Assembly: GCF_025643595.1 (NCBI RefSeq)
Contig: NZ_CP102826.1
Location: 4,402,001 to 4,466,000 of the forward strand
Reading direction: 5' to 3'
DNA: 64,000 nt
From: Saccharopolyspora rosea
Lineage (GTDB): Bacteria > Actinomycetota > Actinomycetes > Mycobacteriales > Pseudonocardiaceae
The notes under the pieces are model-generated. The model saw only the letters and a program-made list of their open reading frames with translations. It did no database searches and was not told the origin of the DNA. Of this stretch, positions 1 through 64,000 are shown in pieces (positions within the stretch are counted from its first letter, which is position 1; each line of letters starts with the position of its first letter). The position numbers and the translations under genes are program-made.

Positions 1-921
1 GGCAAGACCCGCACCCACGAGCTCGCGTGGGGCATGCTGACCCCGGGCTGCCGCAATCCGCGCGACCTCGGCCGCATCGCGGGCGGTTCCAGCGGCGGAT
101 CGGCGGCCGCCGTCGGCGACGGCGTGGTACCGCTGGCCCTGGGCACCGACACCGCGGGGTCGGTGCGCAACCCGGCCGCGCTGTGCGGGGTCGTCGGCGT
201 CAAACCGGGCGTCGGCGAGACCCCGATGACCGGCATCGCACCGCTGGCGCCGACCCAGGACACCGCCGGTGTGCTCGGCACCGGCCCCGCCGACTGCGCG
301 GCGGCGCTGCTGGCGCTCGGGGTCCCGATGCACCGCGCGGACGTCCGGCGGGTCGGGATCGTCGCCGACGGCTGGGCCGGGCGGGTGGAACCGGAGGTCG
401 GCGCCGCGGTCGCCGACGCGGCGGCCCGGCTGCGCGCGCTCGGCGTCGAGGTGGTCGACGTCGGGATGCCCCACTCCTCGCTCGCGCCCGCCGCCTCGTT
501 CGTGATCATGCTCGCCGAGTCCGCCCGCCGGTGGTTCCCCGCCGACGGCGTCGGCCCGGAGATCCGCGCGCGGCTGCTGCTGGGCGCGAACCTCCGCGAC
601 GCCGACTACCGGCGGGCGCTCGCGGTCCGCGAGGCGATCCGCGCCGGGCTGGATGCCGCGCTCGCCGACGTCGACGCCCTGCTGCTGGCGACCACCCCGG
701 TCACCGCCGCGCCGGTGGGTGCGCAGGTCGTGGACTGCGCCGGGCGTTCGGTGCCGGTGGAGACCGCGGGCACCGCGCTCACCGCCCTGGCCTCGGTGTC
801 CGGGCTGCCCGCCGTGTCGGTGCCCGGCACGGCCACCGGGCTGCCGGTCGGGGTGCAGTTCCTCGCCGCCGCGACCGGCACCGCGCTGCGGTGCGCCGAA
901 CTCGTCGGGACCGCCCGGTGA
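1..921 (+). CDS. Amidase (amidase signature family), 5' end missing
   Basis: The reading frame is open from the first base, so the N-terminus lies outside the window. The amidase-signature core is visible: the Gly/Ser-rich stretch [14 protein letters not shown] supplies the cis-Ser and nucleophilic Ser of the Ser-cisSer-Lys triad, and it is followed by GSVRNPAALCGVVGVKPG. The catalytic Lys should lie just upstream, outside the window. Family members hydrolyse amides, ureido compounds or acyl-amide intermediates in the cytoplasm. The substrate cannot be told from sequence. A GntR regulator follows on the same strand, and M20 peptidase and permease genes nearby suggest a role in nitrogen-compound catabolism (inference). 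Confidence 0.85.
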   Translation, partial: GKTRTHELAWGMLTPGCRNPRDLGRIAGGSSGGSAAAVGDGVVPLALGTDTAGSVRNPAALCGVVGVKPGVGETPMTGIAPLAPTQDTAGVLGTGPADCAAALLALGVPMHRADVRRVGIVADGWAGRVEPEVGAAVADAAARLRALGVEVVDVGMPHSSLAPAASFVIMLAESARRWFPADGVGPEIRARLLLGANLRDADYRRALAVREAIRAGLDAALADVDALLLATTPVTAAPVGAQVVDCAGRSVPVETAGTALTALASVSGLPAVSVPGTATGLPVGVQFLAAATGTALRCAELVGTAR

Positions 922-1038
922 CCCGCCCGCCCCCGGCTAGGATCGGCTCCCCGAGCGACCCGGCCGCTCTTCTCCTTCGGGCGAGTACGCGAGCGACTCG
1001 CACCGCCACGCACACCGACCCCGGAGAGGCACCGCCTG

Positions 1039-1674
1039 ATGCAGCCGCTGTACACCAGTAAGACCGAGCTGGTCACCAGCATGCTCCGCGAGCTGATCGT
1101 GACCGGGGAGCTGGAGCCGGGGGCGTCGCTGCGCCAGCGCGACCTGGCCGCCCGGCTGGGCGTGAGCCCCACCCCGGTGCGCGAGGCGCTGCGCCGCCTG
1201 GAGTCCGAGGGGCTGGTCAGCACCGACCAGCACCGCAGCGCCACGGTCGCGGAGTCCTGGCTGGACGCCACCGAGGAGAACTACCTCATCCGCGCCGCCC
1301 TGGAGTCGCTGGCCGCCAAGCTCGCCGCGCGGCGGATCGACGAGGACCAGCTGTCGGCCATCACCGCGATCAACGAGCGGATCCTCGCGTTGGAGGAGGG
1401 CGACCGCTCCTACGGCGCGCTCAACCGCGAGTTCCACTTCGCGATCTACCAGGCGGCGGGCAGCCCGGTCCTGCTGTCGCTGATGCGGATGCTGTGGCAG
1501 GCCATGCCGGACGGTCCCAAGGTCGCCCGCAGCCACCGGGAATCGGCTGCCGAGCACGCGGCGATCATCGCGGCGCTGCGCGACCGCGACAGCACGCGCG
1601 CCGGACAGCTGACCTACACCCACATCGTCGGCAGCGAACACCTCGACGACGAACGGCGGCGGGAAGGCGGCTGA
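1039..1674 (+). CDS. GntR-family regulator, FadR/FCD subfamily
   Basis: A 211-residue protein. Residues ~5-70 form a GntR winged helix; the recognition region LAARLGVSPTPVREALRRLE is textbook. An all-helical FCD ligand-binding domain follows, with the metal/ligand-type residues spread over NREFHFAIY and the SAAEHAAII stretch. The start is the ATG preceded by GGAGAGG. It is likely a repressor or activator of the adjoining amidase or of the peptidase/permease genes on the other side, with a small carboxylate effector typical of FCD regulators (inference). A dispersed repeat begins 3 nt after its stop codon. Confidence 0.88.
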   Translation: MQPLYTSKTELVTSMLRELIVTGELEPGASLRQRDLAARLGVSPTPVREALRRLESEGLVSTDQHRSATVAESWLDATEENYLIRAALESLAAKLAARRIDEDQLSAITAINERILALEEGDRSYGALNREFHFAIYQAAGSPVLLSLMRMLWQAMPDGPKVARSHRESAAEHAAIIAALRDRDSTRAGQLTYTHIVGSEHLDDERRREGG

Positions 1675-1677
1675 GTA

Positions 1678-1840
1678 CCTGTCTTCGAACCTGCTCCCGG
1701 AACCCGCGTGGCAAGCGGCGCCAGCCGCTTTCTCTTTCGGTGAGCGCTCTCGCCACTTGCACCGCCGCGGGTTCTCAGCGGTCGGCTCGCGAGGACAGCC
1801 CCGACGCTGTGTATTGGGCCAAAACGAGTTCGAAGACAGG
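1678..1840 (+). repeat. Dispersed MITE-like repeat, copy 1
   Basis: Starts with CCTGTCTTCGAAC and ends with its inverted complement GTTCGAAGACAGG. The internal hairpin AAGCGGC-GCCA-GCCGCTT at 1713-1730 is followed by TCTCTTT, as in an intrinsic terminator. It sits between the convergent GntR and M20 peptidase genes. This copy lacks part of the right-hand module found in longer copies. Confidence 0.85.
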
Positions 1841-1892
1841 CTCTGAGCTTCGAACCGGTCCCGCCGCGACGAACCCGGGAGCGGCTCCGAGG

Positions 1893-3059
1893 TCAGTCCG
1901 CCAGGGCGGCGAGCACGGCGGCGGCGACCGCGGCCCGTTCCAGCGCTCCGGACACGGTGGCGTGTTCGGTCCGGGCGTGCGCGCCGCCGCCGACGGCGCC
2001 GATGCCGTCGAGGACGTCCGCCCCGGCCGCCTGGGCGAAGTTGCCGTCGCTGGCGCCGCCGACGGCGGCCTCGCGCAGGTCGACGCCGAGCGGTGCGGCG
2101 CAGTCGCGGGCCAGCGCGAACAGCTCCGCGACCCCGTCGGTGCGCTCGAACACCGGGCGGTTCCAGCCGCCCCCGACTTCCACCCGCGCCTTCGGGTGCG
2201 CGGGCGCGAGCGCGGCGAGGCCGTCGCTGACGCGCTGCTGCTCGGCGGCGGTCGCCACCCGGACGTCGAGTTCGGCGACGGCGCGTCCGGCCGTGACGTT
2301 GGCGCGGGTGCCGCCGTGCACGACGCCGATGTTCACCGACGTCCCGGCGTCGAGGTCCGCCAGGTCGCGGCAGCGCAGGACCTGGTGGGCCATCTCGTGC
2401 ACGGCGCTGCACCCGGAGGTGGGGTCGAGCCCGGCGTGGGCTTCCTCGCCGGTGACGGTGAGGGTGAACAGGCCGACGCCCTTGCGCGCGGTCTTGATCG
2501 CCCCGTCGGCGCTGGCCTCGAAGCACAGCACCGCCCGGCTGCGGCGTGCCTCGTCGGTGATGACGTCCGAGGACGCGGTGCTGCCGGTCTCCTCGTCGCC
2601 GTTGAGCAGCAGGGTGAACCCGGGTGTCGGCAGGTCCAGCGCGTCCAGCGCGCGCAGCGCCCAGACCGCCTGCACCAGGCCGGTTTTCATGTCGAACACG
2701 CCCGGTCCGGTCAGGACGTCGCCGTCGCGGCGGAACGGCCGTTCCGCGAGGGTGCCCAGCGGCCACACCGTGTCGTAGTGCGCGAGCAGCAGCACGGGGC
2801 TCCCGGTGCCGCCGCGGTACCGGCGGACGCTGATGTCGCCCGCGCCGTCGCGGGGGTGCGAGCGCCGCTCGTCCGGGGTGCCGAGCCGTTCGTCGAGCCA
2901 GTTCTCCAGCCACCGCAGGCATTCGGCGAGCGCGCCCGGGTCGTCGCTGGGGCTCTCCCGGCCGACGTAGTCGGCGATGTCGGCGACTACGTCCTCCTCG
3001 TGCCGTGCCAGCCAGGCGTGCACCGCCCTGGTCTCGTCGTCGGTGAGGACTGGTTTCAT
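1893..3059 (-). CDS. M20 family metallopeptidase (glutamate carboxypeptidase-like)
   Basis: 388 residues. Zinc-site motifs of the M20/CPG2 family are present: HYDTVWPLGTL (metal His and Asp), FDMKTG, NGDEETGS (general-base Glu-Glu) and a dimerisation-domain HAGLDP. A cytoplasmic enzyme of this type removes C-terminal glutamate or related residues from dipeptides or acyl amino acids. The ATG overlaps the stop of the upstream deacetylase-like gene (ATGA), so the two are translationally coupled. The divergent APC permease suggests uptake and hydrolysis of an amino-acid conjugate (inference). Confidence 0.88.
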   Translation of the reverse strand: MKPVLTDDETRAVHAWLARHEEDVVADIADYVGRESPSDDPGALAECLRWLENWLDERLGTPDERRSHPRDGAGDISVRRYRGGTGSPVLLLAHYDTVWPLGTLAERPFRRDGDVLTGPGVFDMKTGLVQAVWALRALDALDLPTPGFTLLLNGDEETGSTASSDVITDEARRSRAVLCFEASADGAIKTARKGVGLFTLTVTGEEAHAGLDPTSGCSAVHEMAHQVLRCRDLADLDAGTSVNIGVVHGGTRANVTAGRAVAELDVRVATAAEQQRVSDGLAALAPAHPKARVEVGGGWNRPVFERTDGVAELFALARDCAAPLGVDLREAAVGGASDGNFAQAAGADVLDGIGAVGGGAHARTEHATVSGALERAAVAAAVLAALAD

Positions 3060-3973
3060 CCGGATCCTTTCGCGCGGCGGAGTTCGGCGTGTGCCAGGTC
3101 GGCGAGGTCGGCGTGCGTGGCGAACCAGATGCCGTCGTGCACGCGGACGTGGTCCAGCAGTTCGGCGAGGATCGCCAGGCGGGACCGGTGGCCGATGAGG
3201 TGCGGGTGCAGGGTGAGTTGGAAGACGCCGCCCGCCCGGTAGGCCGCGTCGAACTCGTCGGTCCAGATCTCCAGCACGTCGCGGGGGCGCAGGTGCGGCC
3301 GCACGCCCTCGTGGCGGTCCATGGTGAAGTACACGGCGTCGTCGCGGATCCAGTCGACCGGGATCTCCACCAACCCGGTGGGTTCGCCGTCGGCGAGGAT
3401 CTCGTACGGCTCGTCGTCGGCCATCAGCGAGGAGTCGTAGCGGAACCCGACTTCGCGCAGCGTCCGGAGCGTGGTGTCGGAGAACTCCCAGGACGGTGTG
3501 CGGACGCCGACCGGTCGGACACCGGTCAGCCCGGTGAGCGCGTCGACCGACCGCGCGAGGAGGTCCAGTTCGTCGCGACCGTCCAACTCGGTGTTGCGCT
3601 CGTGGATCCAGCCGTGCACCCCCACCTCGTGCCCGGATTCCACATAGGACTCCACTTCGGCGGGGTGCAGCAGGGCGGACACGGCCGGGACGAAGAACGT
3701 CGCCGGGATGTCGTAGCGCCCCAGCAGTTCCAGGATCCGCGGTGCGCCGACGCGCGAGCCGTACTCGCCCTGCGCCAGCAGTCCCGGGCTGGTCCGCCCG
3801 TCGCGCAGCGCCAGCGTCTCGTGGTCGGCGTCGAACGACAGCAGCACGGCCGCGTGGGCGTCCCCGGGCCAGCGCGCCGGGACCAGGCGCCGTCCCGCGC
3901 GCACCGCCGCCACGTGGCCGCGCCACTGGTGTTCCGGCCACTGCCAAGCGGGGGTCGACGACGATCCGGACAC
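3056..3973 (-). CDS. Polysaccharide deacetylase (NodB-homology) family protein
   Basis: 305 residues from a GTG start chosen because GGAGGAGG lies just upstream. NodB-fold landmarks are SFDADHE near the N-terminus (catalytic/metal Asp), HGWIHERN (metal His) and the C-terminal LTLHPHLIG. The protein has no signal peptide, so it resembles the cytoplasmic PuuE/allantoinase-type branch that hydrolyses cyclic or acylated nitrogen compounds rather than a cell-wall enzyme. It overlaps the M20 peptidase gene by 4 nt and probably acts in the same pathway. Substrate unknown. Confidence 0.82.
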   Translation of the reverse strand: MSGSSSTPAWQWPEHQWRGHVAAVRAGRRLVPARWPGDAHAAVLLSFDADHETLALRDGRTSPGLLAQGEYGSRVGAPRILELLGRYDIPATFFVPAVSALLHPAEVESYVESGHEVGVHGWIHERNTELDGRDELDLLARSVDALTGLTGVRPVGVRTPSWEFSDTTLRTLREVGFRYDSSLMADDEPYEILADGEPTGLVEIPVDWIRDDAVYFTMDRHEGVRPHLRPRDVLEIWTDEFDAAYRAGGVFQLTLHPHLIGHRSRLAILAELLDHVRVHDGIWFATHADLADLAHAELRRAKGSG

Positions 3974-4067
3974 GCAGACCTCCTCCGCCCGACGCGTGCA
4001 CCTGCGCTCAACAGTCAAGCACGGACGCGCAAGACCCCGGGGACGCGCGGCAGCACCATCACCGCTC

Positions 4068-5507
4068 GTGGCGACGAACGAAGCGGTGACCGAACGCGAG
4101 GGCGCGGCGCGGCTGCGCGGTTCGCTCGGCGTGCCCGGAGTGGTGTTCCTGGTGGTGGCCGCGGCGGCGCCGCTGACGGCCATCGGCGGGGCTGGGCCGG
4201 TGGCGCTGGCGCTGGGCAACGGCCCCGGACTGCCCGGCGCCTACCTGTTCGCGACCGCGGTGCTGCTGCTGTTCTCGGTGGGTCTCACCACGATGAGCAG
4301 GCACGTCACCAATCCCGGCGCGTTCTACGCGTACGTCGCGCAGGGCATCGGCAGGCCGCCCGGCCTGGCGGCGGCGTTCCTGGCGCTGCTGGCCTACACG
4401 GCGATCCAGGCGTCGATGTACGGCATGGTGGGCAGCGTGGTCGCCGAGGCGGTCGCCGGGCTCGGCGGTCCCCACCTGCCGTGGTGGGTGGTCGCGGCCG
4501 GGTGCCTGGCGCTGGTGGCGGTCCTGGGGTACCGGCAGGTCGATCTCAGCGCGAAGGTGCTCGGGCTGCTGCTGGTGTGCGAGATCGGGATCGTCGCGGT
4601 GCTCGACGCGGGTGTGCTCGGCAGCGGCGGGGCGCACGGCGTGTCGGCGGTGTCGTTCACCCCGGGCGCGTTCTTCAGCGGCAACCCGGGCATCGGCGTG
4701 ATGTTCGCGTTCGCCTCGTTCATCGGTTTCGAGGCCACCGCCGTCTACGGCGAGGAGACCCGCGACCCGGGTCGCACGGTCCCGCTGTCGACCTACGTGT
4801 CGGTGCTGCTCATCGGCGGTTTCTACGCGCTGTCGTCGTGGGCGCTGGTGCTCGCCTGGGGACCGGACCGGGTGCGCTCGGCGGCGAACGCCGCCCCGCA
4901 GGAGCTGATCTTCGACACCGCCGGGCGCTACCTGGGGCCCCTCGCCGCGGACTCGATGCGGGTGCTGCTGGTGACCAGCCTGTTCGCCGCGATCCTGGCG
5001 TTCCACAACGCGATCGCCCGGTACCTGTTCGCGCTGGGGCGGGAGGGCGGGATGCCGTCCCGGCTGGGCCGCACGCACCCCCGGCGCGGTTCGCCGCACC
5101 TGGGTTCGCTGGTGCAGACGGCCAGTGCGGTGCTGGTGGTGGGCGCGTTCGCCGCGGTGGGCAGCGACCCGGTGCTAGAGCTGTTCTCCTGGATGTCCGG
5201 GGTGGGCACGGTCGGGATCGTGCTGGTGCAGGCGCTGACCTGCCTGGCGGTGCTGGTGTTCTTCCGCAGGCGGCGCGCGGGTTCCGGGCTGTGGCACGCG
5301 GTCGTCGCGCCGGGTGCCGGGCTGGTGGGTCTGCTGCTGGCGTTGGGGCTGGTGATCGCGAACTTCACCACGCTGATCGGCGGATCGGTGCGGCTCGCCG
5401 CGTCGTTCGGCGTGCTGGTCGCGCTGGTGGGGTGCGCGGGCGTCGCGCTGGCCCTGCACTGGCGCCGACGCGATCCGCGCCGCTACCGGCGGCTGGGCGG
5501 TTCGTGA
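4068..5507 (+). CDS. APC superfamily amino-acid permease
   Basis: About 479 residues with roughly 12 hydrophobic membrane segments. The first begins GVVFLVVAAAAPLTAIGG, the usual APC TM1 with its small-residue helix break. FIGFEATAVYGEETRDP corresponds to the conserved TM6/loop region. The GTG at 4068 was chosen as start; GTG at 4086 is also possible and neither has a strong ribosome-binding site. The gene diverges from the deacetylase/M20 pair, and its 3' end overlaps the convergent CDF exporter gene by 25 nt. It probably imports the amino acid or amide handled by the neighbouring hydrolases (inference). Confidence 0.85.
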   Translation: MATNEAVTEREGAARLRGSLGVPGVVFLVVAAAAPLTAIGGAGPVALALGNGPGLPGAYLFATAVLLLFSVGLTTMSRHVTNPGAFYAYVAQGIGRPPGLAAAFLALLAYTAIQASMYGMVGSVVAEAVAGLGGPHLPWWVVAAGCLALVAVLGYRQVDLSAKVLGLLLVCEIGIVAVLDAGVLGSGGAHGVSAVSFTPGAFFSGNPGIGVMFAFASFIGFEATAVYGEETRDPGRTVPLSTYVSVLLIGGFYALSSWALVLAWGPDRVRSAANAAPQELIFDTAGRYLGPLAADSMRVLLVTSLFAAILAFHNAIARYLFALGREGGMPSRLGRTHPRRGSPHLGSLVQTASAVLVVGAFAAVGSDPVLELFSWMSGVGTVGIVLVQALTCLAVLVFFRRRRAGSGLWHAVVAPGAGLVGLLLALGLVIANFTTLIGGSVRLAASFGVLVALVGCAGVALALHWRRRDPRRYRRLGGS

Positions 5508-6430
5508 GCGCCCGCGGGGTGGGCGTGGATCAGGGCGCTGCGCACCGGAAGGGCGTGCAGCAGCCGGTGTTCGGCGGAGTGCGCGATGCGGTGCGCCTCG
5601 GCCAGCGTCAGCGCCGGGTCGACGTCCACTTCGGACTCCGCGTGCAGCCGGTGGCCGACCCAGCGCATCCGGAACGCGCTGACGCCCCGCACTCCCGGTG
5701 TGGCGGCGAGTTCCCGTTCCGCGCGGGTGACGAGGCCGGGGTCCACGGCGTCGAGCACCCGGCCCAGCACCTCGGTCGCCGAATTCCGCAGCGCGGCGAC
5801 GATCGCCGCGGTGATGAGCAGGCCGACGACCGGATCGGCCCACCACCAGCCCAGTGCGGCGCCCCCGGCCGAGGCCACCACGGCCAGGCTGGTGAACCCG
5901 TCGGCGCGCGCGTGCACCCCGTCGGCGACCAGCGCCGCCGAGCCGATCCGGCGGCCGACGCGCATCCGGTGGCGGGCCACGAGTTCGTTGCCCAGGAAGC
6001 CGAGCACCCCGGCCGCCGCCACCCAGCCGGGGTGCGCCACGTCCCGGGGCTCGGCGAACCGGCTGACCGCTTCGACGCCGGTGGCCACCGCCGAGGCGGC
6101 GATCACCGCGAGCACCACCAGTCCGGCCAGGTCCTCGGCGCGTCCGAGGCCGTAGGTGAAGCGCCGCGACGGTGCGCGCCGGGCCAGCAGGAACGCGGCC
6201 GCCAGCGGAACGGCGGTCAGCGCGTCGGCGGCGTTGTGCACGGTGTCGCCGAGCAGCGCCACGGAGCCCGTGGCGGCGACGAGCACGGCTTGGCCGAGCG
6301 CGGTCGCCAGCAGTCCGGCGGCGGAGACCAGCAGCGCCCGCATGCCGTCGCGGCTGGCCGCCAGGGTGTCGTCGACGTGCGGGCCGTGGTGGTGCGGGAC
6401 GGCCGGGCGGTCCTTCCGGTGTGCGGACAT
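5483..6430 (-). CDS. Cation diffusion facilitator (CDF) transporter
   Basis: 315 residues; the start ATG follows GGGGAGGCGCC. Six hydrophobic segments are followed by a cytoplasmic tail. The CDF metal-site pattern is present: SVALLGDTVHNAADAL in TM2 (Asp plus His/Asp four residues later) and LVADGVHARADGFTS in TM5 (Asp, His, Asp). The N-terminus is His-rich (HHHGPH), consistent with metal binding. It should export Zn, Co, Mn or Fe by proton antiport. The gene downstream on the other strand overlaps its 3' end by 25 nt. Confidence 0.9.
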   Translation of the reverse strand: MSAHRKDRPAVPHHHGPHVDDTLAASRDGMRALLVSAAGLLATALGQAVLVAATGSVALLGDTVHNAADALTAVPLAAAFLLARRAPSRRFTYGLGRAEDLAGLVVLAVIAASAVATGVEAVSRFAEPRDVAHPGWVAAAGVLGFLGNELVARHRMRVGRRIGSAALVADGVHARADGFTSLAVVASAGGAALGWWWADPVVGLLITAAIVAALRNSATEVLGRVLDAVDPGLVTRAERELAATPGVRGVSAFRMRWVGHRLHAESEVDVDPALTLAEAHRIAHSAEHRLLHALPVRSALIHAHPAGAHEPPSRR

Positions 6431-6581
6431 GGCGCCTCCCCGGGGCCGCTCCGCCCACCGTATGCCCGGGGTCCGGACTGCGACAACGCCGTTGTTGCCC
6501 ACCGCTACCAGCAGCGGGATCCGGGCACGTGCGGGGAGTTCGCGACACCCCGCACGTCTGTCCATTGTGGTCGTCGCGCGG

Positions 6582-6854
6582 TCACTCCGAGCCGACCGCG
6601 GTGCCCGACCGCACCCCGCCGTCGGGTCGCAGCACGCGTTCGGGTTCGGGGACCAGCAGGTCCCCGACGTCGCAGCCGAGCACCGCGCAGATGACGTCGA
6701 GGTCGTCCAGCTTGAGGCTGGCCGGCGTCTTCGACCACAGCCCGGACATCTTCCCCGCGGAGATGACCAGGCCGTGCTCGGCGAGTCGGCGCTGCAGCTC
6801 GCTGGCCTTCCAGATGCCCCGCTGCGCGGCGGCCAGCCGCAGGTTCCACTTCAC
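6582..6854 (-). CDS. Small XRE-type HTH regulator
   Basis: 90 residues from a GTG start (VKWNLRL). The sequence matches a common actinobacterial Cro/C1-like family: ASELQRRLAEHGLVISAGKM forms the HTH and LDDLDVICAVLGCDVGDLL is the conserved C-terminal helix pair. No ligand domain is present. The preceding 550 bp are AT-richer than the rest of the window and hold no gene on this strand, so promoter and operator should be there. The regulon is unknown; the downstream CDF gene is a candidate target. Confidence 0.8.
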   Translation of the reverse strand: MKWNLRLAAAQRGIWKASELQRRLAEHGLVISAGKMSGLWSKTPASLKLDDLDVICAVLGCDVGDLLVPEPERVLRPDGGVRSGTAVGSE

Positions 6855-7404
6855 GCTGCAAATCCCTTTCTGGCGAACACGGGGGCCGGACGCACCCGAG
6901 ATGGCTCTCGATCTTGTCGAAACTATTTCATGAACCCCGACCGAGCGCCGGGAATCCAACGGTCAAATCCGCCTCCGAACACTACTACCGAACAACTCCG
7001 GCACCGATAACCCGATTTGCGGAATCCCGCATCCCGAGCCCTTTAACCCGAGTGGAGCAATGCGCCGGATTCATTCCGGATATTCCGTTGCCGGATTGCT
7101 GCGCGCGGGGCAACCAATGGCCGGATTTCACGGGAAAAGCGGCCGGGGCCATCACGCTGCGTCGGTGGCAAGACGCATTTCAGGTGATCTTGGCCCTGGC
7201 CCGGTCAGCGCCCCCTCCTCCGCCACGAGCAGCACGTTCGGGGGACTGTACGGCCCAAGGTCACGATGCTAACGTCCGGGGCGGCGGCGACGCACGGTTA
7301 ATTGAACGGACTCTGCATATTCCGGATTGGACCGCCCGCTATTGCCCCGGATCCCTCGGTCCGGCTTTCTCCGACTCCCCGAACCGACGATTGGTGGCAT
7401 TCGC
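6855..7404. other. Long intergenic region with repeated CCGGAT
   Basis: No credible gene. Base composition falls well below the surrounding GC. CCGGAT occurs at 7065, 7076, 7091, 7121, 7322 and 7347, three of them within ATTCCGGAT-like contexts. The region separates the divergently transcribed XRE regulator and polyprenyl synthase genes, so it probably contains both promoters. Confidence 0.5.
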
Positions 7405-8601
7405 ATGTCCGCGACCGAACAGCTCGACGTCCCCGACCGGGAACCGCGGCCGGGCAGCACCGGCGCCGCGGAGCGCGCCGTCCCGCGCGAACCGCCACCC
7501 GCAGCCGACACCTCCGGTGGAGATCTCCCCGCCACGGCGGCACTTCCGATGCAGAAGTCCACAGTGGATGAACGGGCGGGCGGGCTCGACCGCGCGGCGG
7601 CCGACGCGCTCGACCGCGCCCGGACCGTGGTGGAACCGGCGCTGCGCGCCGCCGTCGACCGGTTGCCCGGGCGCATGCGGCACATCGCCGGGTACCACCT
7701 CGGCTGGTGGGACGAGCACGGCGCGCCGGTCACCGCCCACCGGGGCAAGGCGATCCGCCCGGCCATGGTGCTGGCGTGCGCGTCCGCGGTCGGTGGCGAT
7801 CCCGAGGCGGCGGTGCCCGCCGCCGTCGCCGTGGAACTCGCGCACGACTTCTCGCTGCTGCACGACGATGTCATGGACGGCGACGTGCGCCGCAGGCACC
7901 GGCCCACGGCGTGGACGGTGTTCGGCAGCAGCGCGGCGATCCTGGCCGGGGACGCGTTGCAGACGCTGGCCACCGACGTGCTGGTGGCCAGCGGGCACCC
8001 GGAGGCCAGCACCGCGGTGCGGGTGCTCAACACGGCGGTGCTGAGCCTGATCAACGGGCAGAGCGCGGACCTGGCCTTCGAGGAGCGCTCCGACGTCGAG
8101 CTGGCCGAGTGCCAGCGGATGGCGGGCGACAAGACCGGGGCGCTGCTGGGTTGCGCGTGCGCGCTGGGCGCGCTGCTGGGCGGTGGGCGCACCCAGCAGG
8201 TCGCCAGGCTGTGCAGTTTCGGCGAGAGCCTCGGCCTGTCGTTCCAGCACGTCGACGACCTGCTGGGCATCTGGGGCGACCCGTCGACGACGGGCAAGCC
8301 GGTGTTCTCCGACCTGCGCACCCGCAAGAAGACGCTGCCGGTGGTGGCGGCGCTGCGGTCCGGCACCGCGGCCGGGCAGCAGCTCGCCGAGCTCTACCAC
8401 CGCGAACACCCGTTGACCGGCAGCGAGCTGGCGCACGCGGCCGAGCTGGTGGCGGTGGCGGGCGGTCGGGTGTTCAGCCAGCGCGAGGCGGACCGCCTGC
8501 TGGAGCAGGCGCTGCGCGACCTGCGCGACGCCGATCCGCCGCCCCGCGCCGCCGAGCAGCTGACCGCGCTGGCCCGGATGGTCATCCGCCGCGACCGGTG
8601 A
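7405..8601 (+). CDS. Polyprenyl (geranylgeranyl-type) diphosphate synthase
   Basis: 398 residues. Both Asp-rich motifs of trans-isoprenyl diphosphate synthases are intact: HDDVMDGD (first) and HVDDLLGIWGD (second), with HRGKAIRPAM for IPP binding and GDKTGALLG before the second motif. It condenses IPP with an allylic diphosphate; the DDLLGIWGD form is typical of GGPP-type enzymes in actinobacterial terpenoid loci. The first ~65 residues are Pro/Glu/Arg-rich and look disordered, an extension absent from housekeeping homologues. No terpene cyclase, phytoene synthase or encapsulin gene is adjacent. Confidence 0.9.
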   Translation: MSATEQLDVPDREPRPGSTGAAERAVPREPPPAADTSGGDLPATAALPMQKSTVDERAGGLDRAAADALDRARTVVEPALRAAVDRLPGRMRHIAGYHLGWWDEHGAPVTAHRGKAIRPAMVLACASAVGGDPEAAVPAAVAVELAHDFSLLHDDVMDGDVRRRHRPTAWTVFGSSAAILAGDALQTLATDVLVASGHPEASTAVRVLNTAVLSLINGQSADLAFEERSDVELAECQRMAGDKTGALLGCACALGALLGGGRTQQVARLCSFGESLGLSFQHVDDLLGIWGDPSTTGKPVFSDLRTRKKTLPVVAALRSGTAAGQQLAELYHREHPLTGSELAHAAELVAVAGGRVFSQREADRLLEQALRDLRDADPPPRAAEQLTALARMVIRRDR

Positions 8602-8616
8602 CCGGGCCGGTCAGTG

Positions 8617-8729
8617 CCTGTTCTTTGAACTTGGTTGCGACGGGGCGTGGTAAGCGGCGTGAGCCGCTTTCTCTTTCGGTGAGCGGTCTCGCAACCGGCA
8701 CCGCCACGCAAAACGAGTTCGAAGACAGG
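8617..8729 (+). repeat. Dispersed MITE-like repeat, copy 2 (shortest full copy)
   Basis: 113 bp from CCTGTTCTTTGAAC to GTTCGAAGACAGG, between the convergent polyprenyl synthase and cytX genes. It contains the hairpin AAGCGGC-GTGA-GCCGCTT (8652-8669) followed by TCTCTTT, and joins the left half directly to the right-end module, lacking the middle. It is the best minimal example of the element. Confidence 0.87.
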
Positions 8730-8736
8730 TGCTCAC

Positions 8737-10065
8737 TCAGTCGACCGCGCGGCGCGGCGCCAGGGCGTTGATGACGCCCGCGACGGCCGCGGCGGCCAGG
8801 AAGGACAGCAGCGAGGCGCTCATCCACGACTGCGGGGTGAAGCCGATCGCCGCGCCCAGGCCGGTCCACAGGTTCGACCACCAGGCGATGCCACCCGGGT
8901 TGATCAGCTGGTAGACGACGAACCCGGCGATCCAGGCCAGCAGCATTCCCCAGCGCGACGGGGCCCTCTCCGACAGGTCCCAGCTGCCGCGGCGCCCCGC
9001 GTGCAGGAAGTAGTCGACCGCGAGCACCCCGAACAGCGGCACGAACACCGAGCCGATCAGTTGCAGGAAGTTGGCGAACTGGGTGATGTCCAGCGTCAGC
9101 GACAGCAGCGTGGTCAGCACGCCGACGCACAGGCTCAGCACCCGGCGGTCGGTCTTCGGGCGCAGGTTCTGCATCGACACCGCCGTCGAGTAGGTGTCGG
9201 CGAACGACTGGTCCACCTCGCGCAGCACCAGCACGCCGAAGAAGACCACGCCCAGCGGCACCGCCAGGAACGGGTCGAACGCCCGGTCCGCGTCACCGCC
9301 GACCATGGCCAGCGCGATCAGCCCGAGCACGTAGCAGAACACCTGCGTGATCGAGTAGCCGACGGTCGCGGCGGTGAACGCGCCGCGCACGCTGCGCGAG
9401 TGCCGCGAGTAGTCCGAGGCGACCGGCAGCCACGACACCGCCACCGCCAGCGCCGCGTCGGCGCCCGGCCAGAAGCCCTGCCACGAGCCGGTCCCCAGGT
9501 CCGGCAGCGGGTGCCGGACCAGCTGCACGAAGAAGTACACCATCGCGATCGCGACCGCGACCGTCACGTACCGGCGCAGCAGCCGCAGCGCCCCCAGCGG
9601 GCGCAGCGTCAACCCGGTGGTCAGCGCCCCGGCCACCACCAGGTACAGCCAGCGCGGGCCGCCGCCGAACAGCGCCTCCGCGCCCTGGGCGATGACGAGC
9701 AGTTCGAAGGTGCCCCAGCCGACCAGTTGCAGGATGTTGAGCAGCGTCGGCAGGTAGGACAGCCGGGTGCCGAACAGCCCGCGCAGCAGCATCATCGACG
9801 GGGCCCCGGTGCGGGCGCCGGGCACGGCCGCGATGCCGACCATCACGCTGCCCAGCACGGTGCCCACCACGCACGCCGCGAGCGCCGCGACGAAGGACAG
9901 CCGGGGCGCGCCGCTGGGGGCCAGCACGGCCATCGCACCGCTGAACCCGAGCAGGCTCACGCCCAGGTTCGCCCAGAACGCGCCCTGGTCGAGCACGCCG
10001 AGCGTTCTCGGTGCTGGTTCGTCGAGGGTGTGCGGAACCTCGCGACTGTCGGCGTCGAGCGCCAT
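8737..10065 (-). CDS. cytX: NCS1-family transporter, probable CytX (HMP uptake)
   Basis: 442 residues, about 12 membrane segments, NCS1 (purine-cytosine permease) family. GVSLLGFSGAMAVLAP lies in TM1 and SWLPVASDYSRHSRS is the conserved mid-protein motif. A TPP riboswitch lies immediately upstream on the same strand. Among NCS1 transporters that regulation is characteristic of CytX, which imports hydroxymethylpyrimidine or related thiamine precursors. The start is ATG at 10065; an in-frame GTG is directly before it, and GTAGGGAGA at the riboswitch 3' end serves as ribosome-binding site. No thi biosynthesis gene is adjacent. Confidence 0.85.
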   Translation of the reverse strand: MALDADSREVPHTLDEPAPRTLGVLDQGAFWANLGVSLLGFSGAMAVLAPSGAPRLSFVAALAACVVGTVLGSVMVGIAAVPGARTGAPSMMLLRGLFGTRLSYLPTLLNILQLVGWGTFELLVIAQGAEALFGGGPRWLYLVVAGALTTGLTLRPLGALRLLRRYVTVAVAIAMVYFFVQLVRHPLPDLGTGSWQGFWPGADAALAVAVSWLPVASDYSRHSRSVRGAFTAATVGYSITQVFCYVLGLIALAMVGGDADRAFDPFLAVPLGVVFFGVLVLREVDQSFADTYSTAVSMQNLRPKTDRRVLSLCVGVLTTLLSLTLDITQFANFLQLIGSVFVPLFGVLAVDYFLHAGRRGSWDLSERAPSRWGMLLAWIAGFVVYQLINPGGIAWWSNLWTGLGAAIGFTPQSWMSASLLSFLAAAAVAGVINALAPRRAVD

Positions 10066-10069
10066 CACG

Positions 10070-10162
10070 ATCTCCCTACGCCGGCATTACCCGGACAGGT
10101 TCGGCGGTCGGCGGCACTGGTCAAGCCGCCCTCTCAGCCCGGTGCGCCCGAGCTCCCGCGTG
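10070..10162 (-). promoter_or_regulatory. TPP (thiamine pyrophosphate) riboswitch
   Basis: Read on the minus strand, the THI-element signature is present: GGGAGCUCGG, then CGGGCUGAGAGGGCGGC (the CUGAGA pyrimidine-sensing arm), then GAACCUGUCCGGGUAAUGCC and GGCGUAGGGA (pyrophosphate-sensing arm and P1 return). The aptamer ends at the ribosome-binding site of the transporter gene a few nt ahead of the start codon, which favours control of translation initiation. Strong motif match; the exact 5' boundary is approximate. Confidence 0.92.
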
Positions 10163-10271
10163 GACGTGTCGGCGACACCCTACCCCGCTGCCGCACGGGG
10201 TGTCAGGAGGGTTCGATCAGCACCCCTCCAGCTCGCCGTGAGCGCCTCGGTGCGCACGAGGAACCTGGGTG

Positions 10272-10500
10272 CCTGTCTTTGAACTTGGTTCCGACGGGGT
10301 GTGGTAAGCGGCGTGAGCCGCTTTCTCTTTTGGTGAGTACGCAAGCAACCTGCACCGCCGCGGGTTCTCAGCGGTCGTCTCGCGAGGACAGCCCCGACGT
10401 GGTGTAGGGGGCTACATGATGTCGGGGCTCCCGGAGCCGGTGTGGCTGTGGCGCGCAGCGCCTCCGTGGGGGGCGGTGGTCGGGTGACGGGCGGGCCGCT
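10272..10500 (+). repeat. Dispersed MITE-like repeat, copy 3 (no right end)
   Basis: Begins CCTGTCTTTGAACTTGG, carries the hairpin AAGCGGC-GTGA-GCCGCTT plus TCTCTTTT, then the shared middle modules (CACCGCCGCGGGTTCTCAGC, TCGCGAGGACAGCCCCGACG, GGGGCTCCCGGAGCC). It runs straight into the next copy without its own right-hand inverted repeat. Confidence 0.85.
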
Positions 10501-10505
10501 GAGTG

Positions 10506-10782
10506 CCTGTCTTTGAACTTGGTTCCGACGGGTCGTGGTAAGCGGCGTGAGCCGCTTTCTCTTTCGGTGAGTGGTCTCGCCACTTGCACCGCCGCGGGTT
10601 CTCAGCGGTCGTCTCGCGAGGACAGCCCCGACGCTGTGTATTGGGCATACATGAGTCGGGGCTCCCGGAGCCGAGACGGCCGCTGAGGTTCCGCCACCGG
10701 CACCGCCACGCACAACGAGTTCAAAGACAGGCACTGAGGTTCCGCCACCGGCACCGCCACCCAAAACGAGTTCAGAGACAGG
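10506..10782 (+). repeat. Dispersed MITE-like repeat, copy 4 with duplicated right end
   Basis: Full-length copy with hairpin AAGCGGC-GTGA-GCCGCTT. Its right module (GGTTCCGCCACCGGCACCGC...GTTCAAAGACAGG) is present twice in tandem, ending at 10731 and 10782. Together with copy 3 it fills the gap between the divergent cytX and VOC genes. The same left-left-right-right layout recurs at 42775-43295. Confidence 0.85.
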
Positions 10783-10865
10783 CTCTCTCGCACCGTTGAC
10801 TTCCAGCGCGCTGCAACTTCTACGCTCGGCCACGACGACATCACCGAGCGGAAACGGAGCACGCC

Positions 10866-11252
10866 ATGGCCGTGCAGCTCAACCACACCATCGTCGCCGC
10901 CCGGGACAAGGCCGCGTCGGCGCGGTTCCTGTCCGAGGTCCTGGGCCTGCCCGAACCGGTGCCGTTCGGGCCGTTCCTGACCGTTGCGACGAGCAACGAC
11001 GTCACCCTGGACTTCCTGGAGGTGCCGGACGCCGAGATCACCTCGCAGCACTACGCGTTCCTGGTCACCGAGGCCGAGTTCGACGAGATCTTCGGCCGCA
11101 TCACCGACCGCGGCCTGTCGTACTGGGCGGATCCGCACCACGCCGAGCCGGGCCGCATCAACACCCGCGACGGCGGCCGCGGCGTCTACTTCGACGACCC
11201 GGACGGCCACAAGTTGGAGATCCTCACCCGCCCCTACGGCAGCGGGGACTGA
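10866..11252 (+). CDS. VOC (glyoxalase/dioxygenase superfamily) protein
   Basis: 128 residues, one VOC module of two beta-alpha-beta-beta-beta units. LNHTIVAARDKAASARFLSEV at the N-terminus and GRGVYFDDPDGHKLEI at the C-terminus are diagnostic; His and Glu of these stretches are likely metal ligands. GGAG precedes the ATG. Members include glyoxalase I, fosfomycin-resistance enzymes and dioxygenases; nothing here selects one. A LarC fragment follows directly, so the original neighbourhood has been rearranged. Confidence 0.85.
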   Translation: MAVQLNHTIVAARDKAASARFLSEVLGLPEPVPFGPFLTVATSNDVTLDFLEVPDAEITSQHYAFLVTEAEFDEIFGRITDRGLSYWADPHHAEPGRINTRDGGRGVYFDDPDGHKLEILTRPYGSGD

Positions 11253-11581
11253 GGCCCGCGGAGCGCCGCGGGGCGCGGGAGGTCGCCCGGTCCCGGGGCC
11301 TGCCGCACGTCGAGGTGTGCACCGACGAGGCGGACCGCGGCCTGCGCTGCCACCGCGTCGACCGCCACGCGCTGCCCCGCACCACCACGACCGTCACCGT
11401 CGACGGCCACCCGGTCCGCGTCAAAACCGGCCCCTGGCGGGCGAAACCCGAGCACGACGACGTGGCGGCGGCGGCCCGGGCCCTCGGGCTGCCGCTGCGC
11501 ACCGTCGCCGAACGCGCGCTCGCCGAGCTGCGGGACTCCGGGGCGCCCGACGGCGGGTTCGGCGGCCGGGCGCAGCACTAG
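11253..11581 (+). pseudogene. larC: Remnant of LarC-type nickel-insertion protein (C-terminal part)
   Basis: An open frame of about 108 codons begins at the end of the VOC gene with no convincing start. Its sequence (LRCHRVDRHALPR, TVDGHPVRVKTGPW, KPEHDDVAAAARALGLPL) corresponds to the C-terminal portion of LarC, which inserts nickel into the lactate-racemase cofactor in a CTP-dependent reaction. The full family is around 400 residues, so about three quarters is missing, including the whole N-terminal domain. No larB or larE is nearby. It might be a separate LarC2-type C-terminal gene, but no partner or start supports that. Confidence 0.55.
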
Positions 11582-11688
11582 AGTCGTCCCCTCCGGATCA
11601 TTCGCCCGGGCCGCGCGGCTCCCTCGGGCCCGGAGGCGGTGCGGGTTGTGCCGACGCCGGGCGCCGTCCGCTGCGGACGTCGTCCTCG

Positions 11689-12282
11689 TCAGCTCGCGCC
11701 CGGCAGGGCGTTCTCCAGGAGGACCTCGGCTGCTGCCCGCGCGTGTCGTCCGTAGTCCGCATCATCCAGCACCATGGCGCGGCTGGCGGCCCCGTCCGCG
11801 AGAGTGACGAGTTGTTCGGCGAGTGCGGCGGGCTCGCGGCACCCCAGTTCCGTTACCAGTGCCGTTACCAGCCGCACCATCAGCAGTTTCTGTTCGCGAG
11901 CGCAAGCGTGGACCGCGCTCTGCGGGTCGGGGAACTCCGCGGCGGCGTCGATGAACGGGCATCCGCGCACCGGACCCGCGTCCGCAGCAGGCGGGACGAA
12001 CAGCGCGAGGATTCGTTCTCTGGCCGGGATGTCCTCCCGAGTCAGCACGCTCTCCAGGGTGTGGCCCGTCGAGGCGAGGTCCTGGAGATGGGCGATGACC
12101 AGGTCGCTCTTGGTCCGGAAGTGCGCGTAGAGGGTGCGCTTGGACACCGGTGCCTGCTCTGCGACCTGTTCCATGCCGGTCGCGTTGATCCCTTGGGTCG
12201 CGAACAGTCGGGCGGCGGCGGCCAGGATGCGTTCGCGCCCCCCGCGCCCCTGCCGTCGAGACGTCGTCGTCCCCGTGCTCAT
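11689..12282 (-). CDS. TetR-family repressor
   Basis: 197 residues. The N-terminal HTH is typical (RERILAAAARLFATQGINAT, then VSKRTLYAHFRTKSDLV). The C-terminal domain contains GCPFIDAAAEFPDP, a pattern common in TetR repressors of nitroreductase or quinone/electrophile-response genes. It is divergent from a nitroreductase gene; two 18-bp inverted repeats of identical geometry lie between them and are the obvious operators. It probably represses both itself and the nitroreductase, released by an electrophilic or nitro compound (inference). Confidence 0.9.
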   Translation of the reverse strand: MSTGTTTSRRQGRGGRERILAAAARLFATQGINATGMEQVAEQAPVSKRTLYAHFRTKSDLVIAHLQDLASTGHTLESVLTREDIPARERILALFVPPAADAGPVRGCPFIDAAAEFPDPQSAVHACAREQKLLMVRLVTALVTELGCREPAALAEQLVTLADGAASRAMVLDDADYGRHARAAAEVLLENALPGAS

Positions 12283-12289
12283 GACGGAA

Positions 12290-12307
12290 GTATACGTCCT
12301 CGTTTAC
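12290..12307. promoter_or_regulatory. Probable TetR operator O1
   Basis: GTATACG-TCCT-CGTTTAC is a 7-4-7 inverted repeat with one mismatch between arms. It lies 8 bp upstream of the tetR start codon, where bound repressor would block tetR transcription. Same arm sequence and spacing as O2. Confidence 0.72.
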
Positions 12308-12342
12308 CTCGGAGCGAGCGGCGTGCTACGGTCGCCACATAG

Positions 12343-12360
12343 GTAAACGACTCCGTTTAC
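12343..12360. promoter_or_regulatory. Probable TetR operator O2
   Basis: GTAAACG-ACTC-CGTTTAC is a perfect 7-4-7 inverted repeat, 24 bp upstream of the nitroreductase ATG. Its centre is 53 bp from that of O1, about five helical turns. Confidence 0.78.
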
Positions 12361-12384
12361 ATCAGTGCACTTGAGGAGAGTTCC

Positions 12385-13074
12385 ATGAGCGGGCTGGTTT
12401 CCCCCGAGCTGAGCGACTACGCGGAGAAGCTGATGCGCGGTCGCCACGCGACACGCGCGTTCCGCCCCGAGGCCGTGCCAGCGGACACGATGCGCGCGAT
12501 CTTCTCCCTCGCCGGCACCGCGCCGTCCAACTCCAACGCGCAACCGTGGCGGGTCGAGGTGGTCAGTGGCGCGAGGCGCGCACGCCTGGCGGACGCCCTG
12601 CAAGCGGCCCACGCCGAACAGCGCACCTCGGTCGACTTCCCGTACTCCGAGGCCATGTACGGCCCCGTCCACCAGGAGCGGCGGGCCGCGTTCGGCGCCG
12701 GTCTGTACGGAGCGCTGGGCATCGGCCCGGACGACGACGCGGCGCGCGCGGCCTACGACGCGGAGAGCCTGCGCTTCTACGGGGCACCGCACGCCGCGTT
12801 CCTGTTCGTCACCGGCGACGGCGGGGCGCTACTGGCCGCCGACGTCGGCGCCTACATGCAGACGCTGCTGCTGGCCATGGCCGCGTACGGGGTGGACAGT
12901 TGCCCGCAGGGCCTGCTCAGCTTCTACGCCGACACCATCCGGACCGAACTCGGCGTCACCGAAGGGAAGTTGCTCGTGGGCGTCTCTTTCGGCTACGCCG
13001 ACGAGAGTGCGCCGGTGAACCGGGTCACGACCGAGCGGGCCGCCCTCGAAACGACCACCGCTTTCCACGTCTAG
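12385..13074 (+). CDS. Nitroreductase-family flavoprotein
   Basis: 229 residues. The FMN-binding RHATRAF motif near the N-terminus and TAPSNSNAQPWRVEVV are hallmarks of the family, as is the C-terminal half with SCPQGLLSFY. GAGGAG precedes the ATG. Such enzymes reduce nitroaromatics, quinones or enones with NAD(P)H in the cytoplasm. Control by the divergent TetR gene, with an operator in its promoter region, suggests inducible detoxification. Confidence 0.9.
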   Translation: MSGLVSPELSDYAEKLMRGRHATRAFRPEAVPADTMRAIFSLAGTAPSNSNAQPWRVEVVSGARRARLADALQAAHAEQRTSVDFPYSEAMYGPVHQERRAAFGAGLYGALGIGPDDDAARAAYDAESLRFYGAPHAAFLFVTGDGGALLAADVGAYMQTLLLAMAAYGVDSCPQGLLSFYADTIRTELGVTEGKLLVGVSFGYADESAPVNRVTTERAALETTTAFHV

Positions 13075-13132
13075 CGAGCCCCCTCCGGCTGACCGCGCAG
13101 TGAAGTCCCAGCGGGTGACGCGCTGGAGGCCG

Positions 13133-14395
13133 TCAGCCCCGTCCGCGTCCTGCCCCGATGTCGTGGGGCGCGGCACCGCCGGCCGGGCGCGGCGCCGGTC
13201 GGCGGCGCAGCAGCACCAGGCCGACCGCCAGCGTCACCACCTGGGTGGCGGCCAGCAGGCCGTAGCCCGCCGCGAATCCGCGTCCGCTGACGCTGATCAG
13301 CGCGCCCACCGCCGCGGGCAGCGCCGCCGAGACCAGGTTCCCGATCCCGTTGACCAGTCCGTAGGCGCTGCCCACGGTGCCCGGGGCGGCGTGCTGCTGC
13401 ACCAGCGTGGGGATGGCGGGCCCCTGCAACCCCCAGAAACCGTTGGCCAAGACCAATGCCGCGGCGGCCAGCCAGCGCGAGTCGACGAGGATCACGGCCG
13501 TGGTGCACACGACGGTGCCGGCGCTGCCGAGCACCAGCGCCGCGGCCACCCGCGCGGGCGGCAGCCGGTCGACCAGCCAGCCGCCCGCGAAGCCGGACAG
13601 CAGGCTGACCAGGAAGGGCAGCGCGGCGAGAACTCCCATCTGCGCCAGGGAGAAGTGCCGCTCCTGCAACAGGTAGGAGGGCAGCCAGGAGCTGCTGCCC
13701 CACAGGTAGCCGAGGGTGGCGATCTCGACCAGCAGGATCCACCCCAACCGCGGGGTGCGCAGGGCGGCGGTGAAGCGCTGCCGCGCGGTGCGGCCGCCGC
13801 CCTGCGCGCCCCGGCCGGCCGCGACGAACAGCAGCACCAGCGGCAGTCCGACGAGCAGGTTCAACGCGGCGAGCACCAGGAAGGACCCGCTCCATCCGAA
13901 GTGGACGGTCGCGGCGGCCACCAGGGGGATGCCGATCGCGCTGCCCAGGGACACCCCCATCGAGGTGACCGCGTTGGGCCTGCCGAGTTCGCCGTCGTCG
14001 AAGCGCGCCTTGACGTACATCGTCTTCAGCGAGAACAGCGGCCCCTCGGCCGAGCCGAGCAGCAACCGCAGCGCCAGCAGCACCACCGCGGCCGACGCGA
14101 CCGGCGAGACCAGCGTGAGCAGCGACCAGCTCACCAGGCTGACGACGAGGCCGCGGCGCACGCCGAGCGCCGCCTCGTACCACGGGGTGAGCAGCAGCGC
14201 CGCGACGCCGTAGCCGACGAGGAACGTGGACATCAGGGCGCCCTGGGCCGCCCTGTCGTGGCCGAGTCCGAAGTGCGCGAGGAACGCCGGGTCGGTGATC
14301 AGCACCGAGACGTTGACGCGGTCGACGTAGGAGATCGTCACGACGGCGAGCAGGGCGAGCACTCCCGCCCAGCGGAACCGGTGCAGGGATCGCAC
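13133..14395 (-). CDS. MFS transporter (ACS-like)
   Basis: 420 residues with about 12 hydrophobic segments. The start of TM1 reads ISYVDRVNVSV, the signature of anion:cation symporter (ACS) type MFS carriers, and the TM4/5 region has LRLLLGSAEGPLFS. Such carriers usually import organic anions (sugar acids, phthalate, allantoate). A short interrupted palindrome CTTAGCGTTAAG lies 39 bp upstream at 14434-14445 and could be an operator. No linked catabolic enzyme was seen, so the substrate is open. Confidence 0.86.
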   Translation of the reverse strand: MRSLHRFRWAGVLALLAVVTISYVDRVNVSVLITDPAFLAHFGLGHDRAAQGALMSTFLVGYGVAALLLTPWYEAALGVRRGLVVSLVSWSLLTLVSPVASAAVVLLALRLLLGSAEGPLFSLKTMYVKARFDDGELGRPNAVTSMGVSLGSAIGIPLVAAATVHFGWSGSFLVLAALNLLVGLPLVLLFVAAGRGAQGGGRTARQRFTAALRTPRLGWILLVEIATLGYLWGSSSWLPSYLLQERHFSLAQMGVLAALPFLVSLLSGFAGGWLVDRLPPARVAAALVLGSAGTVVCTTAVILVDSRWLAAAALVLANGFWGLQGPAIPTLVQQHAAPGTVGSAYGLVNGIGNLVSAALPAAVGALISVSGRGFAAGYGLLAATQVVTLAVGLVLLRRRPAPRPAGGAAPHDIGAGRGRG

Positions 14396-14672
14396 GGCCC
14401 ACCTCCCCGGCGGGCTCCCCCGCCGATAACTAACTTAGCGTTAAGGTGATCCAGGAGTATCGCCGACACCGTTCCCCGACGCAAGGTCCCGTGTCATGGC
14501 ACAACATGGCGGCGCCTCCGCGTCCCCGAGCGGCACCCAATACGCGCTGATGTTCAATGAGCGGTAAGGGGTTCCAAGGTCCGACGGGAACTGGGGAACC
14601 GTGCTGCGGCGGCCGGCCCCGGGTCGTGACAGCGCTGCGGACGTGCTCCGCCCGCTTGGCCGGCGTTCCTGC
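14396..14672. other. Intergenic, no gene seen
   Basis: About 280 bp between the MFS start and the 3' end of the DUF1990-like gene. Apart from the possible operator CTTAGCGTTAAG near the MFS start I see no coding, RNA or repeat feature. Confidence 0.4.
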
Positions 14673-15347
14673 TCACCGGGCGGGTACGCAGCGGGTGCGG
14701 ATGGTGACGCCGCCGCGGGGGCGCCCGCCCGCCAGGGCAGCGGCGGCCAGGCAGCAGCGCACCCACATGTTGAGCTGCATCTCCTTCGCCAGCCGCGCTT
14801 TCGCGTACAGCAGGTCCACCAGTGGGCTGCTCGGGCGTGCCCAGGCTTCGACCTCGAAGCGCAGCACGCCGTCCTCGGGGCGGGCGCGGAACTCGATGAG
14901 GCCCGCTTCGAGGTGGCCTTCGAGCGTCGCCAGCCGGAACGAGTCCTCGGTGCACGACACGACGCGCACCGGCCCGTTCCACGGACCGGGCATGTGCACG
15001 GTGAACTCGTCCCCGGTGCACATGCGGCCGGGTTCGCCGCTGTTGCGGCACACGCGTGCGGCTTCCCCGGGCACGGCGCGGTTCATGTCGTCGCGGATCG
15101 TGCCGATCAGCGTCGCGGGGTCGACCGCCGGATCCTCGATGCGCACCGAGAAGGTGCGGTGGAACAGCTGGCCGCACCCGTCGTCGGCGAGCAGGCTGCG
15201 CTCGTCCACCAGCGCGGTCGGCAGTTCGGGGGGCAGATCGGTCTCGTCACCCCGCTCCTCGCTGCGGTGCAGCGGCGTGGTCTGCCACAGGTAGCGCCAG
15301 GAGATCAACGCCATCCCCGCCAGCCAGCGCGGCACGGTCCGCAACAC
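14673..15347 (-). CDS. DUF1990-like protein, larger form
   Basis: 224 residues from a GTG start preceded by GAGAGGGG. The core (GQLFHRTFSVRIED, GDEFTVHMPGPWNGPVRVV, SFRLATLEGHLEAGLIEFR) matches a family of actinobacterial proteins of unknown function that I place with DUF1990. No catalytic motif is recognised. The N-terminal LAGMALISWRYLW is hydrophobic and may be a membrane-associating helix. A second DUF1990 gene is divergent, just beyond a small membrane-protein gene, so the two may cooperate. Family assignment is from memory of sequence pattern. Confidence 0.65.
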   Translation of the reverse strand: MLRTVPRWLAGMALISWRYLWQTTPLHRSEERGDETDLPPELPTALVDERSLLADDGCGQLFHRTFSVRIEDPAVDPATLIGTIRDDMNRAVPGEAARVCRNSGEPGRMCTGDEFTVHMPGPWNGPVRVVSCTEDSFRLATLEGHLEAGLIEFRARPEDGVLRFEVEAWARPSSPLVDLLYAKARLAKEMQLNMWVRCCLAAAALAGGRPRGGVTIRTRCVPAR

Positions 15348-15427
15348 CGACGACCCCTCTCGTTAGCACCGCTGCGTGCCCGGGTAGTACCCGGAATGGG
15401 AGAACCGCTCACACCGGGGAGACGTCG

Positions 15428-15640
15428 ATGATCGTGCGCGCGCTGCACTCGGTCGGGCTGCGCAGTGCCCACTTGCACGCGCTGTCGCTGAGTTCCGTGG
15501 TCCTGTGCCTGGCCCTGTGGATCCGGGCGAAGACCGTCGACCAGCAGGAGCGCGGCAACGCCGAGCGCCGCGCGCTGTTCACCGGCCTGTGGGCGCCGAC
15601 GCTGTGGCTCATCGGGGACTCGCTGCGCGACCGTGAGTGA
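15428..15640 (+). CDS. Small membrane protein, 70 aa
   Basis: Translates from ATG 15428, preceded by GGGGAGA. One central hydrophobic helix (LSLSSVVLCLALWI) is followed by a charged stretch and a second moderately hydrophobic segment (LFTGLWAPTLWLIG). The start of the DUF1990 gene (GTG 15633) lies inside its last codons, an 8-nt overlap, indicating a translationally coupled two-gene operon. Function unknown. Confidence 0.75.
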   Translation: MIVRALHSVGLRSAHLHALSLSSVVLCLALWIRAKTVDQQERGNAERRALFTGLWAPTLWLIGDSLRDRE

Positions 15641-16316
15641 CCTGTTGCGCGGCGTCGACGTCCCCGCCGCGCTGCGGGACCTGCGCTCGCGCCCGGTGAA
15701 CTTCACCGACGCGGAGGTCGACACCTCCGGCTGGCACCACGACGTCAGTCGCCGCGCCGTGGCCCACGAGCGTCCAGGGCCTCCCGAACCGGGCGGGCCG
15801 TGGGAGGTCGCCTGCCGGCTGGTGCGCGACTACGAGTTCTCCGACCCCGTGCGCATCCGCGCCGTCTACGACACCCGCGACGGCCTGCTGGGCCGGACCA
15901 TGCTGCTGCAGGGCCGGTTCGGCGGTCTGCGGTTCCACATGGGGGTGCGGGTCACCACGGTCACCGACGAGATCCGCGCCGGGCACCGGGTCTGGGGCTG
16001 GGCCTACGACACCCTGCAGGGCCATCTCGAACGGGGGCGGATGCACTACGAGGTGGTCAAGGACCTGCGATCCGGTGCGGTGGAGTTCGTCGTCTCCGGC
16101 TTCTCGCAGCGCTGCCCCGACCTCGGCCCGCTGCTGCGGGCGGGTTGGTGGCTGTTCGGGCGGCGCACCCAGCTGCGCTTCTACCGGGACTGCGGGCAGC
16201 GCCTGCGGAACCTGGTCCGCGACGCCCGGTCCGGTGCCACGCCGCCCACCGCCGTCCGGGACGGCCCGTTCGTGCTGGCCCCCTCGTGCTTCACCGGAGG
16301 AACTTGTCCAACGTGA
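15633..16316 (+). CDS. DUF1990 family protein
   Basis: 227 residues from GTG 15633. DUF1990 signatures are clear: NFTDAEVD near the N-terminus, LGRTMLLQGRFGGLRFHMGV, WGWAYDTLQGHLERGRMHYE, and LFGRRTQLRFYRDCGQRL at the C-terminus. Function is uncharacterised. It follows the small membrane protein with an 8-nt overlap, and its last 26 nt overlap the 3' end of the convergent molybdenum hydroxylase gene. Confidence 0.82.
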   Translation: MSDLLRGVDVPAALRDLRSRPVNFTDAEVDTSGWHHDVSRRAVAHERPGPPEPGGPWEVACRLVRDYEFSDPVRIRAVYDTRDGLLGRTMLLQGRFGGLRFHMGVRVTTVTDEIRAGHRVWGWAYDTLQGHLERGRMHYEVVKDLRSGAVEFVVSGFSQRCPDLGPLLRAGWWLFGRRTQLRFYRDCGQRLRNLVRDARSGATPPTAVRDGPFVLAPSCFTGGTCPT

Positions 16317-18378
16317 TCGGCAGGTCCCGGACCCGGACGCCCGTCGCGTGGTAGGCCGCGTTGGCGATGGCCGCGGCGGTGCCGACGATGCCCAGTTCAC
16401 CGATCCCCTTGCTGCCGAGCGGGTTGACGTACGGGTCGTCCTCCTCGATCCAGTCCGCGTCGAGCCTGCCGACGTCGGCGTTGGAGGCCACGTGGTACTC
16501 GGCCAGGTCGCGGGTGACGACGTGGCCGAACCTGCGGTCGACGACGCTGTGCTCGTGCAGGGCCATCGACAGCCCCATCGTCATCCCGCCGATCAGCTGG
16601 GAACGCCCGGTCTTGGCGTTGATCATCCGGCCGAGGGCGAACAGCCCGAACAGCCGCGGCACCCGGATCTCCCCGGTGTCGGCGTGCACGTGGACCTCGG
16701 CGAACTGCGCGCCGAAGCTGTGCATGGCCAGCCGCCCGGCGTGCGGGTTCTTCGGCAGCCGCCCGGTCACCTCGACGCCCTCCTCGGGCACCGGTTCCCC
16801 GGCGGGCAGCACTTCGCGCAGGCCGCGGGCCGCGTCGACGATCGCCGAGCCCCAGCAGGTGATGCCGGTGGAACCGCCCGCGCCGGAGGCGTAGGGCAGG
16901 TCGGTGTCGCCGATGCTCAGCGAGACGTCGTCCATCGCCACGCCGAGCGCGTCCGCGGCGATCTGGGTGAGCGCGGTCCACGCGCCGGTGCCGATGTCCG
17001 CCGCGCCGATGAGCACCCGGTACCGCCCGTCCGGCCGGGCCTGGATGGTGGCGCGGGAACCGGGCATCGAGAACACCGGGTAGGTCGACGCGGCCACCCC
17101 GGTGCCGACCAGCCAGCGCCCGTCGCGGTTCGAGCGGGGCGCGGGTGCCCGGTCGTACCAGCCGAAGCGCCGCGCGCCTTCGCGCAGGCAGTCGACGAGG
17201 TGGCGGCTGGAGAACGGCCGCCCGGTGGCCGGGTCGGTGTCCGGTTCGTTGCGGGCGCGGAACTCCACCGGGTCCAGACCGCAGGCGATGGCCATCTCGT
17301 CCATCGCCACTTCCAGTCCGAACATGCCCGGGCACTCGCCGGGCGCCCGCATCCACGTCGGCACCGGCACGTCGAGCCGGGCCAGCCGGTGGGTGGTGCG
17401 CCGGTTCGGCGCGGCGTACATGGTGCGGGTGGGCACCGCGGTCTGCTCGGCGAACTCCTTGATCCGCGAGGTCTGCTCCACCACGTCGTGGCTGATCGCG
17501 GTGAGGTGGCCGCGCGAGTCGCAACCGAGTCGGATGTGCTGGATGGTCCCGGTGCGGTAGCCGACGACGTCGAACATCTGCTGGCGGGTCAGCGCGAGCT
17601 TGACCGGGCGCGGGGACACCAGGCGGGCGGCCATCGCGGTGAGCACGACGTGCGCGTGCGGCAGCCCCTTGGACCCGAACCCGCCGCCGACGTGCGGGCA
17701 CACCACGTGGATCCGCTCGGGGTCCATGCCGAACAGCCCGGAGATCGCGTCGCGCACCCAGTGCACGCCCTGCGTGGAGTCGTGCAGGGTGAGTTCGCCG
17801 TTCTCCCAGCGGGCGATGGTGGCGTGCGGTTCCAGCGGGTTGTTGTGCTCCAGCGGCGTGGTGTAGGTGGCGTCGAGCGTCACGGCGGCGCTGGCCAGGG
17901 CGCCGTCCACGTCGCCCTCGGTGGTGTCGGTGGCGAAACCCCCGTTGACCTCGCCGGGGGTGACCAGGTCCGGGCGGGCGGGGTGCAGGTCGACGTCGTG
18001 CGGGTGCTCCTGGTACTCCACCCGGACCAGGCCCGCCGCGCGCCGCGCCGTCTCGGGTTCCTCGGCCACCACCGCGCCGATGAACTGGCCGCGGAAGGCC
18101 ACGTCGGGCGATTGCAGGATGGCCAGTTCGGCGTCGGAGACGTCGGCCAGGCGCAGCGCGTTCTCGTGCGTGAGCACCGCGACCACGCCCTGCTCGCGCA
18201 GCGCCGCGGACGCGTCGAGCGTCGTGACGCGGCCGAGCGCGATCCGCGCCTGCAACGGGAACAGGTACAGCGGCCGTTCGACGGGGTGCTCGTAGGCGTA
18301 CTGGGCGCGGCCGCGGACCTTGTCCGCCCCGTCGATGCGGTCGATCGGCGCGCCGATCAGCGGTGTCGTGACGGTCAT
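16291..18378 (-). CDS. paoC: Aldehyde oxidoreductase, molybdopterin-binding subunit (PaoC-like)
   Basis: 695 residues, xanthine oxidase family large subunit in its short form. Mo-site motifs include VVCPHVGGGFGSKG, MRAPGECPGMFGLEVAMDE, and the C-terminal NPLGSKGIGELGIVG carrying the catalytic Glu. Final product of a three-gene operon (Fe-S, FAD, Mo subunits) with ATGA overlaps at both junctions, the same order as E. coli paoABC. It should oxidise aldehydes with molybdenum cytosine dinucleotide as cofactor (by family). Only a single-domain XdhC-like gene, far away at 61.6 kb, could be a maturation partner. Confidence 0.88.
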   Translation of the reverse strand: MTVTTPLIGAPIDRIDGADKVRGRAQYAYEHPVERPLYLFPLQARIALGRVTTLDASAALREQGVVAVLTHENALRLADVSDAELAILQSPDVAFRGQFIGAVVAEEPETARRAAGLVRVEYQEHPHDVDLHPARPDLVTPGEVNGGFATDTTEGDVDGALASAAVTLDATYTTPLEHNNPLEPHATIARWENGELTLHDSTQGVHWVRDAISGLFGMDPERIHVVCPHVGGGFGSKGLPHAHVVLTAMAARLVSPRPVKLALTRQQMFDVVGYRTGTIQHIRLGCDSRGHLTAISHDVVEQTSRIKEFAEQTAVPTRTMYAAPNRRTTHRLARLDVPVPTWMRAPGECPGMFGLEVAMDEMAIACGLDPVEFRARNEPDTDPATGRPFSSRHLVDCLREGARRFGWYDRAPAPRSNRDGRWLVGTGVAASTYPVFSMPGSRATIQARPDGRYRVLIGAADIGTGAWTALTQIAADALGVAMDDVSLSIGDTDLPYASGAGGSTGITCWGSAIVDAARGLREVLPAGEPVPEEGVEVTGRLPKNPHAGRLAMHSFGAQFAEVHVHADTGEIRVPRLFGLFALGRMINAKTGRSQLIGGMTMGLSMALHEHSVVDRRFGHVVTRDLAEYHVASNADVGRLDADWIEEDDPYVNPLGSKGIGELGIVGTAAAIANAAYHATGVRVRDLPITLDKFLR

Positions 18379-19364
18379 CGCGGCACCCCCGCCAGCTCGG
18401 CGAGCACGGCGACGACCATGTTGCGCACCAGCGGCACCTTGAACTCGTTGCCCGGCAACGGTCTCGCGTCGGCGAGCTCGGCCTCCGCGGCGTCGTGGAA
18501 CACCGCGAGGTCGGCGGCCGCGCCGCGCAGCACCTCCTCGGCCCGCGCGGCCCGCCACGGCTTGTGCGCGACCCCGCCCAGCGCGAGCCGGACGTCGCGC
18601 ACCCGCCCGTCGGCGACGTCGACGGCCGCGGCGACCGATACCAGCGCGAAGGCGTAGGACGCGCGGTCCCGGGCCTTGCGGTAGCGGGAGTTGCGGGCGA
18701 ACTCCAGCGCGGGCAGGTCGACGGCGGTGATCAGTTCGCCGTGTTCGAGCACGGTGTCCCGTTCGGGTTCGTCGCCGGGCAGCCGGTGCAGGTCCACCAG
18801 CGGGATCCGCCGTTCGCCGTGCGGTCCCTTGGTGTGCACGACGGCGTCGAGCGCGGCCATCGCCACGGCCATGTCCGACGGGTGGGTCGCCACGCACGCC
18901 TGCGAGGCGCCGAGGATCGCGTGTTCGCGGTGGAACCCCTCGCGCGCCGGGCAGCCGGTGCCGGGTTCGCGCTTGTTGCAGGGCGTGGTGACGTCCTGGA
19001 AGTACACGCACCGGGTGCGCTGCAACAGGTTCCCGCCGGTGGTGGCGAGGTTGCGCAGCTGTCCGGACGCGCCGGCGAGCACCGCCTGCGACAGCACCGG
19101 GTAGCCGCGCCGGACGAGCGGGTCGGCGGCCAGCGCGCTGTTGGTGACGGCCGCGCCGATGCGCACCCCGCCGTCGGGGAGGGTCTCCACGCGGTCGGAA
19201 GTGAGCTGCCGGACGTCCACCAGCACGTCCGGTGCGCTGACCTCCAGCTTCATCAGGTCCACCAGGTTCGTCCCGCCGGCCAGGAAGGCGCCGTTGGGGG
19301 ACTCGGCCAGGGTGGACACCGCGGCGTCGGCGTCGTCGACGTGCTGGTAGCGGAACGGCCTCAT
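18375..19364 (-). CDS. paoB: Aldehyde oxidoreductase, FAD-binding subunit (PaoB-like)
   Basis: 329 residues. FLAGGTNLVDLMK and ATTGGNLLQRTRC are FAD-binding motifs. The insertion CVYFQDVTTPCNKREPGTGC supplies clustered cysteines as in PaoB/YagS, whose FAD subunit carries an extra [4Fe-4S] cluster not found in most xanthine dehydrogenases. This is the best evidence that the enzyme is PaoABC-like. Start and stop codons overlap both neighbours (ATGA). It passes electrons from the Fe-S clusters to FAD and then to an acceptor. Confidence 0.88.
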   Translation of the reverse strand: MRPFRYQHVDDADAAVSTLAESPNGAFLAGGTNLVDLMKLEVSAPDVLVDVRQLTSDRVETLPDGGVRIGAAVTNSALAADPLVRRGYPVLSQAVLAGASGQLRNLATTGGNLLQRTRCVYFQDVTTPCNKREPGTGCPAREGFHREHAILGASQACVATHPSDMAVAMAALDAVVHTKGPHGERRIPLVDLHRLPGDEPERDTVLEHGELITAVDLPALEFARNSRYRKARDRASYAFALVSVAAAVDVADGRVRDVRLALGGVAHKPWRAARAEEVLRGAAADLAVFHDAAEAELADARPLPGNEFKVPLVRNMVVAVLAELAGVPR

Positions 19365-19855
19365 CGCTGCACGACCTCCGCGATCGCCGGGACGATGTTG
19401 GCGTAAGCGCCGCAGCGGCACAGGTTTCCGCTCATCCGCTCGCGGATCTCCTCGTCCATCCCGCCGCCCTCGTCGGTGGCCGCGCTCGGCCAGCCCTCGC
19501 GCATCTCGTCCAGCGCGCCGACCGCGGAGACGACCTGGCCGGGCGTGCAGTAGCCGCACTGGAACGCGTCGTGCTCGACGAAGGAGCGCTGCACCGGGTG
19601 CGGCTCGCCGTCCTCGACGAGTCCGTCGGCGGTCGTGATCCGCGCCCCGTCGAACGCGACCGCGAGCATCAGGCAGCTGTTCACCCGCCGCCCGTCGGCG
19701 AGCACCGTGCAGGCCCCGCACTGCCCGTGGTCGCAGCCCTTCTTCGGACTGGTGATCCCGAGCCGCTCGCGCAGCGCGTCGAGCACGGTGGTGCGCGTGT
19801 CGACGGTGAGCCGGTGAGCCGTTCCGTCGACGGTGAGCGTGATCTCGGCTTCCAC
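19361..19855 (-). CDS. paoA: Aldehyde oxidoreductase, 2Fe-2S subunit (PaoA-like)
   Basis: 164 residues. N-terminal plant-type ferredoxin domain with KKGCDHGQCGACTVLADG and a fourth Cys at NSCLML; C-terminal helical domain with FQCGYCTPGQ and GNLCRCGAYANIV for the second [2Fe-2S] cluster. No Tat signal is seen at the N-terminus, unlike E. coli PaoA, so a cytoplasmic location is more likely. First gene of the operon; GGAGG precedes the start. Confidence 0.9.
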   Translation of the reverse strand: MEAEITLTVDGTAHRLTVDTRTTVLDALRERLGITSPKKGCDHGQCGACTVLADGRRVNSCLMLAVAFDGARITTADGLVEDGEPHPVQRSFVEHDAFQCGYCTPGQVVSAVGALDEMREGWPSAATDEGGGMDEEIRERMSGNLCRCGAYANIVPAIAEVVQR

Positions 19856-19918
19856 GGTGTCCTCCCTCGCCGGCCCGCACGGTGCTACCGGGCCAGAGTT
19901 ACCCGGCTGCCCGCCGCG

Positions 19919-20302
19919 TCACGCCCCCCGCGCCTCGTTCGCTCCGGGCTCCTCACCGGCGTCGGTGAGTTCCTGCTCGGCGCGCTCGTCGACGGCGTCG
20001 TCGAGTTCGTGCATGCGGGTCTCGGCCAGCGGAGGCGGGATCTCCTCGGGTTCGTCGGGGCGCTCCCCGGCGAGGTACTCGTCGACGCCACCGCCCTCGC
20101 GCTGCTCGCGGGGCGTGGGCCGGTCGGCGGTCACCGGCGACCAGTGCTCCGGTGGTTCCACCCCGCGCTCCAGCGGGTCGGTGCCGAGCTCGTCCTCGTC
20201 GAGGCTCTCCGCTCCCTGCAGGTTCGCCGGGTCCTCCGGGGACTCCGGGTCGGGGCCGACCTCGTCGGCGGAGGGAGTGTTGGCGTCGAACGGATCGGAC
20301 AT
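19919..20302 (-). CDS. DUF5709-like acidic protein
   Basis: 127 residues, rich in Asp, Glu and Pro with no hydrophobic core, so probably largely disordered. The block DPLERGVEPPEHW followed by VDEYLAGERPDEPEE fits DUF5709, a family of small acidic actinobacterial proteins of unknown function. GGAGGAACG precedes the ATG. No operon partner. Confidence 0.7.
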   Translation of the reverse strand: MSDPFDANTPSADEVGPDPESPEDPANLQGAESLDEDELGTDPLERGVEPPEHWSPVTADRPTPREQREGGGVDEYLAGERPDEPEEIPPPLAETRMHELDDAVDERAEQELTDAGEEPGANEARGA

Positions 20303-20712
20303 GCTCGTTCCTCCTTCCGCCCGTCGGCTACCCGCCGCCACGGCGGCTAACCACCACCATGCGGAAAGTGACTACCTGTCCACGGATCCGGTTCCGAGAG
20401 GGTCGCCGGCGAGCCGCGTTCCCTGTCGGGAGGGGGCTTGTCGCAACCTGCACCGCCGCGGGTTGCTCCGACGGTGGCAGCGGTGCGCAGTGCGCCTGCT
20501 TGATGGCCGGAAGCGCGGGGCGGCCGCAACCTCCATCGAGCCCGTGGCGCCTTCGAGGTGGGGACGTTTTCCTCTGTGCAACACCGTCTTGCAGGTGTCT
20601 CGTGAACCCGCGAGACGCGAAGGGCGTTGATGTCCGCGGCAGCCTTCGTTGCTGATGAACTTGCCGTTGCGGCGCATGGATGTTGCCGGCAAGCCGGGTT
20701 CAGGTGAACACC
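20303..20712. other. Intergenic, repeat fragment only
   Basis: About 410 bp without a credible gene. The only feature is a short fragment of the dispersed repeat at 20446-20476. GC content begins to drop here, marking the left edge of the compositionally distinct operon that follows. Confidence 0.5.
20446..20476 (+). repeat. Degenerate internal fragment of the dispersed repeat
   Basis: CGCAACCTGCACCGCCGCGG followed by GTT and CTCCGACG matches the middle module of copies 3 and 12 (AACCTGCACCGCCGCGGGTT, then CTCCGAC). No left or right inverted repeat remains nearby. Confidence 0.6.
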
Positions 20713-20994
20713 ATGAACAGCATATTCGTCCCCTCTCTCGTGCTTTGGGGCCTGATGTGGCTGGCCTTCGGCGCCGCTCTCGGTGTCACGGTCGGCGTGG
20801 CCTGGCGGCTCACGCGACGTCTGGCTGGGCACGCGAAGTCACGTCGGCCGCAGCAGGCTCGGCTGGCCGCTGCGGCGCAGCGCGCCGCACCATTCCCACC
20901 CGGGACGGCGGCTCCGACGGCCAACTGGGAAACATCACCGGCGGAGCCGCGTCGGGTCCGCCGCCACCTGCAGAGCCGAACTCACGGACCGTGA
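20713..20994 (+). CDS. Short single-pass membrane protein (unknown operon, gene 1)
   Basis: 93 residues from ATG 20713 (AGGTGA just upstream; ATG 20680 is also in frame). A hydrophobic segment at residues ~8-30 (LVLWGLMWLAFGAALGVTVG) is followed by an Arg/Lys-rich stretch, so the C-terminus is predicted to be cytoplasmic. The rest is Ala/Arg/Pro-rich. Its stop overlaps the GTG at 20991 and lies 6 nt before the ATG at 21000 of the next gene. I recognise no family. First gene of a three-gene operon. Confidence 0.6.
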   Translation: MNSIFVPSLVLWGLMWLAFGAALGVTVGVAWRLTRRLAGHAKSRRPQQARLAAAAQRAAPFPPGTAAPTANWETSPAEPRRVRRHLQSRTHGP

Positions 20995-20999
20995 ACGGC

Positions 21000-22454
21000 A
21001 TGAACATCCACGTATGGCTGGCCCGCCCCCATCCAGGTCACCAGCGTCCGGAGGAGCCGGTGCACGTGGGTAGCGGAAGGTCCGTTCCCAAGCGGGTGCG
21101 CTGGCTGTGGTTGCGCACGGCCGCGCTTGCGATGTTTTTCGCGGGTATCGCACTGTGCGGCGCACCCTGGGCTTACGCCAGCACTCCGAATCCGAACCCG
21201 CCGAATCCGCCGCCGGCAGGCGGCAGCCAGTCGCCGGGCAACAGCGATTCGTCCGGAAACACTGGTTCCTCCGGCAACAACAATACGCCCAGCAACAATA
21301 CGCCGGGCAATAACAGCACGCCGGGCAACAACAATACGACCAACAACAACGCACCGGGCAGCAACAACACGCCCAACAACAACGTGCCCGGTAACAGCAA
21401 CGGACCCAGCAACAACACGCCCGGCAACAACAACGCACCCGGAAACGTGTCGGGTAATAACAACACACCCGGAAACGTGCCCGGCAATAACAATGCGCCC
21501 AACAATACCCCGGGCAGCAACAACACGTCCGACAACAACAGTACGCCCAACAACAACACGCCGAACAACAGCAATACGCCCAACAACAACACATCACGCA
21601 ACAACGCCCCACCGCCCGGCAACAACACCCCGAACACCCCGCCACCCGGCAATAACACCCCGCCATCCGGCAGCAACCCACAGCCGTCGGGGAATACCGT
21701 TACCGGAGGCATCAGTGACCTGGTGGCCGCGGGCGCAGCGGCCGCAGGAGGCATCGGCGGCTTTGCCGCCACCCGACCTCGCGCGACGGGCAAGGATGAC
21801 GACGACGCCGCCAAGCAAGCGACACCGGGTGGTAATGATCCGGATCGTCCCGACGGCGCGCCGCTCGACCGTCCGTTGATGGATGCCGCTACCGCAAAGC
21901 TGGCAAGGGCTGTCGAAGACTTCAACCAGACGTGTGAGGCATACGGCCAAGCACGTCGGAATGAAACGCTCGCCGAGCGGGCTGTCGCGAACGCGGACGC
22001 CAGGATCGAAGAAATACAGGCACAATGGAAAGCCGCCAACGACAACGTCGCCCAGAATTTCAGAACGAACTACATCAGAGCCCAGCGGGCAGGACCTCTG
22101 AATTCGACGTCGTTGACGATGCTTTGCTCGTACCTGCTCATGATCGCTTCGCCACCCGCCGGGATGGCGGGACAAGTTATCGCAAGGCTGGCGATCTTGG
22201 GACTTGGAGCGACCACCTACACGTCGGCCGCCGACCCGAAGACCTGGAACGAACAGGCGGACAAGCTGATTCAAATCGAGTACAACAAAATCGAGGCCGA
22301 GTATCTTGAAAAGCTGAAAGCCGCGTGGAAAGACGCGGCAGACGCTCGTGCGCAACAAGCGAACGCCGAAAGCTCGGCGGGCGAACTCGGTGTTCAGCTG
22401 GTCAGGATTCGAGCCGCCAACCATCTTGATCTGAAGTGCAGGTATGAATCGTGA
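21000..22454 (+). CDS. Asn/Pro/Thr-repeat exported protein (unknown operon, gene 2)
   Basis: 484 residues. Residues ~36-60 form a positively charged, hydrophobic export signal or anchor (LWLRTAALAMFFAGIALCG, then AYA before STPNP). Residues ~80-230 are low-complexity repeats of NNNTPGNN/NNTPNNNAPG type. A Gly/Ala-rich hydrophobic stretch (LVAAGAAAAGGIGG) at ~241-254 could be a second membrane segment. Residues ~290-350 and ~415-465 are predicted helical or coiled-coil around a hydrophobic part at ~371-405. GC content is clearly lower than the neighbours. The layout suggests a wall-spanning stalk joining two structured ends, but no family is recognised. Start could also be GTG 20991. Confidence 0.65.
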   Translation: MNIHVWLARPHPGHQRPEEPVHVGSGRSVPKRVRWLWLRTAALAMFFAGIALCGAPWAYASTPNPNPPNPPPAGGSQSPGNSDSSGNTGSSGNNNTPSNNTPGNNSTPGNNNTTNNNAPGSNNTPNNNVPGNSNGPSNNTPGNNNAPGNVSGNNNTPGNVPGNNNAPNNTPGSNNTSDNNSTPNNNTPNNSNTPNNNTSRNNAPPPGNNTPNTPPPGNNTPPSGSNPQPSGNTVTGGISDLVAAGAAAAGGIGGFAATRPRATGKDDDDAAKQATPGGNDPDRPDGAPLDRPLMDAATAKLARAVEDFNQTCEAYGQARRNETLAERAVANADARIEEIQAQWKAANDNVAQNFRTNYIRAQRAGPLNSTSLTMLCSYLLMIASPPAGMAGQVIARLAILGLGATTYTSAADPKTWNEQADKLIQIEYNKIEAEYLEKLKAAWKDAADARAQQANAESSAGELGVQLVRIRAANHLDLKCRYES

Positions 22455-23368
22455 TGGATACGACAGCGTTCGAGCGGTGGCTGTCATGTCTCGATGTCAG
22501 CGTTGAGCGACGCCGCCATGGCGAGACCGAAGAGCTGCATATCGGAAAACCCGGCGGGACGCATCCCCTCGTCGTGCTCAAGACCGAGGATGGTCGAGAG
22601 TCCGGCGAACGCGGCAACACATGGTGGGCGATTCACGAACGAGTGATTCCGCGATCGGCCGTCGAGGAAAACTGGCGCATAGTCGGCGAACCTCGGTCTT
22701 CCGTTGGAAATCTCTCCCGAATCGTCACCGAATTCGCGACAGGATTTCCCTTGGTCGATTGCGAAGTCCGTCCCAGCGCGAATGGTGACGTGGTGGTCGT
22801 CATCCGTGCTCCGTTGTTCCTGGAGGACCTGGCCGCTCAAGCGTTCTTGCTCACGGTGTCCGCCGTGTTGAAGGCAGCCGAGGCGCTTGACGTGCTTGAA
22901 GCGCGGAAGGCGGAGGAAGTCCGAGTGTGGGCTGATCTCCAGTCATTGTCCGAGAAGAGAGCCGCGGAACAGCGCGATCGGATCAGGCAGGTGATGGCGG
23001 CGTCAACGCAAGCGCCGTTCGATGCGCCCGGCGCCGACAGCGCGATTTCCACGCACAGCGACTGGCCGGAACCGCCCGGGATTCCCGGCCAGCAGGCAAC
23101 GCGGGCTCGTCCGGACGCGACGTCTCAGGGCCCGGATGTGGATACCGAGACTCCCGTTTTCGCCGTTCCCCCCGGCGGGATGCATGCCTGGGCGATGCCC
23201 GACCGGAGCCAGGAGTGCAGCGCCACCTTGCCCGGAGGCGTGCAGCTGCGGGTCCTTGAACGTCGGGGAAGGTGGGCCCACGTGCGGTCCGGAAAGTGGT
23301 CGGGATGGGTTGAGGGCCGTCAGCTGGAAAGGGTCAGCGCGGATGAGACCGACCGTTGGGGCGAGTAG
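22454..23368 (+). CDS. YbjN-like/SH3-like protein (unknown operon, gene 3)
   Basis: 304 residues, ATG overlapping the previous stop (TGATG). The N-terminal ~150 residues resemble the YbjN/type III chaperone-like fold: an alpha/beta domain ending in a long amphipathic helix (FLEDLAAQAFLLTVSAVLKA). A charged coiled stretch and Pro-rich linker follow. The last ~55 residues (SATLPGGVQLRVLERRGRWA, then WSGWVEGRQLERV) look like a bacterial SH3 domain of the kind that binds peptidoglycan or peptides. There is no signal peptide. Both domain calls are pattern-based. Confidence 0.6.
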   Translation: MDTTAFERWLSCLDVSVERRRHGETEELHIGKPGGTHPLVVLKTEDGRESGERGNTWWAIHERVIPRSAVEENWRIVGEPRSSVGNLSRIVTEFATGFPLVDCEVRPSANGDVVVVIRAPLFLEDLAAQAFLLTVSAVLKAAEALDVLEARKAEEVRVWADLQSLSEKRAAEQRDRIRQVMAASTQAPFDAPGADSAISTHSDWPEPPGIPGQQATRARPDATSQGPDVDTETPVFAVPPGGMHAWAMPDRSQECSATLPGGVQLRVLERRGRWAHVRSGKWSGWVEGRQLERVSADETDRWGE

Positions 23369-23420
23369 GTAGCTCCCGGCCACTCCCGCCACGCGGCTGT
23401 TTCCACGAGTGCGGGCAGTA

Positions 23421-24290
23421 TCAGGTGCCGGATCGTGCGAGGCCGGCCCACGGGTCGGGTTTCTGCGCCAGCCTGCGGGCCATGTTCGCCAGGCCGTAGG
23501 TCCCCGGCTCGACGCGGCCGAGTTCGGCCGGGTCGATCGGCGTGGCGGCCGGCGCGCCGGGGCGGGCGCGCAGCGAGTAGGGCGCGATCATCGTCTGCCC
23601 GTAGGCGTTGCGGTTGGTGTCCAGGAAGATCCGGTCGCCGCGCTTGTCCTTGCGCTGTTCGGTGGTGAACCGCTCGGGTTCGTCGTGCACGGCGTGGTCG
23701 GCCAGTTCCCGCACCGCGGCGCGCACGTCGTCGAAGCCCCGCCTGCCCGCCAGCGGCGCGACGACGTGGAAGCCCTTGCTCCCGGTGGTCTGCACGTGCG
23801 GGGTGAGCCCGGCGTCGCGGAAGCGCGCGCAGACCGACCGCACGGCCGCGCGCAGTTCGGCGATCCGCTCCCCCGCCGGCGGGTCGAGGTCCACGACCGC
23901 CACCACCGGCCTGTCCAGATCGTCCACCAGGGACAGTCCGATGTGGAATTCCAGGCAGCCCAGGTTGGCCAGGTAGAGCAGCGTCGCGGCGTCGTCGACG
24001 ACGGCGTGGTGCACCGCGCCCGACGCGCCGCGTTGCGGCACCGACACCACGCGCAGCCAGTCCGGGAAGTAGTCCGCCGCCTCCTTCTGGAAGAACCCGT
24101 CGGCTTCCACGCCGTCCGGGAAGCGGCGCATCGTCAGCGGCCTGCCACGGGTGTGCGGCACCATCGCGTCGGCGACCGACCGGAAGTACTCCACCACGTC
24201 CCGCTTGGTGTACCCCTCGCCCGGGTACAGCACCTTGTCGCCGTGCGAGATCTCGATGGTCCGGCCCGCGACGTCCACCGTCGTGGTCAT
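23421..24290 (-). CDS. ligD: LigD-type primase-polymerase (PolDom), stand-alone
   Basis: 289 residues matching the polymerase domain of bacterial NHEJ ligase LigD: KVLYPGEGYTKRDVVEYF at the N-terminus, VVDLDPP with the metal-binding Asp pair, and TTGSKGFHVVAPL for nucleotide binding. It fills in or adds (ribo)nucleotides at double-strand-break ends. It is a separate gene here, with its ATG overlapping the stop of the phosphoesterase gene (TGATG), instead of fused to a ligase. No ligase or Ku gene is in the window. Confidence 0.9.
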   Translation of the reverse strand: MTTTVDVAGRTIEISHGDKVLYPGEGYTKRDVVEYFRSVADAMVPHTRGRPLTMRRFPDGVEADGFFQKEAADYFPDWLRVVSVPQRGASGAVHHAVVDDAATLLYLANLGCLEFHIGLSLVDDLDRPVVAVVDLDPPAGERIAELRAAVRSVCARFRDAGLTPHVQTTGSKGFHVVAPLAGRRGFDDVRAAVRELADHAVHDEPERFTTEQRKDKRGDRIFLDTNRNAYGQTMIAPYSLRARPGAPAATPIDPAELGRVEPGTYGLANMARRLAQKPDPWAGLARSGT

Positions 24291-24874
24291 CAGCGGCCTC
24301 CACCGGATTCCAGGTCGGCGTTGGTCCGGCCGGTCAGCACCGACTCGGGCTGGGTGCTGACCGGGTTGCGCCGCCGGTCGGCGCCCTCGTCGTCGACCTT
24401 GACCAGCAGCCACTGCTCCTGCCCGCGGAACCGGGTGCGGGTCAGCGCGAACGCGCCGCGCAGCTTGCTGCCCTCCAGCCAGAACTTGACGTGCCCGGCG
24501 TCGAGCCCGTCGGCCATGTCCACCGGCTCGCCCTTGCGCTCGGTGAGGTTGCGGTAGTCGCCGCTGTCCCACACCACGACCGTGCCCGCGCCGTAGCCTT
24601 CCGGGATCTCGCCCTCGAAGTCGGCGTAGTCCAGCGGGTGGTCCTCGGTGGGTGTGGCCAGCCGCTTCTGCCGGGGGTCCAGCGACGGCCCCTTGGGCAC
24701 CGCCCACGACTTGAGCACGTCCCCGACCTCCAGCCGGAAGTCGTAGTGCAGGCTGGACGCGTCGTGCTTCTGCACGACGAACCGCGGCTGCTCCCCGGGC
24801 TCGCCGCCGGCCGGTTCGCCGGACCGATCCAGATCCCGCTTGCGCCGGTAGTCGGCCAATTCGTCCTTCGCCAT
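24290..24874 (-). CDS. LigD-type 3'-phosphoesterase, stand-alone
   Basis: 194 residues. FVVQKHDASSLHYDFRLEV with WAVPKGPSLDP is the diagnostic core of the LigD 3'-phosphoesterase domain; His and Asp of the first motif bind the catalytic Mn. It trims 3'-phosphate or 3'-ribonucleotide ends during break repair. It is coupled to the polymerase gene by a 1-nt overlap. The N-terminal 30 residues are charged and probably disordered. Confidence 0.9.
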   Translation of the reverse strand: MAKDELADYRRKRDLDRSGEPAGGEPGEQPRFVVQKHDASSLHYDFRLEVGDVLKSWAVPKGPSLDPRQKRLATPTEDHPLDYADFEGEIPEGYGAGTVVVWDSGDYRNLTERKGEPVDMADGLDAGHVKFWLEGSKLRGAFALTRTRFRGQEQWLLVKVDDEGADRRRNPVSTQPESVLTGRTNADLESGGGR

Positions 24875-24913
24875 GCCCGTCGCGTACCCGCCACCGCGCC
24901 CGGCGCAACACGC

Positions 24914-25495
24914 CTACTCGCGTCGGCCCGGCCAGCCCTTGCGCACCGGCCACGGCCGCTGGTCGAACCAGGTTCCGGTCTCACCGGTGTCGCCGGGCCT
25001 CGCGGCGGGACGCTCGGGTTCCCCGCGTTCGGGTTCCCGGCGTTCCGGTTCCGGCGCGGGCACCGGCTCCGCGGGCTCGGGCGCGCCCTCGGGCGGTGCG
25101 GAGGGCACCGGCACGGTCACCGGCGCGGTCCGCGGCCCTTCGGGCAGCGGCGGCAGCTGGTCGATGACGCCCTCGTCGAGCAGCCCCTGGTAGATCCGCC
25201 TGACCCGGAGCCGGGCGTCCGCGACCGCCCGCTGGACCACGCCGGTGATCGCCTTCGCCAGCCCGGCGGCGGGCGCTTGCCGGGCCCGGGCGGCCAGTTC
25301 GAGGTCCAGCAGCACGCCGTCGCGGTCGACCGTGGCCCGGAGCAGGCCGTCGGTGGACGACGCGGTCCCCCGCACGGCCGCGGCTTCCCGCCCGGCCCAT
25401 TCCAGCGCCTGGTGCTTGCGGTTGATCGTCTCCTCTAGGTGTTCGGCGTCCGCGAGCAGCCGCGCCGCCTTGGCGTCCAGGTCCTCGGGTGGCAC
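24914..25495 (-). CDS. YbaB/EbfC-family nucleoid-associated-type protein
   Basis: 193 residues from a GTG start. Residues ~1-100 have the YbaB/EbfC pattern: an N-terminal coiled coil (LADAEHLEETINRKHQ), a short beta hairpin (LLRATVDRDGVLLDLEL) and a C-terminal helix (ITGVVQRAVADARLRV). A Pro/Glu-rich tail of ~70 residues follows. This variant is frequent next to WXG/EspC-type genes in Pseudonocardiales. It is the last gene of the three-gene cassette, 7 nt after the preceding gene. A DNA-binding role is family inference only. Confidence 0.78.
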   Translation of the reverse strand: MPPEDLDAKAARLLADAEHLEETINRKHQALEWAGREAAAVRGTASSTDGLLRATVDRDGVLLDLELAARARQAPAAGLAKAITGVVQRAVADARLRVRRIYQGLLDEGVIDQLPPLPEGPRTAPVTVPVPSAPPEGAPEPAEPVPAPEPERREPERGEPERPAARPGDTGETGTWFDQRPWPVRKGWPGRRE

Positions 25496-25502
25496 GCGTC
25501 GA

Positions 25503-26774
25503 TCACTGCTCTTCGTAGGCGTCGGGTTTGCGCTGCGGGGGCAGCGAACCCTTGATGAAGCCGTCCCACATGTTCTCGCCCCGCCGGTCCGCGGGATCGC
25601 GGATGTAGTGGTCGCGTTGGCGGTCGTGGTCCTTCTCCGGTACGCCGACGAGCTCGCTGCGGTCCGCGCGGTCGATCGTGCCCTGCGGCTGGTCGTCGCG
25701 CTTGAACTCCTCGGGGTCGAACTTGTCGTCCAAGACCACGGCCGGCCGTTCGACCCGCACCCCCGGCTCGCGCTTCCTCGGGTCGCCCCCGGTCACGCCG
25801 GTCAGGTTCTTCCCGGTCAGCGACTTCGTGACGGAGTACAGGGTGTCCTTGAGCTTCTCGGCCGCGGTTTCCGCGTCCTGCACGATCTTCTCCAGGTTGT
25901 GCGCCGCGTGGACGACGGCCTCACCCTTGGTCTTGGCCCCGATCATCAGCGGCGCCGCACTGGTCCCGACGTTCTTGAGCGCGTCACCGAACGCGAGTCC
26001 AGCCTGCGCGGTCGCCGCCGCCCGCGTCGCCTCCGTCGCCGTCGCCGCGGCGACCCCCAGACCGCTGCACGCGACACCGGCCGTGGCGAGCGCGCTGAGG
26101 ACGGTGACGGTGACCTTCTTGTCGGTCTCCTCCTTCTTCTCGAAGGCCTTCTTCGCCCGGGCGAAGACGTCCATCACGTCGCTGCGCAGCGCCAGCACCG
26201 CCGACTTGTACTTGTTGACGGCGACCCATGCCGCCGCCAGGCTGCCGTGGTACTTCGCCAGCGACATGCTCAGGTCGTTGAGGAACGTGATCCGGAAGTT
26301 GTCGGCGGCATTGCCCTCCCAGTGGACGAGGCTGTCCTTCATCCGGTTGATCCGGTCCTGGTAGCGGGCGTTGATGTCGACCGCCGGGTTCGAACCGTCC
26401 ATTCCGGACGCGGTCATGCCGTTGCCGCGCACGGCGACCTTGGACAGCGCGTCCAGGAACTCCCCGGCGGCCTCCAGGTCCCCGGAGAGGAGTTCGTGGT
26501 GCAGCAGGCTTTCCAGCTTGTCGTCGATCTCGTGCCAGCGGTTGAGCACGTCGTCCGAGGCGCCCATCCCGCCCGACCGGTCGATCGGTTTGCCCACCTC
26601 GGGCTTCTCGTTGACGCGGCTGGCTCTGGGATCGTTCGGCTCCGGGGCGGTGTGCGAGCCGTCGTCACCGTCCGAGAGGTAGGCCACGCCGACGTCGCTC
26701 CAGACGAGGCGCAGCGCGCGGCTGTAGTGCGCGCAGTGCTTGGCCCAGTCCTCGTTCTTCGTGATTCCCGTCAT
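25503..26774 (-). CDS. WXG/T7SS-type helical protein
   Basis: 423 residues. A helical N-terminal part contains HWEGNAADNFRITF, the Trp-x-Gly hairpin plus Phe seen in WXG100/PPE-type secretion substrates. A hydrophobic Ala-rich central stretch (VLSALATAGVACSGLGVAAA) may insert in a membrane. The C-terminal third is charged and ends MWDGFIKGSLPP. ATGA overlap with the EspC-like gene upstream. It is probably a type VII secretion substrate or a toxin-like carrier with its partner; no ESX core gene (EccC, EccD) is in the window, and no toxin domain is recognised. Confidence 0.7.
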   Translation of the reverse strand: MTGITKNEDWAKHCAHYSRALRLVWSDVGVAYLSDGDDGSHTAPEPNDPRASRVNEKPEVGKPIDRSGGMGASDDVLNRWHEIDDKLESLLHHELLSGDLEAAGEFLDALSKVAVRGNGMTASGMDGSNPAVDINARYQDRINRMKDSLVHWEGNAADNFRITFLNDLSMSLAKYHGSLAAAWVAVNKYKSAVLALRSDVMDVFARAKKAFEKKEETDKKVTVTVLSALATAGVACSGLGVAAATATEATRAAATAQAGLAFGDALKNVGTSAAPLMIGAKTKGEAVVHAAHNLEKIVQDAETAAEKLKDTLYSVTKSLTGKNLTGVTGGDPRKREPGVRVERPAVVLDDKFDPEEFKRDDQPQGTIDRADRSELVGVPEKDHDRQRDHYIRDPADRRGENMWDGFIKGSLPPQRKPDAYEEQ

Positions 26775-27094
26775 GGTTGTCCGTGCCCCCGCAGCCAGTC
26801 GGCGATTTCCTTGTCGTCGGCGTCGTAGCGCTGGGCGATCTGCATGAGCGCCTGCGCGGCCAGGTGCACGTTCTCCTTGTTGTCGGCGAGCACCCGTTCC
26901 AGGTAGTACCGCGTGTCGGACCAGTACGGCTCGATGCTCCGGAACACGTCGCCCCCGCCGCGGAACAGGTCGATGTCCTCGTCGACCTTGCGCAGCTTCG
27001 CCAGGCTCTCGTCCATATCACCAGCGAGCCCTTCCAGGTGCTGGTAAGCGGCTTTCCACAGCTCGGTGGCGTCCGCCTGGAATCCTTCAGCCAT
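26771..27094 (-). CDS. EspC/WXG100-like small helical protein
   Basis: 107 residues, wholly helical. MAEGFQADATELWKAAYQHL at the N-terminus fits the DUF2580/EspC-like families, which form helical-hairpin partners of larger T7SS substrates. ATGA overlap with the downstream 423-residue WXG-type gene implies co-folding partners. First gene of the cassette (EspC-like, WXG-type, YbaB-like). Confidence 0.7.
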   Translation of the reverse strand: MAEGFQADATELWKAAYQHLEGLAGDMDESLAKLRKVDEDIDLFRGGGDVFRSIEPYWSDTRYYLERVLADNKENVHLAAQALMQIAQRYDADDKEIADWLRGHGQP

Positions 27095-27240
27095 GTCCGC
27101 TCCCGTCGTCGATCCGGCCGATCCGCGACGTGGAGAAGCCCCGTCTCGCACCGCCCCGCATCGCTGGTGGGACGACGACGCTAGGCGCCGACGAGGAGCC
27201 TCGAAGCGGAACAACCGGACGCCACTCGAATGGAGCAGCG

Positions 27241-27293
27241 CCGCCGATGCCGAGCTCCCGCCGCGCAAAAGGAGTTCGAGGACAGGCCCTGAG
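27241..27293 (+). repeat. Dispersed repeat, degenerate right end
   Basis: CCGCGCAAAAGGAGTTCGAG then GACAGGCCCTGAG matches the right terminus of the repeat (GCAAAACGAGTTCGAAGACAGG then CTCTGAG) with several changes. It lies between the divergent EspC-like gene and the small ORF at 27402. Confidence 0.65.
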
Positions 27294-27401
27294 CCGCACT
27301 TCCACCCCCACTGGGACGATCGGGTGATCTTGGGAACGGTTACCGGCCGGTTCTGGTCCGATCGAAGGAGGAACCGAGCGGACACAGGAGAGGGCCTGCC
27401 C

Positions 27402-27620
27402 ATGCACCAACACGTGCACGCCGAGCTCGTCGGCGGTCCCGAGGACGGCCGGTCGTTCGTCCTCCCCGCCGTGGAGGCCGACATGCCGGTGGACCGGTTC
27501 ACGCTGCCCGCGCCCCGCGAGAGCGCGGCACCCTGCGCCCGCTACGCGCTCAGCGACCGGCGAGCCGACGGCGTGTGGCGCTACCGCTACGCCGGGGAGC
27601 AGCCGTTGGCCACCTCCTGA
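27402..27620 (+). CDS. Small conserved hypothetical protein, 72 aa
   Basis: Starts at ATG 27402 after AGGAGAGG. VHAELVGGPEDGRSFVLPAV is the conserved opening of a small actinobacterial family, and the C-terminus WRYRYAGEQ ends the usual fold. No function is known. A strong hairpin terminator begins at the nucleotide after its stop codon. Confidence 0.7.
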   Translation: MHQHVHAELVGGPEDGRSFVLPAVEADMPVDRFTLPAPRESAAPCARYALSDRRADGVWRYRYAGEQPLATS

Positions 27621-27649
27621 CCCGGCGTGACCACCGCGGTCACGCCGGG
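27621..27649. terminator. Hairpin terminator
   Basis: CCCGGCGTGACC-ACCGC-GGTCACGCCGGG: a perfect 12-bp stem with a 5-nt loop, starting right after the stop codon of the 72-aa gene. No U-tract, as is common for actinobacterial terminators. Confidence 0.75.
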
Positions 27650-27731
27650 GTGCGCGGATCGGTCCTGCCGATCACCCGCGCAGTTACTTAGCATGGGTAA
27701 CGAATACGGGACGCGCAGCGCAGGAGGGACC

Positions 27732-29216
27732 GTGTCGCTCACCGAACGCATCACGGCGGCGATCGCCGAGCCGGCCACCGACGACGGGTTCGACCCGCAC
27801 GCCGAACTCGCCGAGGTCCTCGCCGGGGTGGGGCTGGAGCCCGCGGACTCCGGTGGCCGGATCGAGTTCCGCGGCGCCGACCCGGTGGTGCCGAGCCCGC
27901 TGCGGCTCGGCGGCGCGTCCGCGATCGCGCTGGTCGCCAAGTCCGTCGCGATGGCCCGGCTGTGGCGGCTGCGGGGCGGCGACGGCCAGGACATCTCGGT
28001 CGACCTGCGGGTCACCCCGCACCGGCTGTGCCCGTTCTACGACCGCCGGTGGGAACTGCTCAACGGCTATCCGGCGGGCAGCCCGGCCAACCCGAGCCAG
28101 GCGCTCGGCTTCACGTTCCACCGCACCGCCGACGACCGGTGGGTGATGCCGCTCAACCCGTACCCGAAGCTCAAGATCGGCGCGCAGAAGCTGCTCGGCG
28201 TGCCCGACGACCACGAGGCGGTCGCCCGCGCGGTCGCCGGGTGGAAGGCCCGCGACCTGGAGGAGGCCGGTGAGCGCGCCGGTGTGGTGATGCCCATGCT
28301 GCGCACCCCCGAGGAGCTGCTCGCCGAGCCCCAGTACCGCGACTTCCTCGCCCACGCGCCGCTCATCGAGATCACCAAGATCGGCGACAGCGAACCCGAA
28401 CCGTTGCCGAGGAGCGCGAACGCGCCGCTGGACGGTGTCCGGGCCCTGGGCATGGGCCACGTGATCGCCGGAGCCGGTGCGGGTCGCGCGCTCGCGCTGC
28501 ACGGCGCCGACGTGCTCAACCTGTGGCGGCCGAACGAACTCGAACACGACACGACCTACCTCACCGCCAACGTCGGCACCCGCTCGGCCACCGTCGACCC
28601 GCGCCGGGGCGAGGGGCCCGCGCTGATCCGGCGGCTGCTCTCCGGAGCCGACGTGTTCTACGCCAACCGGCGGCCCGGTTACCTCGACTCCATCGGCCTG
28701 TCCCCGGAGGAGGCCGCCGCGACCCGGCCGGGCATCGTGCACGTGACCGCGTCGTTCAACGGGCCGACCGGCCCGTGGGCCGGCCGCGTCGGCTTCGACC
28801 AGTCGGCGGGCAGCGTGGTCGGCATGATGAACCTGGAAGGTGGCGGCGACACCCCCGCCCTGCCGCCGATCCTGGTCGTCAACGACTACATCGTGTCCTG
28901 GCTGATGACCGTCGGCGCCGTGCAGGCGCTGATCCGCCGCGCCACCGAGGGCGGCAGCTACCGCGTGCACGTGTCGCTGACCAGGGCGGCGCTGTGGATC
29001 CTGAGCATGGGGATCTTCGACCGCGACTACGCGCACGAGATCGCCGGAACCGGCGGGGAGCACGCCTACCTGGACCCGGAGACGTTCACCGCCGACACCC
29101 CGCTCGGCCGGTACCAGGGCGTCACCGACCAGGTGCGGATGAGCGCCACCCCCGGCGAGTACCGCCAGGTCCTGGTGCCGCGCGGGGCGAGCCGCCCCGA
29201 GTGGCTCGACCGGTGA
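27732..29216 (+). CDS. CaiB/BaiF-type CoA-transferase (family III)
   Basis: 494 residues from GTG 27732, chosen because AGGAGGG precedes it at proper spacing; ATG 27693 would add 13 residues without a site. Family III landmarks include LDGVRALGMGHVIAGAGAGR (CoA-binding Rossmann part), ADVLNLWRP and GFDQSAGSVVGMM, whose Asp is the expected catalytic residue. The N-terminal ~200 residues form a degenerate first half, as in fused two-domain members. Transfers CoA between organic acids; substrate unknown. Confidence 0.85.
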   Translation: MSLTERITAAIAEPATDDGFDPHAELAEVLAGVGLEPADSGGRIEFRGADPVVPSPLRLGGASAIALVAKSVAMARLWRLRGGDGQDISVDLRVTPHRLCPFYDRRWELLNGYPAGSPANPSQALGFTFHRTADDRWVMPLNPYPKLKIGAQKLLGVPDDHEAVARAVAGWKARDLEEAGERAGVVMPMLRTPEELLAEPQYRDFLAHAPLIEITKIGDSEPEPLPRSANAPLDGVRALGMGHVIAGAGAGRALALHGADVLNLWRPNELEHDTTYLTANVGTRSATVDPRRGEGPALIRRLLSGADVFYANRRPGYLDSIGLSPEEAAATRPGIVHVTASFNGPTGPWAGRVGFDQSAGSVVGMMNLEGGGDTPALPPILVVNDYIVSWLMTVGAVQALIRRATEGGSYRVHVSLTRAALWILSMGIFDRDYAHEIAGTGGEHAYLDPETFTADTPLGRYQGVTDQVRMSATPGEYRQVLVPRGASRPEWLDR

Positions 29217-29278
29217 GCGCCCGCTTGCTCGGACAGGGCCGGGTGGAGTCGTCACCGGCGTGTGACAGGCTCTCGCCC

Positions 29279-30079
29279 ATGCGCATCGCGACCTGGAACG
29301 TCAACTCCGTCGGCGCCCGGCTGCCCCGCCTGCTGGACTGGCTGTCCACCGCCGGGCCGGACGTCGTGTGCCTGCAGGAACTCAAGTGCGCCGCCGAGGC
29401 GTTCCCGTTCGACGCGGTCGGCGAGCTGGGCTACGAGGTGGCCGCGCACGGCACCGGCCGGTGGAACGGTGTGGCGGTGCTGTCCAAGGTCGGGCTGACC
29501 GACGTCCGCCGGGGACTGCTGGACGAGCCCGGCTACCAGGCCGACGACGCCGAGGCCGAGGCCACCGAGCCGCGCGCCGTCGCCGCGACCTGCGGGGGCG
29601 TGCGGGTGTGGTCGGTCTACGTGCCCAACGGCCGCGAAGTCGGCCACTCCCACTACGCGTACAAGCTGCGCTGGCTGGACGCGCTGCGCGCGACCGCCGC
29701 CGAGGAGCTGGCCGAGCCGCGCCCGTTCGCGGTCCTCGGCGACTTCAACATCGCCCCCACCGACGCCGACGTCTGGGACATCGCCGAGTTCGCCGACTGC
29801 ACCCACGTCACCGAAGCGGAGCGCAAGGCCCTGACGGCGCTGGCCGAGACCGGCCTGTCCGAGGTCTACCCGCGACCGCTGAAGTACGACGTGCCGTTCA
29901 CGTACTGGGACTACCGGGCGCTGTGCTTCCCGAAGAACCGCGGAATGCGCATCGACCTCGTCTACGGCAACCCGGCTTTCACCACCGCCGTCCAGGACTC
30001 CTACGTGGACCGGGAAGCCCGCAAGGGCAAGGGAACCTCCGACCACGCCCCGGTCGTGGTGGACCTGGAACTCGGCTGA
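29279..30079 (+). CDS. xthA: Exodeoxyribonuclease III
   Basis: 266 residues, full length for ExoIII. ATWNVNSVGAR, CLQELKC (metal-binding Glu), VYVPNG, LGDFNIAP (catalytic Asp/Asn) and GTSDHAPVVV (catalytic His) are all present. It cleaves at AP sites and removes 3' blocking groups in base-excision repair. A reverse-oriented repeat end lies 26 nt downstream, before the convergent methyltransferase gene. Confidence 0.95.
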   Translation: MRIATWNVNSVGARLPRLLDWLSTAGPDVVCLQELKCAAEAFPFDAVGELGYEVAAHGTGRWNGVAVLSKVGLTDVRRGLLDEPGYQADDAEAEATEPRAVAATCGGVRVWSVYVPNGREVGHSHYAYKLRWLDALRATAAEELAEPRPFAVLGDFNIAPTDADVWDIAEFADCTHVTEAERKALTALAETGLSEVYPRPLKYDVPFTYWDYRALCFPKNRGMRIDLVYGNPAFTTAVQDSYVDREARKGKGTSDHAPVVVDLELG

Positions 30080-30105
30080 GAGCCTGCTACGGGCTCGTTG
30101 TGCGT

Positions 30106-30150
30106 GAGCCTGTCTTCGAACTCGTTTTGGGTGGCGGTGCCGGTGGGCGG
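30106..30150 (-). repeat. Dispersed repeat, isolated right end (reverse)
   Basis: GAGCCTGTCTTCGAACTCG followed by TTTTGGGTGGCGGTGCCGG is the exact reverse complement of the right terminus of the full copies. The hairpin half is absent. It lies between the convergent xthA and DUF574 genes. Confidence 0.82.
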
Positions 30151-30187
30151 GACCGGCGCCGCGCACCAGGAGTCCGGGCACCGGCGT

Positions 30188-30988
30188 TCACGCCTTCCGA
30201 GCCACTCCCGCGAGCAGGCGGCCCGCTTCCGGGTTGTCCTCGGCGTCGACGTCGCGGGCGCGCAGCCACGCGGAGATGGGTTGCAGGCCGGGGTCGCGGA
30301 GCAGGAAGTCGCCGAACAGGTCGCGGATTTCGTCCTGGCTGCGCGGGAAGATGTTGTCCTGGGTGCTGCGCATCATCTCGACGAGATCCTCGGTCGCGGC
30401 GTCCAGGGCCAGGTGCGTCATCGCCAGGTGGCTGCCGGGGGCGAGCGCATCGCGGTAGCGGGCCATCACCTGCTGCGGCTGCTTGTCCGGGCCGATGTAG
30501 TGGAACAGGGTCACCACGAGCAGCCCCACCGGGCGGGAGAAGTCCAGCAGCCGTGCGCACTCCGGCGAGTCGAGGACGCGGTCCACGTCGGCGGCGTCCG
30601 CGTGCACCATGGTGGCGTTGTCGTTGTCCCCCAACAGCATCCGGGTGTGCGCGACCGCGACCGCCTCGTAGTCCACGTAGACCACCTTGACGTCCGGGGC
30701 GATCTCGTGGGCGACCTCGTGCACGTTGCCGCGGGTGGGGATGCCCGATCCCAGGTCGAGGAACTGGCGGATGCCGGAGTGGACCATCAGCCGCACCGCC
30801 TCCCGCAGGAAGAGCCGGTTGAGGATGGCCATCGGGCGCGCGTAGGGGTGGGAGGCGACGAGCTTGTCGCCGAATTCGCGGTCCACCGCGAAGTTGTGCG
30901 CGCCGCCCAGCAGGTAGTCGTAGAGCCGGGCGGCGCTCGGCACGCTCAGGTCGACACCGTCGGGCAGCCCCTGCCGCGGATTCGTCAT
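30188..30988 (-). CDS. SAM-dependent methyltransferase, DUF574 family
   Basis: 266 residues. The family opening SVPSAARLYDYLLGGAHNF is present, followed by FLDLGSGIPTRGNVHEVA (SAM-binding loop) and PVGLLVVTLFHYI. This family is greatly expanded in actinomycetes and few members have known substrates. A remnant of another member is found at 62.9 kb. No operon partner. Confidence 0.88.
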   Translation of the reverse strand: MTNPRQGLPDGVDLSVPSAARLYDYLLGGAHNFAVDREFGDKLVASHPYARPMAILNRLFLREAVRLMVHSGIRQFLDLGSGIPTRGNVHEVAHEIAPDVKVVYVDYEAVAVAHTRMLLGDNDNATMVHADAADVDRVLDSPECARLLDFSRPVGLLVVTLFHYIGPDKQPQQVMARYRDALAPGSHLAMTHLALDAATEDLVEMMRSTQDNIFPRSQDEIRDLFGDFLLRDPGLQPISAWLRARDVDAEDNPEAGRLLAGVARKA

Positions 30989-31098
30989 CGTTCGCCTTCC
31001 TCCGCCCGGCCGGGCGGTCGTCGCCGCTGTCAGGCCGCGAACGTAACTCACCCGCGAGCGCGGATCACCGCTTGTGTCCAACCCGCAACACTGGCCGC

Positions 31099-32052
31099 TC
31101 ACAGCCGTTCGACGCCGCTGCGCTTCATCGCGCTGACGACGACGAACGGTTCGACGGCCACCGCGCCCGCCAGCCAGTCCCCGGAGGTCGTGAACGAGTA
31201 CAGCGAGGCGCGGTCGGCAACGGTGACGTCGGCGCACAACTGGTACTCGCCGGTGGTGGCGGCGACGTAGCGGACCAGCGGGGAGCGCAGCAGCGCGTGT
31301 CCGGTGGTGTCCACCTGGCCCGGTTTCACCTTGATCCACAGCATCGCCTCCACCGGCACGCCGAGCGCCTCCGGTTCGACCACGGCGCGCACCAGCAGCC
31401 GACCCGAGCGGCGCATGCGTTCCACCCGGCGGCGCGCGGTCGCCTCCGAAATGCCCGCGATGCGGCCGAGTTCGTCGTGCGTGCGCCTGCCGTCCGCGGC
31501 CAGGGCTTGCAGCATCAGCCGGTCCTCCCGGGTGAGTTCGCCGTCCCGCTGCGACGCGGCGGGGGTGACCGGCTCGAACTCGCGCAGCCCGGCCACCTCG
31601 TCGTCGGAGAGCACCCCGGGCTGCCATTCGTGGACGGTGCGGAAGTACTTCAGCACCGGGTGCGCGGAGCTGTTCACCAGCCCCGGGACGCCGGGCAGCT
31701 CGTCGAGCACCACCTCGGCCGGCCGCGGGGTGACCAGCTCGACGATGCAGTCCATCGACCCGGCCAGGGCGTAGGCGAACGTGGTGTCCTCCCGCCGGGC
31801 CAGCGCGCGCACCACGGTGCGGGTCATGCCCGGCGCGCACGCCACGCGCAGCAACGTCGCGTCACCGGCCCGCGACATGCCGGTCACCACGACGACGCCG
31901 GACTCCAGCAGGCGGGTGCCGCGCCGGGTGATGGTGCGTTCCGGCTCGCCGAGCACCGCCGCGATGCGGCGCCACGACGCCCGCCCGTCGACCTGCAACG
32001 CGGCGAGAACGCGGCGGTCCAGCTCGTCCAGTCGAACCCTGGTGTCGCTCAT
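31099..32052 (-). CDS. Lrp/AsnC-family regulator, two-lobed
   Basis: 317 residues, about twice the usual length: two HTH units (RLDELDRRVLAALQVDGRAS and LTREDRLMLQALAADGR...RRTHDELGRIAGIS) each followed by an AsnC/RAM-type ligand region. Such tandem Lrp proteins are common in actinobacteria. It is divergent from the DUF3311/SSS symporter pair with ~110 bp between, so it probably regulates that transporter in response to an amino or organic acid (inference). Confidence 0.87.
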   Translation of the reverse strand: MSDTRVRLDELDRRVLAALQVDGRASWRRIAAVLGEPERTITRRGTRLLESGVVVVTGMSRAGDATLLRVACAPGMTRTVVRALARREDTTFAYALAGSMDCIVELVTPRPAEVVLDELPGVPGLVNSSAHPVLKYFRTVHEWQPGVLSDDEVAGLREFEPVTPAASQRDGELTREDRLMLQALAADGRRTHDELGRIAGISEATARRRVERMRRSGRLLVRAVVEPEALGVPVEAMLWIKVKPGQVDTTGHALLRSPLVRYVAATTGEYQLCADVTVADRASLYSFTTSGDWLAGAVAVEPFVVVSAMKRSGVERL

Positions 32053-32162
32053 CGGCCAAGTATGTGGCGGGATCCGGCGAGATCGAAGGGTTGACTTGTT
32101 CACGGCGCACGCCCGGCCGATCCTCTGCGGCACCACGTCACCGCAGCCCCAGGAGGACGCCC

Positions 32163-32372
32163 GTGAAGCGTCGCCACCTCACCCTGCTCCCCGTGATACC
32201 GGCCCTGGCCCTGCTCGGGTCGGTCTACCTGCCGTTCGTCAACGCGCCGACGCTGTGGTTCGGCATGCCGTCGCTGTTCGTGTGGGTGTCGGTGTGGGTC
32301 CTGCTGATCACACCGACGCTGCTGGTCGTCGAGCGCGGCTGGGCGCGGCACCGGAAGGAGGGCGACGAGTGA
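32163..32372 (+). CDS. DUF3311 small membrane protein
   Basis: 69 residues from GTG 32163 with AGGAGG upstream. Two hydrophobic helices with LPFVNAPTLWFGMPSLF between them are the DUF3311 signature. These proteins pair with sodium:solute symporters, probably as a small accessory subunit, and here the stop overlaps the symporter start (GTGA). Confidence 0.9.
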   Translation: MKRRHLTLLPVIPALALLGSVYLPFVNAPTLWFGMPSLFVWVSVWVLLITPTLLVVERGWARHRKEGDE

Positions 32373-33817
32373 GCGTGACCCTCGCGGTGTCGCTGGTCGG
32401 CATGGTCGTCATCGGTGTGCTGGGTTTCCTCGGCCGCCGCGGCAGGTCCGCGAACCTGGCCGAGTGGACGGTCGGCCGGCGCAGCTTCGGCACCTTCACG
32501 ATGTGGTTCCTGCAGGCCGGCGAGTCGTTCACCACCTTCACCTTCCTGGCCGTGGCCGGACTGGCGTTCACCGGCGGCGCCTCGGCGACCTACGCGATCC
32601 CCTACATCCCGCTGGCCTACCTCGGCCTGTACTTCCTGGGGCCGAAGGTGTGGCGGCTGGGCAAGGAACACCACTACCTGACCCAGGCGGACTTCTTCCA
32701 GGAGCGCTACGGCAGCCCGCTGCTGGGCCGCGTCGTGGCGGTGATGGGCGTGGTGTTCCTGCTGCCCTACCTCCAGCTCCAGATCACCGGGCTGGGCCTC
32801 ATCGTCAAGCTGGTCACCGGCGACGCCTCCTCGGGGGTGCTGAGCATGGTGCTGGCGACCGTGCTGACGGTGGCGTTCGTGCTGTGGTCGGGAATCCGCG
32901 GCGTGGCCAGCACCGCGTACCTGAAGGACGCGCTGATGATCCTCGCGATCTTCCTGGTGATCGCCGTGGTGCCGGTGCACTTCGCGGGCGGCGTCTCCGC
33001 GGTGTTCCGCCGTCTCCAGCAGACCGACCCGCAGGCGCTGTTCGTCCACACCGGACACTACGACCACACGTGGTGGCTGACCAGCATCCTGATCTCGGCC
33101 ATCGGCAGCATGTTCCTCACGCTGCCGCACCTGTGGCCGCCGCTGCTGTCGGCGCGCGACGGCGGGGTGGTGCGCCGGAACAACATCTTCCTGCCGCTGT
33201 ACCAGCTGGCGATCATGCTGCCGATCATCATCGGCTACACCGGTCTGCTGGTGCTGCCGCGCGGCACCGACGACAACGCGGTGCTGCTGACGCTGACCGC
33301 GCGGGCGCTGCCGGACTGGGCGGTCGGGTTCGTCGCGGTCGCCGCGGCGGCCTCGGCCATGGTGCCCGCGGCGGTGATGTGCATGGGCATGTCGACGCTG
33401 GTGGCGCACAACCTGGTGCGCCCGAAGGGTCCGCGGGCCCAGTTGTGGGTCAACCACGGCACGGTGATCGCCGCGGCGGGGCTGGCGCTGGTGCTCGGCA
33501 TCGTGCGCCCGGACCTGCTGGCGAACCTGCTGCTGCTGACCTTCAGCGGGCTCGCCCAGCTCGCCCCGGGCCTGGCCGCGGTCGTCGGCCGCCGCAGGCT
33601 GCTGTCGGCCGGTCCGGCGCTGCTGGGCATGCTGGCCGGTGTCGCGGTGGTCGCGTGGATGACGTTCTTCGAGGTGTCGATCGCCCACATCAACGCGGGC
33701 ATCGTCGGCCTGGTGGTCAACATCGCGCTGGCGGCCCTGGCCCAGCTGCTGGTGGGCAAACCCCGCCAGGTCAGCAGCTGGGCCACTCGCCGGCTGGCCG
33801 CGGAGGCGGCGGACTGA
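32369..33817 (+). CDS. Sodium:solute symporter (SSS family)
   Basis: 482 residues, about 13 membrane segments, start GTG overlapping the DUF3311 stop. AEWTVGRRSFGTFTMWFLQA and GGASATYAIPYIPLAYLG are conserved SSS regions. Such symporters take up carboxylic acids, amino acids or sugars with Na+. The DUF3311 partner and divergent Lrp regulator form a standard actinobacterial arrangement. Substrate unknown. Confidence 0.88.
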   Translation: MSVTLAVSLVGMVVIGVLGFLGRRGRSANLAEWTVGRRSFGTFTMWFLQAGESFTTFTFLAVAGLAFTGGASATYAIPYIPLAYLGLYFLGPKVWRLGKEHHYLTQADFFQERYGSPLLGRVVAVMGVVFLLPYLQLQITGLGLIVKLVTGDASSGVLSMVLATVLTVAFVLWSGIRGVASTAYLKDALMILAIFLVIAVVPVHFAGGVSAVFRRLQQTDPQALFVHTGHYDHTWWLTSILISAIGSMFLTLPHLWPPLLSARDGGVVRRNNIFLPLYQLAIMLPIIIGYTGLLVLPRGTDDNAVLLTLTARALPDWAVGFVAVAAAASAMVPAAVMCMGMSTLVAHNLVRPKGPRAQLWVNHGTVIAAAGLALVLGIVRPDLLANLLLLTFSGLAQLAPGLAAVVGRRRLLSAGPALLGMLAGVAVVAWMTFFEVSIAHINAGIVGLVVNIALAALAQLLVGKPRQVSSWATRRLAAEAAD

Positions 33818-33818
33818 G

Positions 33819-33854
33819 CCCGGCACCGCCACCCAAAACGAGTTCAAAGACAGA
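33819..33854 (+). repeat. Dispersed repeat, isolated right end
   Basis: CCGGCACCGCCACCCAAAAC then GAGTTCAAAGACAG is identical in pattern to the right terminus of full copies. It begins 1 nt after the stop codon of the SSS symporter gene, with no left half. Confidence 0.82.
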
Positions 33855-33909
33855 CTCCGGACGCCGCCCTCTTCTAGGCTGGGGCCCCCAGCCGTCCGAG
33901 GAGGAGAGC

Positions 33910-34569
33910 GTGTCCGTCACCGGAGAGCCCGCCGCCGAACCGCGCGTCCCGCTGCGCGACCAGGTGCGGCGGGAACTGCAGGCCCGCATCGCCGACGGTC
34001 GGCTGCGCCCCGGCGACCGCCTCTTCGAACAGGACCTGGCCGCCGAGCTGGGGATCTCCCGCGTCCCGGTGCGGGAGGCGATCCGGATGTTGCAGAGCGA
34101 GGGCCTGATCGAGGTGATGCCGCGCCGCCGGGGCGTGTTCGTGCGCGGCCTGGACCGCGCCCAGGCCGAGGAGCTGTTCGAGGTCCGCGAGGCGCTGGAG
34201 GTCTACGCCGCCCGCCTCGCGGCCCAGCGCGCCGACCCCGAGCAGGTGCGCCTGCTCGCCGACCTCGCCGCACGCGCCCGCACCGCGCACGAGGCGGGCG
34301 ACACCGAAGGCATGTCCAGCGCGAACGCCGCCTTCCACGACCGCCTCGTCGGCTTGGCGGGCAACGGCCTGCTCGCCTCGATGCTGGAGCCGCTGCACGG
34401 CCGCCTGGCCTGGCTGTTCCGGATGAACCTGGAACCCGACCGCGTCTGCGGCGAGCACGAGGAACTGCAGACCGCGATCGCGGAGGGCGACGCCGACCGC
34501 GCGGCCGAGGTCGCCCAGCGCCACGTGCTGTCCAGCCGCCGCATGGTCCTGGACCGGATGCTGTTCTGA
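33910..34569 (+). CDS. GntR-family regulator, FCD subfamily
   Basis: 219 residues from GTG 33910 (GGAGGAGAG upstream). Winged helix: FEQDLAAELGISRVPVREAI, then GLIEVMPRRRGVFV. FCD domain with FHDRLVGLAGN and CGEHEELQTAI containing the usual metal-site Asp and His positions. It may regulate the upstream SSS symporter or a gene elsewhere; no clear operator was seen. Confidence 0.88.
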   Translation: MSVTGEPAAEPRVPLRDQVRRELQARIADGRLRPGDRLFEQDLAAELGISRVPVREAIRMLQSEGLIEVMPRRRGVFVRGLDRAQAEELFEVREALEVYAARLAAQRADPEQVRLLADLAARARTAHEAGDTEGMSSANAAFHDRLVGLAGNGLLASMLEPLHGRLAWLFRMNLEPDRVCGEHEELQTAIAEGDADRAAEVAQRHVLSSRRMVLDRMLF

Positions 34570-34575
34570 CCGCTC

Positions 34576-34595
34576 CCGGCCGCCGCGGCGGCCGG
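34576..34595. terminator. Bidirectional GC-rich palindrome/terminator
   Basis: CCGGCCGCCGCGGCGGCCGG is a perfect 20-bp palindrome in the 26-bp gap between the convergent GntR and pterin dehydratase genes, ending at the latter's stop. Suited to terminate both transcripts. Confidence 0.55.
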
Positions 34596-34889
34596 TCAGC
34601 TCTCGCCGACGGCCCGGTTGATCCTGCGGGCCAGTTCGACGTCGTTGGCGGTGATCCCGCCCGCGTCGTGGGTGGTGGACGTGACGGTGACCTTGTTGTA
34701 GCCGTGCACCGAGATGTCGGGGTGGTGGTTCAGCTGGTTGGCCACGAAGGCGACGACGTTCGCCAACTGCACCGCCCCGTTGAACCCCTTGCGCTCCCAG
34801 GTGCGCGTCACCGAGTCGCCACTGCGCTCCCACCCGGGCAGCCCGGCGATCTCCCGCTCGACGTCCGCCGCGCTCAACAGCTCAGCCAT
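34596..34889 (-). CDS. Pterin-4a-carbinolamine dehydratase
   Basis: 97 residues, standard length. NHHPDISVHGYNKVTVTSTT has the active-site His-His-Pro and the conserved pattern that follows; ARRINRAV is the usual C-terminus. It dehydrates 4a-hydroxytetrahydropterin and may have other roles, since no aromatic amino-acid hydroxylase is nearby. Confidence 0.93.
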   Translation of the reverse strand: MAELLSAADVEREIAGLPGWERSGDSVTRTWERKGFNGAVQLANVVAFVANQLNHHPDISVHGYNKVTVTSTTHDAGGITANDVELARRINRAVGES

Positions 34890-34917
34890 CACTCTCCCCC
34901 GAGGTCGGACGGGTACG

Positions 34918-35517
34918 TCAGCCAGCGTCCCACGAGTACCGGAGTTCGTACATGGTCGCGGGCATGACCATGGTGTTGAGCTCGACGACCCGGCCGTGGC
35001 TGTAGGTCCGCCGCTGCACGGTCAGGACCGGACCGTCGGGAATCCCGAGAGCGCTGCGCTCGGACGCGCTGGCCGTCTTCGCCCCGACGATCTCCTCGTG
35101 ACTGGTCAGTTCGAAGCCGAGCTCCTCCAGCCTCGCATGCGTCCCGCCCGGGCCGGTGTCCACCTGCTCCAACGAGGTCTCCCGCGTGATGTCCCTGGGC
35201 AATCGGGAAACGGCCAGCATGACCGGCTGGCCGTCGGCCCTCATCACCCGGTCCCGGACGCACAATTCGGCGTCCTCATCGACATCGAAGACTTCGGCGT
35301 AGTCCTGAGCGGGTTCGAACCAGACCTGCACGCTTGACGATGGCGTGAATCCCTGCGCGGCGGCCTCTGCCAGGAACGCTCCCTCGTTGCGCTCCCGACG
35401 CGCCCGCGAAAGCCTCTCCCGGGAGTCCAACCGCTTCACCACACGTGGTGGTGCCACGAAAACCCCCACTCCATGCCGCATGTCGACGATTCCTTCATCG
35501 GGGCCGCTACCTGGCAA
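34918..35517 (-). pseudogene. GntR/UTRA regulator lacking its DNA-binding domain
   Basis: The frame opens with TTG at 35517 and contains only the last wing residues of a GntR winged helix (VDMRHGVGVFVAPP) followed by a complete UTRA ligand-binding domain, ending ELNTMVMPATMYELRYSW. About 60-70 N-terminal residues with the recognition helix are missing, and no HTH coding is found upstream in any frame. It is next to the truncated DUF397 gene. Either a pseudogene or a ligand-binding domain still translated from ATG 35481; decay is likelier. Confidence 0.68.
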
Positions 35518-35678
35518 TCCCGAAAACGGCCCCTGAAAGGCTCATACCACACCCGGCCGCAACGGAACAGCAGCACCGCGCTGATGAACCTCATCCTGCA
35601 CTCGATCAGCCGCCCAGACCAGACACGAGGAAGGAAGAACACGCGGCGCCCCGCCGAGCGGAAGCACCGCGTGTTCGT

Positions 35679-35812
35679 CAGCAGTCGAAGCGCCCCGACT
35701 TCACCGACTCGACGAAAGCCGCGAACACACGAGTCTGAAGCGCCAAAGTCCCGCCACCGGGGTTCTTGCTGTCCCTGATCGCGGAGACACCCGGGAGGTT
35801 GGTCGCAACTTC
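35679..35812 (-). pseudogene. DUF397 gene truncated at its 5' end by a repeat
   Basis: Read on the minus strand: EVATNLPGVSAIRDSKNPGG and TLALQTRVFAAFVESVKSGR then FDC and stop. This is the C-terminal two-thirds of a DUF397 protein (normally ~60-70 residues, starting with a WRKSSRSG-type motif). The first ~20-25 codons are gone: sequence immediately upstream is the right terminus of the dispersed repeat (copy 9). Intact DUF397 genes normally sit just downstream of an XRE/DUF5753 gene, as this one does. Confidence 0.78.
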
Positions 35813-35906
35813 AGAGCCTGTCTTCGAACTCTTTTTGGGTGGCGGTGCCGGGAGCGGAACCTCAGCGGCCGTCTCGACTGCGGAAGCCCCTCCTGATGTA
35901 TGCCCA
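35811..35906 (-). repeat. Dispersed repeat, copy 9, inserted in a DUF397 gene
   Basis: Reverse-oriented right half: TCAGAGCCTGTCTTCGAACTC then TTTTTGGGTGGCGGTGCC, and at the other end the CCTCCTGATGTATGCCCA module. No left half with hairpin. It separates the XRE/DUF5753 gene from what is left of its DUF397 partner. Confidence 0.83.
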
Positions 35907-35924
35907 GTTCGCTCGCTTTCCCCT

Positions 35925-36752
35925 TCAATCGATGTAGCGCGAGATCAAGCGGATGCTGTCGTCCTCGGACAGCGCCTGCTTCGCCAGCTCATCGAACAGG
36001 CTACCGAGCGATGCCACGGCGGCGGGATCATCCACGAGATGGCCGCCCAGGTTGTACTCCTGGTAGCCGGTTTCCGGCCACGTGTCGGGTGGGAACTCCA
36101 GAAGCGCGAATCCGCCACCCATCGCGGGATGGATGCCCACCCCGAAAGGCAACACGTGCAGCGACACGTTGGCCAACTCGGTCGCCAGGACGAGGTGTAC
36201 CAGCTGGTCGCGGCCGATCTCGGGAACCGCGGCGCACCGCTGCAATGCGGCCTCGGACATCACAGCCACCAGTTGCAACGGGGCGTCTTTCGCCGTAAGC
36301 CGTTCCTGCCTGCGCAGCCGCGCGGCGATGCGCTTGGACACGTCCGCCTCGGAAGCAGTCGGGTCACCGACGGTTGCGACACGGCGGGCGTACAGATCGG
36401 TCTGCAACAGCCCGGGAATCAGCTCTCCTTCCCAGTTGCGGACCCGGGTGGCATCCGACTCCAGCGTCACGTACTCCGCGAGCCGCTTCGGTAAGCGGTA
36501 GGTCTGCCACCACCCCGGCTTCTGCGCTTCGGAACGGGTGTTCAGCAGCGCTTCGCGCGCATCGTCCGGGATGCCGTACATCGCGGCCATGACGATCAAG
36601 TCGGGCCGGGTCGCAACGTTGCGACCGCTCTCCAGATGACGAACACGTCCCGTCGTGCAACCCAACTCGACGGCGACCTCGTCACGAGAGAGCCCGGCAC
36701 GCTCGCGCCACTGCTCCAGGCTTCTGCCCAACATCAACCGTCGCAGCGTCAT
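35925..36752 (-). CDS. XRE-family regulator with DUF5753 domain
   Basis: 275 residues. N-terminal HTH (WRERAGLSRDEVAVELGC, then GRVRHLESG) followed by the DUF5753 region (MYGIPDDAREAL, WWQTYRLPKRLAEYVTLESD, IPGLLQTDLYARRV, PFGVGIHPAMGGGFALLEFP). These regulators work with small DUF397 partners in actinomycetes, in pairs linked to development and antibiotic control. Here the DUF397 partner downstream is truncated, so the pair is probably non-functional or the regulator uses a partner elsewhere. Confidence 0.9.
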   Translation of the reverse strand: MTLRRLMLGRSLEQWRERAGLSRDEVAVELGCTTGRVRHLESGRNVATRPDLIVMAAMYGIPDDAREALLNTRSEAQKPGWWQTYRLPKRLAEYVTLESDATRVRNWEGELIPGLLQTDLYARRVATVGDPTASEADVSKRIAARLRRQERLTAKDAPLQLVAVMSEAALQRCAAVPEIGRDQLVHLVLATELANVSLHVLPFGVGIHPAMGGGFALLEFPPDTWPETGYQEYNLGGHLVDDPAAVASLGSLFDELAKQALSEDDSIRLISRYID

Positions 36753-36821
36753 GCGAGCACCCTAGCGCCGTACCCACACACCCTAGATCACCCAATCGAC
36801 ATGATGATCCGCTGAACCACC

Positions 36822-38707
36822 TCACCCCGCAGCAGCCCCGCACCGCTGGTGCGCGGTGTTCGCGGCCAGCGTGCGCAGGATCCGCCGGGCGATCGCGTCG
36901 TTGAGGCGGAACGGCGCGGCGTTGGTGTGGGGGCGGGCGAACGCGGCGCCGGAGCGGGCGCTGGTGTGGACGCCGAGGGCGTAGCGGCGCGGGTGGGGAC
37001 GGCCGGTCGCGTCGACCACCTCGGCGTCGTCCGAGACGACGAGGCGTCCGGTGCGGCGCGCGCCGGGCAGTTCCTCCTCCAGCACCGCGCCGTCGCGGTG
37101 CAGCGCACGCAGCAGCGGGTTGCGGGTGCCCCGCAGCGACGGGTGCGGCAGCTGCGCCTCGACCAGGGTGCGGGTGTGGACGCGGTGCGGGGCGCTGGCG
37201 CTGGTGGCGACGAAGCCGTCCTCGTCCGGGGTGACGCGCAGCTCCGCGCCGAGGAAGCGGACGACCCCGGCGCGGGAGAGCGCCAGCAGCTGCCGCAGCC
37301 GCTCGGGCGGCGGCCCGCTGGCGTAGTAGTTGAAGAACCCGAACCACCACCCGTCCAGGTCCTCGACCTGTGAGCGGGCGGACAGCTTCCCGGACCGCAG
37401 CAGCCGCCCCAGCTGGCCGTACACCGACAGCAGCGCGAAGAACGCCCCCAGGTCGGCGCTGTGCTGCGGGTCGGCGCGGCGGGCCAGGTCGGCGGTGATG
37501 TGCCCGCGCACCCAGTCCTGCAACTCCTCGGCGTCCGCGCAGCGCACACCCGTCATCGGGCGGTCCAGCGCGGCGAGGTCGAGCCGGTCGGCGGGGTGCG
37601 GCACGGCCTCGGCGACCACCGCCGGGTCGTCGGCCGCGAAGCGGGCGGCGAACTCCCGCCAGGGCAGGGCGACGCGGCGCGGGTGGCCGTGGAACAGCTC
37701 GTGGTAGTAGCCCCAGCCGAGTTCCTTCTCGATCAGCGGCAGCACGTCGGCGCGGAAGTCCGCGCCGGCGGGCAGCGCGTCGATCTGGTGCGGTCCGAAG
37801 AACTCCGGGAAGCGCGGGCGCGGTCCGCGCAGGCCGTACCCGGGTTTGGCGCGGTACGGCACCCCGCGCCGCGACCCGACGTGCAGGACCGGTTCGGCGC
37901 CGGAGGGCAGGTAGGTCAGCGTCCCGTCCGGCTCGGTCCGGTAGCGCCCGCCCCGCCCTTCGGTGAGCAGCACCATCAGGTCCACGAACGCCAGGCCGAA
38001 CCCGCGCATCACGACGTCCTCCCCCGGCCGCAGCCGCGCCAGGTCCACGGCGTCGGTGTAACCCGGCGGGACGTGGTGGGCGCCGACGGCGCGGGCGTGC
38101 CGGCCCAGCCGCGCGTGCTCGCCCGCCGGGTCGGCGTCGGTGTGCCCGAGCGCGAGCACCACGACGTCGGCCGTCAGGCTGCCGTCGTCGTCCAGCCGCA
38201 CCCGCTGCCTGCCGTCGGCCAGGTCGTCGAGGCCGACGGCCGCCGCGCGGTGCCAGCGCACGGTGATGTTGCCGGGCAGCCGGTCCAGCACCCGCTGGTG
38301 CACCCAGGCGAGGTAGGCGTGCTGGGCGCGGCGGCTGGGGAACGAGCGCCCGTGCAGTGCGCGCACCTCCGCGGCGACGTCGGGTGGCAGGTCGTCCAGC
38401 GGGCCGGGCAGCCCGGCCCGTTCGCGGTCGCGGGCGTCGCGCGCCCACTCGGCCAGCGACGGGCCGCCGAGCACCGGACCGTCGCAGTCCACTGTGGAGT
38501 CGAGGAACATGGTGACGTCCTCGGCCATCGAGTTCATCCACAGCAGCCGGGACTGGTCGGCGCGCCACACCCGGCCCGCACCGGGCGGGTGCGGGTCGAC
38601 CAGGTGCACGGTCAACGACTGCTCCGGCAGCAGTTCCGGCGCGTTGGCGGCGAGGCGCTCCAGCAGGCCGGTGGCGCGCGGACCGGCGCCGACCACCACG
38701 ACGGCGG

Positions 38708-38711
<4 letters not shown>
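36822..38711 (-). CDS. FAD/NAD(P)-binding protein (PF13454-like) of sulfur locus
   Basis: 629 residues. VVVVGAGPRATGLLERLAAN is the N-terminal dinucleotide-binding motif, and VVVLALGHTDADP marks a second Rossmann-like strand. The large C-terminal part ends with FARPHTNAAPFRLNDAIARR. A probable flavin monooxygenase or oxidoreductase. Its start overlaps the end of the ABC ATPase gene, so it is the third gene of a permease-ATPase-oxidase operon. With the SsuD-like enzyme on the opposite strand it probably processes an organosulfur compound (inference). Confidence 0.75.
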
Positions 38712-39459
<748 letters not shown>

Positions 39460-39460
<1 letters not shown>

Positions 39461-40374
39461 CAGCGACCCCCGACGAGTGCGCCGCGCAGCCGCTGCAACG
39501 GGGTGGGCGGCAGTTCCCGCCGCGTGCCGCGGGCGTAGTGGCGTTCGATGTAGTACTGGACGACCGTGAGCAGCGAGGTCAGCGCCAGGTACCAGGCGGT
39601 GGCCACCAGCAGGAGCGGGATGACCAGGTAGTTGCGGTTGTAGATCAGCTGCACCGAGTACAGCAGGTCGTGCACCGCGATCACGCTGACGACCGAGGTC
39701 CCCTTCAGCGTGCCGATGAGCATGTTGCCCGCCGGGGGCACGATCGCGCGCATCGCCTGCGGCAGCACGATGCGCCGCAACGCGCGCGTCCGGGTCATGC
39801 CGAGCGCCTGCGCGGCCTCGACCTGCCCGGCGTCGACGGACAGGATGCCCGCCCGGATCACCTCGCCCGCGTAGGCGGCTTCGTGCAGCACCAGTCCGAT
39901 GACCGCCGTCGTCGTGCCGCCGATCAGGTCCACCGTGTCCACTGTGAACCGACCGGCGCCCAGGGTCGGGTACAGCGCGCCGATGTTGAACCAGAACAGC
40001 AACTGGACCAGCAGCGGGATCGAGCGGAACAGCCAGGTGTAGCCCCAGCTGAGCGCCGCGAGCACGGGGTTGCCGGACAGGCGCATCACCGCGAGCACCG
40101 TGCCCAGCGCGAAACCGAGCACCATCGTCACCGCGGTGAGCCACGTGGTCAGCCACAACCCCTCCAGCACGGCGGGTGTGGCGAAGTGGGCGGCCACGAC
40201 GTTCCACTGGAAGTGTGGGTTGGTGACCACCGAGCGCACCACGAGCGCGAACGCGGCCACGGCCACCGCCGCGGCCACCCAGCGGCCGGGGTGCCGCGCC
40301 GGGACGATGCGCGTCGGGACCTCCGCGGCGGGCGGGGTCTCCGGGACCGCCCGCAGGTTGGTGGATCGAGTCAT
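39460..40374 (-). CDS. Polar amino-acid-type ABC permease
   Basis: 304 residues. HisM/GlnP-type permease with five or so membrane helices and the EAA loop EAAQALGMTRTRALRRIVLP that docks on the ATPase. The N-terminal 35 residues are a cytoplasmic extension. First gene of the minus-strand operon. A promoter with TTGACG at 40457-40452 and TACCGT at 40435-40430 (16-bp spacing) fits. Confidence 0.93.
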
Positions 40375-40482
40375 GTCGGCTTTCCTCGTCGTGGAAGGAA
40401 AACCTCGCCGATCGGCGCCGCCCGCCGCCACGGTAACCGCAGGGGGCGCGACGTCAACCGCGTCCCACGGACTGATCCGCCG

Positions 40483-40517
40483 TTGACACCCCGGCGCCAC
40501 CGGCCGATGCTCGACGC
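40483..40517 (+). promoter_or_regulatory. Promoter of the cysteine leader peptide/monooxygenase operon
   Basis: TTGACA (40483-40488), 17-bp spacer, GATGCT (40506-40511). Transcription would start about 6-7 nt downstream, that is at the G of the leader-peptide GTG at 40518, giving a leaderless mRNA. Confidence 0.65.
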
Positions 40518-40589
40518 GTGACCTGCCGTCTGGTGAAGCGCAACCACATCGACCTCGCGCTGGTGTGGTCGGCCTCCTGTTCCCGCTGA
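40518..40589 (+). CDS. Leaderless cysteine-type attenuator leader peptide, 23 aa
   Basis: GTG start at the predicted transcription start, stop TGA at 40587-40589. The peptide opens MTCRLVKRNHIDLALVW and has Cys at positions 3 and 21. The K/R-x-H-I-D-L core matches the conserved actinobacterial leader peptides found ahead of sulfur-acquisition genes, and polycysteine leaderless ORFs have been shown to act as cysteine-responsive attenuators in mycobacteria. A terminator-shaped hairpin follows 13 nt after the stop, before the SsuD-like gene. Confidence 0.75.
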   Translation: MTCRLVKRNHIDLALVWSASCSR

Positions 40590-40601
40590 CCGGACCCGTT
40601 C

Positions 40602-40618
40602 ACCGCCGCTGCGGCGGT
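40602..40618 (+). terminator. Putative attenuator hairpin behind the leader peptide
   Basis: ACCGCCG-CTG-CGGCGGT, a 7-bp perfect stem with a 3-nt loop, followed by a pyrimidine-rich run (TCTGACTTCCTTCCCTCCT). It lies between the leader peptide and the monooxygenase start. Confidence 0.55.
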
Positions 40619-40692
40619 TCTGACTTCCTTCCCTCCTCGCACGGTCGTGCGCCGCCCCGCGAAGACCGTGTTCCCACTTGAGAGGTTTCACC

Positions 40693-41808
40693 ATGCCTGT
40701 CGAATTCCTCGGCATCGGCGCCACGAACGACGGTTCCGAGACCACGCCGCGCAGCACCGCGGCCTTCGACCCCGAGCACACGCTGCGGCTGGCGCGCGCG
40801 CACGAGGACCACGGCTGGGACCGCGTGCTGTTCGCCTACGGCTCGGGCAGCGCCGACCCGGCGCAGGCCGCCGCGCTCGTGGCGAGCAAGCTCGACCGGT
40901 TGCAGATCCTGTTGGCGCACCGGCCGAACGTGTCCTACCCGACCTTCGCCGCCAAGACCTTCGCCAGCCTCGACCGGATCTCCCGGGGGCGGCTGACGGT
41001 GCACTTCATCACCGGCGGCAACGACGCCGAACAGCAGCGCGAAGGCGACTACCTGAGCAAGGACGAGCGCTACTCGCGCACCGCCGAGTACATCCGGATC
41101 GTCAAGCGCGCCTGGACCGAGACCGAACCGTTCGACCACGACGGCGAGCACTACCGGTTCTCCGGTTTCGCCGCCGACGTGCGCCCGCACCAGCAGCCGC
41201 GCCCGCGCGTGTCGTTCGGCGGTTCCTCGCCCGCCGCCTACCGGGCGGGGGGCGCGGAGGCCGACATCTACTGCCTGTGGGGCGAACCGCTGGCCCGCAC
41301 CGCCGAGCAGATCGACGCCGTGCACGCGGCGGCGGCCGCCGCGGGGCGCACCGACCGGCCGAAGATCCAGGTCGCGTTCCGCCCGATCATCGCGCCGACC
41401 GAGGAACTGGCGTGGGAGAAGGCGCATCGCGTGCTCAGCCGCATCGAGGCGCGCAAGGCCGCCGGACAGCGGGTCGGCAACCGCCACCACACCGACCGGC
41501 CGCAGAACACCGGTTCGCAGCGGCTGTTGTCCATCGCCGACCAGGGCGAGCGGTTCGACCGTGCACTGTGGACCGCGACGGCGGCGGCCACCGGCGGCGC
41601 GGGCAACTCCAACGCCCTGGTCGGCACGCCGGAGACGGTGGCGCAGGCGCTGCTGGACTACTACGACCTGGGCGTGGAGATCCTGTCCGCGCGCGGGTAC
41701 GACATCCTCGACGACGCCATCGACTTCGGCAGGCACGTCATCCCGATCGTCCGCGAGGAGGTCGCCAAGCGCGACGCGGCCCGCGCCGGCGCGGTGGTCG
41801 AGCCGTGA
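40693..41808 (+). CDS. LLM flavin-dependent monooxygenase (SsuD-like)
   Basis: 371 residues, TIM-barrel luciferase-like family. FVDIT-type opening reads VEFLGIGATNDGSET; RPNVSYPTFAAKTFASLDRI, HFITGGNDAEQQREGD and DERYSRTAEYIRIVKRAW are diagnostic of SsuD and its relatives. It desulfonates alkanesulfonates or oxidises thioethers using reduced FMN. GAGAGG precedes the ATG. The downstream solute-binding gene overlaps it (GTGA), and an FMN reductase gene at 43.3 kb is a plausible supplier of FMNH2. Confidence 0.92.
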   Translation: MPVEFLGIGATNDGSETTPRSTAAFDPEHTLRLARAHEDHGWDRVLFAYGSGSADPAQAAALVASKLDRLQILLAHRPNVSYPTFAAKTFASLDRISRGRLTVHFITGGNDAEQQREGDYLSKDERYSRTAEYIRIVKRAWTETEPFDHDGEHYRFSGFAADVRPHQQPRPRVSFGGSSPAAYRAGGAEADIYCLWGEPLARTAEQIDAVHAAAAAAGRTDRPKIQVAFRPIIAPTEELAWEKAHRVLSRIEARKAAGQRVGNRHHTDRPQNTGSQRLLSIADQGERFDRALWTATAAATGGAGNSNALVGTPETVAQALLDYYDLGVEILSARGYDILDDAIDFGRHVIPIVREEVAKRDAARAGAVVEP

Positions 41809-42704
41809 TCCGACGCGTCCTGGCGGCCGGTGCGGTGCTGGCCGCGCTGCTCGCCGGATGCGCCCCGGCACCGGACGCCGCGCCGGGCTTGGACGTGGGC
41901 GCGGACGTGGTGTCGCCGGTGCGCGTGGACGAGGGGGCCCGCGCGCTGCTGCCGCCGGACGTGCGCGCGTCCGGCGTGCTGCGGTTCGGCAGTTCCGCGG
42001 GCACCCCGCCCTCGGCGTTCTACCTCCCGGACAACCGCACCGTGGTCGGGCAGGACATCGACGTCTCGGAGGCGGTCGCCCGCGTGCTGGGGGTGCGGGT
42101 GCAGCGGTCCGAGGCGGCGTTCGACGCGATCCTGCCCGCGCTGGACAGCGGCAAGTACCAGGTCGGCACGGGCAATTTCGGCGTGACCGAGCAGCGCCGC
42201 CGGACCGTCGACTTCGTCACCTACGTCGACGACGGCCAGGGTTTCGCGGTCCGCCAGGACAGCGACCTCAAGCCGGTCACCGACGTGACCCAGCTGTGCG
42301 GCCGCACGATCGGCACCGGCGCGGGGACGACGTTCGAGGCGACGCTGAACGCCCAGCGGCACCGCTGCGCCGAGGTCGGCCGACCGCCCTACCAGGTGCT
42401 GGTGTTCGCCGAGTCCAGCGCCCAGTTCTCGGCGTTGCAGCAGGGCAAGGTGGACGCGCTGATGAGCACCAGCAACGGTCTGCGCTACGCGGTGTCGCAG
42501 CAGCCGAACCTGCGGTTCCTCAACGAGTTCCGCCACCTGGAGGTCGGTTTCGCGCTGCGCAAGGGCTCTCCGCTGGCCCCGGCGCTGCAGGCGGCGGTGA
42601 ACCGCCTCATCGCCGACGGCAGCTACGCCCGCATCCTGCACAAGTGGGGCACCGACAACTCGGCGATCCCCCGATCCCGCATCACACCTCCGGAAATCCG
42701 CTGA
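41805..42704 (+). CDS. ABC transporter solute-binding lipoprotein
   Basis: 299 residues from GTG 41805, overlapping the monooxygenase stop. The signal peptide ends in the lipobox LLAGC, so the mature protein is membrane-anchored outside the cell. The remainder is a family-3 solute-binding fold (VLRFGSSAGTPPSAFY, GQDIDVSEAVARVLGV, YQVGTGNFGVTEQR). It should deliver a polar amino-acid-like sulfur compound to the permease/ATPase encoded on the opposite strand, although the operons are divergent. Confidence 0.93.
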   Translation: MIRRVLAAGAVLAALLAGCAPAPDAAPGLDVGADVVSPVRVDEGARALLPPDVRASGVLRFGSSAGTPPSAFYLPDNRTVVGQDIDVSEAVARVLGVRVQRSEAAFDAILPALDSGKYQVGTGNFGVTEQRRRTVDFVTYVDDGQGFAVRQDSDLKPVTDVTQLCGRTIGTGAGTTFEATLNAQRHRCAEVGRPPYQVLVFAESSAQFSALQQGKVDALMSTSNGLRYAVSQQPNLRFLNEFRHLEVGFALRKGSPLAPALQAAVNRLIADGSYARILHKWGTDNSAIPRSRITPPEIR

Positions 42705-42721
42705 CGGCCGGACTCCTGCAC

Positions 42722-42765
42722 CATGCGGAGAACCACCCGAGCAGCCCCGGGTGGTTCTCCGCATG
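42722..42765. terminator. Strong long hairpin terminator
   Basis: CATGCGGAGAACCACCCG at 42722-42739 pairs perfectly with its complement at 42748-42765 (18-bp stem, 8-nt loop). It lies 17 nt after the solute-binding protein stop, between convergent genes. Confidence 0.85.
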
Positions 42766-42774
42766 GATTCGCCT

Positions 42775-43014
42775 GAGACCCTGTCGTTGAACCTGGTCTC
42801 GGGAGAGGGTGTGGCAAGTGGCGGAGCCGCTTTCTCTTTCGGTGAGCGGTCTCGCCGCTGGCACCGCCGCGGGTTCTCCGACGAGCACAGCGGCGCGTCA
42901 GCGCCTCCGTGGGGGGCGGTGGCCGGGCGACGGGCGGGCGTCTCGCGAGGACAGCCCCGACGTGGTGTAGGGGGCTACATGATGTCGGGGCTCCCGGAGC
43001 CGAGACGGCCGCTG
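42775..43014 (+). repeat. Dispersed MITE-like repeat, copy 10 (no right end)
   Basis: Diverged left end (CCCTGTCGTTGAACCTGG) and hairpin AAGTGGC-GGA-GCCGCTT, in which the stem change makes a U-G wobble and pairing is retained. The middle modules include the extra GCGTCAGCGCCTCCGTGGGG block. It runs into the next copy without its own right end. Confidence 0.83.
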
Positions 43015-43018
43015 AGTG

Positions 43019-43295
43019 CCTGTCTTTGAACCTGCTCCCGGAAGGGGCGTGGCAAGCGGCGCCAGCCGCTTTCTCTTTCGGTGAGCGGTCTCGCAGCCCG
43101 CACCGCCGCGGGTTCTCAGCGGTCGTCTCGCGAGGACAGCCCCGACGCCGTGTATGGGCATACAAAAGGAGGGGCTCCCGGAGCCGAGACGGCCGCTGAG
43201 GTTCCGCTACCGGCGCCGCCTCGCAAAACGAGTTCGAAGACAGGCTCTGAGGTTCCGCCACCGGCACCGCCACTCAAAAAGAGTTCGAAGACAGG
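43019..43295 (+). repeat. Dispersed MITE-like repeat, copy 11 with duplicated right end
   Basis: CCTGTCTTTGAACCTGC left end, hairpin AAGCGGC-GCCA-GCCGCTT plus TCTCTTT, all middle modules, then two tandem right ends, the last finishing in GTTCGAAGACAGG at 43295. That is 3 nt before the stop codon of the convergent FMN reductase gene. Confidence 0.85.
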
Positions 43296-43298
43296 TAC

Positions 43299-43859
43299 CT
43301 ACGCCGTCCGCCCCAGGGCGGTTTCGTGCGGGATGCCGTGCAGGGCCTTGCGGAACTGCTGGACGACGTCGTCGAACGGGTCCCGGCTCTCCGGGTCGAT
43401 CAGCAGGTCCTCCCCCGCCACCGACAGGTGCCGGTCGAGCAGGAAGTAGCTCTGCACGACGTGGCGCGGGCCGAGGGAGTGCACCACCGGGCGCAGCCCG
43501 TAGTCGAGGGCGAGGACGTGGGCGATGGTGCCGCCGGTGGCCAGCGGCAGCACTGCCTTGCCCGCGAACGCGAACTGCGGCAGCAGGTCCAGGAAAACCT
43601 TGAGCAGGCCGGAGAAACTCGCCTTGTAGGTCGGCGTCGCGAGCACGATCCCCTTGGCGTCGGCGATCTTGGCGACCGCCTCGGCGATCTGCGGGTCGCC
43701 GGTGTCGGCGCTCAGCAGCGCCTCCGGCGGCAGCGTGCGCAGGCGCAGGTGTTCGGCGCTCCAGCCGTGCGCGGCCAGCTGCTCGGCGACGTGGTCGCCG
43801 ATGCGCTCGGTCTTGGACGTGCGGGACGGGCTTCCGGAGATGACTACGACACTGGACAA
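43299..43859 (-). CDS. NADPH-dependent FMN reductase (SsuE-like)
   Basis: 186 residues if started at TTG 43859, chosen because GAGGAG lies 6 nt upstream and homologues begin MSxVVVISGSPS; GTG 43880 would add 7 residues. Flavodoxin-like fold: VVVISGSPSRTSKTERI (FMN phosphate loop), ATPTYKASFSGLLKVFLDLL and GKAVLPLATGGTIAH are typical of SsuE. It supplies FMNH2 to two-component monooxygenases, very likely the SsuD-like enzyme encoded 1.5 kb away. Confidence 0.9.
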   Translation of the reverse strand: MSSVVVISGSPSRTSKTERIGDHVAEQLAAHGWSAEHLRLRTLPPEALLSADTGDPQIAEAVAKIADAKGIVLATPTYKASFSGLLKVFLDLLPQFAFAGKAVLPLATGGTIAHVLALDYGLRPVVHSLGPRHVVQSYFLLDRHLSVAGEDLLIDPESRDPFDDVVQQFRKALHGIPHETALGRTA

Positions 43860-44048
43860 CGCGTGCTCCTCGGTCTCCACGGGCGGTTTCGGCGGTTGAG
43901 GTCAGCCCCGACACGCCTGCACGCGAACGCGGTGGAGATCGATGTGCCGCCGCTTGGTGAACCGGGTCCGGAACATCACGGGCTCATCGCAACACCGCCC
44001 GGTGAACCGTGTCAACGCACCGCCCGGCCATCCCACCGACCGGAACAC

Positions 44049-44059
44049 TCCACAGTGGA
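44049..44059. other. TCCACAGTGGA palindrome-like motif downstream of a stop codon
   Basis: TCCACAGTGGA, 2 nt beyond the stop codon of the Acg-type gene (stop at 44062-44064 on the minus strand). One of a set of TCCAYWGTGG motifs in the window; see findings. Confidence 0.5.
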
Positions 44060-44061
44060 CT

Positions 44062-45051
44062 TCAGTCGTCGAACAGGTCCGGCAGCGGGCGGCGCTCCGT
44101 CCGGGGCACCGGGACGGCCTCGGGGTAGCCCAGCCGCATCAGCAGTTGCGGCACACCCGCCAGGCCCAGCGCGTCGCGGATGCCGGAACGCACCTCGGAC
44201 AGCCGCAGCGGTTGGGTCATCACCGACGCCACCAGCCCGAGCCGGGTCGCCTCCAGCCACGCCCGCTCGGCGGCCTCCCCGGCCAGCAGGTGGTCGCGCG
44301 GCCCGTCGGTCAGGGTGCTGAACACCAGCAGCGCCTCGTCCTGCAGCCACCGCGCGAGCACCGCCTCGCCGGGCGGCCGGGTCCGGTCCCGGACCAGCCC
44401 GGCCGCGGGCGTCCCGGTGTCCGCCAGCGCCCCGGCGACCAGCCCGACGTCCCCGCCACCGGTCCACGCGCCGAGTTCCCGCTGGTAGCGCAGGTCGGAC
44501 CGGTTGGCCCGCGCCGCGTAGGCCAGCTGCCGCGCCACCTCCCGCTCCTCGTCCTCGCCGACGACCCAGGCGGCCTGCACGGTGGATGCGGCCACGATCG
44601 CGGTGCGCGTGAGGTGCGGCACCGCCCGGGCGGCGAACGGCCTGCGGTAGCTGCTGCGGCGCTCCACGGCCCGCCTGCGTTCCCGGTCGACCTGGGTGGC
44701 CCGGCACCGGCGCGTGGCGGTCACCACCGCCTCGGCGTCCGGGCCCTCCGAGTCGGTCCACCAGCGCACCTCGCCTTCCCAGCCCAGCCCGCGCAGCACG
44801 ACGGCGAGGTTGGCGACCGCGGCGCCGCAGGAGATCCGCTGGTCCCGCCCGTCGGGGTCGTGTTCGAGCAGGTCCGGCCCCGGGCGCCGGCACAGCACGG
44901 CCGTGCGGTCGCGCACCCGCAGCGACCACGGCTGCAGGTTGTGCACCGACGGCGCGCGGCGCACCGCTTCGGCCAGCAGGGCGACCTCCTCGGGCGACCA
45001 CGGCCGCTCGTCGTCGACGGCTCGGTGGCGCAGCGCGGGGAACCAGGACAT
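44062..45051 (-). CDS. Acg-type nitroreductase-fold FMN protein
   Basis: 329 residues. A two-lobed nitroreductase-like protein related to mycobacterial Acg (Rv2032): RRAPSVHNLQPWSLRV is the conserved flavin-contacting motif and RRSSYRRPFAARAVP the central Arg-rich motif. Acg proteins bind FMN but lack ordinary nitroreductase activity and may store or sequester flavin (family knowledge). The aminotransferase gene diverges 210 bp upstream. Confidence 0.82.
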   Translation of the reverse strand: MSWFPALRHRAVDDERPWSPEEVALLAEAVRRAPSVHNLQPWSLRVRDRTAVLCRRPGPDLLEHDPDGRDQRISCGAAVANLAVVLRGLGWEGEVRWWTDSEGPDAEAVVTATRRCRATQVDRERRRAVERRSSYRRPFAARAVPHLTRTAIVAASTVQAAWVVGEDEEREVARQLAYAARANRSDLRYQRELGAWTGGGDVGLVAGALADTGTPAAGLVRDRTRPPGEAVLARWLQDEALLVFSTLTDGPRDHLLAGEAAERAWLEATRLGLVASVMTQPLRLSEVRSGIRDALGLAGVPQLLMRLGYPEAVPVPRTERRPLPDLFDD

Positions 45052-45261
45052 GCGTCGATCACCTCCACTGGCACGGACGACTTCGTCGACGGTGCCCCGG
45101 CCCGCGGCGGCCCCAGCAGGGCAGAAGGTCCCGTGTGAGGCGTCTCGCCCGGTTCGGCTGCCCGATCTGGCCAATCCGCCCGCCCGATCTCGGCGATGTG
45201 GCACTGGCGCTCAAGGTGGCACGGCGGCGAAGCTGTCCCCGCGACGACAAGGAGGGAATGC

Positions 45262-46533
45262 ATGTCGAGCCTTCACCAGCGCGAGACCTCGCTGTGGCAC
45301 CCGTTCGCGGACATGTCAGCGGTCCGCGACGAGCAGTTCTGCGTGGCCCGCGCGGAGGGCGTCTGGGTCTACGACCAGCAGGGCCGGCGCTACCTGGACG
45401 GCACCGCCGGACTGTGGTACTGCAACGCGGGGCACGGGCGAACCGAGATCGTCGACGCCGTCGCTCGCCAGATGCGCGAGCTGGACACCTACTTCGTGTT
45501 CAACGACGTCACCAATCCCCCGGCCGAACAGCTGGCCGACCGGCTGGCGGGGCTGGCTCCGGTGGACGACGCGAAGATCTTCCTGACCACGGGCGGCGGC
45601 GAGTCCGTCGACACCGCCGCCAAGCTCGCCCGGCTGTACTGGGTGCACCAGGGGCGACCCGAGCGCACCCACATCCTCAGCCGCGGCAACGCCTACCACG
45701 GCACCAACGGGATGGGCACCAGCATCGGCGGCATCGAGGCGAACCAGGCCGGCTTCGGCCGCCTGGTGCCCGACACCGAACGCGTCGACCGGGATGACGC
45801 CGAGTCCCTGCGCGAGGCCATCGAGCGCATCGGCGCGGACCGGATCGCGGCGTTCTTCGCCGAGCCGGTGATGGGCGCGGGCGGGCTGTACCCGCCGAAG
45901 CCGGGCTACCTGGAGGCGGTGGCCAAGATCTGCGCCGAGCACGACATCCTGTTCGTGGCCGACTCGGTGATCTGCGGGTTCGGCCGGGTCGGCGGCTGGT
46001 TCGGTGTGGAGCGCTGGGGCCTGCGCCCGGACATGATCACCTTCGCCAAGGGCGTGACCAGCGGTTACCTGCCGCTGGGCGGGGTGGTGGTCGGCGGCCG
46101 GGTCGCCGAACCGTTCTGGCGGCAGCCGGGCCACCCGTTCCGGCACGGCCCGACCTACTCCGGCCACCCGTCCGTGGCGGCCGCGGCGCTGGCGAACCTG
46201 GACATCCTGGAGCGCGAGGAGCTGCCCGCGCGGGCCGACGCCCTGGAGCGTCCGCTGCACGAGGGGCTGCTGTCGCTGGCCGACCACCCGGCGGTGGGCG
46301 AGGTGCGCGGCGGAACCGGCCTGCTCGGGGCGGTGGAGCTGGCGCCGGACGTGCTGGCCGCGGACCCGGGCGCGGCCGCCCGGCTCCAGCGGGCGGTGCG
46401 GGACCGCGGCGTGATCGTCCGGCCGCTGGCGAAGGCGGTGGCGGTGTCGCCGCCGTTGACCGTCGCCGAGTCCGAGATCGACCTGCTGGTGCAGGCGCTG
46501 CGGGAGGGCCTGGACGAGGTCACCACCGACTGA
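45262..46533 (+). CDS. Class III PLP-dependent aminotransferase
   Basis: 423 residues; AAGGAGGG precedes the ATG. WHPFADMSAVRDEQ at the N-terminus, TTGGGESVDTAAKLAR (phosphate-binding), NAYHGTNGMGTS, FVADSVICGFGRVG and TFAKGVTSGYLPLGG with the PLP-binding Lys. Resembles omega-amino-acid:pyruvate and diamine aminotransferases. The usual Asp of the DEV motif is replaced in ADSVICGFGR, where the Asp before Ser is retained. Physiological substrate unknown. Confidence 0.92.
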   Translation: MSSLHQRETSLWHPFADMSAVRDEQFCVARAEGVWVYDQQGRRYLDGTAGLWYCNAGHGRTEIVDAVARQMRELDTYFVFNDVTNPPAEQLADRLAGLAPVDDAKIFLTTGGGESVDTAAKLARLYWVHQGRPERTHILSRGNAYHGTNGMGTSIGGIEANQAGFGRLVPDTERVDRDDAESLREAIERIGADRIAAFFAEPVMGAGGLYPPKPGYLEAVAKICAEHDILFVADSVICGFGRVGGWFGVERWGLRPDMITFAKGVTSGYLPLGGVVVGGRVAEPFWRQPGHPFRHGPTYSGHPSVAAAALANLDILEREELPARADALERPLHEGLLSLADHPAVGEVRGGTGLLGAVELAPDVLAADPGAAARLQRAVRDRGVIVRPLAKAVAVSPPLTVAESEIDLLVQALREGLDEVTTD

Positions 46534-46537
46534 TCTA

Positions 46538-46549
46538 TCCATTGTGGAC
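46538..46549. other. TCCATTGTGGAC motif downstream of a stop codon
   Basis: Begins 4 nt after the aminotransferase stop codon. Related copies lie directly after the transketolase stop (49212-49225, reverse orientation) and after the small XRE gene (6561-6570). Confidence 0.45.
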
Positions 46550-46732
46550 GGTGGCGCGGCCGCCCGTGGCCGCGCCACCGCCATTCGCAGGATCGAACGT
46601 CCGTACGAAGTGTCGAACGAAATGCGGCGGGGAACACCCGCCGCCCCTGTGGACATCACACCGGGGCGACTTGGCAAGATACGGCTTTCGGGTGATGGAC
46701 TCGCAGTGGACGCGGACGGAGGACAGAACCAG

Positions 46733-47245
46733 GTGAACACCCAGACCGCACAAGTCGACGACCTTCGGCTCATCGCACTGCCCAGCGCCGTGAACTGCGC
46801 GGAACTGTTCGTGCGGTTCGCTCTCACCGAGTGGTCCCTGCGTTCGATGGTCGACGAGGCCACCCAGCTGGCCGCGCAGTTCGTCACGGCCGCGGTGGAC
46901 AGCGCCAGCCCCGACTCCCCCGGGTTCATCACGGTTCGGTTGCGGCTCAGCGGCGAATCGCTCGTCGTCGAGGTCGAGGACGAGCAGGCCACCGATCCGC
47001 CCGCGCTCTCGCCCACGCTGGCCGGCGGCCACTGCGGGGCCACCGCGCTGCAGGGCGGCGGCACCCTGGTGTGGTGCGAGCTGGCGCTGCCGGGCGGCGT
47101 CTCGGCGAACTCGGTGCCGCTGCCGCGCCGCTCCCCGAAGCGCTCCGCGCCCGCCGAGCACCCGGCCGAGGAGACCGCCGAGATCGATCCCGAGGTCATC
47201 AAGCGCCTGCTGACCGGCCTCAGCAAGTCCGACCCCGCCCTGTAG
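46733..47245 (+). CDS. Degenerate histidine-kinase-like ATPase-fold protein
   Basis: 170 residues from GTG 46733 with GGAGGACAG upstream. Length and pattern fit the anti-sigma/HATPase_c_2 proteins common in actinomycetes (VRFALTEWSLRSMVDEATQL, VRLRLSGESLVVEVEDEQ). The usual N-box ELVTNAV is QFVTAAV here, so the Mg-binding Asn and the preceding Glu are lost, and ATP binding or kinase activity is doubtful. It may bind a partner without catalysis. Confidence 0.65.
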   Translation: MNTQTAQVDDLRLIALPSAVNCAELFVRFALTEWSLRSMVDEATQLAAQFVTAAVDSASPDSPGFITVRLRLSGESLVVEVEDEQATDPPALSPTLAGGHCGATALQGGGTLVWCELALPGGVSANSVPLPRRSPKRSAPAEHPAEETAEIDPEVIKRLLTGLSKSDPAL

Positions 47246-47383
47246 GCCCGGTCCGCACCCGATCGTCCACTGAGGACCCAGGCGGCCCGGATTCGATGTC
47301 CCTTGTGGACTCGGACGGGCCGCTACCAGGGTCGGCGCCGAGCGGCAGGTTTCGATCGCGGCCCCGGCGGGCACCACCGGGGC

Positions 47384-49213
47384 ATGGACCACACGACGTT
47401 CCGCTACGAACTGGCGCAACAGCTGCGGGTGGACTCGATCCGGGCCAGCGACGCCGGCGGCTCCGGCCACCCCACGTCCTCCATGTCGGCCGCCGACCTG
47501 CTGGCCGCGCTGCTCGACGGCCACCTGCGGATGGACTTCCAGCATCCGGAAAATCCGGGCAACGATCACCTGATCTTCTCCAAGGGGCACGCCTCGCCCC
47601 TGCTGTACGCGTGCTTCAAAGCGGTCGGCGCCATCGACGACGCCGAACTGCTGAGCTTCCGCAAGTTCGGCAGCCGCCTGGAGGGCCACCCCACCCCGCT
47701 GCTGCCGTGGGTCGACGTGGCCACCGGCTCGCTGGGCCAGGGCCTGCCCGTCGGAGTCGGCCTGGCGCTGGCCGCGCGGCGCCTGGACCGGCTGCCGTAC
47801 CGGGTGTGGGTGCTCTGCGGCGACAGCGAGATGGCCGAGGGCTCCGTCTGGGAAGCCCTCGAACACGCCGGGCACGAGGGCCTGGACAACCTCGTGGCGC
47901 TGATCGACGTCAACCGCCTCGGCCAGACCGGCGAGACCATGCACGGCTGGGACCTGGAGTCCTACGCGGCCCGCGCCCAGGCCGCCGGGTGGCGCACCCT
48001 GCAGATCGACGGGCACGACCAGGAGCAGATCGAGTCCGCGCTCAAGGAGGCCACCAACTCCGACGGCCGACCGGTCGCGATCATCGCCCGCACCAAGAAG
48101 GGCAAGGGCGTCGCCGAGGTCGAGGACCTTCCCGGCAAGCACGGCAAACCGCTCAAGGACCCCGCCGAGGGCATCCGCGAGCTGGGCGGCGAACGGGATC
48201 TGCGCGTCACCCCGCCCACCCCCGAGGCGGGCGCCGTGCCGCACACCTTCCCGTCCCGCGGCAGCGAGCCGCCCGCCTACGACATCGGCGCCGAGGTGGC
48301 CACGCGCAAGGCGTACGGCGAGGCGCTGCGCGCGCTCGGGGACCGGCGCGGCGACGTGGTGGCCCTGGACGGCGAGGTGTCCAACTCGACCTTCTCCGAG
48401 CTGTTCCGGGAAGCCCACCCGGACCGCTACTTCGAGATGTACATCGCCGAGCAGCAGATGATCGCCGCCGCGGTGGGCATGCAGGTGCGCGGCTGGAAAC
48501 CGTTCGCGTCGACGTTCGCGGCGTTTCTGACCCGGGCCTACGACTTCATCCGGATGGCCGCGGTGAGCCGCGCGAACATCCACCTCATGGGCTCGCACGC
48601 GGGCGTCGCCATCGGCGAGGACGGCCCGTCGCAGATGGGCCTGGAGGACCTCGCCGCGCTCCGGGCGGTGCACGGCAGCACCGTGCTCTACCCCAGCGAC
48701 GCCAACCAGACGGTCCAGCTCGTCGAACAGCTGGCCGACCGGGACGGCATCTGCTACCTGCGCACCAGCCGGGGCGCCGTGCCGACGCTCTACGGACCGG
48801 ACGAGCGGTTCCCGATCGGCGGTTCGAAGGTGCTGCGCGAGGGCTCCGACGTCACGCTCGTCGGCGCCGGGATCACGCTGCACGAGGCGCTGCGCGCCGC
48901 CGACCTGCTGGCCGACGAGGGCCTGCGGGCGCGGGTGATCGACCTGTACTCGATCAAGCCCATCGACGTCGACACGCTGCGCCGCGCGGCCGTCGAGACC
49001 GGCGCGCTGGTCACCGCCGAGGACCACTGGCCGGAGGGCGGACTGGGCGAGGCGGTGCTCGCCGCCCTGGCGCACGCGGGCGTGCAGGCGCCGGTCCGAC
49101 TGCTCGGGGTGCGCGAGATGCCCGGTTCGGGCAAGCCGGCCGAACTGCTCCGGCAGGCGGGCATCGACGCCGAGTCGATCGCCGAGGCGGCCCGCCGAGC
49201 TCTCGCCGACTGA
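47384..49213 (+). CDS. tkt: Transketolase, short (animal-type) form
   Basis: 609 residues, shorter than the ~660-700 of most bacterial transketolases and close to the animal-type family. GSGHPTSSMSAADLL at the N-terminus, GDSEMAEGSVWEAL then DVNRLGQTG for the thiamine diphosphate/Mg site, and EQQMIAAAVGMQ with the catalytic Glu. It interconverts ketose and aldose phosphates in the pentose phosphate pathway. No other pathway gene is nearby, so it may be a second, specialised copy. The ribosome-binding site is weak. Confidence 0.93.
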   Translation: MDHTTFRYELAQQLRVDSIRASDAGGSGHPTSSMSAADLLAALLDGHLRMDFQHPENPGNDHLIFSKGHASPLLYACFKAVGAIDDAELLSFRKFGSRLEGHPTPLLPWVDVATGSLGQGLPVGVGLALAARRLDRLPYRVWVLCGDSEMAEGSVWEALEHAGHEGLDNLVALIDVNRLGQTGETMHGWDLESYAARAQAAGWRTLQIDGHDQEQIESALKEATNSDGRPVAIIARTKKGKGVAEVEDLPGKHGKPLKDPAEGIRELGGERDLRVTPPTPEAGAVPHTFPSRGSEPPAYDIGAEVATRKAYGEALRALGDRRGDVVALDGEVSNSTFSELFREAHPDRYFEMYIAEQQMIAAAVGMQVRGWKPFASTFAAFLTRAYDFIRMAAVSRANIHLMGSHAGVAIGEDGPSQMGLEDLAALRAVHGSTVLYPSDANQTVQLVEQLADRDGICYLRTSRGAVPTLYGPDERFPIGGSKVLREGSDVTLVGAGITLHEALRAADLLADEGLRARVIDLYSIKPIDVDTLRRAAVETGALVTAEDHWPEGGLGEAVLAALAHAGVQAPVRLLGVREMPGSGKPAELLRQAGIDAESIAEAARRALAD

Positions 49214-49286
49214 CCACAATGGACACCATACCTGCGGGCGGCCGGACGCGGTGGTCCGCAGGTGACGACAGCGGGCGGTGTTCGCG

Positions 49287-49484
49287 ATGCCCTCACCACG
49301 CGGAGAACTGCTCCGCTTCCTCTACCACATCTCCTACCCGGCGACCCGCGAGGAGATCTACCGCCGGTGCGTCGAACAGGGCGCGCCGAGCGCGCTGCTG
49401 GACCGGCTGCACCGGCTCCCCGACGGCGTCTACGTCGAACCGGACACCGTCCTGCAGGCGCTGCCGCGCGAATGCGCGGAATGA
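49287..49484 (+). CDS. DUF2795 family small protein
   Basis: 65 residues. SPRGELLRFLYHISYPATRE then ALLDRLHRLPDGVYVEPDTV is the DUF2795 pattern, a small helical family widespread in actinobacteria with no known function. GTG 49278 would add 3 residues. Confidence 0.75.
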   Translation: MPSPRGELLRFLYHISYPATREEIYRRCVEQGAPSALLDRLHRLPDGVYVEPDTVLQALPRECAE

Positions 49485-49521
49485 GTCCACAGCGGACTCC
49501 GGAGTCGGTGCACCGGCGAGC

Positions 49522-49794
49522 TCACAGGCGTTTGCGCCGGGAGCGCCACCAGGTGGCGGCGGCGAAACCGGCCGTCGCCACCCCCACCACGATCGCGATC
49601 GGGAGCAGACCGCTGAACAGGCACAGCACCGCCAGCAACGCGGCCAGCGCGAGGACCAGCAGCGTCAACACCCGGCGCAGGCCCCACCGGCGCCCGCTGT
49701 CGAAGCGGTCGAACTTCTCCGCCAACCGCGGGTCGTCGGCCACCAAGCCGGACTCGATCCGCGCCAGCCTCTCCCGCTCGTGCCTGCTCAACAT
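49522..49794 (-). CDS. DUF3040 small membrane protein
   Basis: 90 residues. LSRHERERLARIESGLVADD is the canonical DUF3040 opening, followed by two membrane helices (LRRVLTLLVLALAALLAVLC and LLPIAIVVGVATAGFAAATW). Convergent with the DUF2795 gene. Function unknown. Confidence 0.92.
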   Translation of the reverse strand: MLSRHERERLARIESGLVADDPRLAEKFDRFDSGRRWGLRRVLTLLVLALAALLAVLCLFSGLLPIAIVVGVATAGFAAATWWRSRRKRL

Positions 49795-49946
49795 GGCGAG
49801 CTCCTAGCGACGTCCGCACCGACACCAACGAGGTACCCACCCCGCCCGCGCCTGTCACCTGGTGCACCGCCCAAAGACTGCCACGCCGGAGGTCGTCGTC
49901 GCGCCCGGCATCTCGGGTGATTTCCCCTCACTCAGCGCAACGGCGG

Positions 49947-50966
49947 TCAGCTCGCGTAGTGCACCACCCCGTCGACGTCCTCCCGCCGCAGCCGGCCGCG
50001 CAGGGCCAGGACGTCGAGGTGGGCGGCGGTTTCGAGCACGGCCATCATCTGGTTGAACGGGTCGAGATCGGCGAAGGCGCGTTCGCGGCGGGTCCAGGTC
50101 AGCGCCCGGGCGGCCTCGTACGCGGTGGCCGCGCCCCGCTCGACGACCTCGGCGGTGTCGGCCAGCCGCCGGTCGTGGTGGTCCAGCAGTTCGTCGACGC
50201 GCCGGTGAACACTGTCGGTGACCGGCCCGTGCGCGGGCAGCAACCGCATGTCCGGCATCGACCGAACCAGCCGCAGCGACGCCAGGTAGTCGCGCAGCGG
50301 CGCCGCGCTGGGCGCCTGCTCGAACCCGATCGACGGGGTGATGTGCGGCAGCACGTGGTCACCGGCGAACATCAGCCCGGCTGCGTCGTCGACGTAGACC
50401 AGGTGCCCCCGGGTGTGCCCCGGCGTCGGCACGGCGCGCAGCGGACGGTCGAGCAGGCCCACGTCGGTGGACTCGTCGATCCACACGTCGGGGTCCTCCC
50501 AGTCGTCGGCGTTCGCGCGTTCACCGCGCATCGCCAGCAGCGCGTCGCACACCGGCTTGGCGCCGCAGGCGGTCAACAGCGCGACCTGCCTGTCCAGCGG
50601 CCGGTGCGCCGGGTTCTGCTGGGTGCGCAGGGTGTCGCGCTCGTCCTGGCCGAGGAACACCGCGGAGCCGTACTCCCGGCGCAGCGCCACGGCCTGCGTG
50701 TAGTGGTCGCGGTGCGCGTGGGTGACCAGGAACCGCCGGACGTCGCCGAGCCCGGCGCCGAGCTGCCCGAGCGCGGCGGCGAGCTGCTCGCGCGCGGCCT
50801 GGAGCGCCCACCCGCCGTCGACGAGGGTCAGCACGTCGCCGTCGGTGATCGCGTAGACGTTGACGGCGCGCAGGCCGTCGTTGGGCAGCGGAAGCGGGAT
50901 CCGGTGCACTCCCGGCGCCACTTCGACCGCGCCCGGTCGCATCCACTCGTGCCGCGAGTCGCCCAT
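49947..50966 (-). CDS. MBL-fold metallo-hydrolase
   Basis: 339 residues. THAHRDHYTQ is the HxHxDH zinc motif; VPTPGHTRGHLVYVD and MFAGDHVLPHITPSIG carry the further His and Asp ligands, and LLPAHGPV the last. Members hydrolyse thioesters, lactones or glutathione conjugates. ATG start chosen at MGDSRHEW. A 14-bp near-palindrome of TetR-operator type lies 47 bp upstream. Confidence 0.9.
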   Translation of the reverse strand: MGDSRHEWMRPGAVEVAPGVHRIPLPLPNDGLRAVNVYAITDGDVLTLVDGGWALQAAREQLAAALGQLGAGLGDVRRFLVTHAHRDHYTQAVALRREYGSAVFLGQDERDTLRTQQNPAHRPLDRQVALLTACGAKPVCDALLAMRGERANADDWEDPDVWIDESTDVGLLDRPLRAVPTPGHTRGHLVYVDDAAGLMFAGDHVLPHITPSIGFEQAPSAAPLRDYLASLRLVRSMPDMRLLPAHGPVTDSVHRRVDELLDHHDRRLADTAEVVERGAATAYEAARALTWTRRERAFADLDPFNQMMAVLETAAHLDVLALRGRLRREDVDGVVHYAS

Positions 50967-51012
50967 GACCACACACCTCCGAGCCGCGCGTCCCCCAGGA
51001 GTACCACACCGT

Positions 51013-51026
51013 ACCGACCGGTCAGT
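51013..51026. promoter_or_regulatory. Possible TetR-type operator
   Basis: ACCGACCGGTCAGT, a near-perfect inverted repeat (one pair mismatched), between the divergent MBL hydrolase and amidohydrolase genes. It resembles operators bound by TetR regulators of acyl-CoA and fatty-acid genes in actinobacteria. The tandem TetR gene at 56.6 kb is one candidate. Confidence 0.4.
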
Positions 51027-51168
51027 GTGCCGTGGGCGACATCCGGCACGACCGCGGCCGACCACGTCCGGAATCCGCGCAGGTGACCACATCTCCGACC
51101 GTCCACACAGGACGGATGCGGCGCCGGGTTAGTGTTGTTGGTCACAACCGTCGCGGAAGGACCGGGTG

Positions 51169-52320
51169 ATGTCCGCTGAACAGCTGGCCGAGGCCGTCAA
51201 CGCCGTTCCCCTGGTGGACCACCACGTGCACGGTGCGCTGGTCGCCGAGCTCGACCGCCCCGCCCTGGAACTGCTGCTGACCGAGTCCGACCGGCCGCTG
51301 CCCGCCGGGACGACCCAGTTCGACTCGCAGCTGGGTTTCGCGGTGCGCCGCTGGTGCGCTCCGCTGCTCGACCTCGAACCGCACGTCGACCCGGACGACT
51401 ACGTGGCGCGGCGCGCGGAACTCGGAGCCGCCGAGGTCACCCGGCGCATGCTGGCGGCCTCGGGGGTGGCGCACCACCTGGTCGAAACCGGGTTCGGCGG
51501 TGCGGACGTCCTCTCCCCCGCCGGAATGGCGCGGGCCTCCGGGGCGCGCGCCGACGAGGTGGTGCGCCTGGAATCGGTGCTGGAGGACCTCGTCCGCAGC
51601 GGCGCGTCCGCCGGACAGTTGCCCGAGCGGTTCCGGGAGGCCCTGGCCGGGCGCACCGCCTCGGCCGTCGGGCTCAAGAGCGTCGTGGCCTACCGCCACG
51701 GCTTCGACGTCGATCCGCGCCGTCCCACCGACGCCGAGGTGGTCGCCGCCGCCGGGGAATGGCTGCGCGGCTGCGAGAACGCCGGTCGGGTGCGGGTCGA
51801 CCACCCGGTGCTGCTGCGGTTCCTGCTGTGGTGCGGTGTGGACCGGGGGCTGCCGCTGCAACTGCACGCCGGTTACGGGGACCCGGACCTGGACCTGCAC
51901 CGCTGCGACCCGCTGCTGCTGACCGACTTCATCAGGCTGGTCGAGCCGACCGGCGTCGACCTGCTGCTGCTGCACTGCTACCCGTTCCACCGCAACGCGG
52001 GCTACCTGGCGCAGGTCTTCCCGCACGTGCACCTCGATGTCGGGTTGGCCGTCAACCACGTGGGAGCCCGCGCGGCGGCGGTGGTCGCCGAATCCCTGGA
52101 ACTCGCGCCGTTCGGGAAGGTCCTGTTCTCCTCGGACGCCTTCGGCCCCGCCGAGCTCCACTACCTCGGGGCGCACCTGTGGCGCCGAGCCCTGCACCGC
52201 ACCCTCGCGCGCTGGGTCGACGACGGGGAGTGGTCCACATCGGACGCCGTCCGCGTCGCCGACCTCCTCGGCCACGCCAACGCCCGCCGCGTCTACCACC
52301 TGCGCGACGCGAGCGCCTGA
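51169..52320 (+). CDS. Amidohydrolase (metal-dependent, PF04909-type)
   Basis: 383 residues from ATG 51169 (GGAAGGACCGG upstream). VDHHVHGAL is the N-terminal HxH metal motif; LQLHAGYGDPDLDL, LLLHCYPFHRNAGYLAQVFP and LFSSDAFGPAELHY carry later metal His and Asp residues. The pattern matches the amidohydrolase half of FluG-like proteins, often linked to glutamine-synthetase-like enzymes; one such enzyme is encoded at 58.2 kb. Confidence 0.88.
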   Translation: MSAEQLAEAVNAVPLVDHHVHGALVAELDRPALELLLTESDRPLPAGTTQFDSQLGFAVRRWCAPLLDLEPHVDPDDYVARRAELGAAEVTRRMLAASGVAHHLVETGFGGADVLSPAGMARASGARADEVVRLESVLEDLVRSGASAGQLPERFREALAGRTASAVGLKSVVAYRHGFDVDPRRPTDAEVVAAAGEWLRGCENAGRVRVDHPVLLRFLLWCGVDRGLPLQLHAGYGDPDLDLHRCDPLLLTDFIRLVEPTGVDLLLLHCYPFHRNAGYLAQVFPHVHLDVGLAVNHVGARAAAVVAESLELAPFGKVLFSSDAFGPAELHYLGAHLWRRALHRTLARWVDDGEWSTSDAVRVADLLGHANARRVYHLRDASA

Positions 52321-52376
52321 GCCCCGGCCCCGCGGTTCACGCGGAACCGCAGGGCGTCCGGTCTCTTGAGTGAGTG

Positions 52377-52586
52377 CCTGTCTTCGAACCTGGTTCCGAC
52401 AGGACGTGGTAAGCGGCGACAGCCGCTTTCTCTTTCGGTGAGCGGCCTCGCCACTTGCACCGCCGCGGGTTCTCCGACAAGCACAGCGGCGCGTCAGCGC
52501 CTCCGTGGGGGGCGGTGGCCGGGCGACGGGCGAGCCGCTGAGTTTCCGCCACCGGCACCGCCACCCAAAACGAGTTCAACGACAGG
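52377..52586 (+). repeat. Dispersed MITE-like repeat, copy 12
   Basis: CCTGTCTTCGAACCTGG left end, hairpin AAGCGGC-GACA-GCCGCTT (52411-52428) plus TCTCTTT, middle modules with the GCGTCAGCGCCTCCGTGGGG block, right end GAGTTCAACGACAGG. It lies between the convergent amidohydrolase and carboxylase genes and stops 3 nt before the stop codon of the latter. Confidence 0.87.
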
Positions 52587-52589
52587 CAA

Positions 52590-54353
52590 TCAGCCCTTGA
52601 GCTCGCAGAGCGGGGTGCCTTGGGAGACGGAGTCACCGGGCTGGGCGGTGAGGCCGGTGACGGTGCCGTTTTTGTGCGCGGTGACGGGGTTCTCCATCTT
52701 CATCGCCTCCAGGACGGCGATGACATCGCCCGCGGCGACCTCGTCGCCGTCGGACACCGCGAGTTTGACGATGGTGCCCTGCATCGGCGCGGTCACCGCG
52801 TCCCCGGACGCGGCTGCGCCCGGCTTGCTCTGGGAACGCTTGCGCGGCTTGGCCTTCGCCACCGGGGCGGCGGACGCGGCGGCGAATTCGGCGGGCAGCG
52901 ACACCTCCAGCCGGCGCCCGCCGACCTCCACGGTGATGGTCTGCCGCGCCTCCGGCTCCGCGGCCTCGGTCCCGCCGGTGAACGGCTCGACGGTGTTGTC
53001 GAACTCGGTCTCGATCCACCGGGTGTGCACGGTGAAGCCGTCCTCGGCGGTGAACGCCGGATCCCGCACGATCAGCCGGTGGAACGGCAGCACCGTGGGC
53101 ATCCCCTCGACGACCATCTCGTCCAGCACCCGCCGGGAGCGCTCCAGGGCCTGCTGCCGGGTCGCGCCGGTGACGATCACCTTGGCCAGCAGCGAGTCGA
53201 ACTGGCCGCCGATCACGCTGCCGGTCTCCACCCCGGCGTCCACCCGCACGCCCGGCCCCTGCGGAGCGACGAAGCGGCTCACGGTTCCCGGCGCGGGCAG
53301 GAAGTTGCGGCCCGCGTCCTCACCGTTGATGCGGAACTCGATCGAGTGGCCGCGCGGCTCCGGGTCCTCGGTGATCGCCAGCTTCTCGCCGGCGGCGATG
53401 CGGAACTGCTCTCGCACCAGGTCCAGCCCGGTGGTCTCCTCGGAGACCGGGTGCTCCACCTGCAACCGGGTGTTGACCTCCAGGAACGAGATCGTCCCGT
53501 CCTGGCCCACCAGGAACTCCACGGTGCCCGCGCCGTGGTAACCGGCCTCGGCGCAGATGGCGCGCGCCGCCTCGTGGATGCGCCGCCGCTGCTCGTCGGT
53601 CAGGAACGGCGCCGGCGCCTCCTCGACGAGCTTCTGGTGCCGCCGCTGCAACGAGCAGTCCCGAGTGCCCACGACCACCACGGTGCCGTGCTGGTCGGCC
53701 AACACCTGGGCTTCCACGTGCCGCGGTCGGTCCAGGTAGCGCTCCACGAAGCACTCGCCGCGGCCGAAGGCACCCTCGGCCTCGCGCACCGCCGAGGAGT
53801 ACAGCTCGGGGATCTCCTCGATCGTGCGCGCGACCTTCAGGCCACGGCCACCGCCGCCGAAGGCGGCCTTGATCGCCACCGGCAGGCCGTGCTCCTCAGC
53901 GAAGGCGACGACCTCGTCCGCACCGGACACCGGGTCCTTGGTGCCGGGCACCAGTGGTGCCCCGGCGCGGGTCGCGATGTGCCGGGCGGTGACCTTGTCA
54001 CCGAGGTCCCGGATCGCCTGCGGCGACGGGCCGACCCAGATCAGCCCCGCGTCGAGCACTGCCTGGGCGAAATCGGCGTTCTCCGACAGGAACCCGTATC
54101 CGGGGTGCACCGCGTCGGCTCCCGAGCGCTTCGCGGCGTCGATCACCTTGTCGATGGCCAGGTACGACTCGCCGGGCGTCGAACCGCCCAGCGCGAACGC
54201 CTCGTCGGCCAACCGCACGAACGGGGCGTCGGCGTCCGGCTCGGCGTACACGGCGACGGAGGCGATGCCCTCGTCCTTGCAGGCGCGGATCACTCGGACC
54301 GCGATCTCACCGCGGTTGGCGATCAGGACCTTGCTGATCGGCGTCACGTCCAC
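52590..54353 (-). CDS. Acyl-CoA carboxylase alpha subunit (biotin carboxylase + BCCP)
   Basis: 587 residues from GTG 54353, supported by GAGGAG about 9 nt upstream; TTG 54362 would sit directly on that site. Biotin carboxylase domain: [46 protein letters not shown] (ATP grasp), [15 protein letters not shown]-terminal biotinyl domain with EAMKMENPV, whose Lys is biotinylated. An Ala/Lys/Pro-rich linker joins them. It carboxylates biotin for the acetyl/propionyl-CoA carboxylase encoded by the upstream genes of the same operon. Confidence 0.95.
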
Positions 54354-54420
54354 AGTGGTCAACTCCTCGATTCCCGGCGCGACGCCGGTCGGCTACCGAA
54401 ATCCTGTTGGCGGCGCAGCA

Positions 54421-54666
54421 TCAGCCCGGCAGGGCCGAGGCGCGCCATGCGTGCGGTCCGGGACGCAGCGGGCGGCGCCCCGCGGGGTGGCGCAGGGCCG
54501 CGGCCGGGTCGCCCCACAGCGACATCGGCCGCTCCGGCTCGGCGGCGGGGGTGCTCGCCGCGGCGAGTCCGGTCAGCGCCGCGACGAGCGCGGCGACCTC
54601 GGCGTCGTCCGGGTTGCCCCGGACCACGCGCAGCACCGGCCGCCCCGGCTCGGTGTCGTGGCTCAT
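54421..54666 (-). CDS. accE: Acyl-CoA carboxylase epsilon subunit
   Basis: 81 residues. LRVVRGNPDDAEVAALVAAL at the N-terminus and GPHAWRASALPG at the C-terminus are the signature of the small actinobacterial epsilon subunit that bridges alpha and beta subunits. It lies 16 nt after the beta-subunit gene and before the alpha gene. Confidence 0.88.
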   Translation of the reverse strand: MSHDTEPGRPVLRVVRGNPDDAEVAALVAALTGLAAASTPAAEPERPMSLWGDPAAALRHPAGRRPLRPGPHAWRASALPG

Positions 54667-54682
54667 GAGCACCTCCGTGGCG

Positions 54683-56323
54683 TCACAGCGGGATGTTGCC
54701 GTGCTTCTTGGCGGGCAGGCTCGCGCGCTTGTCGCGGAGCATCCGCAGGGACCGGGCGACGTAGCCGCGGGTGTAGGACGGCGGGATCACCGAGTCGACG
54801 TAGCCGCGTTCGGCGGCGACGTAGGGGTTGCACAGGGTGTCCTCGTACTCCTGCTGGAGCCGGGCCCGCACCTCCTCGACGTCCTCGCCCGCCTCGGCGG
54901 CCTCGGCCAGCTGCCGCCGGTAGAGGATGTTCACCGCGCCCTGCGCGCCCATGACCGCGATCTGGGCGGTCGGCCAGGCCAGGTTGATGTCCGCGCCCAG
55001 GTGCTTGGACCCCATGACGTCGTAGGCCCCGCCGTACGCCTTGCGGGTGATCACGGTGACCAGCGGCACGGTCGCCTCGGCGTAGGCGTACAGCAGCTTG
55101 GCGCCGCGCCGGATGATCCCGTTCCACTCCTGGTCGGTGCCGGGCAGGAAGCCGGGCACGTCCACGAAGGTCAGCACCGGGACGTTGAACGCGTCGCAGG
55201 TGCGCACGAACCGGGCGGCCTTCTCGCTGGCGTCGATGTCGAGGGTGCCCGCCAGCTGGGTCGGCTGGTTGGCGACCACGCCCACCGGGTGGCCCGCCAC
55301 CCGGCCGAAGCCGACCACGATGTTCGGCGCGAACAGCGCGCCGACCTCCAGGAACTCCCCGTCGTCGACGACGCGGGAGATGACCTCGTGCATGTCGTAG
55401 GGCTGGTTCGGCGAGTCCGGGACGAGGGTGTCCAGCTCCCGGTCCTCGTCGGTGATGGCCTCGGCGATCGACCCGGCCCCGGTGTCGGCACCGTCGAACA
55501 CCGGCGCCTCGGAGAGGTTGTTGCTGGGCAGGAAGGACAGCAGCTCCTTGACGTAGGAGATCGCGTCCTCCTCGTCGGCGGCCATGTAGTGCGCGTTGCC
55601 GGACCGCGAGTTGTGCGCGCGGGCCCCGCCCAGCTCCTCGAAGGTGACGTCCTCGCCGGTGACGGTCTTGATGACGTCGGGACCGGTGATGAACATGTGC
55701 GAGGTCTGGTCGACCATCACGGTGAAGTCGGTGATCGCCGGCGAGTACACCGCGCCGCCCGCGCACGGCCCCATGATCAGCGAGATCTGCGGGATGACGC
55801 CCGAGGCGTGGGTGTTGCGCTTGAAGATCTCGGCGTAGAGCCCCAGGGCGGCCACGCCCTCCTGGATGCGGGCGCCGCCGGAGTCGTTGATGCCGATCAG
55901 CGGGCAGCCGGTCTTGAGCGCCAGGTCCATGACCTTGACGATCTTCTCGCCGAAGACCTCGCCCAGCGAGCCGCCGAAGACGGTGAAGTCCTGCGAGAAC
56001 ACGCACACCTTGCGGCCGTCGACGGTGCCGTAGCCGGTGACCACGCCGTCACCGTAGGGCCGGTTGGCGTCCATGCCGAAGTTCGTGGTCCGGTGCCGCG
56101 CGTGCTCGTCGAGTTCGACGAACGAGCCCGGGTCGAGCAGCATGTCGATCCGCTCGCGCGCGGTCTTCTTGCCCTTGGCGTGCTGCTTGTCCACCGCGCG
56201 CGCCGACCCGGCGTGCACCGCCTCGTCGCTGCGCCGGTACAGATCCGCCAGCCTGCCCGCGGTCGTGTGGATGTCCGGCACGTCCACCGGCGGCTGTCCG
56301 ACCGGCTCCGTCGCGCTGCTCAT
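54683..56323 (-). CDS. pccB: Propionyl/acetyl-CoA carboxylase beta subunit
   Basis: 546 residues. Carboxyltransferase halves both present: [20 protein letters not shown] and the [17 protein letters not shown] oxyanion region in the N-half, [19 protein letters not shown] and [18 protein letters not shown] in the C-half. Asp in the DVMG segment is the position that in AccD5/PccB-type enzymes favours propionyl-CoA. It transfers CO2 from biotin to the acyl-CoA, giving methylmalonyl- or malonyl-CoA. First gene of the accD-accE-accA operon; ~250 bp upstream is free for promoters. Confidence 0.94.
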
Positions 56324-56571
56324 GCAACCAACCTGTCCTCGTCACCTGCTCGGCTGTGGTCCGCCACGACCTCGGCACGGGCGGTCGCTCGCGGTCCGGC
56401 GCCCCCACTGGCGAGCGCCGGACGCGGCGATCCCCGGGCAGACCTCGTCGCGGCGCACGTTAGCCACCCGAGCGCCGCGAAGTCAACTTCCAAGTGATCC
56501 CGGCGTAGCCCGCGCAGATGTCGAACAACCTGGTTTCCTGGGCATTCGCCACCTAAGTGAATGACGGATAG

Positions 56572-57762
56572 CTAGTCCTGAACGTCCGTGGCGAGCATCA
56601 GCGCGGTGCCCGCGCGCACCGGCGCGGCCACGTCGCGGACCGCGCCGGTGCGGGCCATGTCGTTGGCCACGGTCAACGCCGCCTGCACCAGGATCCGGGA
56701 GCGCACCGGGTCCAGTTCCGGCCTGGCCTCGCACAGCAGCCCCACCCACTCGGCGACGTAGGCGTGCTGGGTCTGGCGCGCCCGGTGCCGTTCCGCGTCC
56801 GGGAGGTGCCCGACCTCGCTGACCAGGATGTCGATGAACCGGCCGTGGTCGAAGGCGAACGTGGTGTAGGAGCGCAGCAGTTCGCGCAGCGCCTCGTCGG
56901 CGGCGGGGACGTTGGCCAGCGTGCGTTCCAGCTCCACCTCCAGCCACGCCGAGCCGCGCGTGATCACGGTGCCGAGCAGCTCCTGCTTGCTGGCGAAGTA
57001 GTTGTACAGGCTGGGCCCGGCGATCCCGGCCGCCGCGCCGACGTCTTCGGTGGTGACCTTGGTGTACCCGCAGTCGGCGAACAGCCGCGTCGCCGCCTGC
57101 AACAGCAGCCTGCGGCGCGACGCGCGCCCGGCGAACAGCGCCGAGGACTCCTCGCGGCGTTCGGCGAACCGCTGCGGCGGCTGCTCGCCGAGCACGACCA
57201 CCATCGCCCGCAGCAGCTGCTCGAACTCCCGGCGGGGCAGCTCCACCTGGTGGTAGGAGGGGCTGGTGAGCACGCTGAACAGGCACCAGCCGCGGAACCG
57301 GGCGTCTTCGGCGCTGAGCTCCGGGCGGAACGCCCGGGCGACCTCGGCGAGCCCGCCGGCGACCACCCGCAGCTCCTCGCGCAGCACGTCGCGCTGCTCC
57401 TCGGGCAGGTGCCGCGCCTCCCGCTGCCACAGCACGCCCAGTTGCCGGTGGTCGAGCGCGGCGGCGGCGAGCTCGGCGACCACCGCGTCCAGCCCGCGTT
57501 CCGGGACCCGCGCGCTGATCTCGGCGAACGGCTGCATCTCGGTCAGCACCAGCCGGGTCAGCAGTTGCTGCTTGCCCGCGAAGTGCCGGTACAGCGCCGA
57601 GGTGCCGACCCCGACCGCCTCGGCGATGTCGCTCATGCCGACCCGCGCGTAGCCGAACCGGTAGAACAGGTCGGCCGCGGCCGCGGTGATGAGCGCGCGC
57701 CTGTTGCGGGGGCGCGTATTGCGGGCGGGCGGACCTGCCGCACCGGCCACCTCAGCCATCAT
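56572..57762 (-). CDS. Tandem TetR regulator (two HTH domains)
   Basis: 396 residues, twice the usual TetR length. First HTH at ~23-70: RRALITAAAADLFYRFGYAR and VGTSALYRHFAGKQQL. Second HTH at ~213-265: RRLLLQAATRLFADCGYTKV and IAGPSLYNYFASKQELL. Each is followed by its own helical effector domain. Two adjacent ATGs are possible; GGGAGG upstream favours the inner one. Encoded directly upstream of the carboxylase operon in the same direction, so acyl-CoA metabolism is the likely regulon (inference). Confidence 0.88.
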   Translation of the reverse strand: MMAEVAGAAGPPARNTRPRNRRALITAAAADLFYRFGYARVGMSDIAEAVGVGTSALYRHFAGKQQLLTRLVLTEMQPFAEISARVPERGLDAVVAELAAAALDHRQLGVLWQREARHLPEEQRDVLREELRVVAGGLAEVARAFRPELSAEDARFRGWCLFSVLTSPSYHQVELPRREFEQLLRAMVVVLGEQPPQRFAERREESSALFAGRASRRRLLLQAATRLFADCGYTKVTTEDVGAAAGIAGPSLYNYFASKQELLGTVITRGSAWLEVELERTLANVPAADEALRELLRSYTTFAFDHGRFIDILVSEVGHLPDAERHRARQTQHAYVAEWVGLLCEARPELDPVRSRILVQAALTVANDMARTGAVRDVAAPVRAGTALMLATDVQD

Positions 57763-57857
57763 CGCCTCCCGTCGCTGCTCCCGCGGCGGCCCCGAGCATA
57801 CTGACCCCCGGCACCTCCACCACGGCAGCAGCTCCCGGACGGCCACCCCACCGCTTC

Positions 57858-57870
57858 GTCCACAGTGGAC
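57858..57870. other. GTCCACAGTGGAC palindrome-like motif
   Basis: GTCCAC-A-GTGGAC, a perfect 6-1-6 inverted repeat upstream of the tandem TetR gene. It is the most symmetrical member of the TCCAYWGTGG set and could also be an operator. Confidence 0.5.
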
Positions 57871-57893
57871 CCCGCGGCACCGCGGGCTCAGCG

Positions 57894-58223
57894 CCTGTCT
57901 TTGAACTTGGTTCCGGCGGGGCGTGGTAAGCGGCGGTAGCCGCTTTCTCTTTCGGTGAGCGGTCTCGCCACTTGCACCGCCGCGGGTTCTCCGATGAGCA
58001 CAGGGGCGCGTCAGCGCCTCCTTGGGGGGCGGTGGTCGGGCGACGGGCGGGCGTCTCGCGAGGACAGCCCCGACGCCGTGTATTGGGCATACATCAGGAG
58101 GGGCTCCCGGAGCCGATGTGACTGCGGCGCGCAGCGCCTCCGTGGGGGGTGGTGGTCGGGTGACGGGCGGGCCGCTGAGGTTCCGCTCCCGGCACCGCCA
58201 CGCACAACGAGTTCAAAGACAGG
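57894..58223 (+). repeat. Dispersed MITE-like repeat, copy 13 (longest single copy)
   Basis: CCTGTCTTTGAACTTGG to GTTCAAAGACAGG, 330 bp. Hairpin AAGCGGC-GGTA-GCCGCTT (57928-57945) plus TCTCTTT. It contains every module seen elsewhere, with the GCGCAGCGCCTCCGTGGGG-type block present twice. It lies between the tandem TetR and glutamine-synthetase-like genes. Confidence 0.87.
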
Positions 58224-58240
58224 CTCTCACCCGTCCCGGG

Positions 58241-59617
58241 TCAGTAGCGCCACCGGGTCAGCGCGACGAGCTCCTCCGGGGTGGCGCCGGCGAAGCGTTC
58301 GGCTTCGGCGCGGCGGACGGTCAGCACCGCGTCGTGCAGTTCCGGCCCCATGGCCTCGGCCAGCACCGCGGACTCCGCGAACTGCCCGGCCGCCTCCGCC
58401 GGTCCGGTCGGCAGGCGCCGGATCCCGGCGCGGTCGCGGTCGGACTCCGGGAGCAGGGCGGGGTCGCCGGTGATCTCCCCGGGCAGCCGCAGTTCCTCCC
58501 GCACGCCCGCGAGCCCGGCGGCGAGCACCGCGCCGACCAGCAGGTACGGGTTGGCGGTGGCGTCGAAGCACTTGATCTCGGCGTTGGCGGCCCACTGGCC
58601 GGTGCCGGTGGTGCCGGTGATCAGCCGCAGCGCCGCCTCGCGGGTCTCGCGGCCCCACACCTGCCACACGCCCGCCCACCGGGACGGTTGCAGCCGCAGG
58701 AAGCTCGCCGGGTTGCCCGCGCCGACCGCCTGCAGTGCGGGCAGCTCGCGCAGCACCCCGGCCAGGAACGCCTCCCCGGCCAGGTGGAGCCCGTGGCGCC
58801 CGGGACCGTCGGCGAACAGGTTGCCGTCGGGGCCGTGCACGGACACGTGCAGGTGCGCCCCCGAACCGGCGCCGTCGGGGTCCAGGCTCGGGGCGAAGCT
58901 GGCGCGCCAGCCGTGCTCGCGGGCCGCGCGGCGCGCCGTGTGCCGGACCAGCACCGCGTCGTCGGCGGCGCCCACCGGGTCCCGGGGCGCGACGGAGAGT
59001 TCGACCTGGCCCGAGGCGTACTCGGGGTGGAACTGCTGCACGGCGAGCCCCTGGGCGTGCAGCGCCGCGACGAGGTCCCGGCCGTGGTCGGCCACCGCCT
59101 CCAGCCGGGCCTGGCCGTAGGCGGGACCGGTGAAGGCGGGCACCACGTCGTCGGCGTCGGCGCACAGGATCCACTCGTGCTCGAACGCCGCCTGCACCCG
59201 CAGCCCCTGCCGAGCCGCGGCGTCGACCTGGCGCGCCGCGAAGGCGCGCTGGCAGGCCACGAACCGCGTGCCCTCTTGGACGAACTTGTCGGCGGGGGCC
59301 CACGCCCAGCCCGGCTGGGCCGCCAGCGGCACGAGCCGGGACAGGTCCGGCACCAGCCGCAGGTCGCCGTCCGGGCCGCCGAGGTGTCGTCCGCGCACCA
59401 TCACGTCGTCGAAGCAGAACGTCTCGAAGCACGGCGAGGCACCGACGCCGTAGCGCACCACCGCGGCCAGCCTCTCCAGCGGCACCGCCTTCACCCGCAC
59501 CGTCCCCGCGTTGTCCACAAAGGACATCTCCACCAGCTCGACGCCCTCGGTGCGCAGCCGCGCGACGACATCGGGCAGTTCGGGCGGTTCCGCGGCGGGA
59601 ATGCGATCACCGGTCAT
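58241..59617 (-). CDS. Glutamine synthetase family enzyme
   Basis: 458 residues, GS beta-grasp plus catalytic domain. Motifs include [16 protein letters not shown] at the N-terminus, FEHEWILC (metal Glu), [26 protein letters not shown] (metal His) and [20 protein letters not shown]. It is divergent from true GlnA and lacks the adenylylation-site region, so it is better seen as a gamma-glutamyl-amine ligase of FluG or polyamine type. The FluG-like amidohydrolase at 51.2 kb could be its functional partner. Confidence 0.87.
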
Positions 59618-59746
59618 GTCGACACCGTAGTCCTGCCGGCGGATCTCGCGGTGGTTTTTCCGCCTGCCGGGGAACGCCGTCCCGACACGCGCACCGCGGC
59701 GCGGACCGCCCCGGCGGGATCGCGACCGCTGCGTAGGATGCGGCGC

Positions 59747-61570
59747 GTGACGTCCCCCGACCTGACCACCGATCCCCTGCACGTCCTGCGCCGCGTGTTC
59801 GGCTACGACTCGTTCCGCGGCCCCCAGCAGGACATCGTCGAGCACGTCGTCGCGGGCGGCGACGCGCTCGTGCTCATGCCCACCGGCGGGGGCAAGTCGC
59901 TGTGCTACCAGATCCCGGCGCTGGTGCGGCCCGGCACGGGCATCGTCGTCTCCCCACTGATCGCGCTGATGCAGGACCAGGTGGACGCGCTCAACGAACT
60001 CGGCGTGCGGGCCGGGTTCCTCAACTCCACCCAGCTGCCGCAGGAGCGGCAGCGGACCGAGGAGGCGTTCCGGTCCGGCGAGCTGGACATGCTCTACCTG
60101 GCACCCGAGCGGTTGCGCCTGGAGTCGACGCTGCGGCTGCTCGACCAGGGCGAGGTGGCGCTGTTCGCCATCGACGAGGCGCACTGCGTGGCCCAGTGGG
60201 GCCACGACTTCCGGCCCGACTACCTGGAGCTGTCGGTGCTGCACGAGCGGTTCCCCGCCGTGCCGCGGATCGCGCTGACCGCCACCGCCACCCCGGCGAC
60301 CCGCCGGGAGATCGCCGACCGCCTGGAACTGACCGGAGCCCGGCACTTCGTCTCCGACTTCGACCGGCCCAACATCCAGTACCGCATCGTCGGCAAGGCC
60401 GACCCGCGCAAGCAGCTGTTGCGGCTGGTGCGCGACGAGCACGCCGGCGACGCGGGCATCGTCTACCGGCTGACCCGCGCCGACGTGGAGCGCACCGCCG
60501 AGTTCCTGGTCGCGAACGGCGTCGACGCGGTGCCCTACCACGCGGGCCTGGACGCGGCGACCCGCGCCGCCCACCAGGCCCGGTTCCTGCGCGAGGACGG
60601 CCTGGTGGTGGTCGCGACGATCGCCTTCGGCATGGGCATCGACAAACCGGACGTGCGGTTCGTCGCGCACCTCGATCTGCCCAAGTCGGTGGAGGGCTAC
60701 TACCAGGAGACCGGCCGCGCCGGGCGCGACGGCCTGCCCGCCACCGCCTGGATGGCCTACGGCCTGCAGGACGTGGTGCAGCAGCGCAAGCTGATCGACT
60801 CCGGCGACGGCGACGCCGCGCACCGCCGCACGCAGACCGCGCACCTGGACGCGATGCTGGCGCTGTGCGAGACCGTCGAGTGCCGCCGGGTGCGGCTGCT
60901 CGCGCACTTCGGCCAGGAGTCCCGGCCGTGCGGCAACTGCGACACCTGCCTGGCACCGCCGGAGTCGTGGGACGGCACGGTTGCCGCGCAGAAGCTGCTG
61001 TCGGCGGTGGTGCGGCTGGACCGGGAGCGCAACCAGAAGTTCGGCGCCGGGCAGATCATCGACATCCTGCGCGGTCGCCGCACGCCCAAGGTCGAGCAGT
61101 TCCGCCACGACCAGCTCAGCGTGTTCGGCGTGGGCGGGGACATGTCCGAGGCCGAGTGGCGCGGGGTGGTCCGCCAGCTGCTGGCCCAGGGACTGCTGGA
61201 GGTGGAGGGCGACTACGGCACCCTGGTGCTCACCGAGTCCAGCAGTGCGGTGCTGCGCCGGGAGGAGCCGCGCACGGTCCGGTTGCGCACCGAGGGCAAG
61301 CAGGCCCCGGCGGCGAAGACCCGCAAGCAGCAGCCGCCGACGACGCTGCCGCCGGAGGCCGAGCCGGTCTTCCAACGCCTGCGCGCCTGGCGCAGCGCGA
61401 CGGCGCGGGAGGAGAACAAGGCGCCGTTCATCATCTTCCACGACGCCACGCTCCGCCAGATCGCCGTGACCCGACCGTCCACGATGGACGAACTCGCGGC
61501 GATCAACGGGGTCGGCGAGCAGAAGCTCACCAAGTACGGCGCGCAGATCCTGGACGCGCTCGCCGAATGA
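59747..61570 (+). CDS. recQ: ATP-dependent DNA helicase RecQ
   Basis: 607 residues. Walker [19 protein letters not shown] box [25 protein letters not shown], the zinc-binding Cys set within [11 protein letters not shown] and CGNCDTC, and a C-terminal HRDC domain ending [19 protein letters not shown]. Start GTG 59747 is favoured as leaderless because TAGGAT (59734-59739) sits 7 nt upstream; ATG 59738 overlaps that hexamer. 3'-5' helicase in recombination and fork repair. Confidence 0.95.
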
Positions 61571-61609
61571 GCGGTCCCACCGCCACGGCGCGCGGCGGGC
61601 CGTGCGAGA

Positions 61610-62113
61610 TCAGAACTCGAAGCCGCCGGGTTTGCCGTTGCGGTCGGCCAGGAGCCCGGCCAGCGTCGCGACCGCGATCTCGGGCGGGGTGCGCGAGCCG
61701 ATGTTGAGACCGATCGGCCGGTGCACCCGGGCGATGTCGGATTCGGCGACGCCGAGTTCCCGCAGCGCCGCCACGTGCGGGCCGGGGTGCCGCGGGTTGC
61801 CCAGGACACCGATCCAGCGCGGTTTCCGAGCCAGCGCGTCGCGCAGCACCACGCCCAGCTCGGGCCGGTGGTGGTCGGTGACCACGACGTCCGCGCGGTC
61901 GTCCAGGTCGCCGAACTGCCGCACCACCTCGGCGTCCACCCCTGCCGGGCGCTCACCGTCGGGTTCGACCAGCACCGGCCGGAACCCGGCATCGGCGCCG
62001 TAGCGCAGCAGGAACCCGGCCACCGGGGAGGCGAAGACCGCGACCAGCACCCGGTCCTCGGTCTCCGCCGCGACGTCGCCGTGCGCCACGGCGCAGCGGG
62101 AGTCCTCGTTCAT
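61610..62113 (-). CDS. XdhC-type Rossmann-domain protein
   Basis: 167 residues. RPVLVEPDGERPAGVD, DVVVTDHHRPELGVVLRDAL, WIGVLGNPRH and HRPIGLNIGSRTPPEIAVAT match the C-terminal Rossmann domain of XdhC/CoxI, which inserts sulfurated molybdenum cofactor into xanthine oxidase-family enzymes. The N-terminal CxxG-containing XdhC domain is absent, so this is a single-domain form. It may serve the PaoABC-like enzyme 42 kb away (inference). Confidence 0.82.
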   Translation of the reverse strand: MNEDSRCAVAHGDVAAETEDRVLVAVFASPVAGFLLRYGADAGFRPVLVEPDGERPAGVDAEVVRQFGDLDDRADVVVTDHHRPELGVVLRDALARKPRWIGVLGNPRHPGPHVAALRELGVAESDIARVHRPIGLNIGSRTPPEIAVATLAGLLADRNGKPGGFEF

Positions 62114-62160
62114 GCCGCGAGTGTGCCAGGTCACCGACCGGCACCACCACGGTGCGCGCA

Positions 62161-62240
62161 GAGCCTGTTCTTCGAACTCGTCGTGGGTGGCCGGTGCTCA
62201 GCGGCCGCCTCGGCCGCGGGAGCCCCGACTCATGCACGCC
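62161..62240 (-). repeat. Dispersed repeat, isolated right half (reverse)
   Basis: GAGCCTGTTCTTCGAACTCG then GGGTGGCCGGTGCTCAGCGG and GGGAGCCCCGACTCATGCA: the right terminus plus GGGGCTCCCGGAGCC-type module in reverse, diverged. It ends 3 nt before the stop codon of the methyltransferase gene. Confidence 0.78.
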
Positions 62241-62243
62241 CGC

Positions 62244-62873
62244 TCACAGCCGGGTGGCGCGGGCCAGCCACGCGGCGCACTCCACGCGCTGCCCGGGCGC
62301 CACGCCGAGCTCGGCGGCCTGCTCTTCCGGGGCGCAGCCGAGGTAGCGGGAGGTGCGGATCTCCTCCAGCCGCCAGCCCGCGGCGAAGGCGTCGCGGATC
62401 TCCAGCTCGCTGACCTGCGGTCCGACGGCCGGCCCGACGTCGGACAGGGCCAGCACGTGCGCGGTGGCCCCCGGTCGGCACGCCCGGTGCAGGGCGGCGG
62501 TGTAGCGCACCTGGTCGTCGCGGCCGAACACGTGGAACAGGGCGCTGTCGACGACCGTGTCGAACCGCGGCGGCCCGTCGAGCGCGAGCGCGTCGGCCAC
62601 CTCGAACCGCGCGTCGACGCCCTGCCCGGCGGCGTTGGCCCGCGCCAGTTCGACGCCGGACGCGGTGATGTCGAGCCCGAGCACGTCGTAGCCGAGCCGG
62701 GCGAGGTGGATGGTGTGCTCCCCGGTGCCGCAGCCCGGGTGGAGCACCGCGCCGCGGATGCCGCCGGAGCGTTCCAGCTCCACGACGGCCGGTTGCGGCT
62801 CACCGATCACCCACGGCGGGGTGCCGGTCTCGTACGCCGATTCGAAGATCTCCCGGCTGACCGTGCTGTCCAT
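62244..62873 (-). CDS. SAM-dependent methyltransferase (class I)
   Basis: 209 residues. VLHPGCGTGEHTIHLARLGY is the SAM-binding motif I, LGLDITASGVELAR motif II and FDTVVDSALFHVF motif IV. The opening FESAYETGTPPWVIGEPQPA is typical of small-molecule methyltransferases of thiopurine/halide type. Substrate unknown. No operon partner; a DUF574 remnant lies upstream on the other strand. Confidence 0.87.
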   Translation of the reverse strand: MDSTVSREIFESAYETGTPPWVIGEPQPAVVELERSGGIRGAVLHPGCGTGEHTIHLARLGYDVLGLDITASGVELARANAAGQGVDARFEVADALALDGPPRFDTVVDSALFHVFGRDDQVRYTAALHRACRPGATAHVLALSDVGPAVGPQVSELEIRDAFAAGWRLEEIRTSRYLGCAPEEQAAELGVAPGQRVECAAWLARATRL

Positions 62874-62942
62874 GCGCTGCCTCCTGTTCGCGGTCCTCGC
62901 GAACAGCTTCGTAGTTCGACCCAGGTCGAAGTCAACGCCTCC

Positions 62943-63160
62943 GACCGGCCGGTCCGCGTGCTGATGATCGCGGTGCTGCACTTCGCCGCGGACCCGCTCG
63001 GCGCGCTGCCCGGGTACGCGCGCCGGGTCGCCCCGGGCTCCTGGCCGGCGCTGACCCACCTCGCCCCGGACGAGGCTCGGCGAGCGGGCAGGCCGCCGTC
63101 GAGCGGTGCCGCGCCGCCTACGACGAGACCGAGACCCGGCTGCCGAAGCAGAGCGCGTGA
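62943..63160 (+). pseudogene. Remnant of a DUF574 methyltransferase
   Basis: DRPVRVLMIAVLHFAADPLG and APGSWPALTHL correspond to the central part of DUF574 proteins (compare PVGLLVVTLFHYI in the intact copy at 30.2 kb). The frame then breaks, and a different frame gives AVERCRAAYDETETRLPKQS and a stop, which may be the next part. No N- or C-terminal regions were found. Confidence 0.6.
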
Positions 63161-63211
63161 GCCTCGTCACTCGATCTTGTGGACGGAATTACCCGGCTTT
63201 CGCTAACGTTG

Positions 63212-63232
63212 GTTGACAACAGGTGACTCAAC
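63212..63232. promoter_or_regulatory. HAIR-like (HspR) operator
   Basis: GTTGACA-ACAGGTG-ACTCAAC. The HspR HAIR consensus is CTTGAGT-N7-ACTCAAG; the right arm matches at 6 of 7, the left at 4 of 7, and the 7-nt spacer is exact. It lies 46 bp upstream of a Clp ATPase gene, a typical HspR target. Confidence 0.5.
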
Positions 63233-63278
63233 TATGTGGCGGTTCGACACAGCAACCACCGCCGCTAGGAGGGAAGGA

Positions 63279-64000
63279 ATGGCGACGTTCTTCGGACCGG
63301 CCGGCTTCGGCTCGGGACCGTTCGACGAGTACTTCGCGCGCTTCTTCGGCGGCTTCGGCGGCGAGGACACCACGCCGGGCAGCCGTCGGATCGACATCAC
63401 CGAGCTCATGACGGAGCGCGCCCGGACCCTGCTGGCCGAGGCCGCGCGGTTCGCGCACGAGCGCGGGCGGTCCGAGCTGGACGCCCTCCACCTGTTGCGG
63501 GCGGCCGCTGCCCAGGAACCCACCCGCGGCATGCTGCGGCAGGCCGGGGTGGACGTGGACGCGCTGACCGCGCGCATCGAGGAGGGCCTGCCCCCGGCCG
63601 CCGGGAAGGAGTCCGCCGAGGGCTCGGTGTCGTTGACCCCGGCCGCCAAGGCCGTGCTGGGCGACGCGCACCGGGTGGCCCGGGCGACCGGCTCGACCTA
63701 CATCGGCCCCGAACACGTGCTGCTGGCCATGGCGGCGAACCCGGACTCCGAACCGGGCAGGCTGCTCGGCAATTCCGGGGCGACGCCGGAGGCGCTGCGC
63801 ACCGCGGCCCGCGACGCCCAGCAGGCACGTCCGGGCGCCGACAGCGACACGCCGACCCTGGACCAGTTCGGCACCGACCTGACCGCCCGGGCGCGGGCGG
63901 GCGAACTGGACCCGGTGATCGGGCGCGCCGACGAGATCGAGCAGACCGTGGAGGTCCTATCCCGGCGCACCAAGAACAACCCGGTGCTCATCGGTGAGGC
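63279..64000 (+). CDS. Clp-family AAA+ ATPase, N-terminal part (runs off the window)
   Basis: Starts at ATG 63279 with AGGAGGG upstream and stays open to the last base (240 codons seen). [20 protein letters not shown] at the N-terminus is a Gly/Phe-rich extension found in an actinobacterial ClpC-like group. A double Clp_N repeat follows ([20 protein letters not shown], and [20 protein letters not shown] then [10 protein letters not shown]). The first AAA module begins [20 protein letters not shown] and the sequence ends NPVLIGE just before Walker A. It is a chaperone or protease-associated unfoldase, probably heat-inducible through the HAIR-like site. Confidence 0.88.

Follow-up and report, generated by a model that had tools for sequence, protein, structure and literature searches.

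In Saccharopolyspora rosea, three adjoining genes (here g1, g2 and g3) may make up an accessory unit, rare and gained by horizontal transfer, in which g3, a protein with a predicted chaperone fold, serves its own membrane surface protein, g2; we give this reading about an even chance (0.5). If it is right, the YbjN/type III chaperone fold, for which few clients beyond secretion are known in the parts of the literature available to us, gains a genetically coupled candidate client whose binding can be tested directly, and we have one case of a mobile unit in which a surface protein swaps its exposed part while keeping the partner that handles it. If it is wrong, g1–g3 is still a rare orphan operon, in which a single fold has been assigned. 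Judged by title or the opening of the abstract, no paper found in the literature describes such a pair.

The Block and Its Place in the Chromosome

The window is the whole 64,000-nt stretch of S. rosea DNA that was analysed, and all positions are counted from its first letter. A sequence-only reading had described 20713–23368 as a three-gene operon, and the reading frames agree with it: three co-directional genes lie close together (Table 1), with an AGGTGA 5 nt 5' of the g1 ATG and a TGATG (22452–22456) in which the g2 stop overlaps the g3 start. If g2 begins at an alternative GTG (20991), it also overlaps the end of g1 (20994) in a GTGA; the alternative start of g3 is the GTG at 22451. No sigma-70-type promoter was found, and no RNA element matched Rfam at gathering cut-offs.

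Table 1. Features of the block and its surroundings (window positions; residues are those of the protein or, where stated, of the structure model; KD, Kyte–Doolittle; AF2, AlphaFold2)
Feature	Position	Strand	Remarks
Segment absent from ten congeners	20303..23420	.	3,118 bp, 127-aa gene start to LigD-polymerase stop
Dispersed repeat copy	20407..20510 (about)	+	palindromic core GCAACC...GGTTGC at 20443-20466
g1	20713..20994	+	ATG 20713 to TGA 20994, 93 aa
g1 hydrophobic segment	residues 9-27	+	KD 2.0, the one such segment; basic tail
g2	21000..22454	+	ATG 21000 to TGA 22454, 484 aa; probable membrane-anchored surface protein
g2 signal peptide or N-terminal TM	21105..21161	+	residues 36-54, KD 1.67
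g2 low-complexity stalk	21183..21683	+	residues 62-228, Asn/Pro/Gly/Ser/Thr
g2 possible second TM	21711..21767	+	residues 238-256, Ala/Gly-rich, borderline KD 1.37
g2 predicted long helix 1	21870..22088	+	AF2 model residues 61-133, probably cytosolic
g2 predicted hydrophobic helical hairpin	22104..22205	+	AF2 residues 139-172, low confidence (blocks 36-50)
g2 predicted long helix 2	22236..22448	+	AF2 residues 183-253, block pLDDT 63-88
g3	22454..23368	+	ATG 22454, 304 aa; predicted YbjN/type III chaperone fold, putative SH3-like end
g3 predicted YbjN/class I T3SS chaperone fold	22454..22918	+	residues 1-155; AF2, Foldseek, VIA
g3 predicted long helix leaving domain	22835..23008	+	residues 128-185 (58 aa)
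g3 SH3-like domain	23147..23344	+	residues 232-297; weak sequence matches, AF2 strands low pLDDT

In composition, the three genes stand apart from their surroundings. GC3 is 0.745 in g1, 0.732 in g2 and 0.721 in g3; it is 0.90–0.95 in the neighboring genes for the LigD polymerase, the LigD phosphoesterase, and the FeS, 127-aa and YbaB-like proteins, 0.936 and 0.875 in the ORFs at 25503 and 26771, and 0.78–0.81 in three distant candidate ORFs (49917, 62112 and 43942). Total GC is 0.614 in g2, 0.646 in g3 and 0.709 in g1, the lowest value among the flanking ORFs measured being 0.649 (26771–27058), so that the earlier remark that GC here falls below that of all flanking genes is right for g2 and g3 and wrong for g1.

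Was the block gained by S. rosea or lost by its relatives? The genus sample held 22 genomes, all of which match the LigD phosphoesterase, the close matches (72–100% identity) being those of the S. rosea genome and ten congeners. At this locus, g1, the g2 C-terminus and g3 have a match (E <= 1e-3) in 0/10 of these congeners, and the distance from the LigD-polymerase stop to the FeS-gene start is 41–578 bp in all ten, compared with ~3.57 kb (from coordinates) in S. rosea. The 127-aa gene starts 5 nt past the polymerase stop in five of the ten and 20 nt past it in one; tblastn places it beside the polymerase in two others (G004 and G009), for which automatic start finding gave no start, and finds no match to it in G005 and G012. 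Because the block is missing in every one of the ten, we conclude that ~3.1 kb, most of it occupied by g1–g3 and running opposite to its two co-directional neighbors, was added in S. rosea between the 127-aa gene and the LigD polymerase. Gain is favored, loss in all ten congeners being the less simple alternative; that the block was acquired, as the sequence-only reading had proposed, is well supported by GC3 and by this absence.

A repeat scan (>=14 nt, 20200–23600) returned no direct repeat pair at both edges of the segment, and one 15-nt inverted pair (87%; 20331–20345 and 23538–23552), near both edges, may be chance. A repeat fragment at the left edge had been offered earlier as a sign of acquisition. 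The copy is there, but we reject it as such a sign, because its 31 further matches in the same genome make it a genome-wide dispersed repeat; taken as DNA, its predicted folding is no stronger than that of shuffled sequences (z 0.93). Terminator-like sites are in excess (13 observed and 3.5 expected), and since all of them lie on the minus strand and mostly within the repeat region, we read the excess as a by-product of the repeat.

What the Three Proteins Look Like

For g1, Pfam and NCBIfam gave only sub-threshold matches and PADLOC none; it may be an accessory small membrane protein.

The layout of g2 may be that of a type I membrane protein (signal-like segment, stalk, borderline second transmembrane segment and helical tail), as judged by Kyte–Doolittle hydropathy, the one source of its topology. 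Within the 167 residues of the stalk are 61 N, 34 P, 20 G, 20 S and 19 T, and the underlying DNA has tandem periods of 15, 18, 21, 30, 33 and 51 nt (TRF). How secure is the anchor? It is uncertain, because a KD of 1.68 is reached inside the predicted soluble domain of g3, above the 1.37 of the second g2 segment. The C-terminal ~190 residues are modeled as two helices of ~70 residues flanking a hydrophobic hairpin with hydropathy peaks of 1.2–1.37; the model was built on an alignment of two rows, possibly unrelated to each other, and block pLDDT in the first helix is 76–90 to model residue 120 and then 64 and 50. We call these “long helices” and not a coiled coil, because heptad periodicity is not significant in either (113/500 and 266/500 shuffles were as strong). 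Structure searches with the model (Foldseek and VIA) match generic helical proteins, namely p85 iSH2, YscO, FliJ, Rad50 and SMC, with a best Z of 10.2, under the level trusted for helical models. A PIN_5 match is sub-threshold (E 0.075; 12.9 bits vs 27).

The firmest prediction concerns g3. Solved members of the YbjN/class I chaperone fold run in the order of helix, antiparallel strands, helix, two strands and C-terminal helix, and residues 1–155 of g3 are modeled in agreement with that order (H-E-E-E-E-H-H-E-E-H) by AlphaFold2, again from a two-row alignment, with block pLDDT of 62–77 for residues 1–60, 83–90 for 61–120, 69 for 121–130 and 84–94 for 131–180. In Foldseek, an uncharacterised archaeal protein comes first, followed at ranks 2–11 by YbjN, AmyR, DR1245 and the chaperone VecA (ranks 1–10 at probability 0.99–1.00; best E 1.2e-3). 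The 25 best VIA entries have Z 11.9–7.4, and 23 of them are structures of YbjN, AmyR, DR1245 or type III chaperones, alone or in complexes, 4h5b matching at an rmsd of 9.7. The remaining two are 3cxj, which is uncharacterised and also Foldseek rank 1, and 8q8o, whose title names a biofilm operon regulator; row 26 falls to Z 5.9. Sequence searches are silent on this point: up to E 1, Pfam, the library of which includes the TY-Chap models, yields no YbjN, T3SS-chaperone or TY-Chap profile match, NCBIfam and PADLOC yield nothing for g3, and profile A1, one of those used to look for g3 relatives, matches no PDB sequence. We file g3 as a relative by fold, rather than as a family member, because no sequence profile matches it.

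The long helix that is predicted to leave this domain has no significant heptad periodicity (268/500 shuffles as strong). Beyond it, the AlphaFold2 model is poor in the whole C-terminal third, with pLDDT of about 42 in the SH3-like part. There, three SH3 profiles match below threshold in Pfam (SH3_4 at 18.3 bits, under the cut-off of 24.1), a stretch in genome G012 is 40–44% identical (SH3_4, 22.3 bits), and phmmer relates the g3 part to the solved SH3 chain 2ekh at E 0.0016 and to the ABL2 SH3 at E 0.05, the G012 relative reaching 2ekh at E 0.58 only.

Of the sequence-only reading, a signal-like segment and the low-complexity stalk of g2 are supported, the model agrees with the helical, hydrophobic C-terminus that it saw there, and the three structure methods point to the YbjN, or secretion-chaperone, fold that it saw in g3. 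For its SH3-like end of g3, the sequence matches are weak and concordant, and AlphaFold2 lends no confidence.

A Second Pair, and How Rare the Arrangement Is

The g3 N-terminal domain occurs again in G198, a genome of the same family and another genus, with 29% identity over residues 55–181 (E 4.3e-12 among 390 family genomes) and an alignment score 24 s.d. above shuffles, none of 500 scoring as high. This homologue has no SH3 part and matches no profile family up to E 1. Its start and the stop of the preceding gene overlap in an ATGA. That gene encodes a 666-aa protein with an N-terminal hydrophobic segment (KD 2.44), an outer region without an assigned family, HYR and PKD stretches (both sub-threshold), a Pro linker, a clear TM-like segment (KD 2.07) and a charged tail in which Pro and Gly are scarce; no hairpin segment exceeds KD 1.2, and in most G198 segments heptad periodicity is not significant (31, 161 and 365 of 500 shuffles). 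The outer regions of the two membrane proteins differ, one being an Asn-rich stalk and the other having PKD/HYR-like stretches. Neither in their outer nor in their inner parts do the two proteins show detectable sequence similarity (g2 C-terminus against its counterpart, BLASTP E 1.3, with the score reached by 278/500 local and 121/500 global shuffles), and because of this the layout that they share may be convergent or coincidental.

The G198 pair probably sits in an integrated element, less certainly than the S. rosea genes sit in an insertion. It lies ~4.3 kb from a tRNA-Pro, beside which a fragment matches the end of a phage integrase profile below threshold (E 0.0024). On an automatic, unvetted frame list, GC3 is 0.65–0.79 in the frames from about 3.2 kb of the locus up to the tRNA, and outside this stretch many frames have 0.87–0.95 and some are as low as those inside; total GC differs little (0.647 in the pair vs 0.67 in adjoining stretches). 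For an empty site, the flanking gene was present in 0/3 genomes examined. None of the reading frames listed upstream of the pair was recognised as a g1 counterpart, so that the conserved triplet imagined at the outset shrinks to the g2–g3 arrangement, which recurs in G198 only.

How rare is the domain? We searched several overlapping genome samples, in some of which only part of the first-look candidates was scored. The g3 protein has matches in 3 of 61 relatives (G000, G012 and G032) and, at E <= 0.01, in 12 of 390 family genomes. We accept two of these for the chaperone domain, G000 and G198, and G012 as a match to the SH3 part alone; among nine other g3 matches, L006, L008 and L010 were judged chance after their frames were read, and L003, L007, L009, L011, L012 and L013 were left out of that reading. 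Profile A1 found 2 of 397 order genomes, its own and G015 (E 0.007); profile A3 found its own genome only among 394 class genomes and 5 of 180 family genomes, where G015 appears at the same place. From their frames, G015 and also G389, G242 and G244 were judged chance matches. A search with the G198 homologue in an 80-genome sample of its genus returned itself and G221 (E 5e-4), which we likewise judged chance. Viral contigs, plasmids and phages held no g3 relative, and two scans of a genome contig collection found none, G198 not being returned either. The SH3 part matched 4 of 61 relatives, including G050 and G008, whose matches (E about 1e-3) contain stops and were left out of frame reading. 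The g2 C-terminus matched 6 of 390 family genomes, at E 1.5e-4 or worse outside its own locus; L018, L019, L020 and L024 were read and judged chance or other genes, and L021, L022 and L023 were left out of frame reading. Loci L004, L015, L016, L084 and L090 played little or no part in the analysis.

These counts are lower bounds, since scoring covered only part of the candidates and inspection only some of the weak rows. By its sequence, the g3 domain appears convincing in two genomes only across the samples searched, S. rosea and G198, and the g2–g3 linkage rests on one comparison, since the pair is in these two genomes only.

What the Pair Might Do, and What It Resembles

The YbjN/type III chaperone fold is reported to bind unfolded (extended) chains or helices, complexes with clients being reported only for type III chaperones, and AmyR, of the YbjN family, is described as a regulator that acts via protein–protein contacts and as being without any evidence of a secretion role (all from the part of PMC5398634 available to us). 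From the fold, its binding of chains or helices and the gene overlap at two unrelated places, we infer that g3 is a dedicated cytosolic partner of g2. In such an arrangement, the stalk would lie outside the cell, the second hydrophobic segment would anchor g2 and the helical part would be cytosolic. There, g3, probably a dimer as in AmyR, would bind the helical part or the hydrophobic hairpin (or else the g2 N-terminus before export), keeping part of g2 soluble and correctly placed, and it may stay on in the role of adaptor, making further contacts through its long helix and SH3-like domain. If the outer part changes while the chaperone-fold partner is kept, lineages would display different stalks on the same handling system. 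One might go further and imagine a mobile actinobacterial class of surface display, in which a transmembrane protein that changes rapidly is handled by a dedicated protein of this fold: the chaperone would persist while the outer region and even the inner helical sequence are replaced. That generalization is tentative, and we would sooner bet against it; were it true, the type III chaperone fold would be at work without type III secretion.

Could g2 instead be a transmembrane sensor whose helical part relays signals from the surface to g3, with g3 acting not as a folding chaperone but as an adaptor that recruits other proteins through its long helix and SH3-like domain? The ectodomain–TM–helical layout in both S. 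rosea and G198, the additional SH3-like domain and the example of AmyR as a regulator would all suit such a signalling unit; we think it unlikely, given that no output domain rises above cut-off in g2 or g3 (Pfam, NCBIfam and PADLOC), that the Asn-rich stalk is of low complexity and carries no recognised binding domain, and that the G198 homologue does without the SH3 part. That an orphan YbjN-fold gene came by chance to follow a different, unrelated membrane protein gene in each of two acquired regions is harder to believe, although the g2 proteins lack detectable similarity, the loci are only two and both are in acquired-looking places: a stop/start overlap at both loci, with the same gene order and a similar unusual layout, argues against it.

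It is somewhat less probable still that g2 is an effector, released whole or active on membranes through a hairpin that inserts in a target, with g3 holding it inactive in the producer. Such pairs come to mind because a chaperone fold adjoins a protein that combines a signal-like segment with two long helices and a hydrophobic hairpin between them, and because a YbaB-like/WXG100-sized gene cluster lies ~1.5 kb away. Against this, the two hydrophobic segments before the g2 helices suggest (weakly) anchoring, the G198 protein has no hairpin above the KD noted, the structure matches of g2 are to generic bundles, and no toxin family exceeds its cut-off in Pfam, NCBIfam or PADLOC. The “secretion module” of the sequence-only reading is not supported, g2 being possibly anchored rather than released and AmyR being without evidence of a role in secretion in the part of PMC5398634 seen.

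We return, then, to g3 as the partner of g2 and to its known relatives. The YbjN family (E. coli YbjN, 6vu7; Erwinia AmyR, 5fr7/5frk; Deinococcus DR1245, 4h5b) has the fold predicted for the g3 N-terminal domain, with 9–14% identity in structure alignments and no YbjN family listed for g3 by Pfam; unlike these proteins, g3 has an extra predicted 58-aa helix and a putative SH3-like domain, and its gene overlaps that of a membrane protein. The TY-Chap1/2/3 domains of ADP-ribose conflict systems, for which a chaperone superfamily outside type III secretion has been proposed, would share that superfamily with g3 and also stand in gene clusters outside type III secretion (PMC9503650, in the part available to us). 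They differ in that Pfam lists no TY-Chap for g3 and that g1–g3 match no ADPr-processing family.

Among the reading frames listed for 16000–28000 of the window, no type III apparatus gene was recognised. In type III secretion systems, chaperone genes often adjoin client genes, and the class I chaperones (CesT, SycH, SycE, AvrPphF ORF1 and VecA) resemble g3 both in predicted fold (VIA Z 10.0–7.4) and in that its gene adjoins that of a putative client. The difference is that this putative client, g2, has a signal-like segment of its own. The g1–g3 block is a rare variant on a known fold.

Relatives in other genomes

In G198, a genome of another genus in the same family, the region that holds a second gene pair like g2–g3 (the probable surface protein and the protein of YbjN fold) is flanked by a tRNA-Pro and an integrase C-terminal remnant. 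The 331-aa protein of the related genome G012 combines an SH3-like domain, as in g3, with GQYGPP repeats and hydrophobic segments.

Features discussed, with coordinates (window or locus) and strand
Feature	Coordinates	Strand
127-aa acidic protein	19919-20302	-
Dispersed repeat	20407-20510	
Dispersed repeat	~52369-52515	
Dispersed repeat	~57931-58032	
YbaB-like, 423-aa and 95-aa proteins	24914-27058	-
331-aa protein, G012	L002:889-1884	-
tRNA-Pro, integrase remnant beside it, G198	L014:11991-12373	

Genes around the block

The acidic protein, which is without a Pfam match, is a possible companion of the LigD locus; eight of the ten congeners compared carry its gene beside that for LigD polymerase. 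The three-protein cluster is possibly one of type VII-type substrates: its YbaB-like member passes the Pfam cut-off (26.0 bits vs 25.5), Pfam gives nothing for the 423-aa protein at E 0.1, and the 95-aa protein is helical and of WXG100 size, with no WXG100 match found.

The dispersed repeat

With 30 of 178 candidates scored, the repeat has at least 32 matches in its own genome, itself counted, and a short core is matched in 17 of 21 other members of the genus. As single-stranded DNA it folds no more strongly than shuffled sequences do; its core is palindromic (GCAACC...GGTTGC), and the element looks REP-like.
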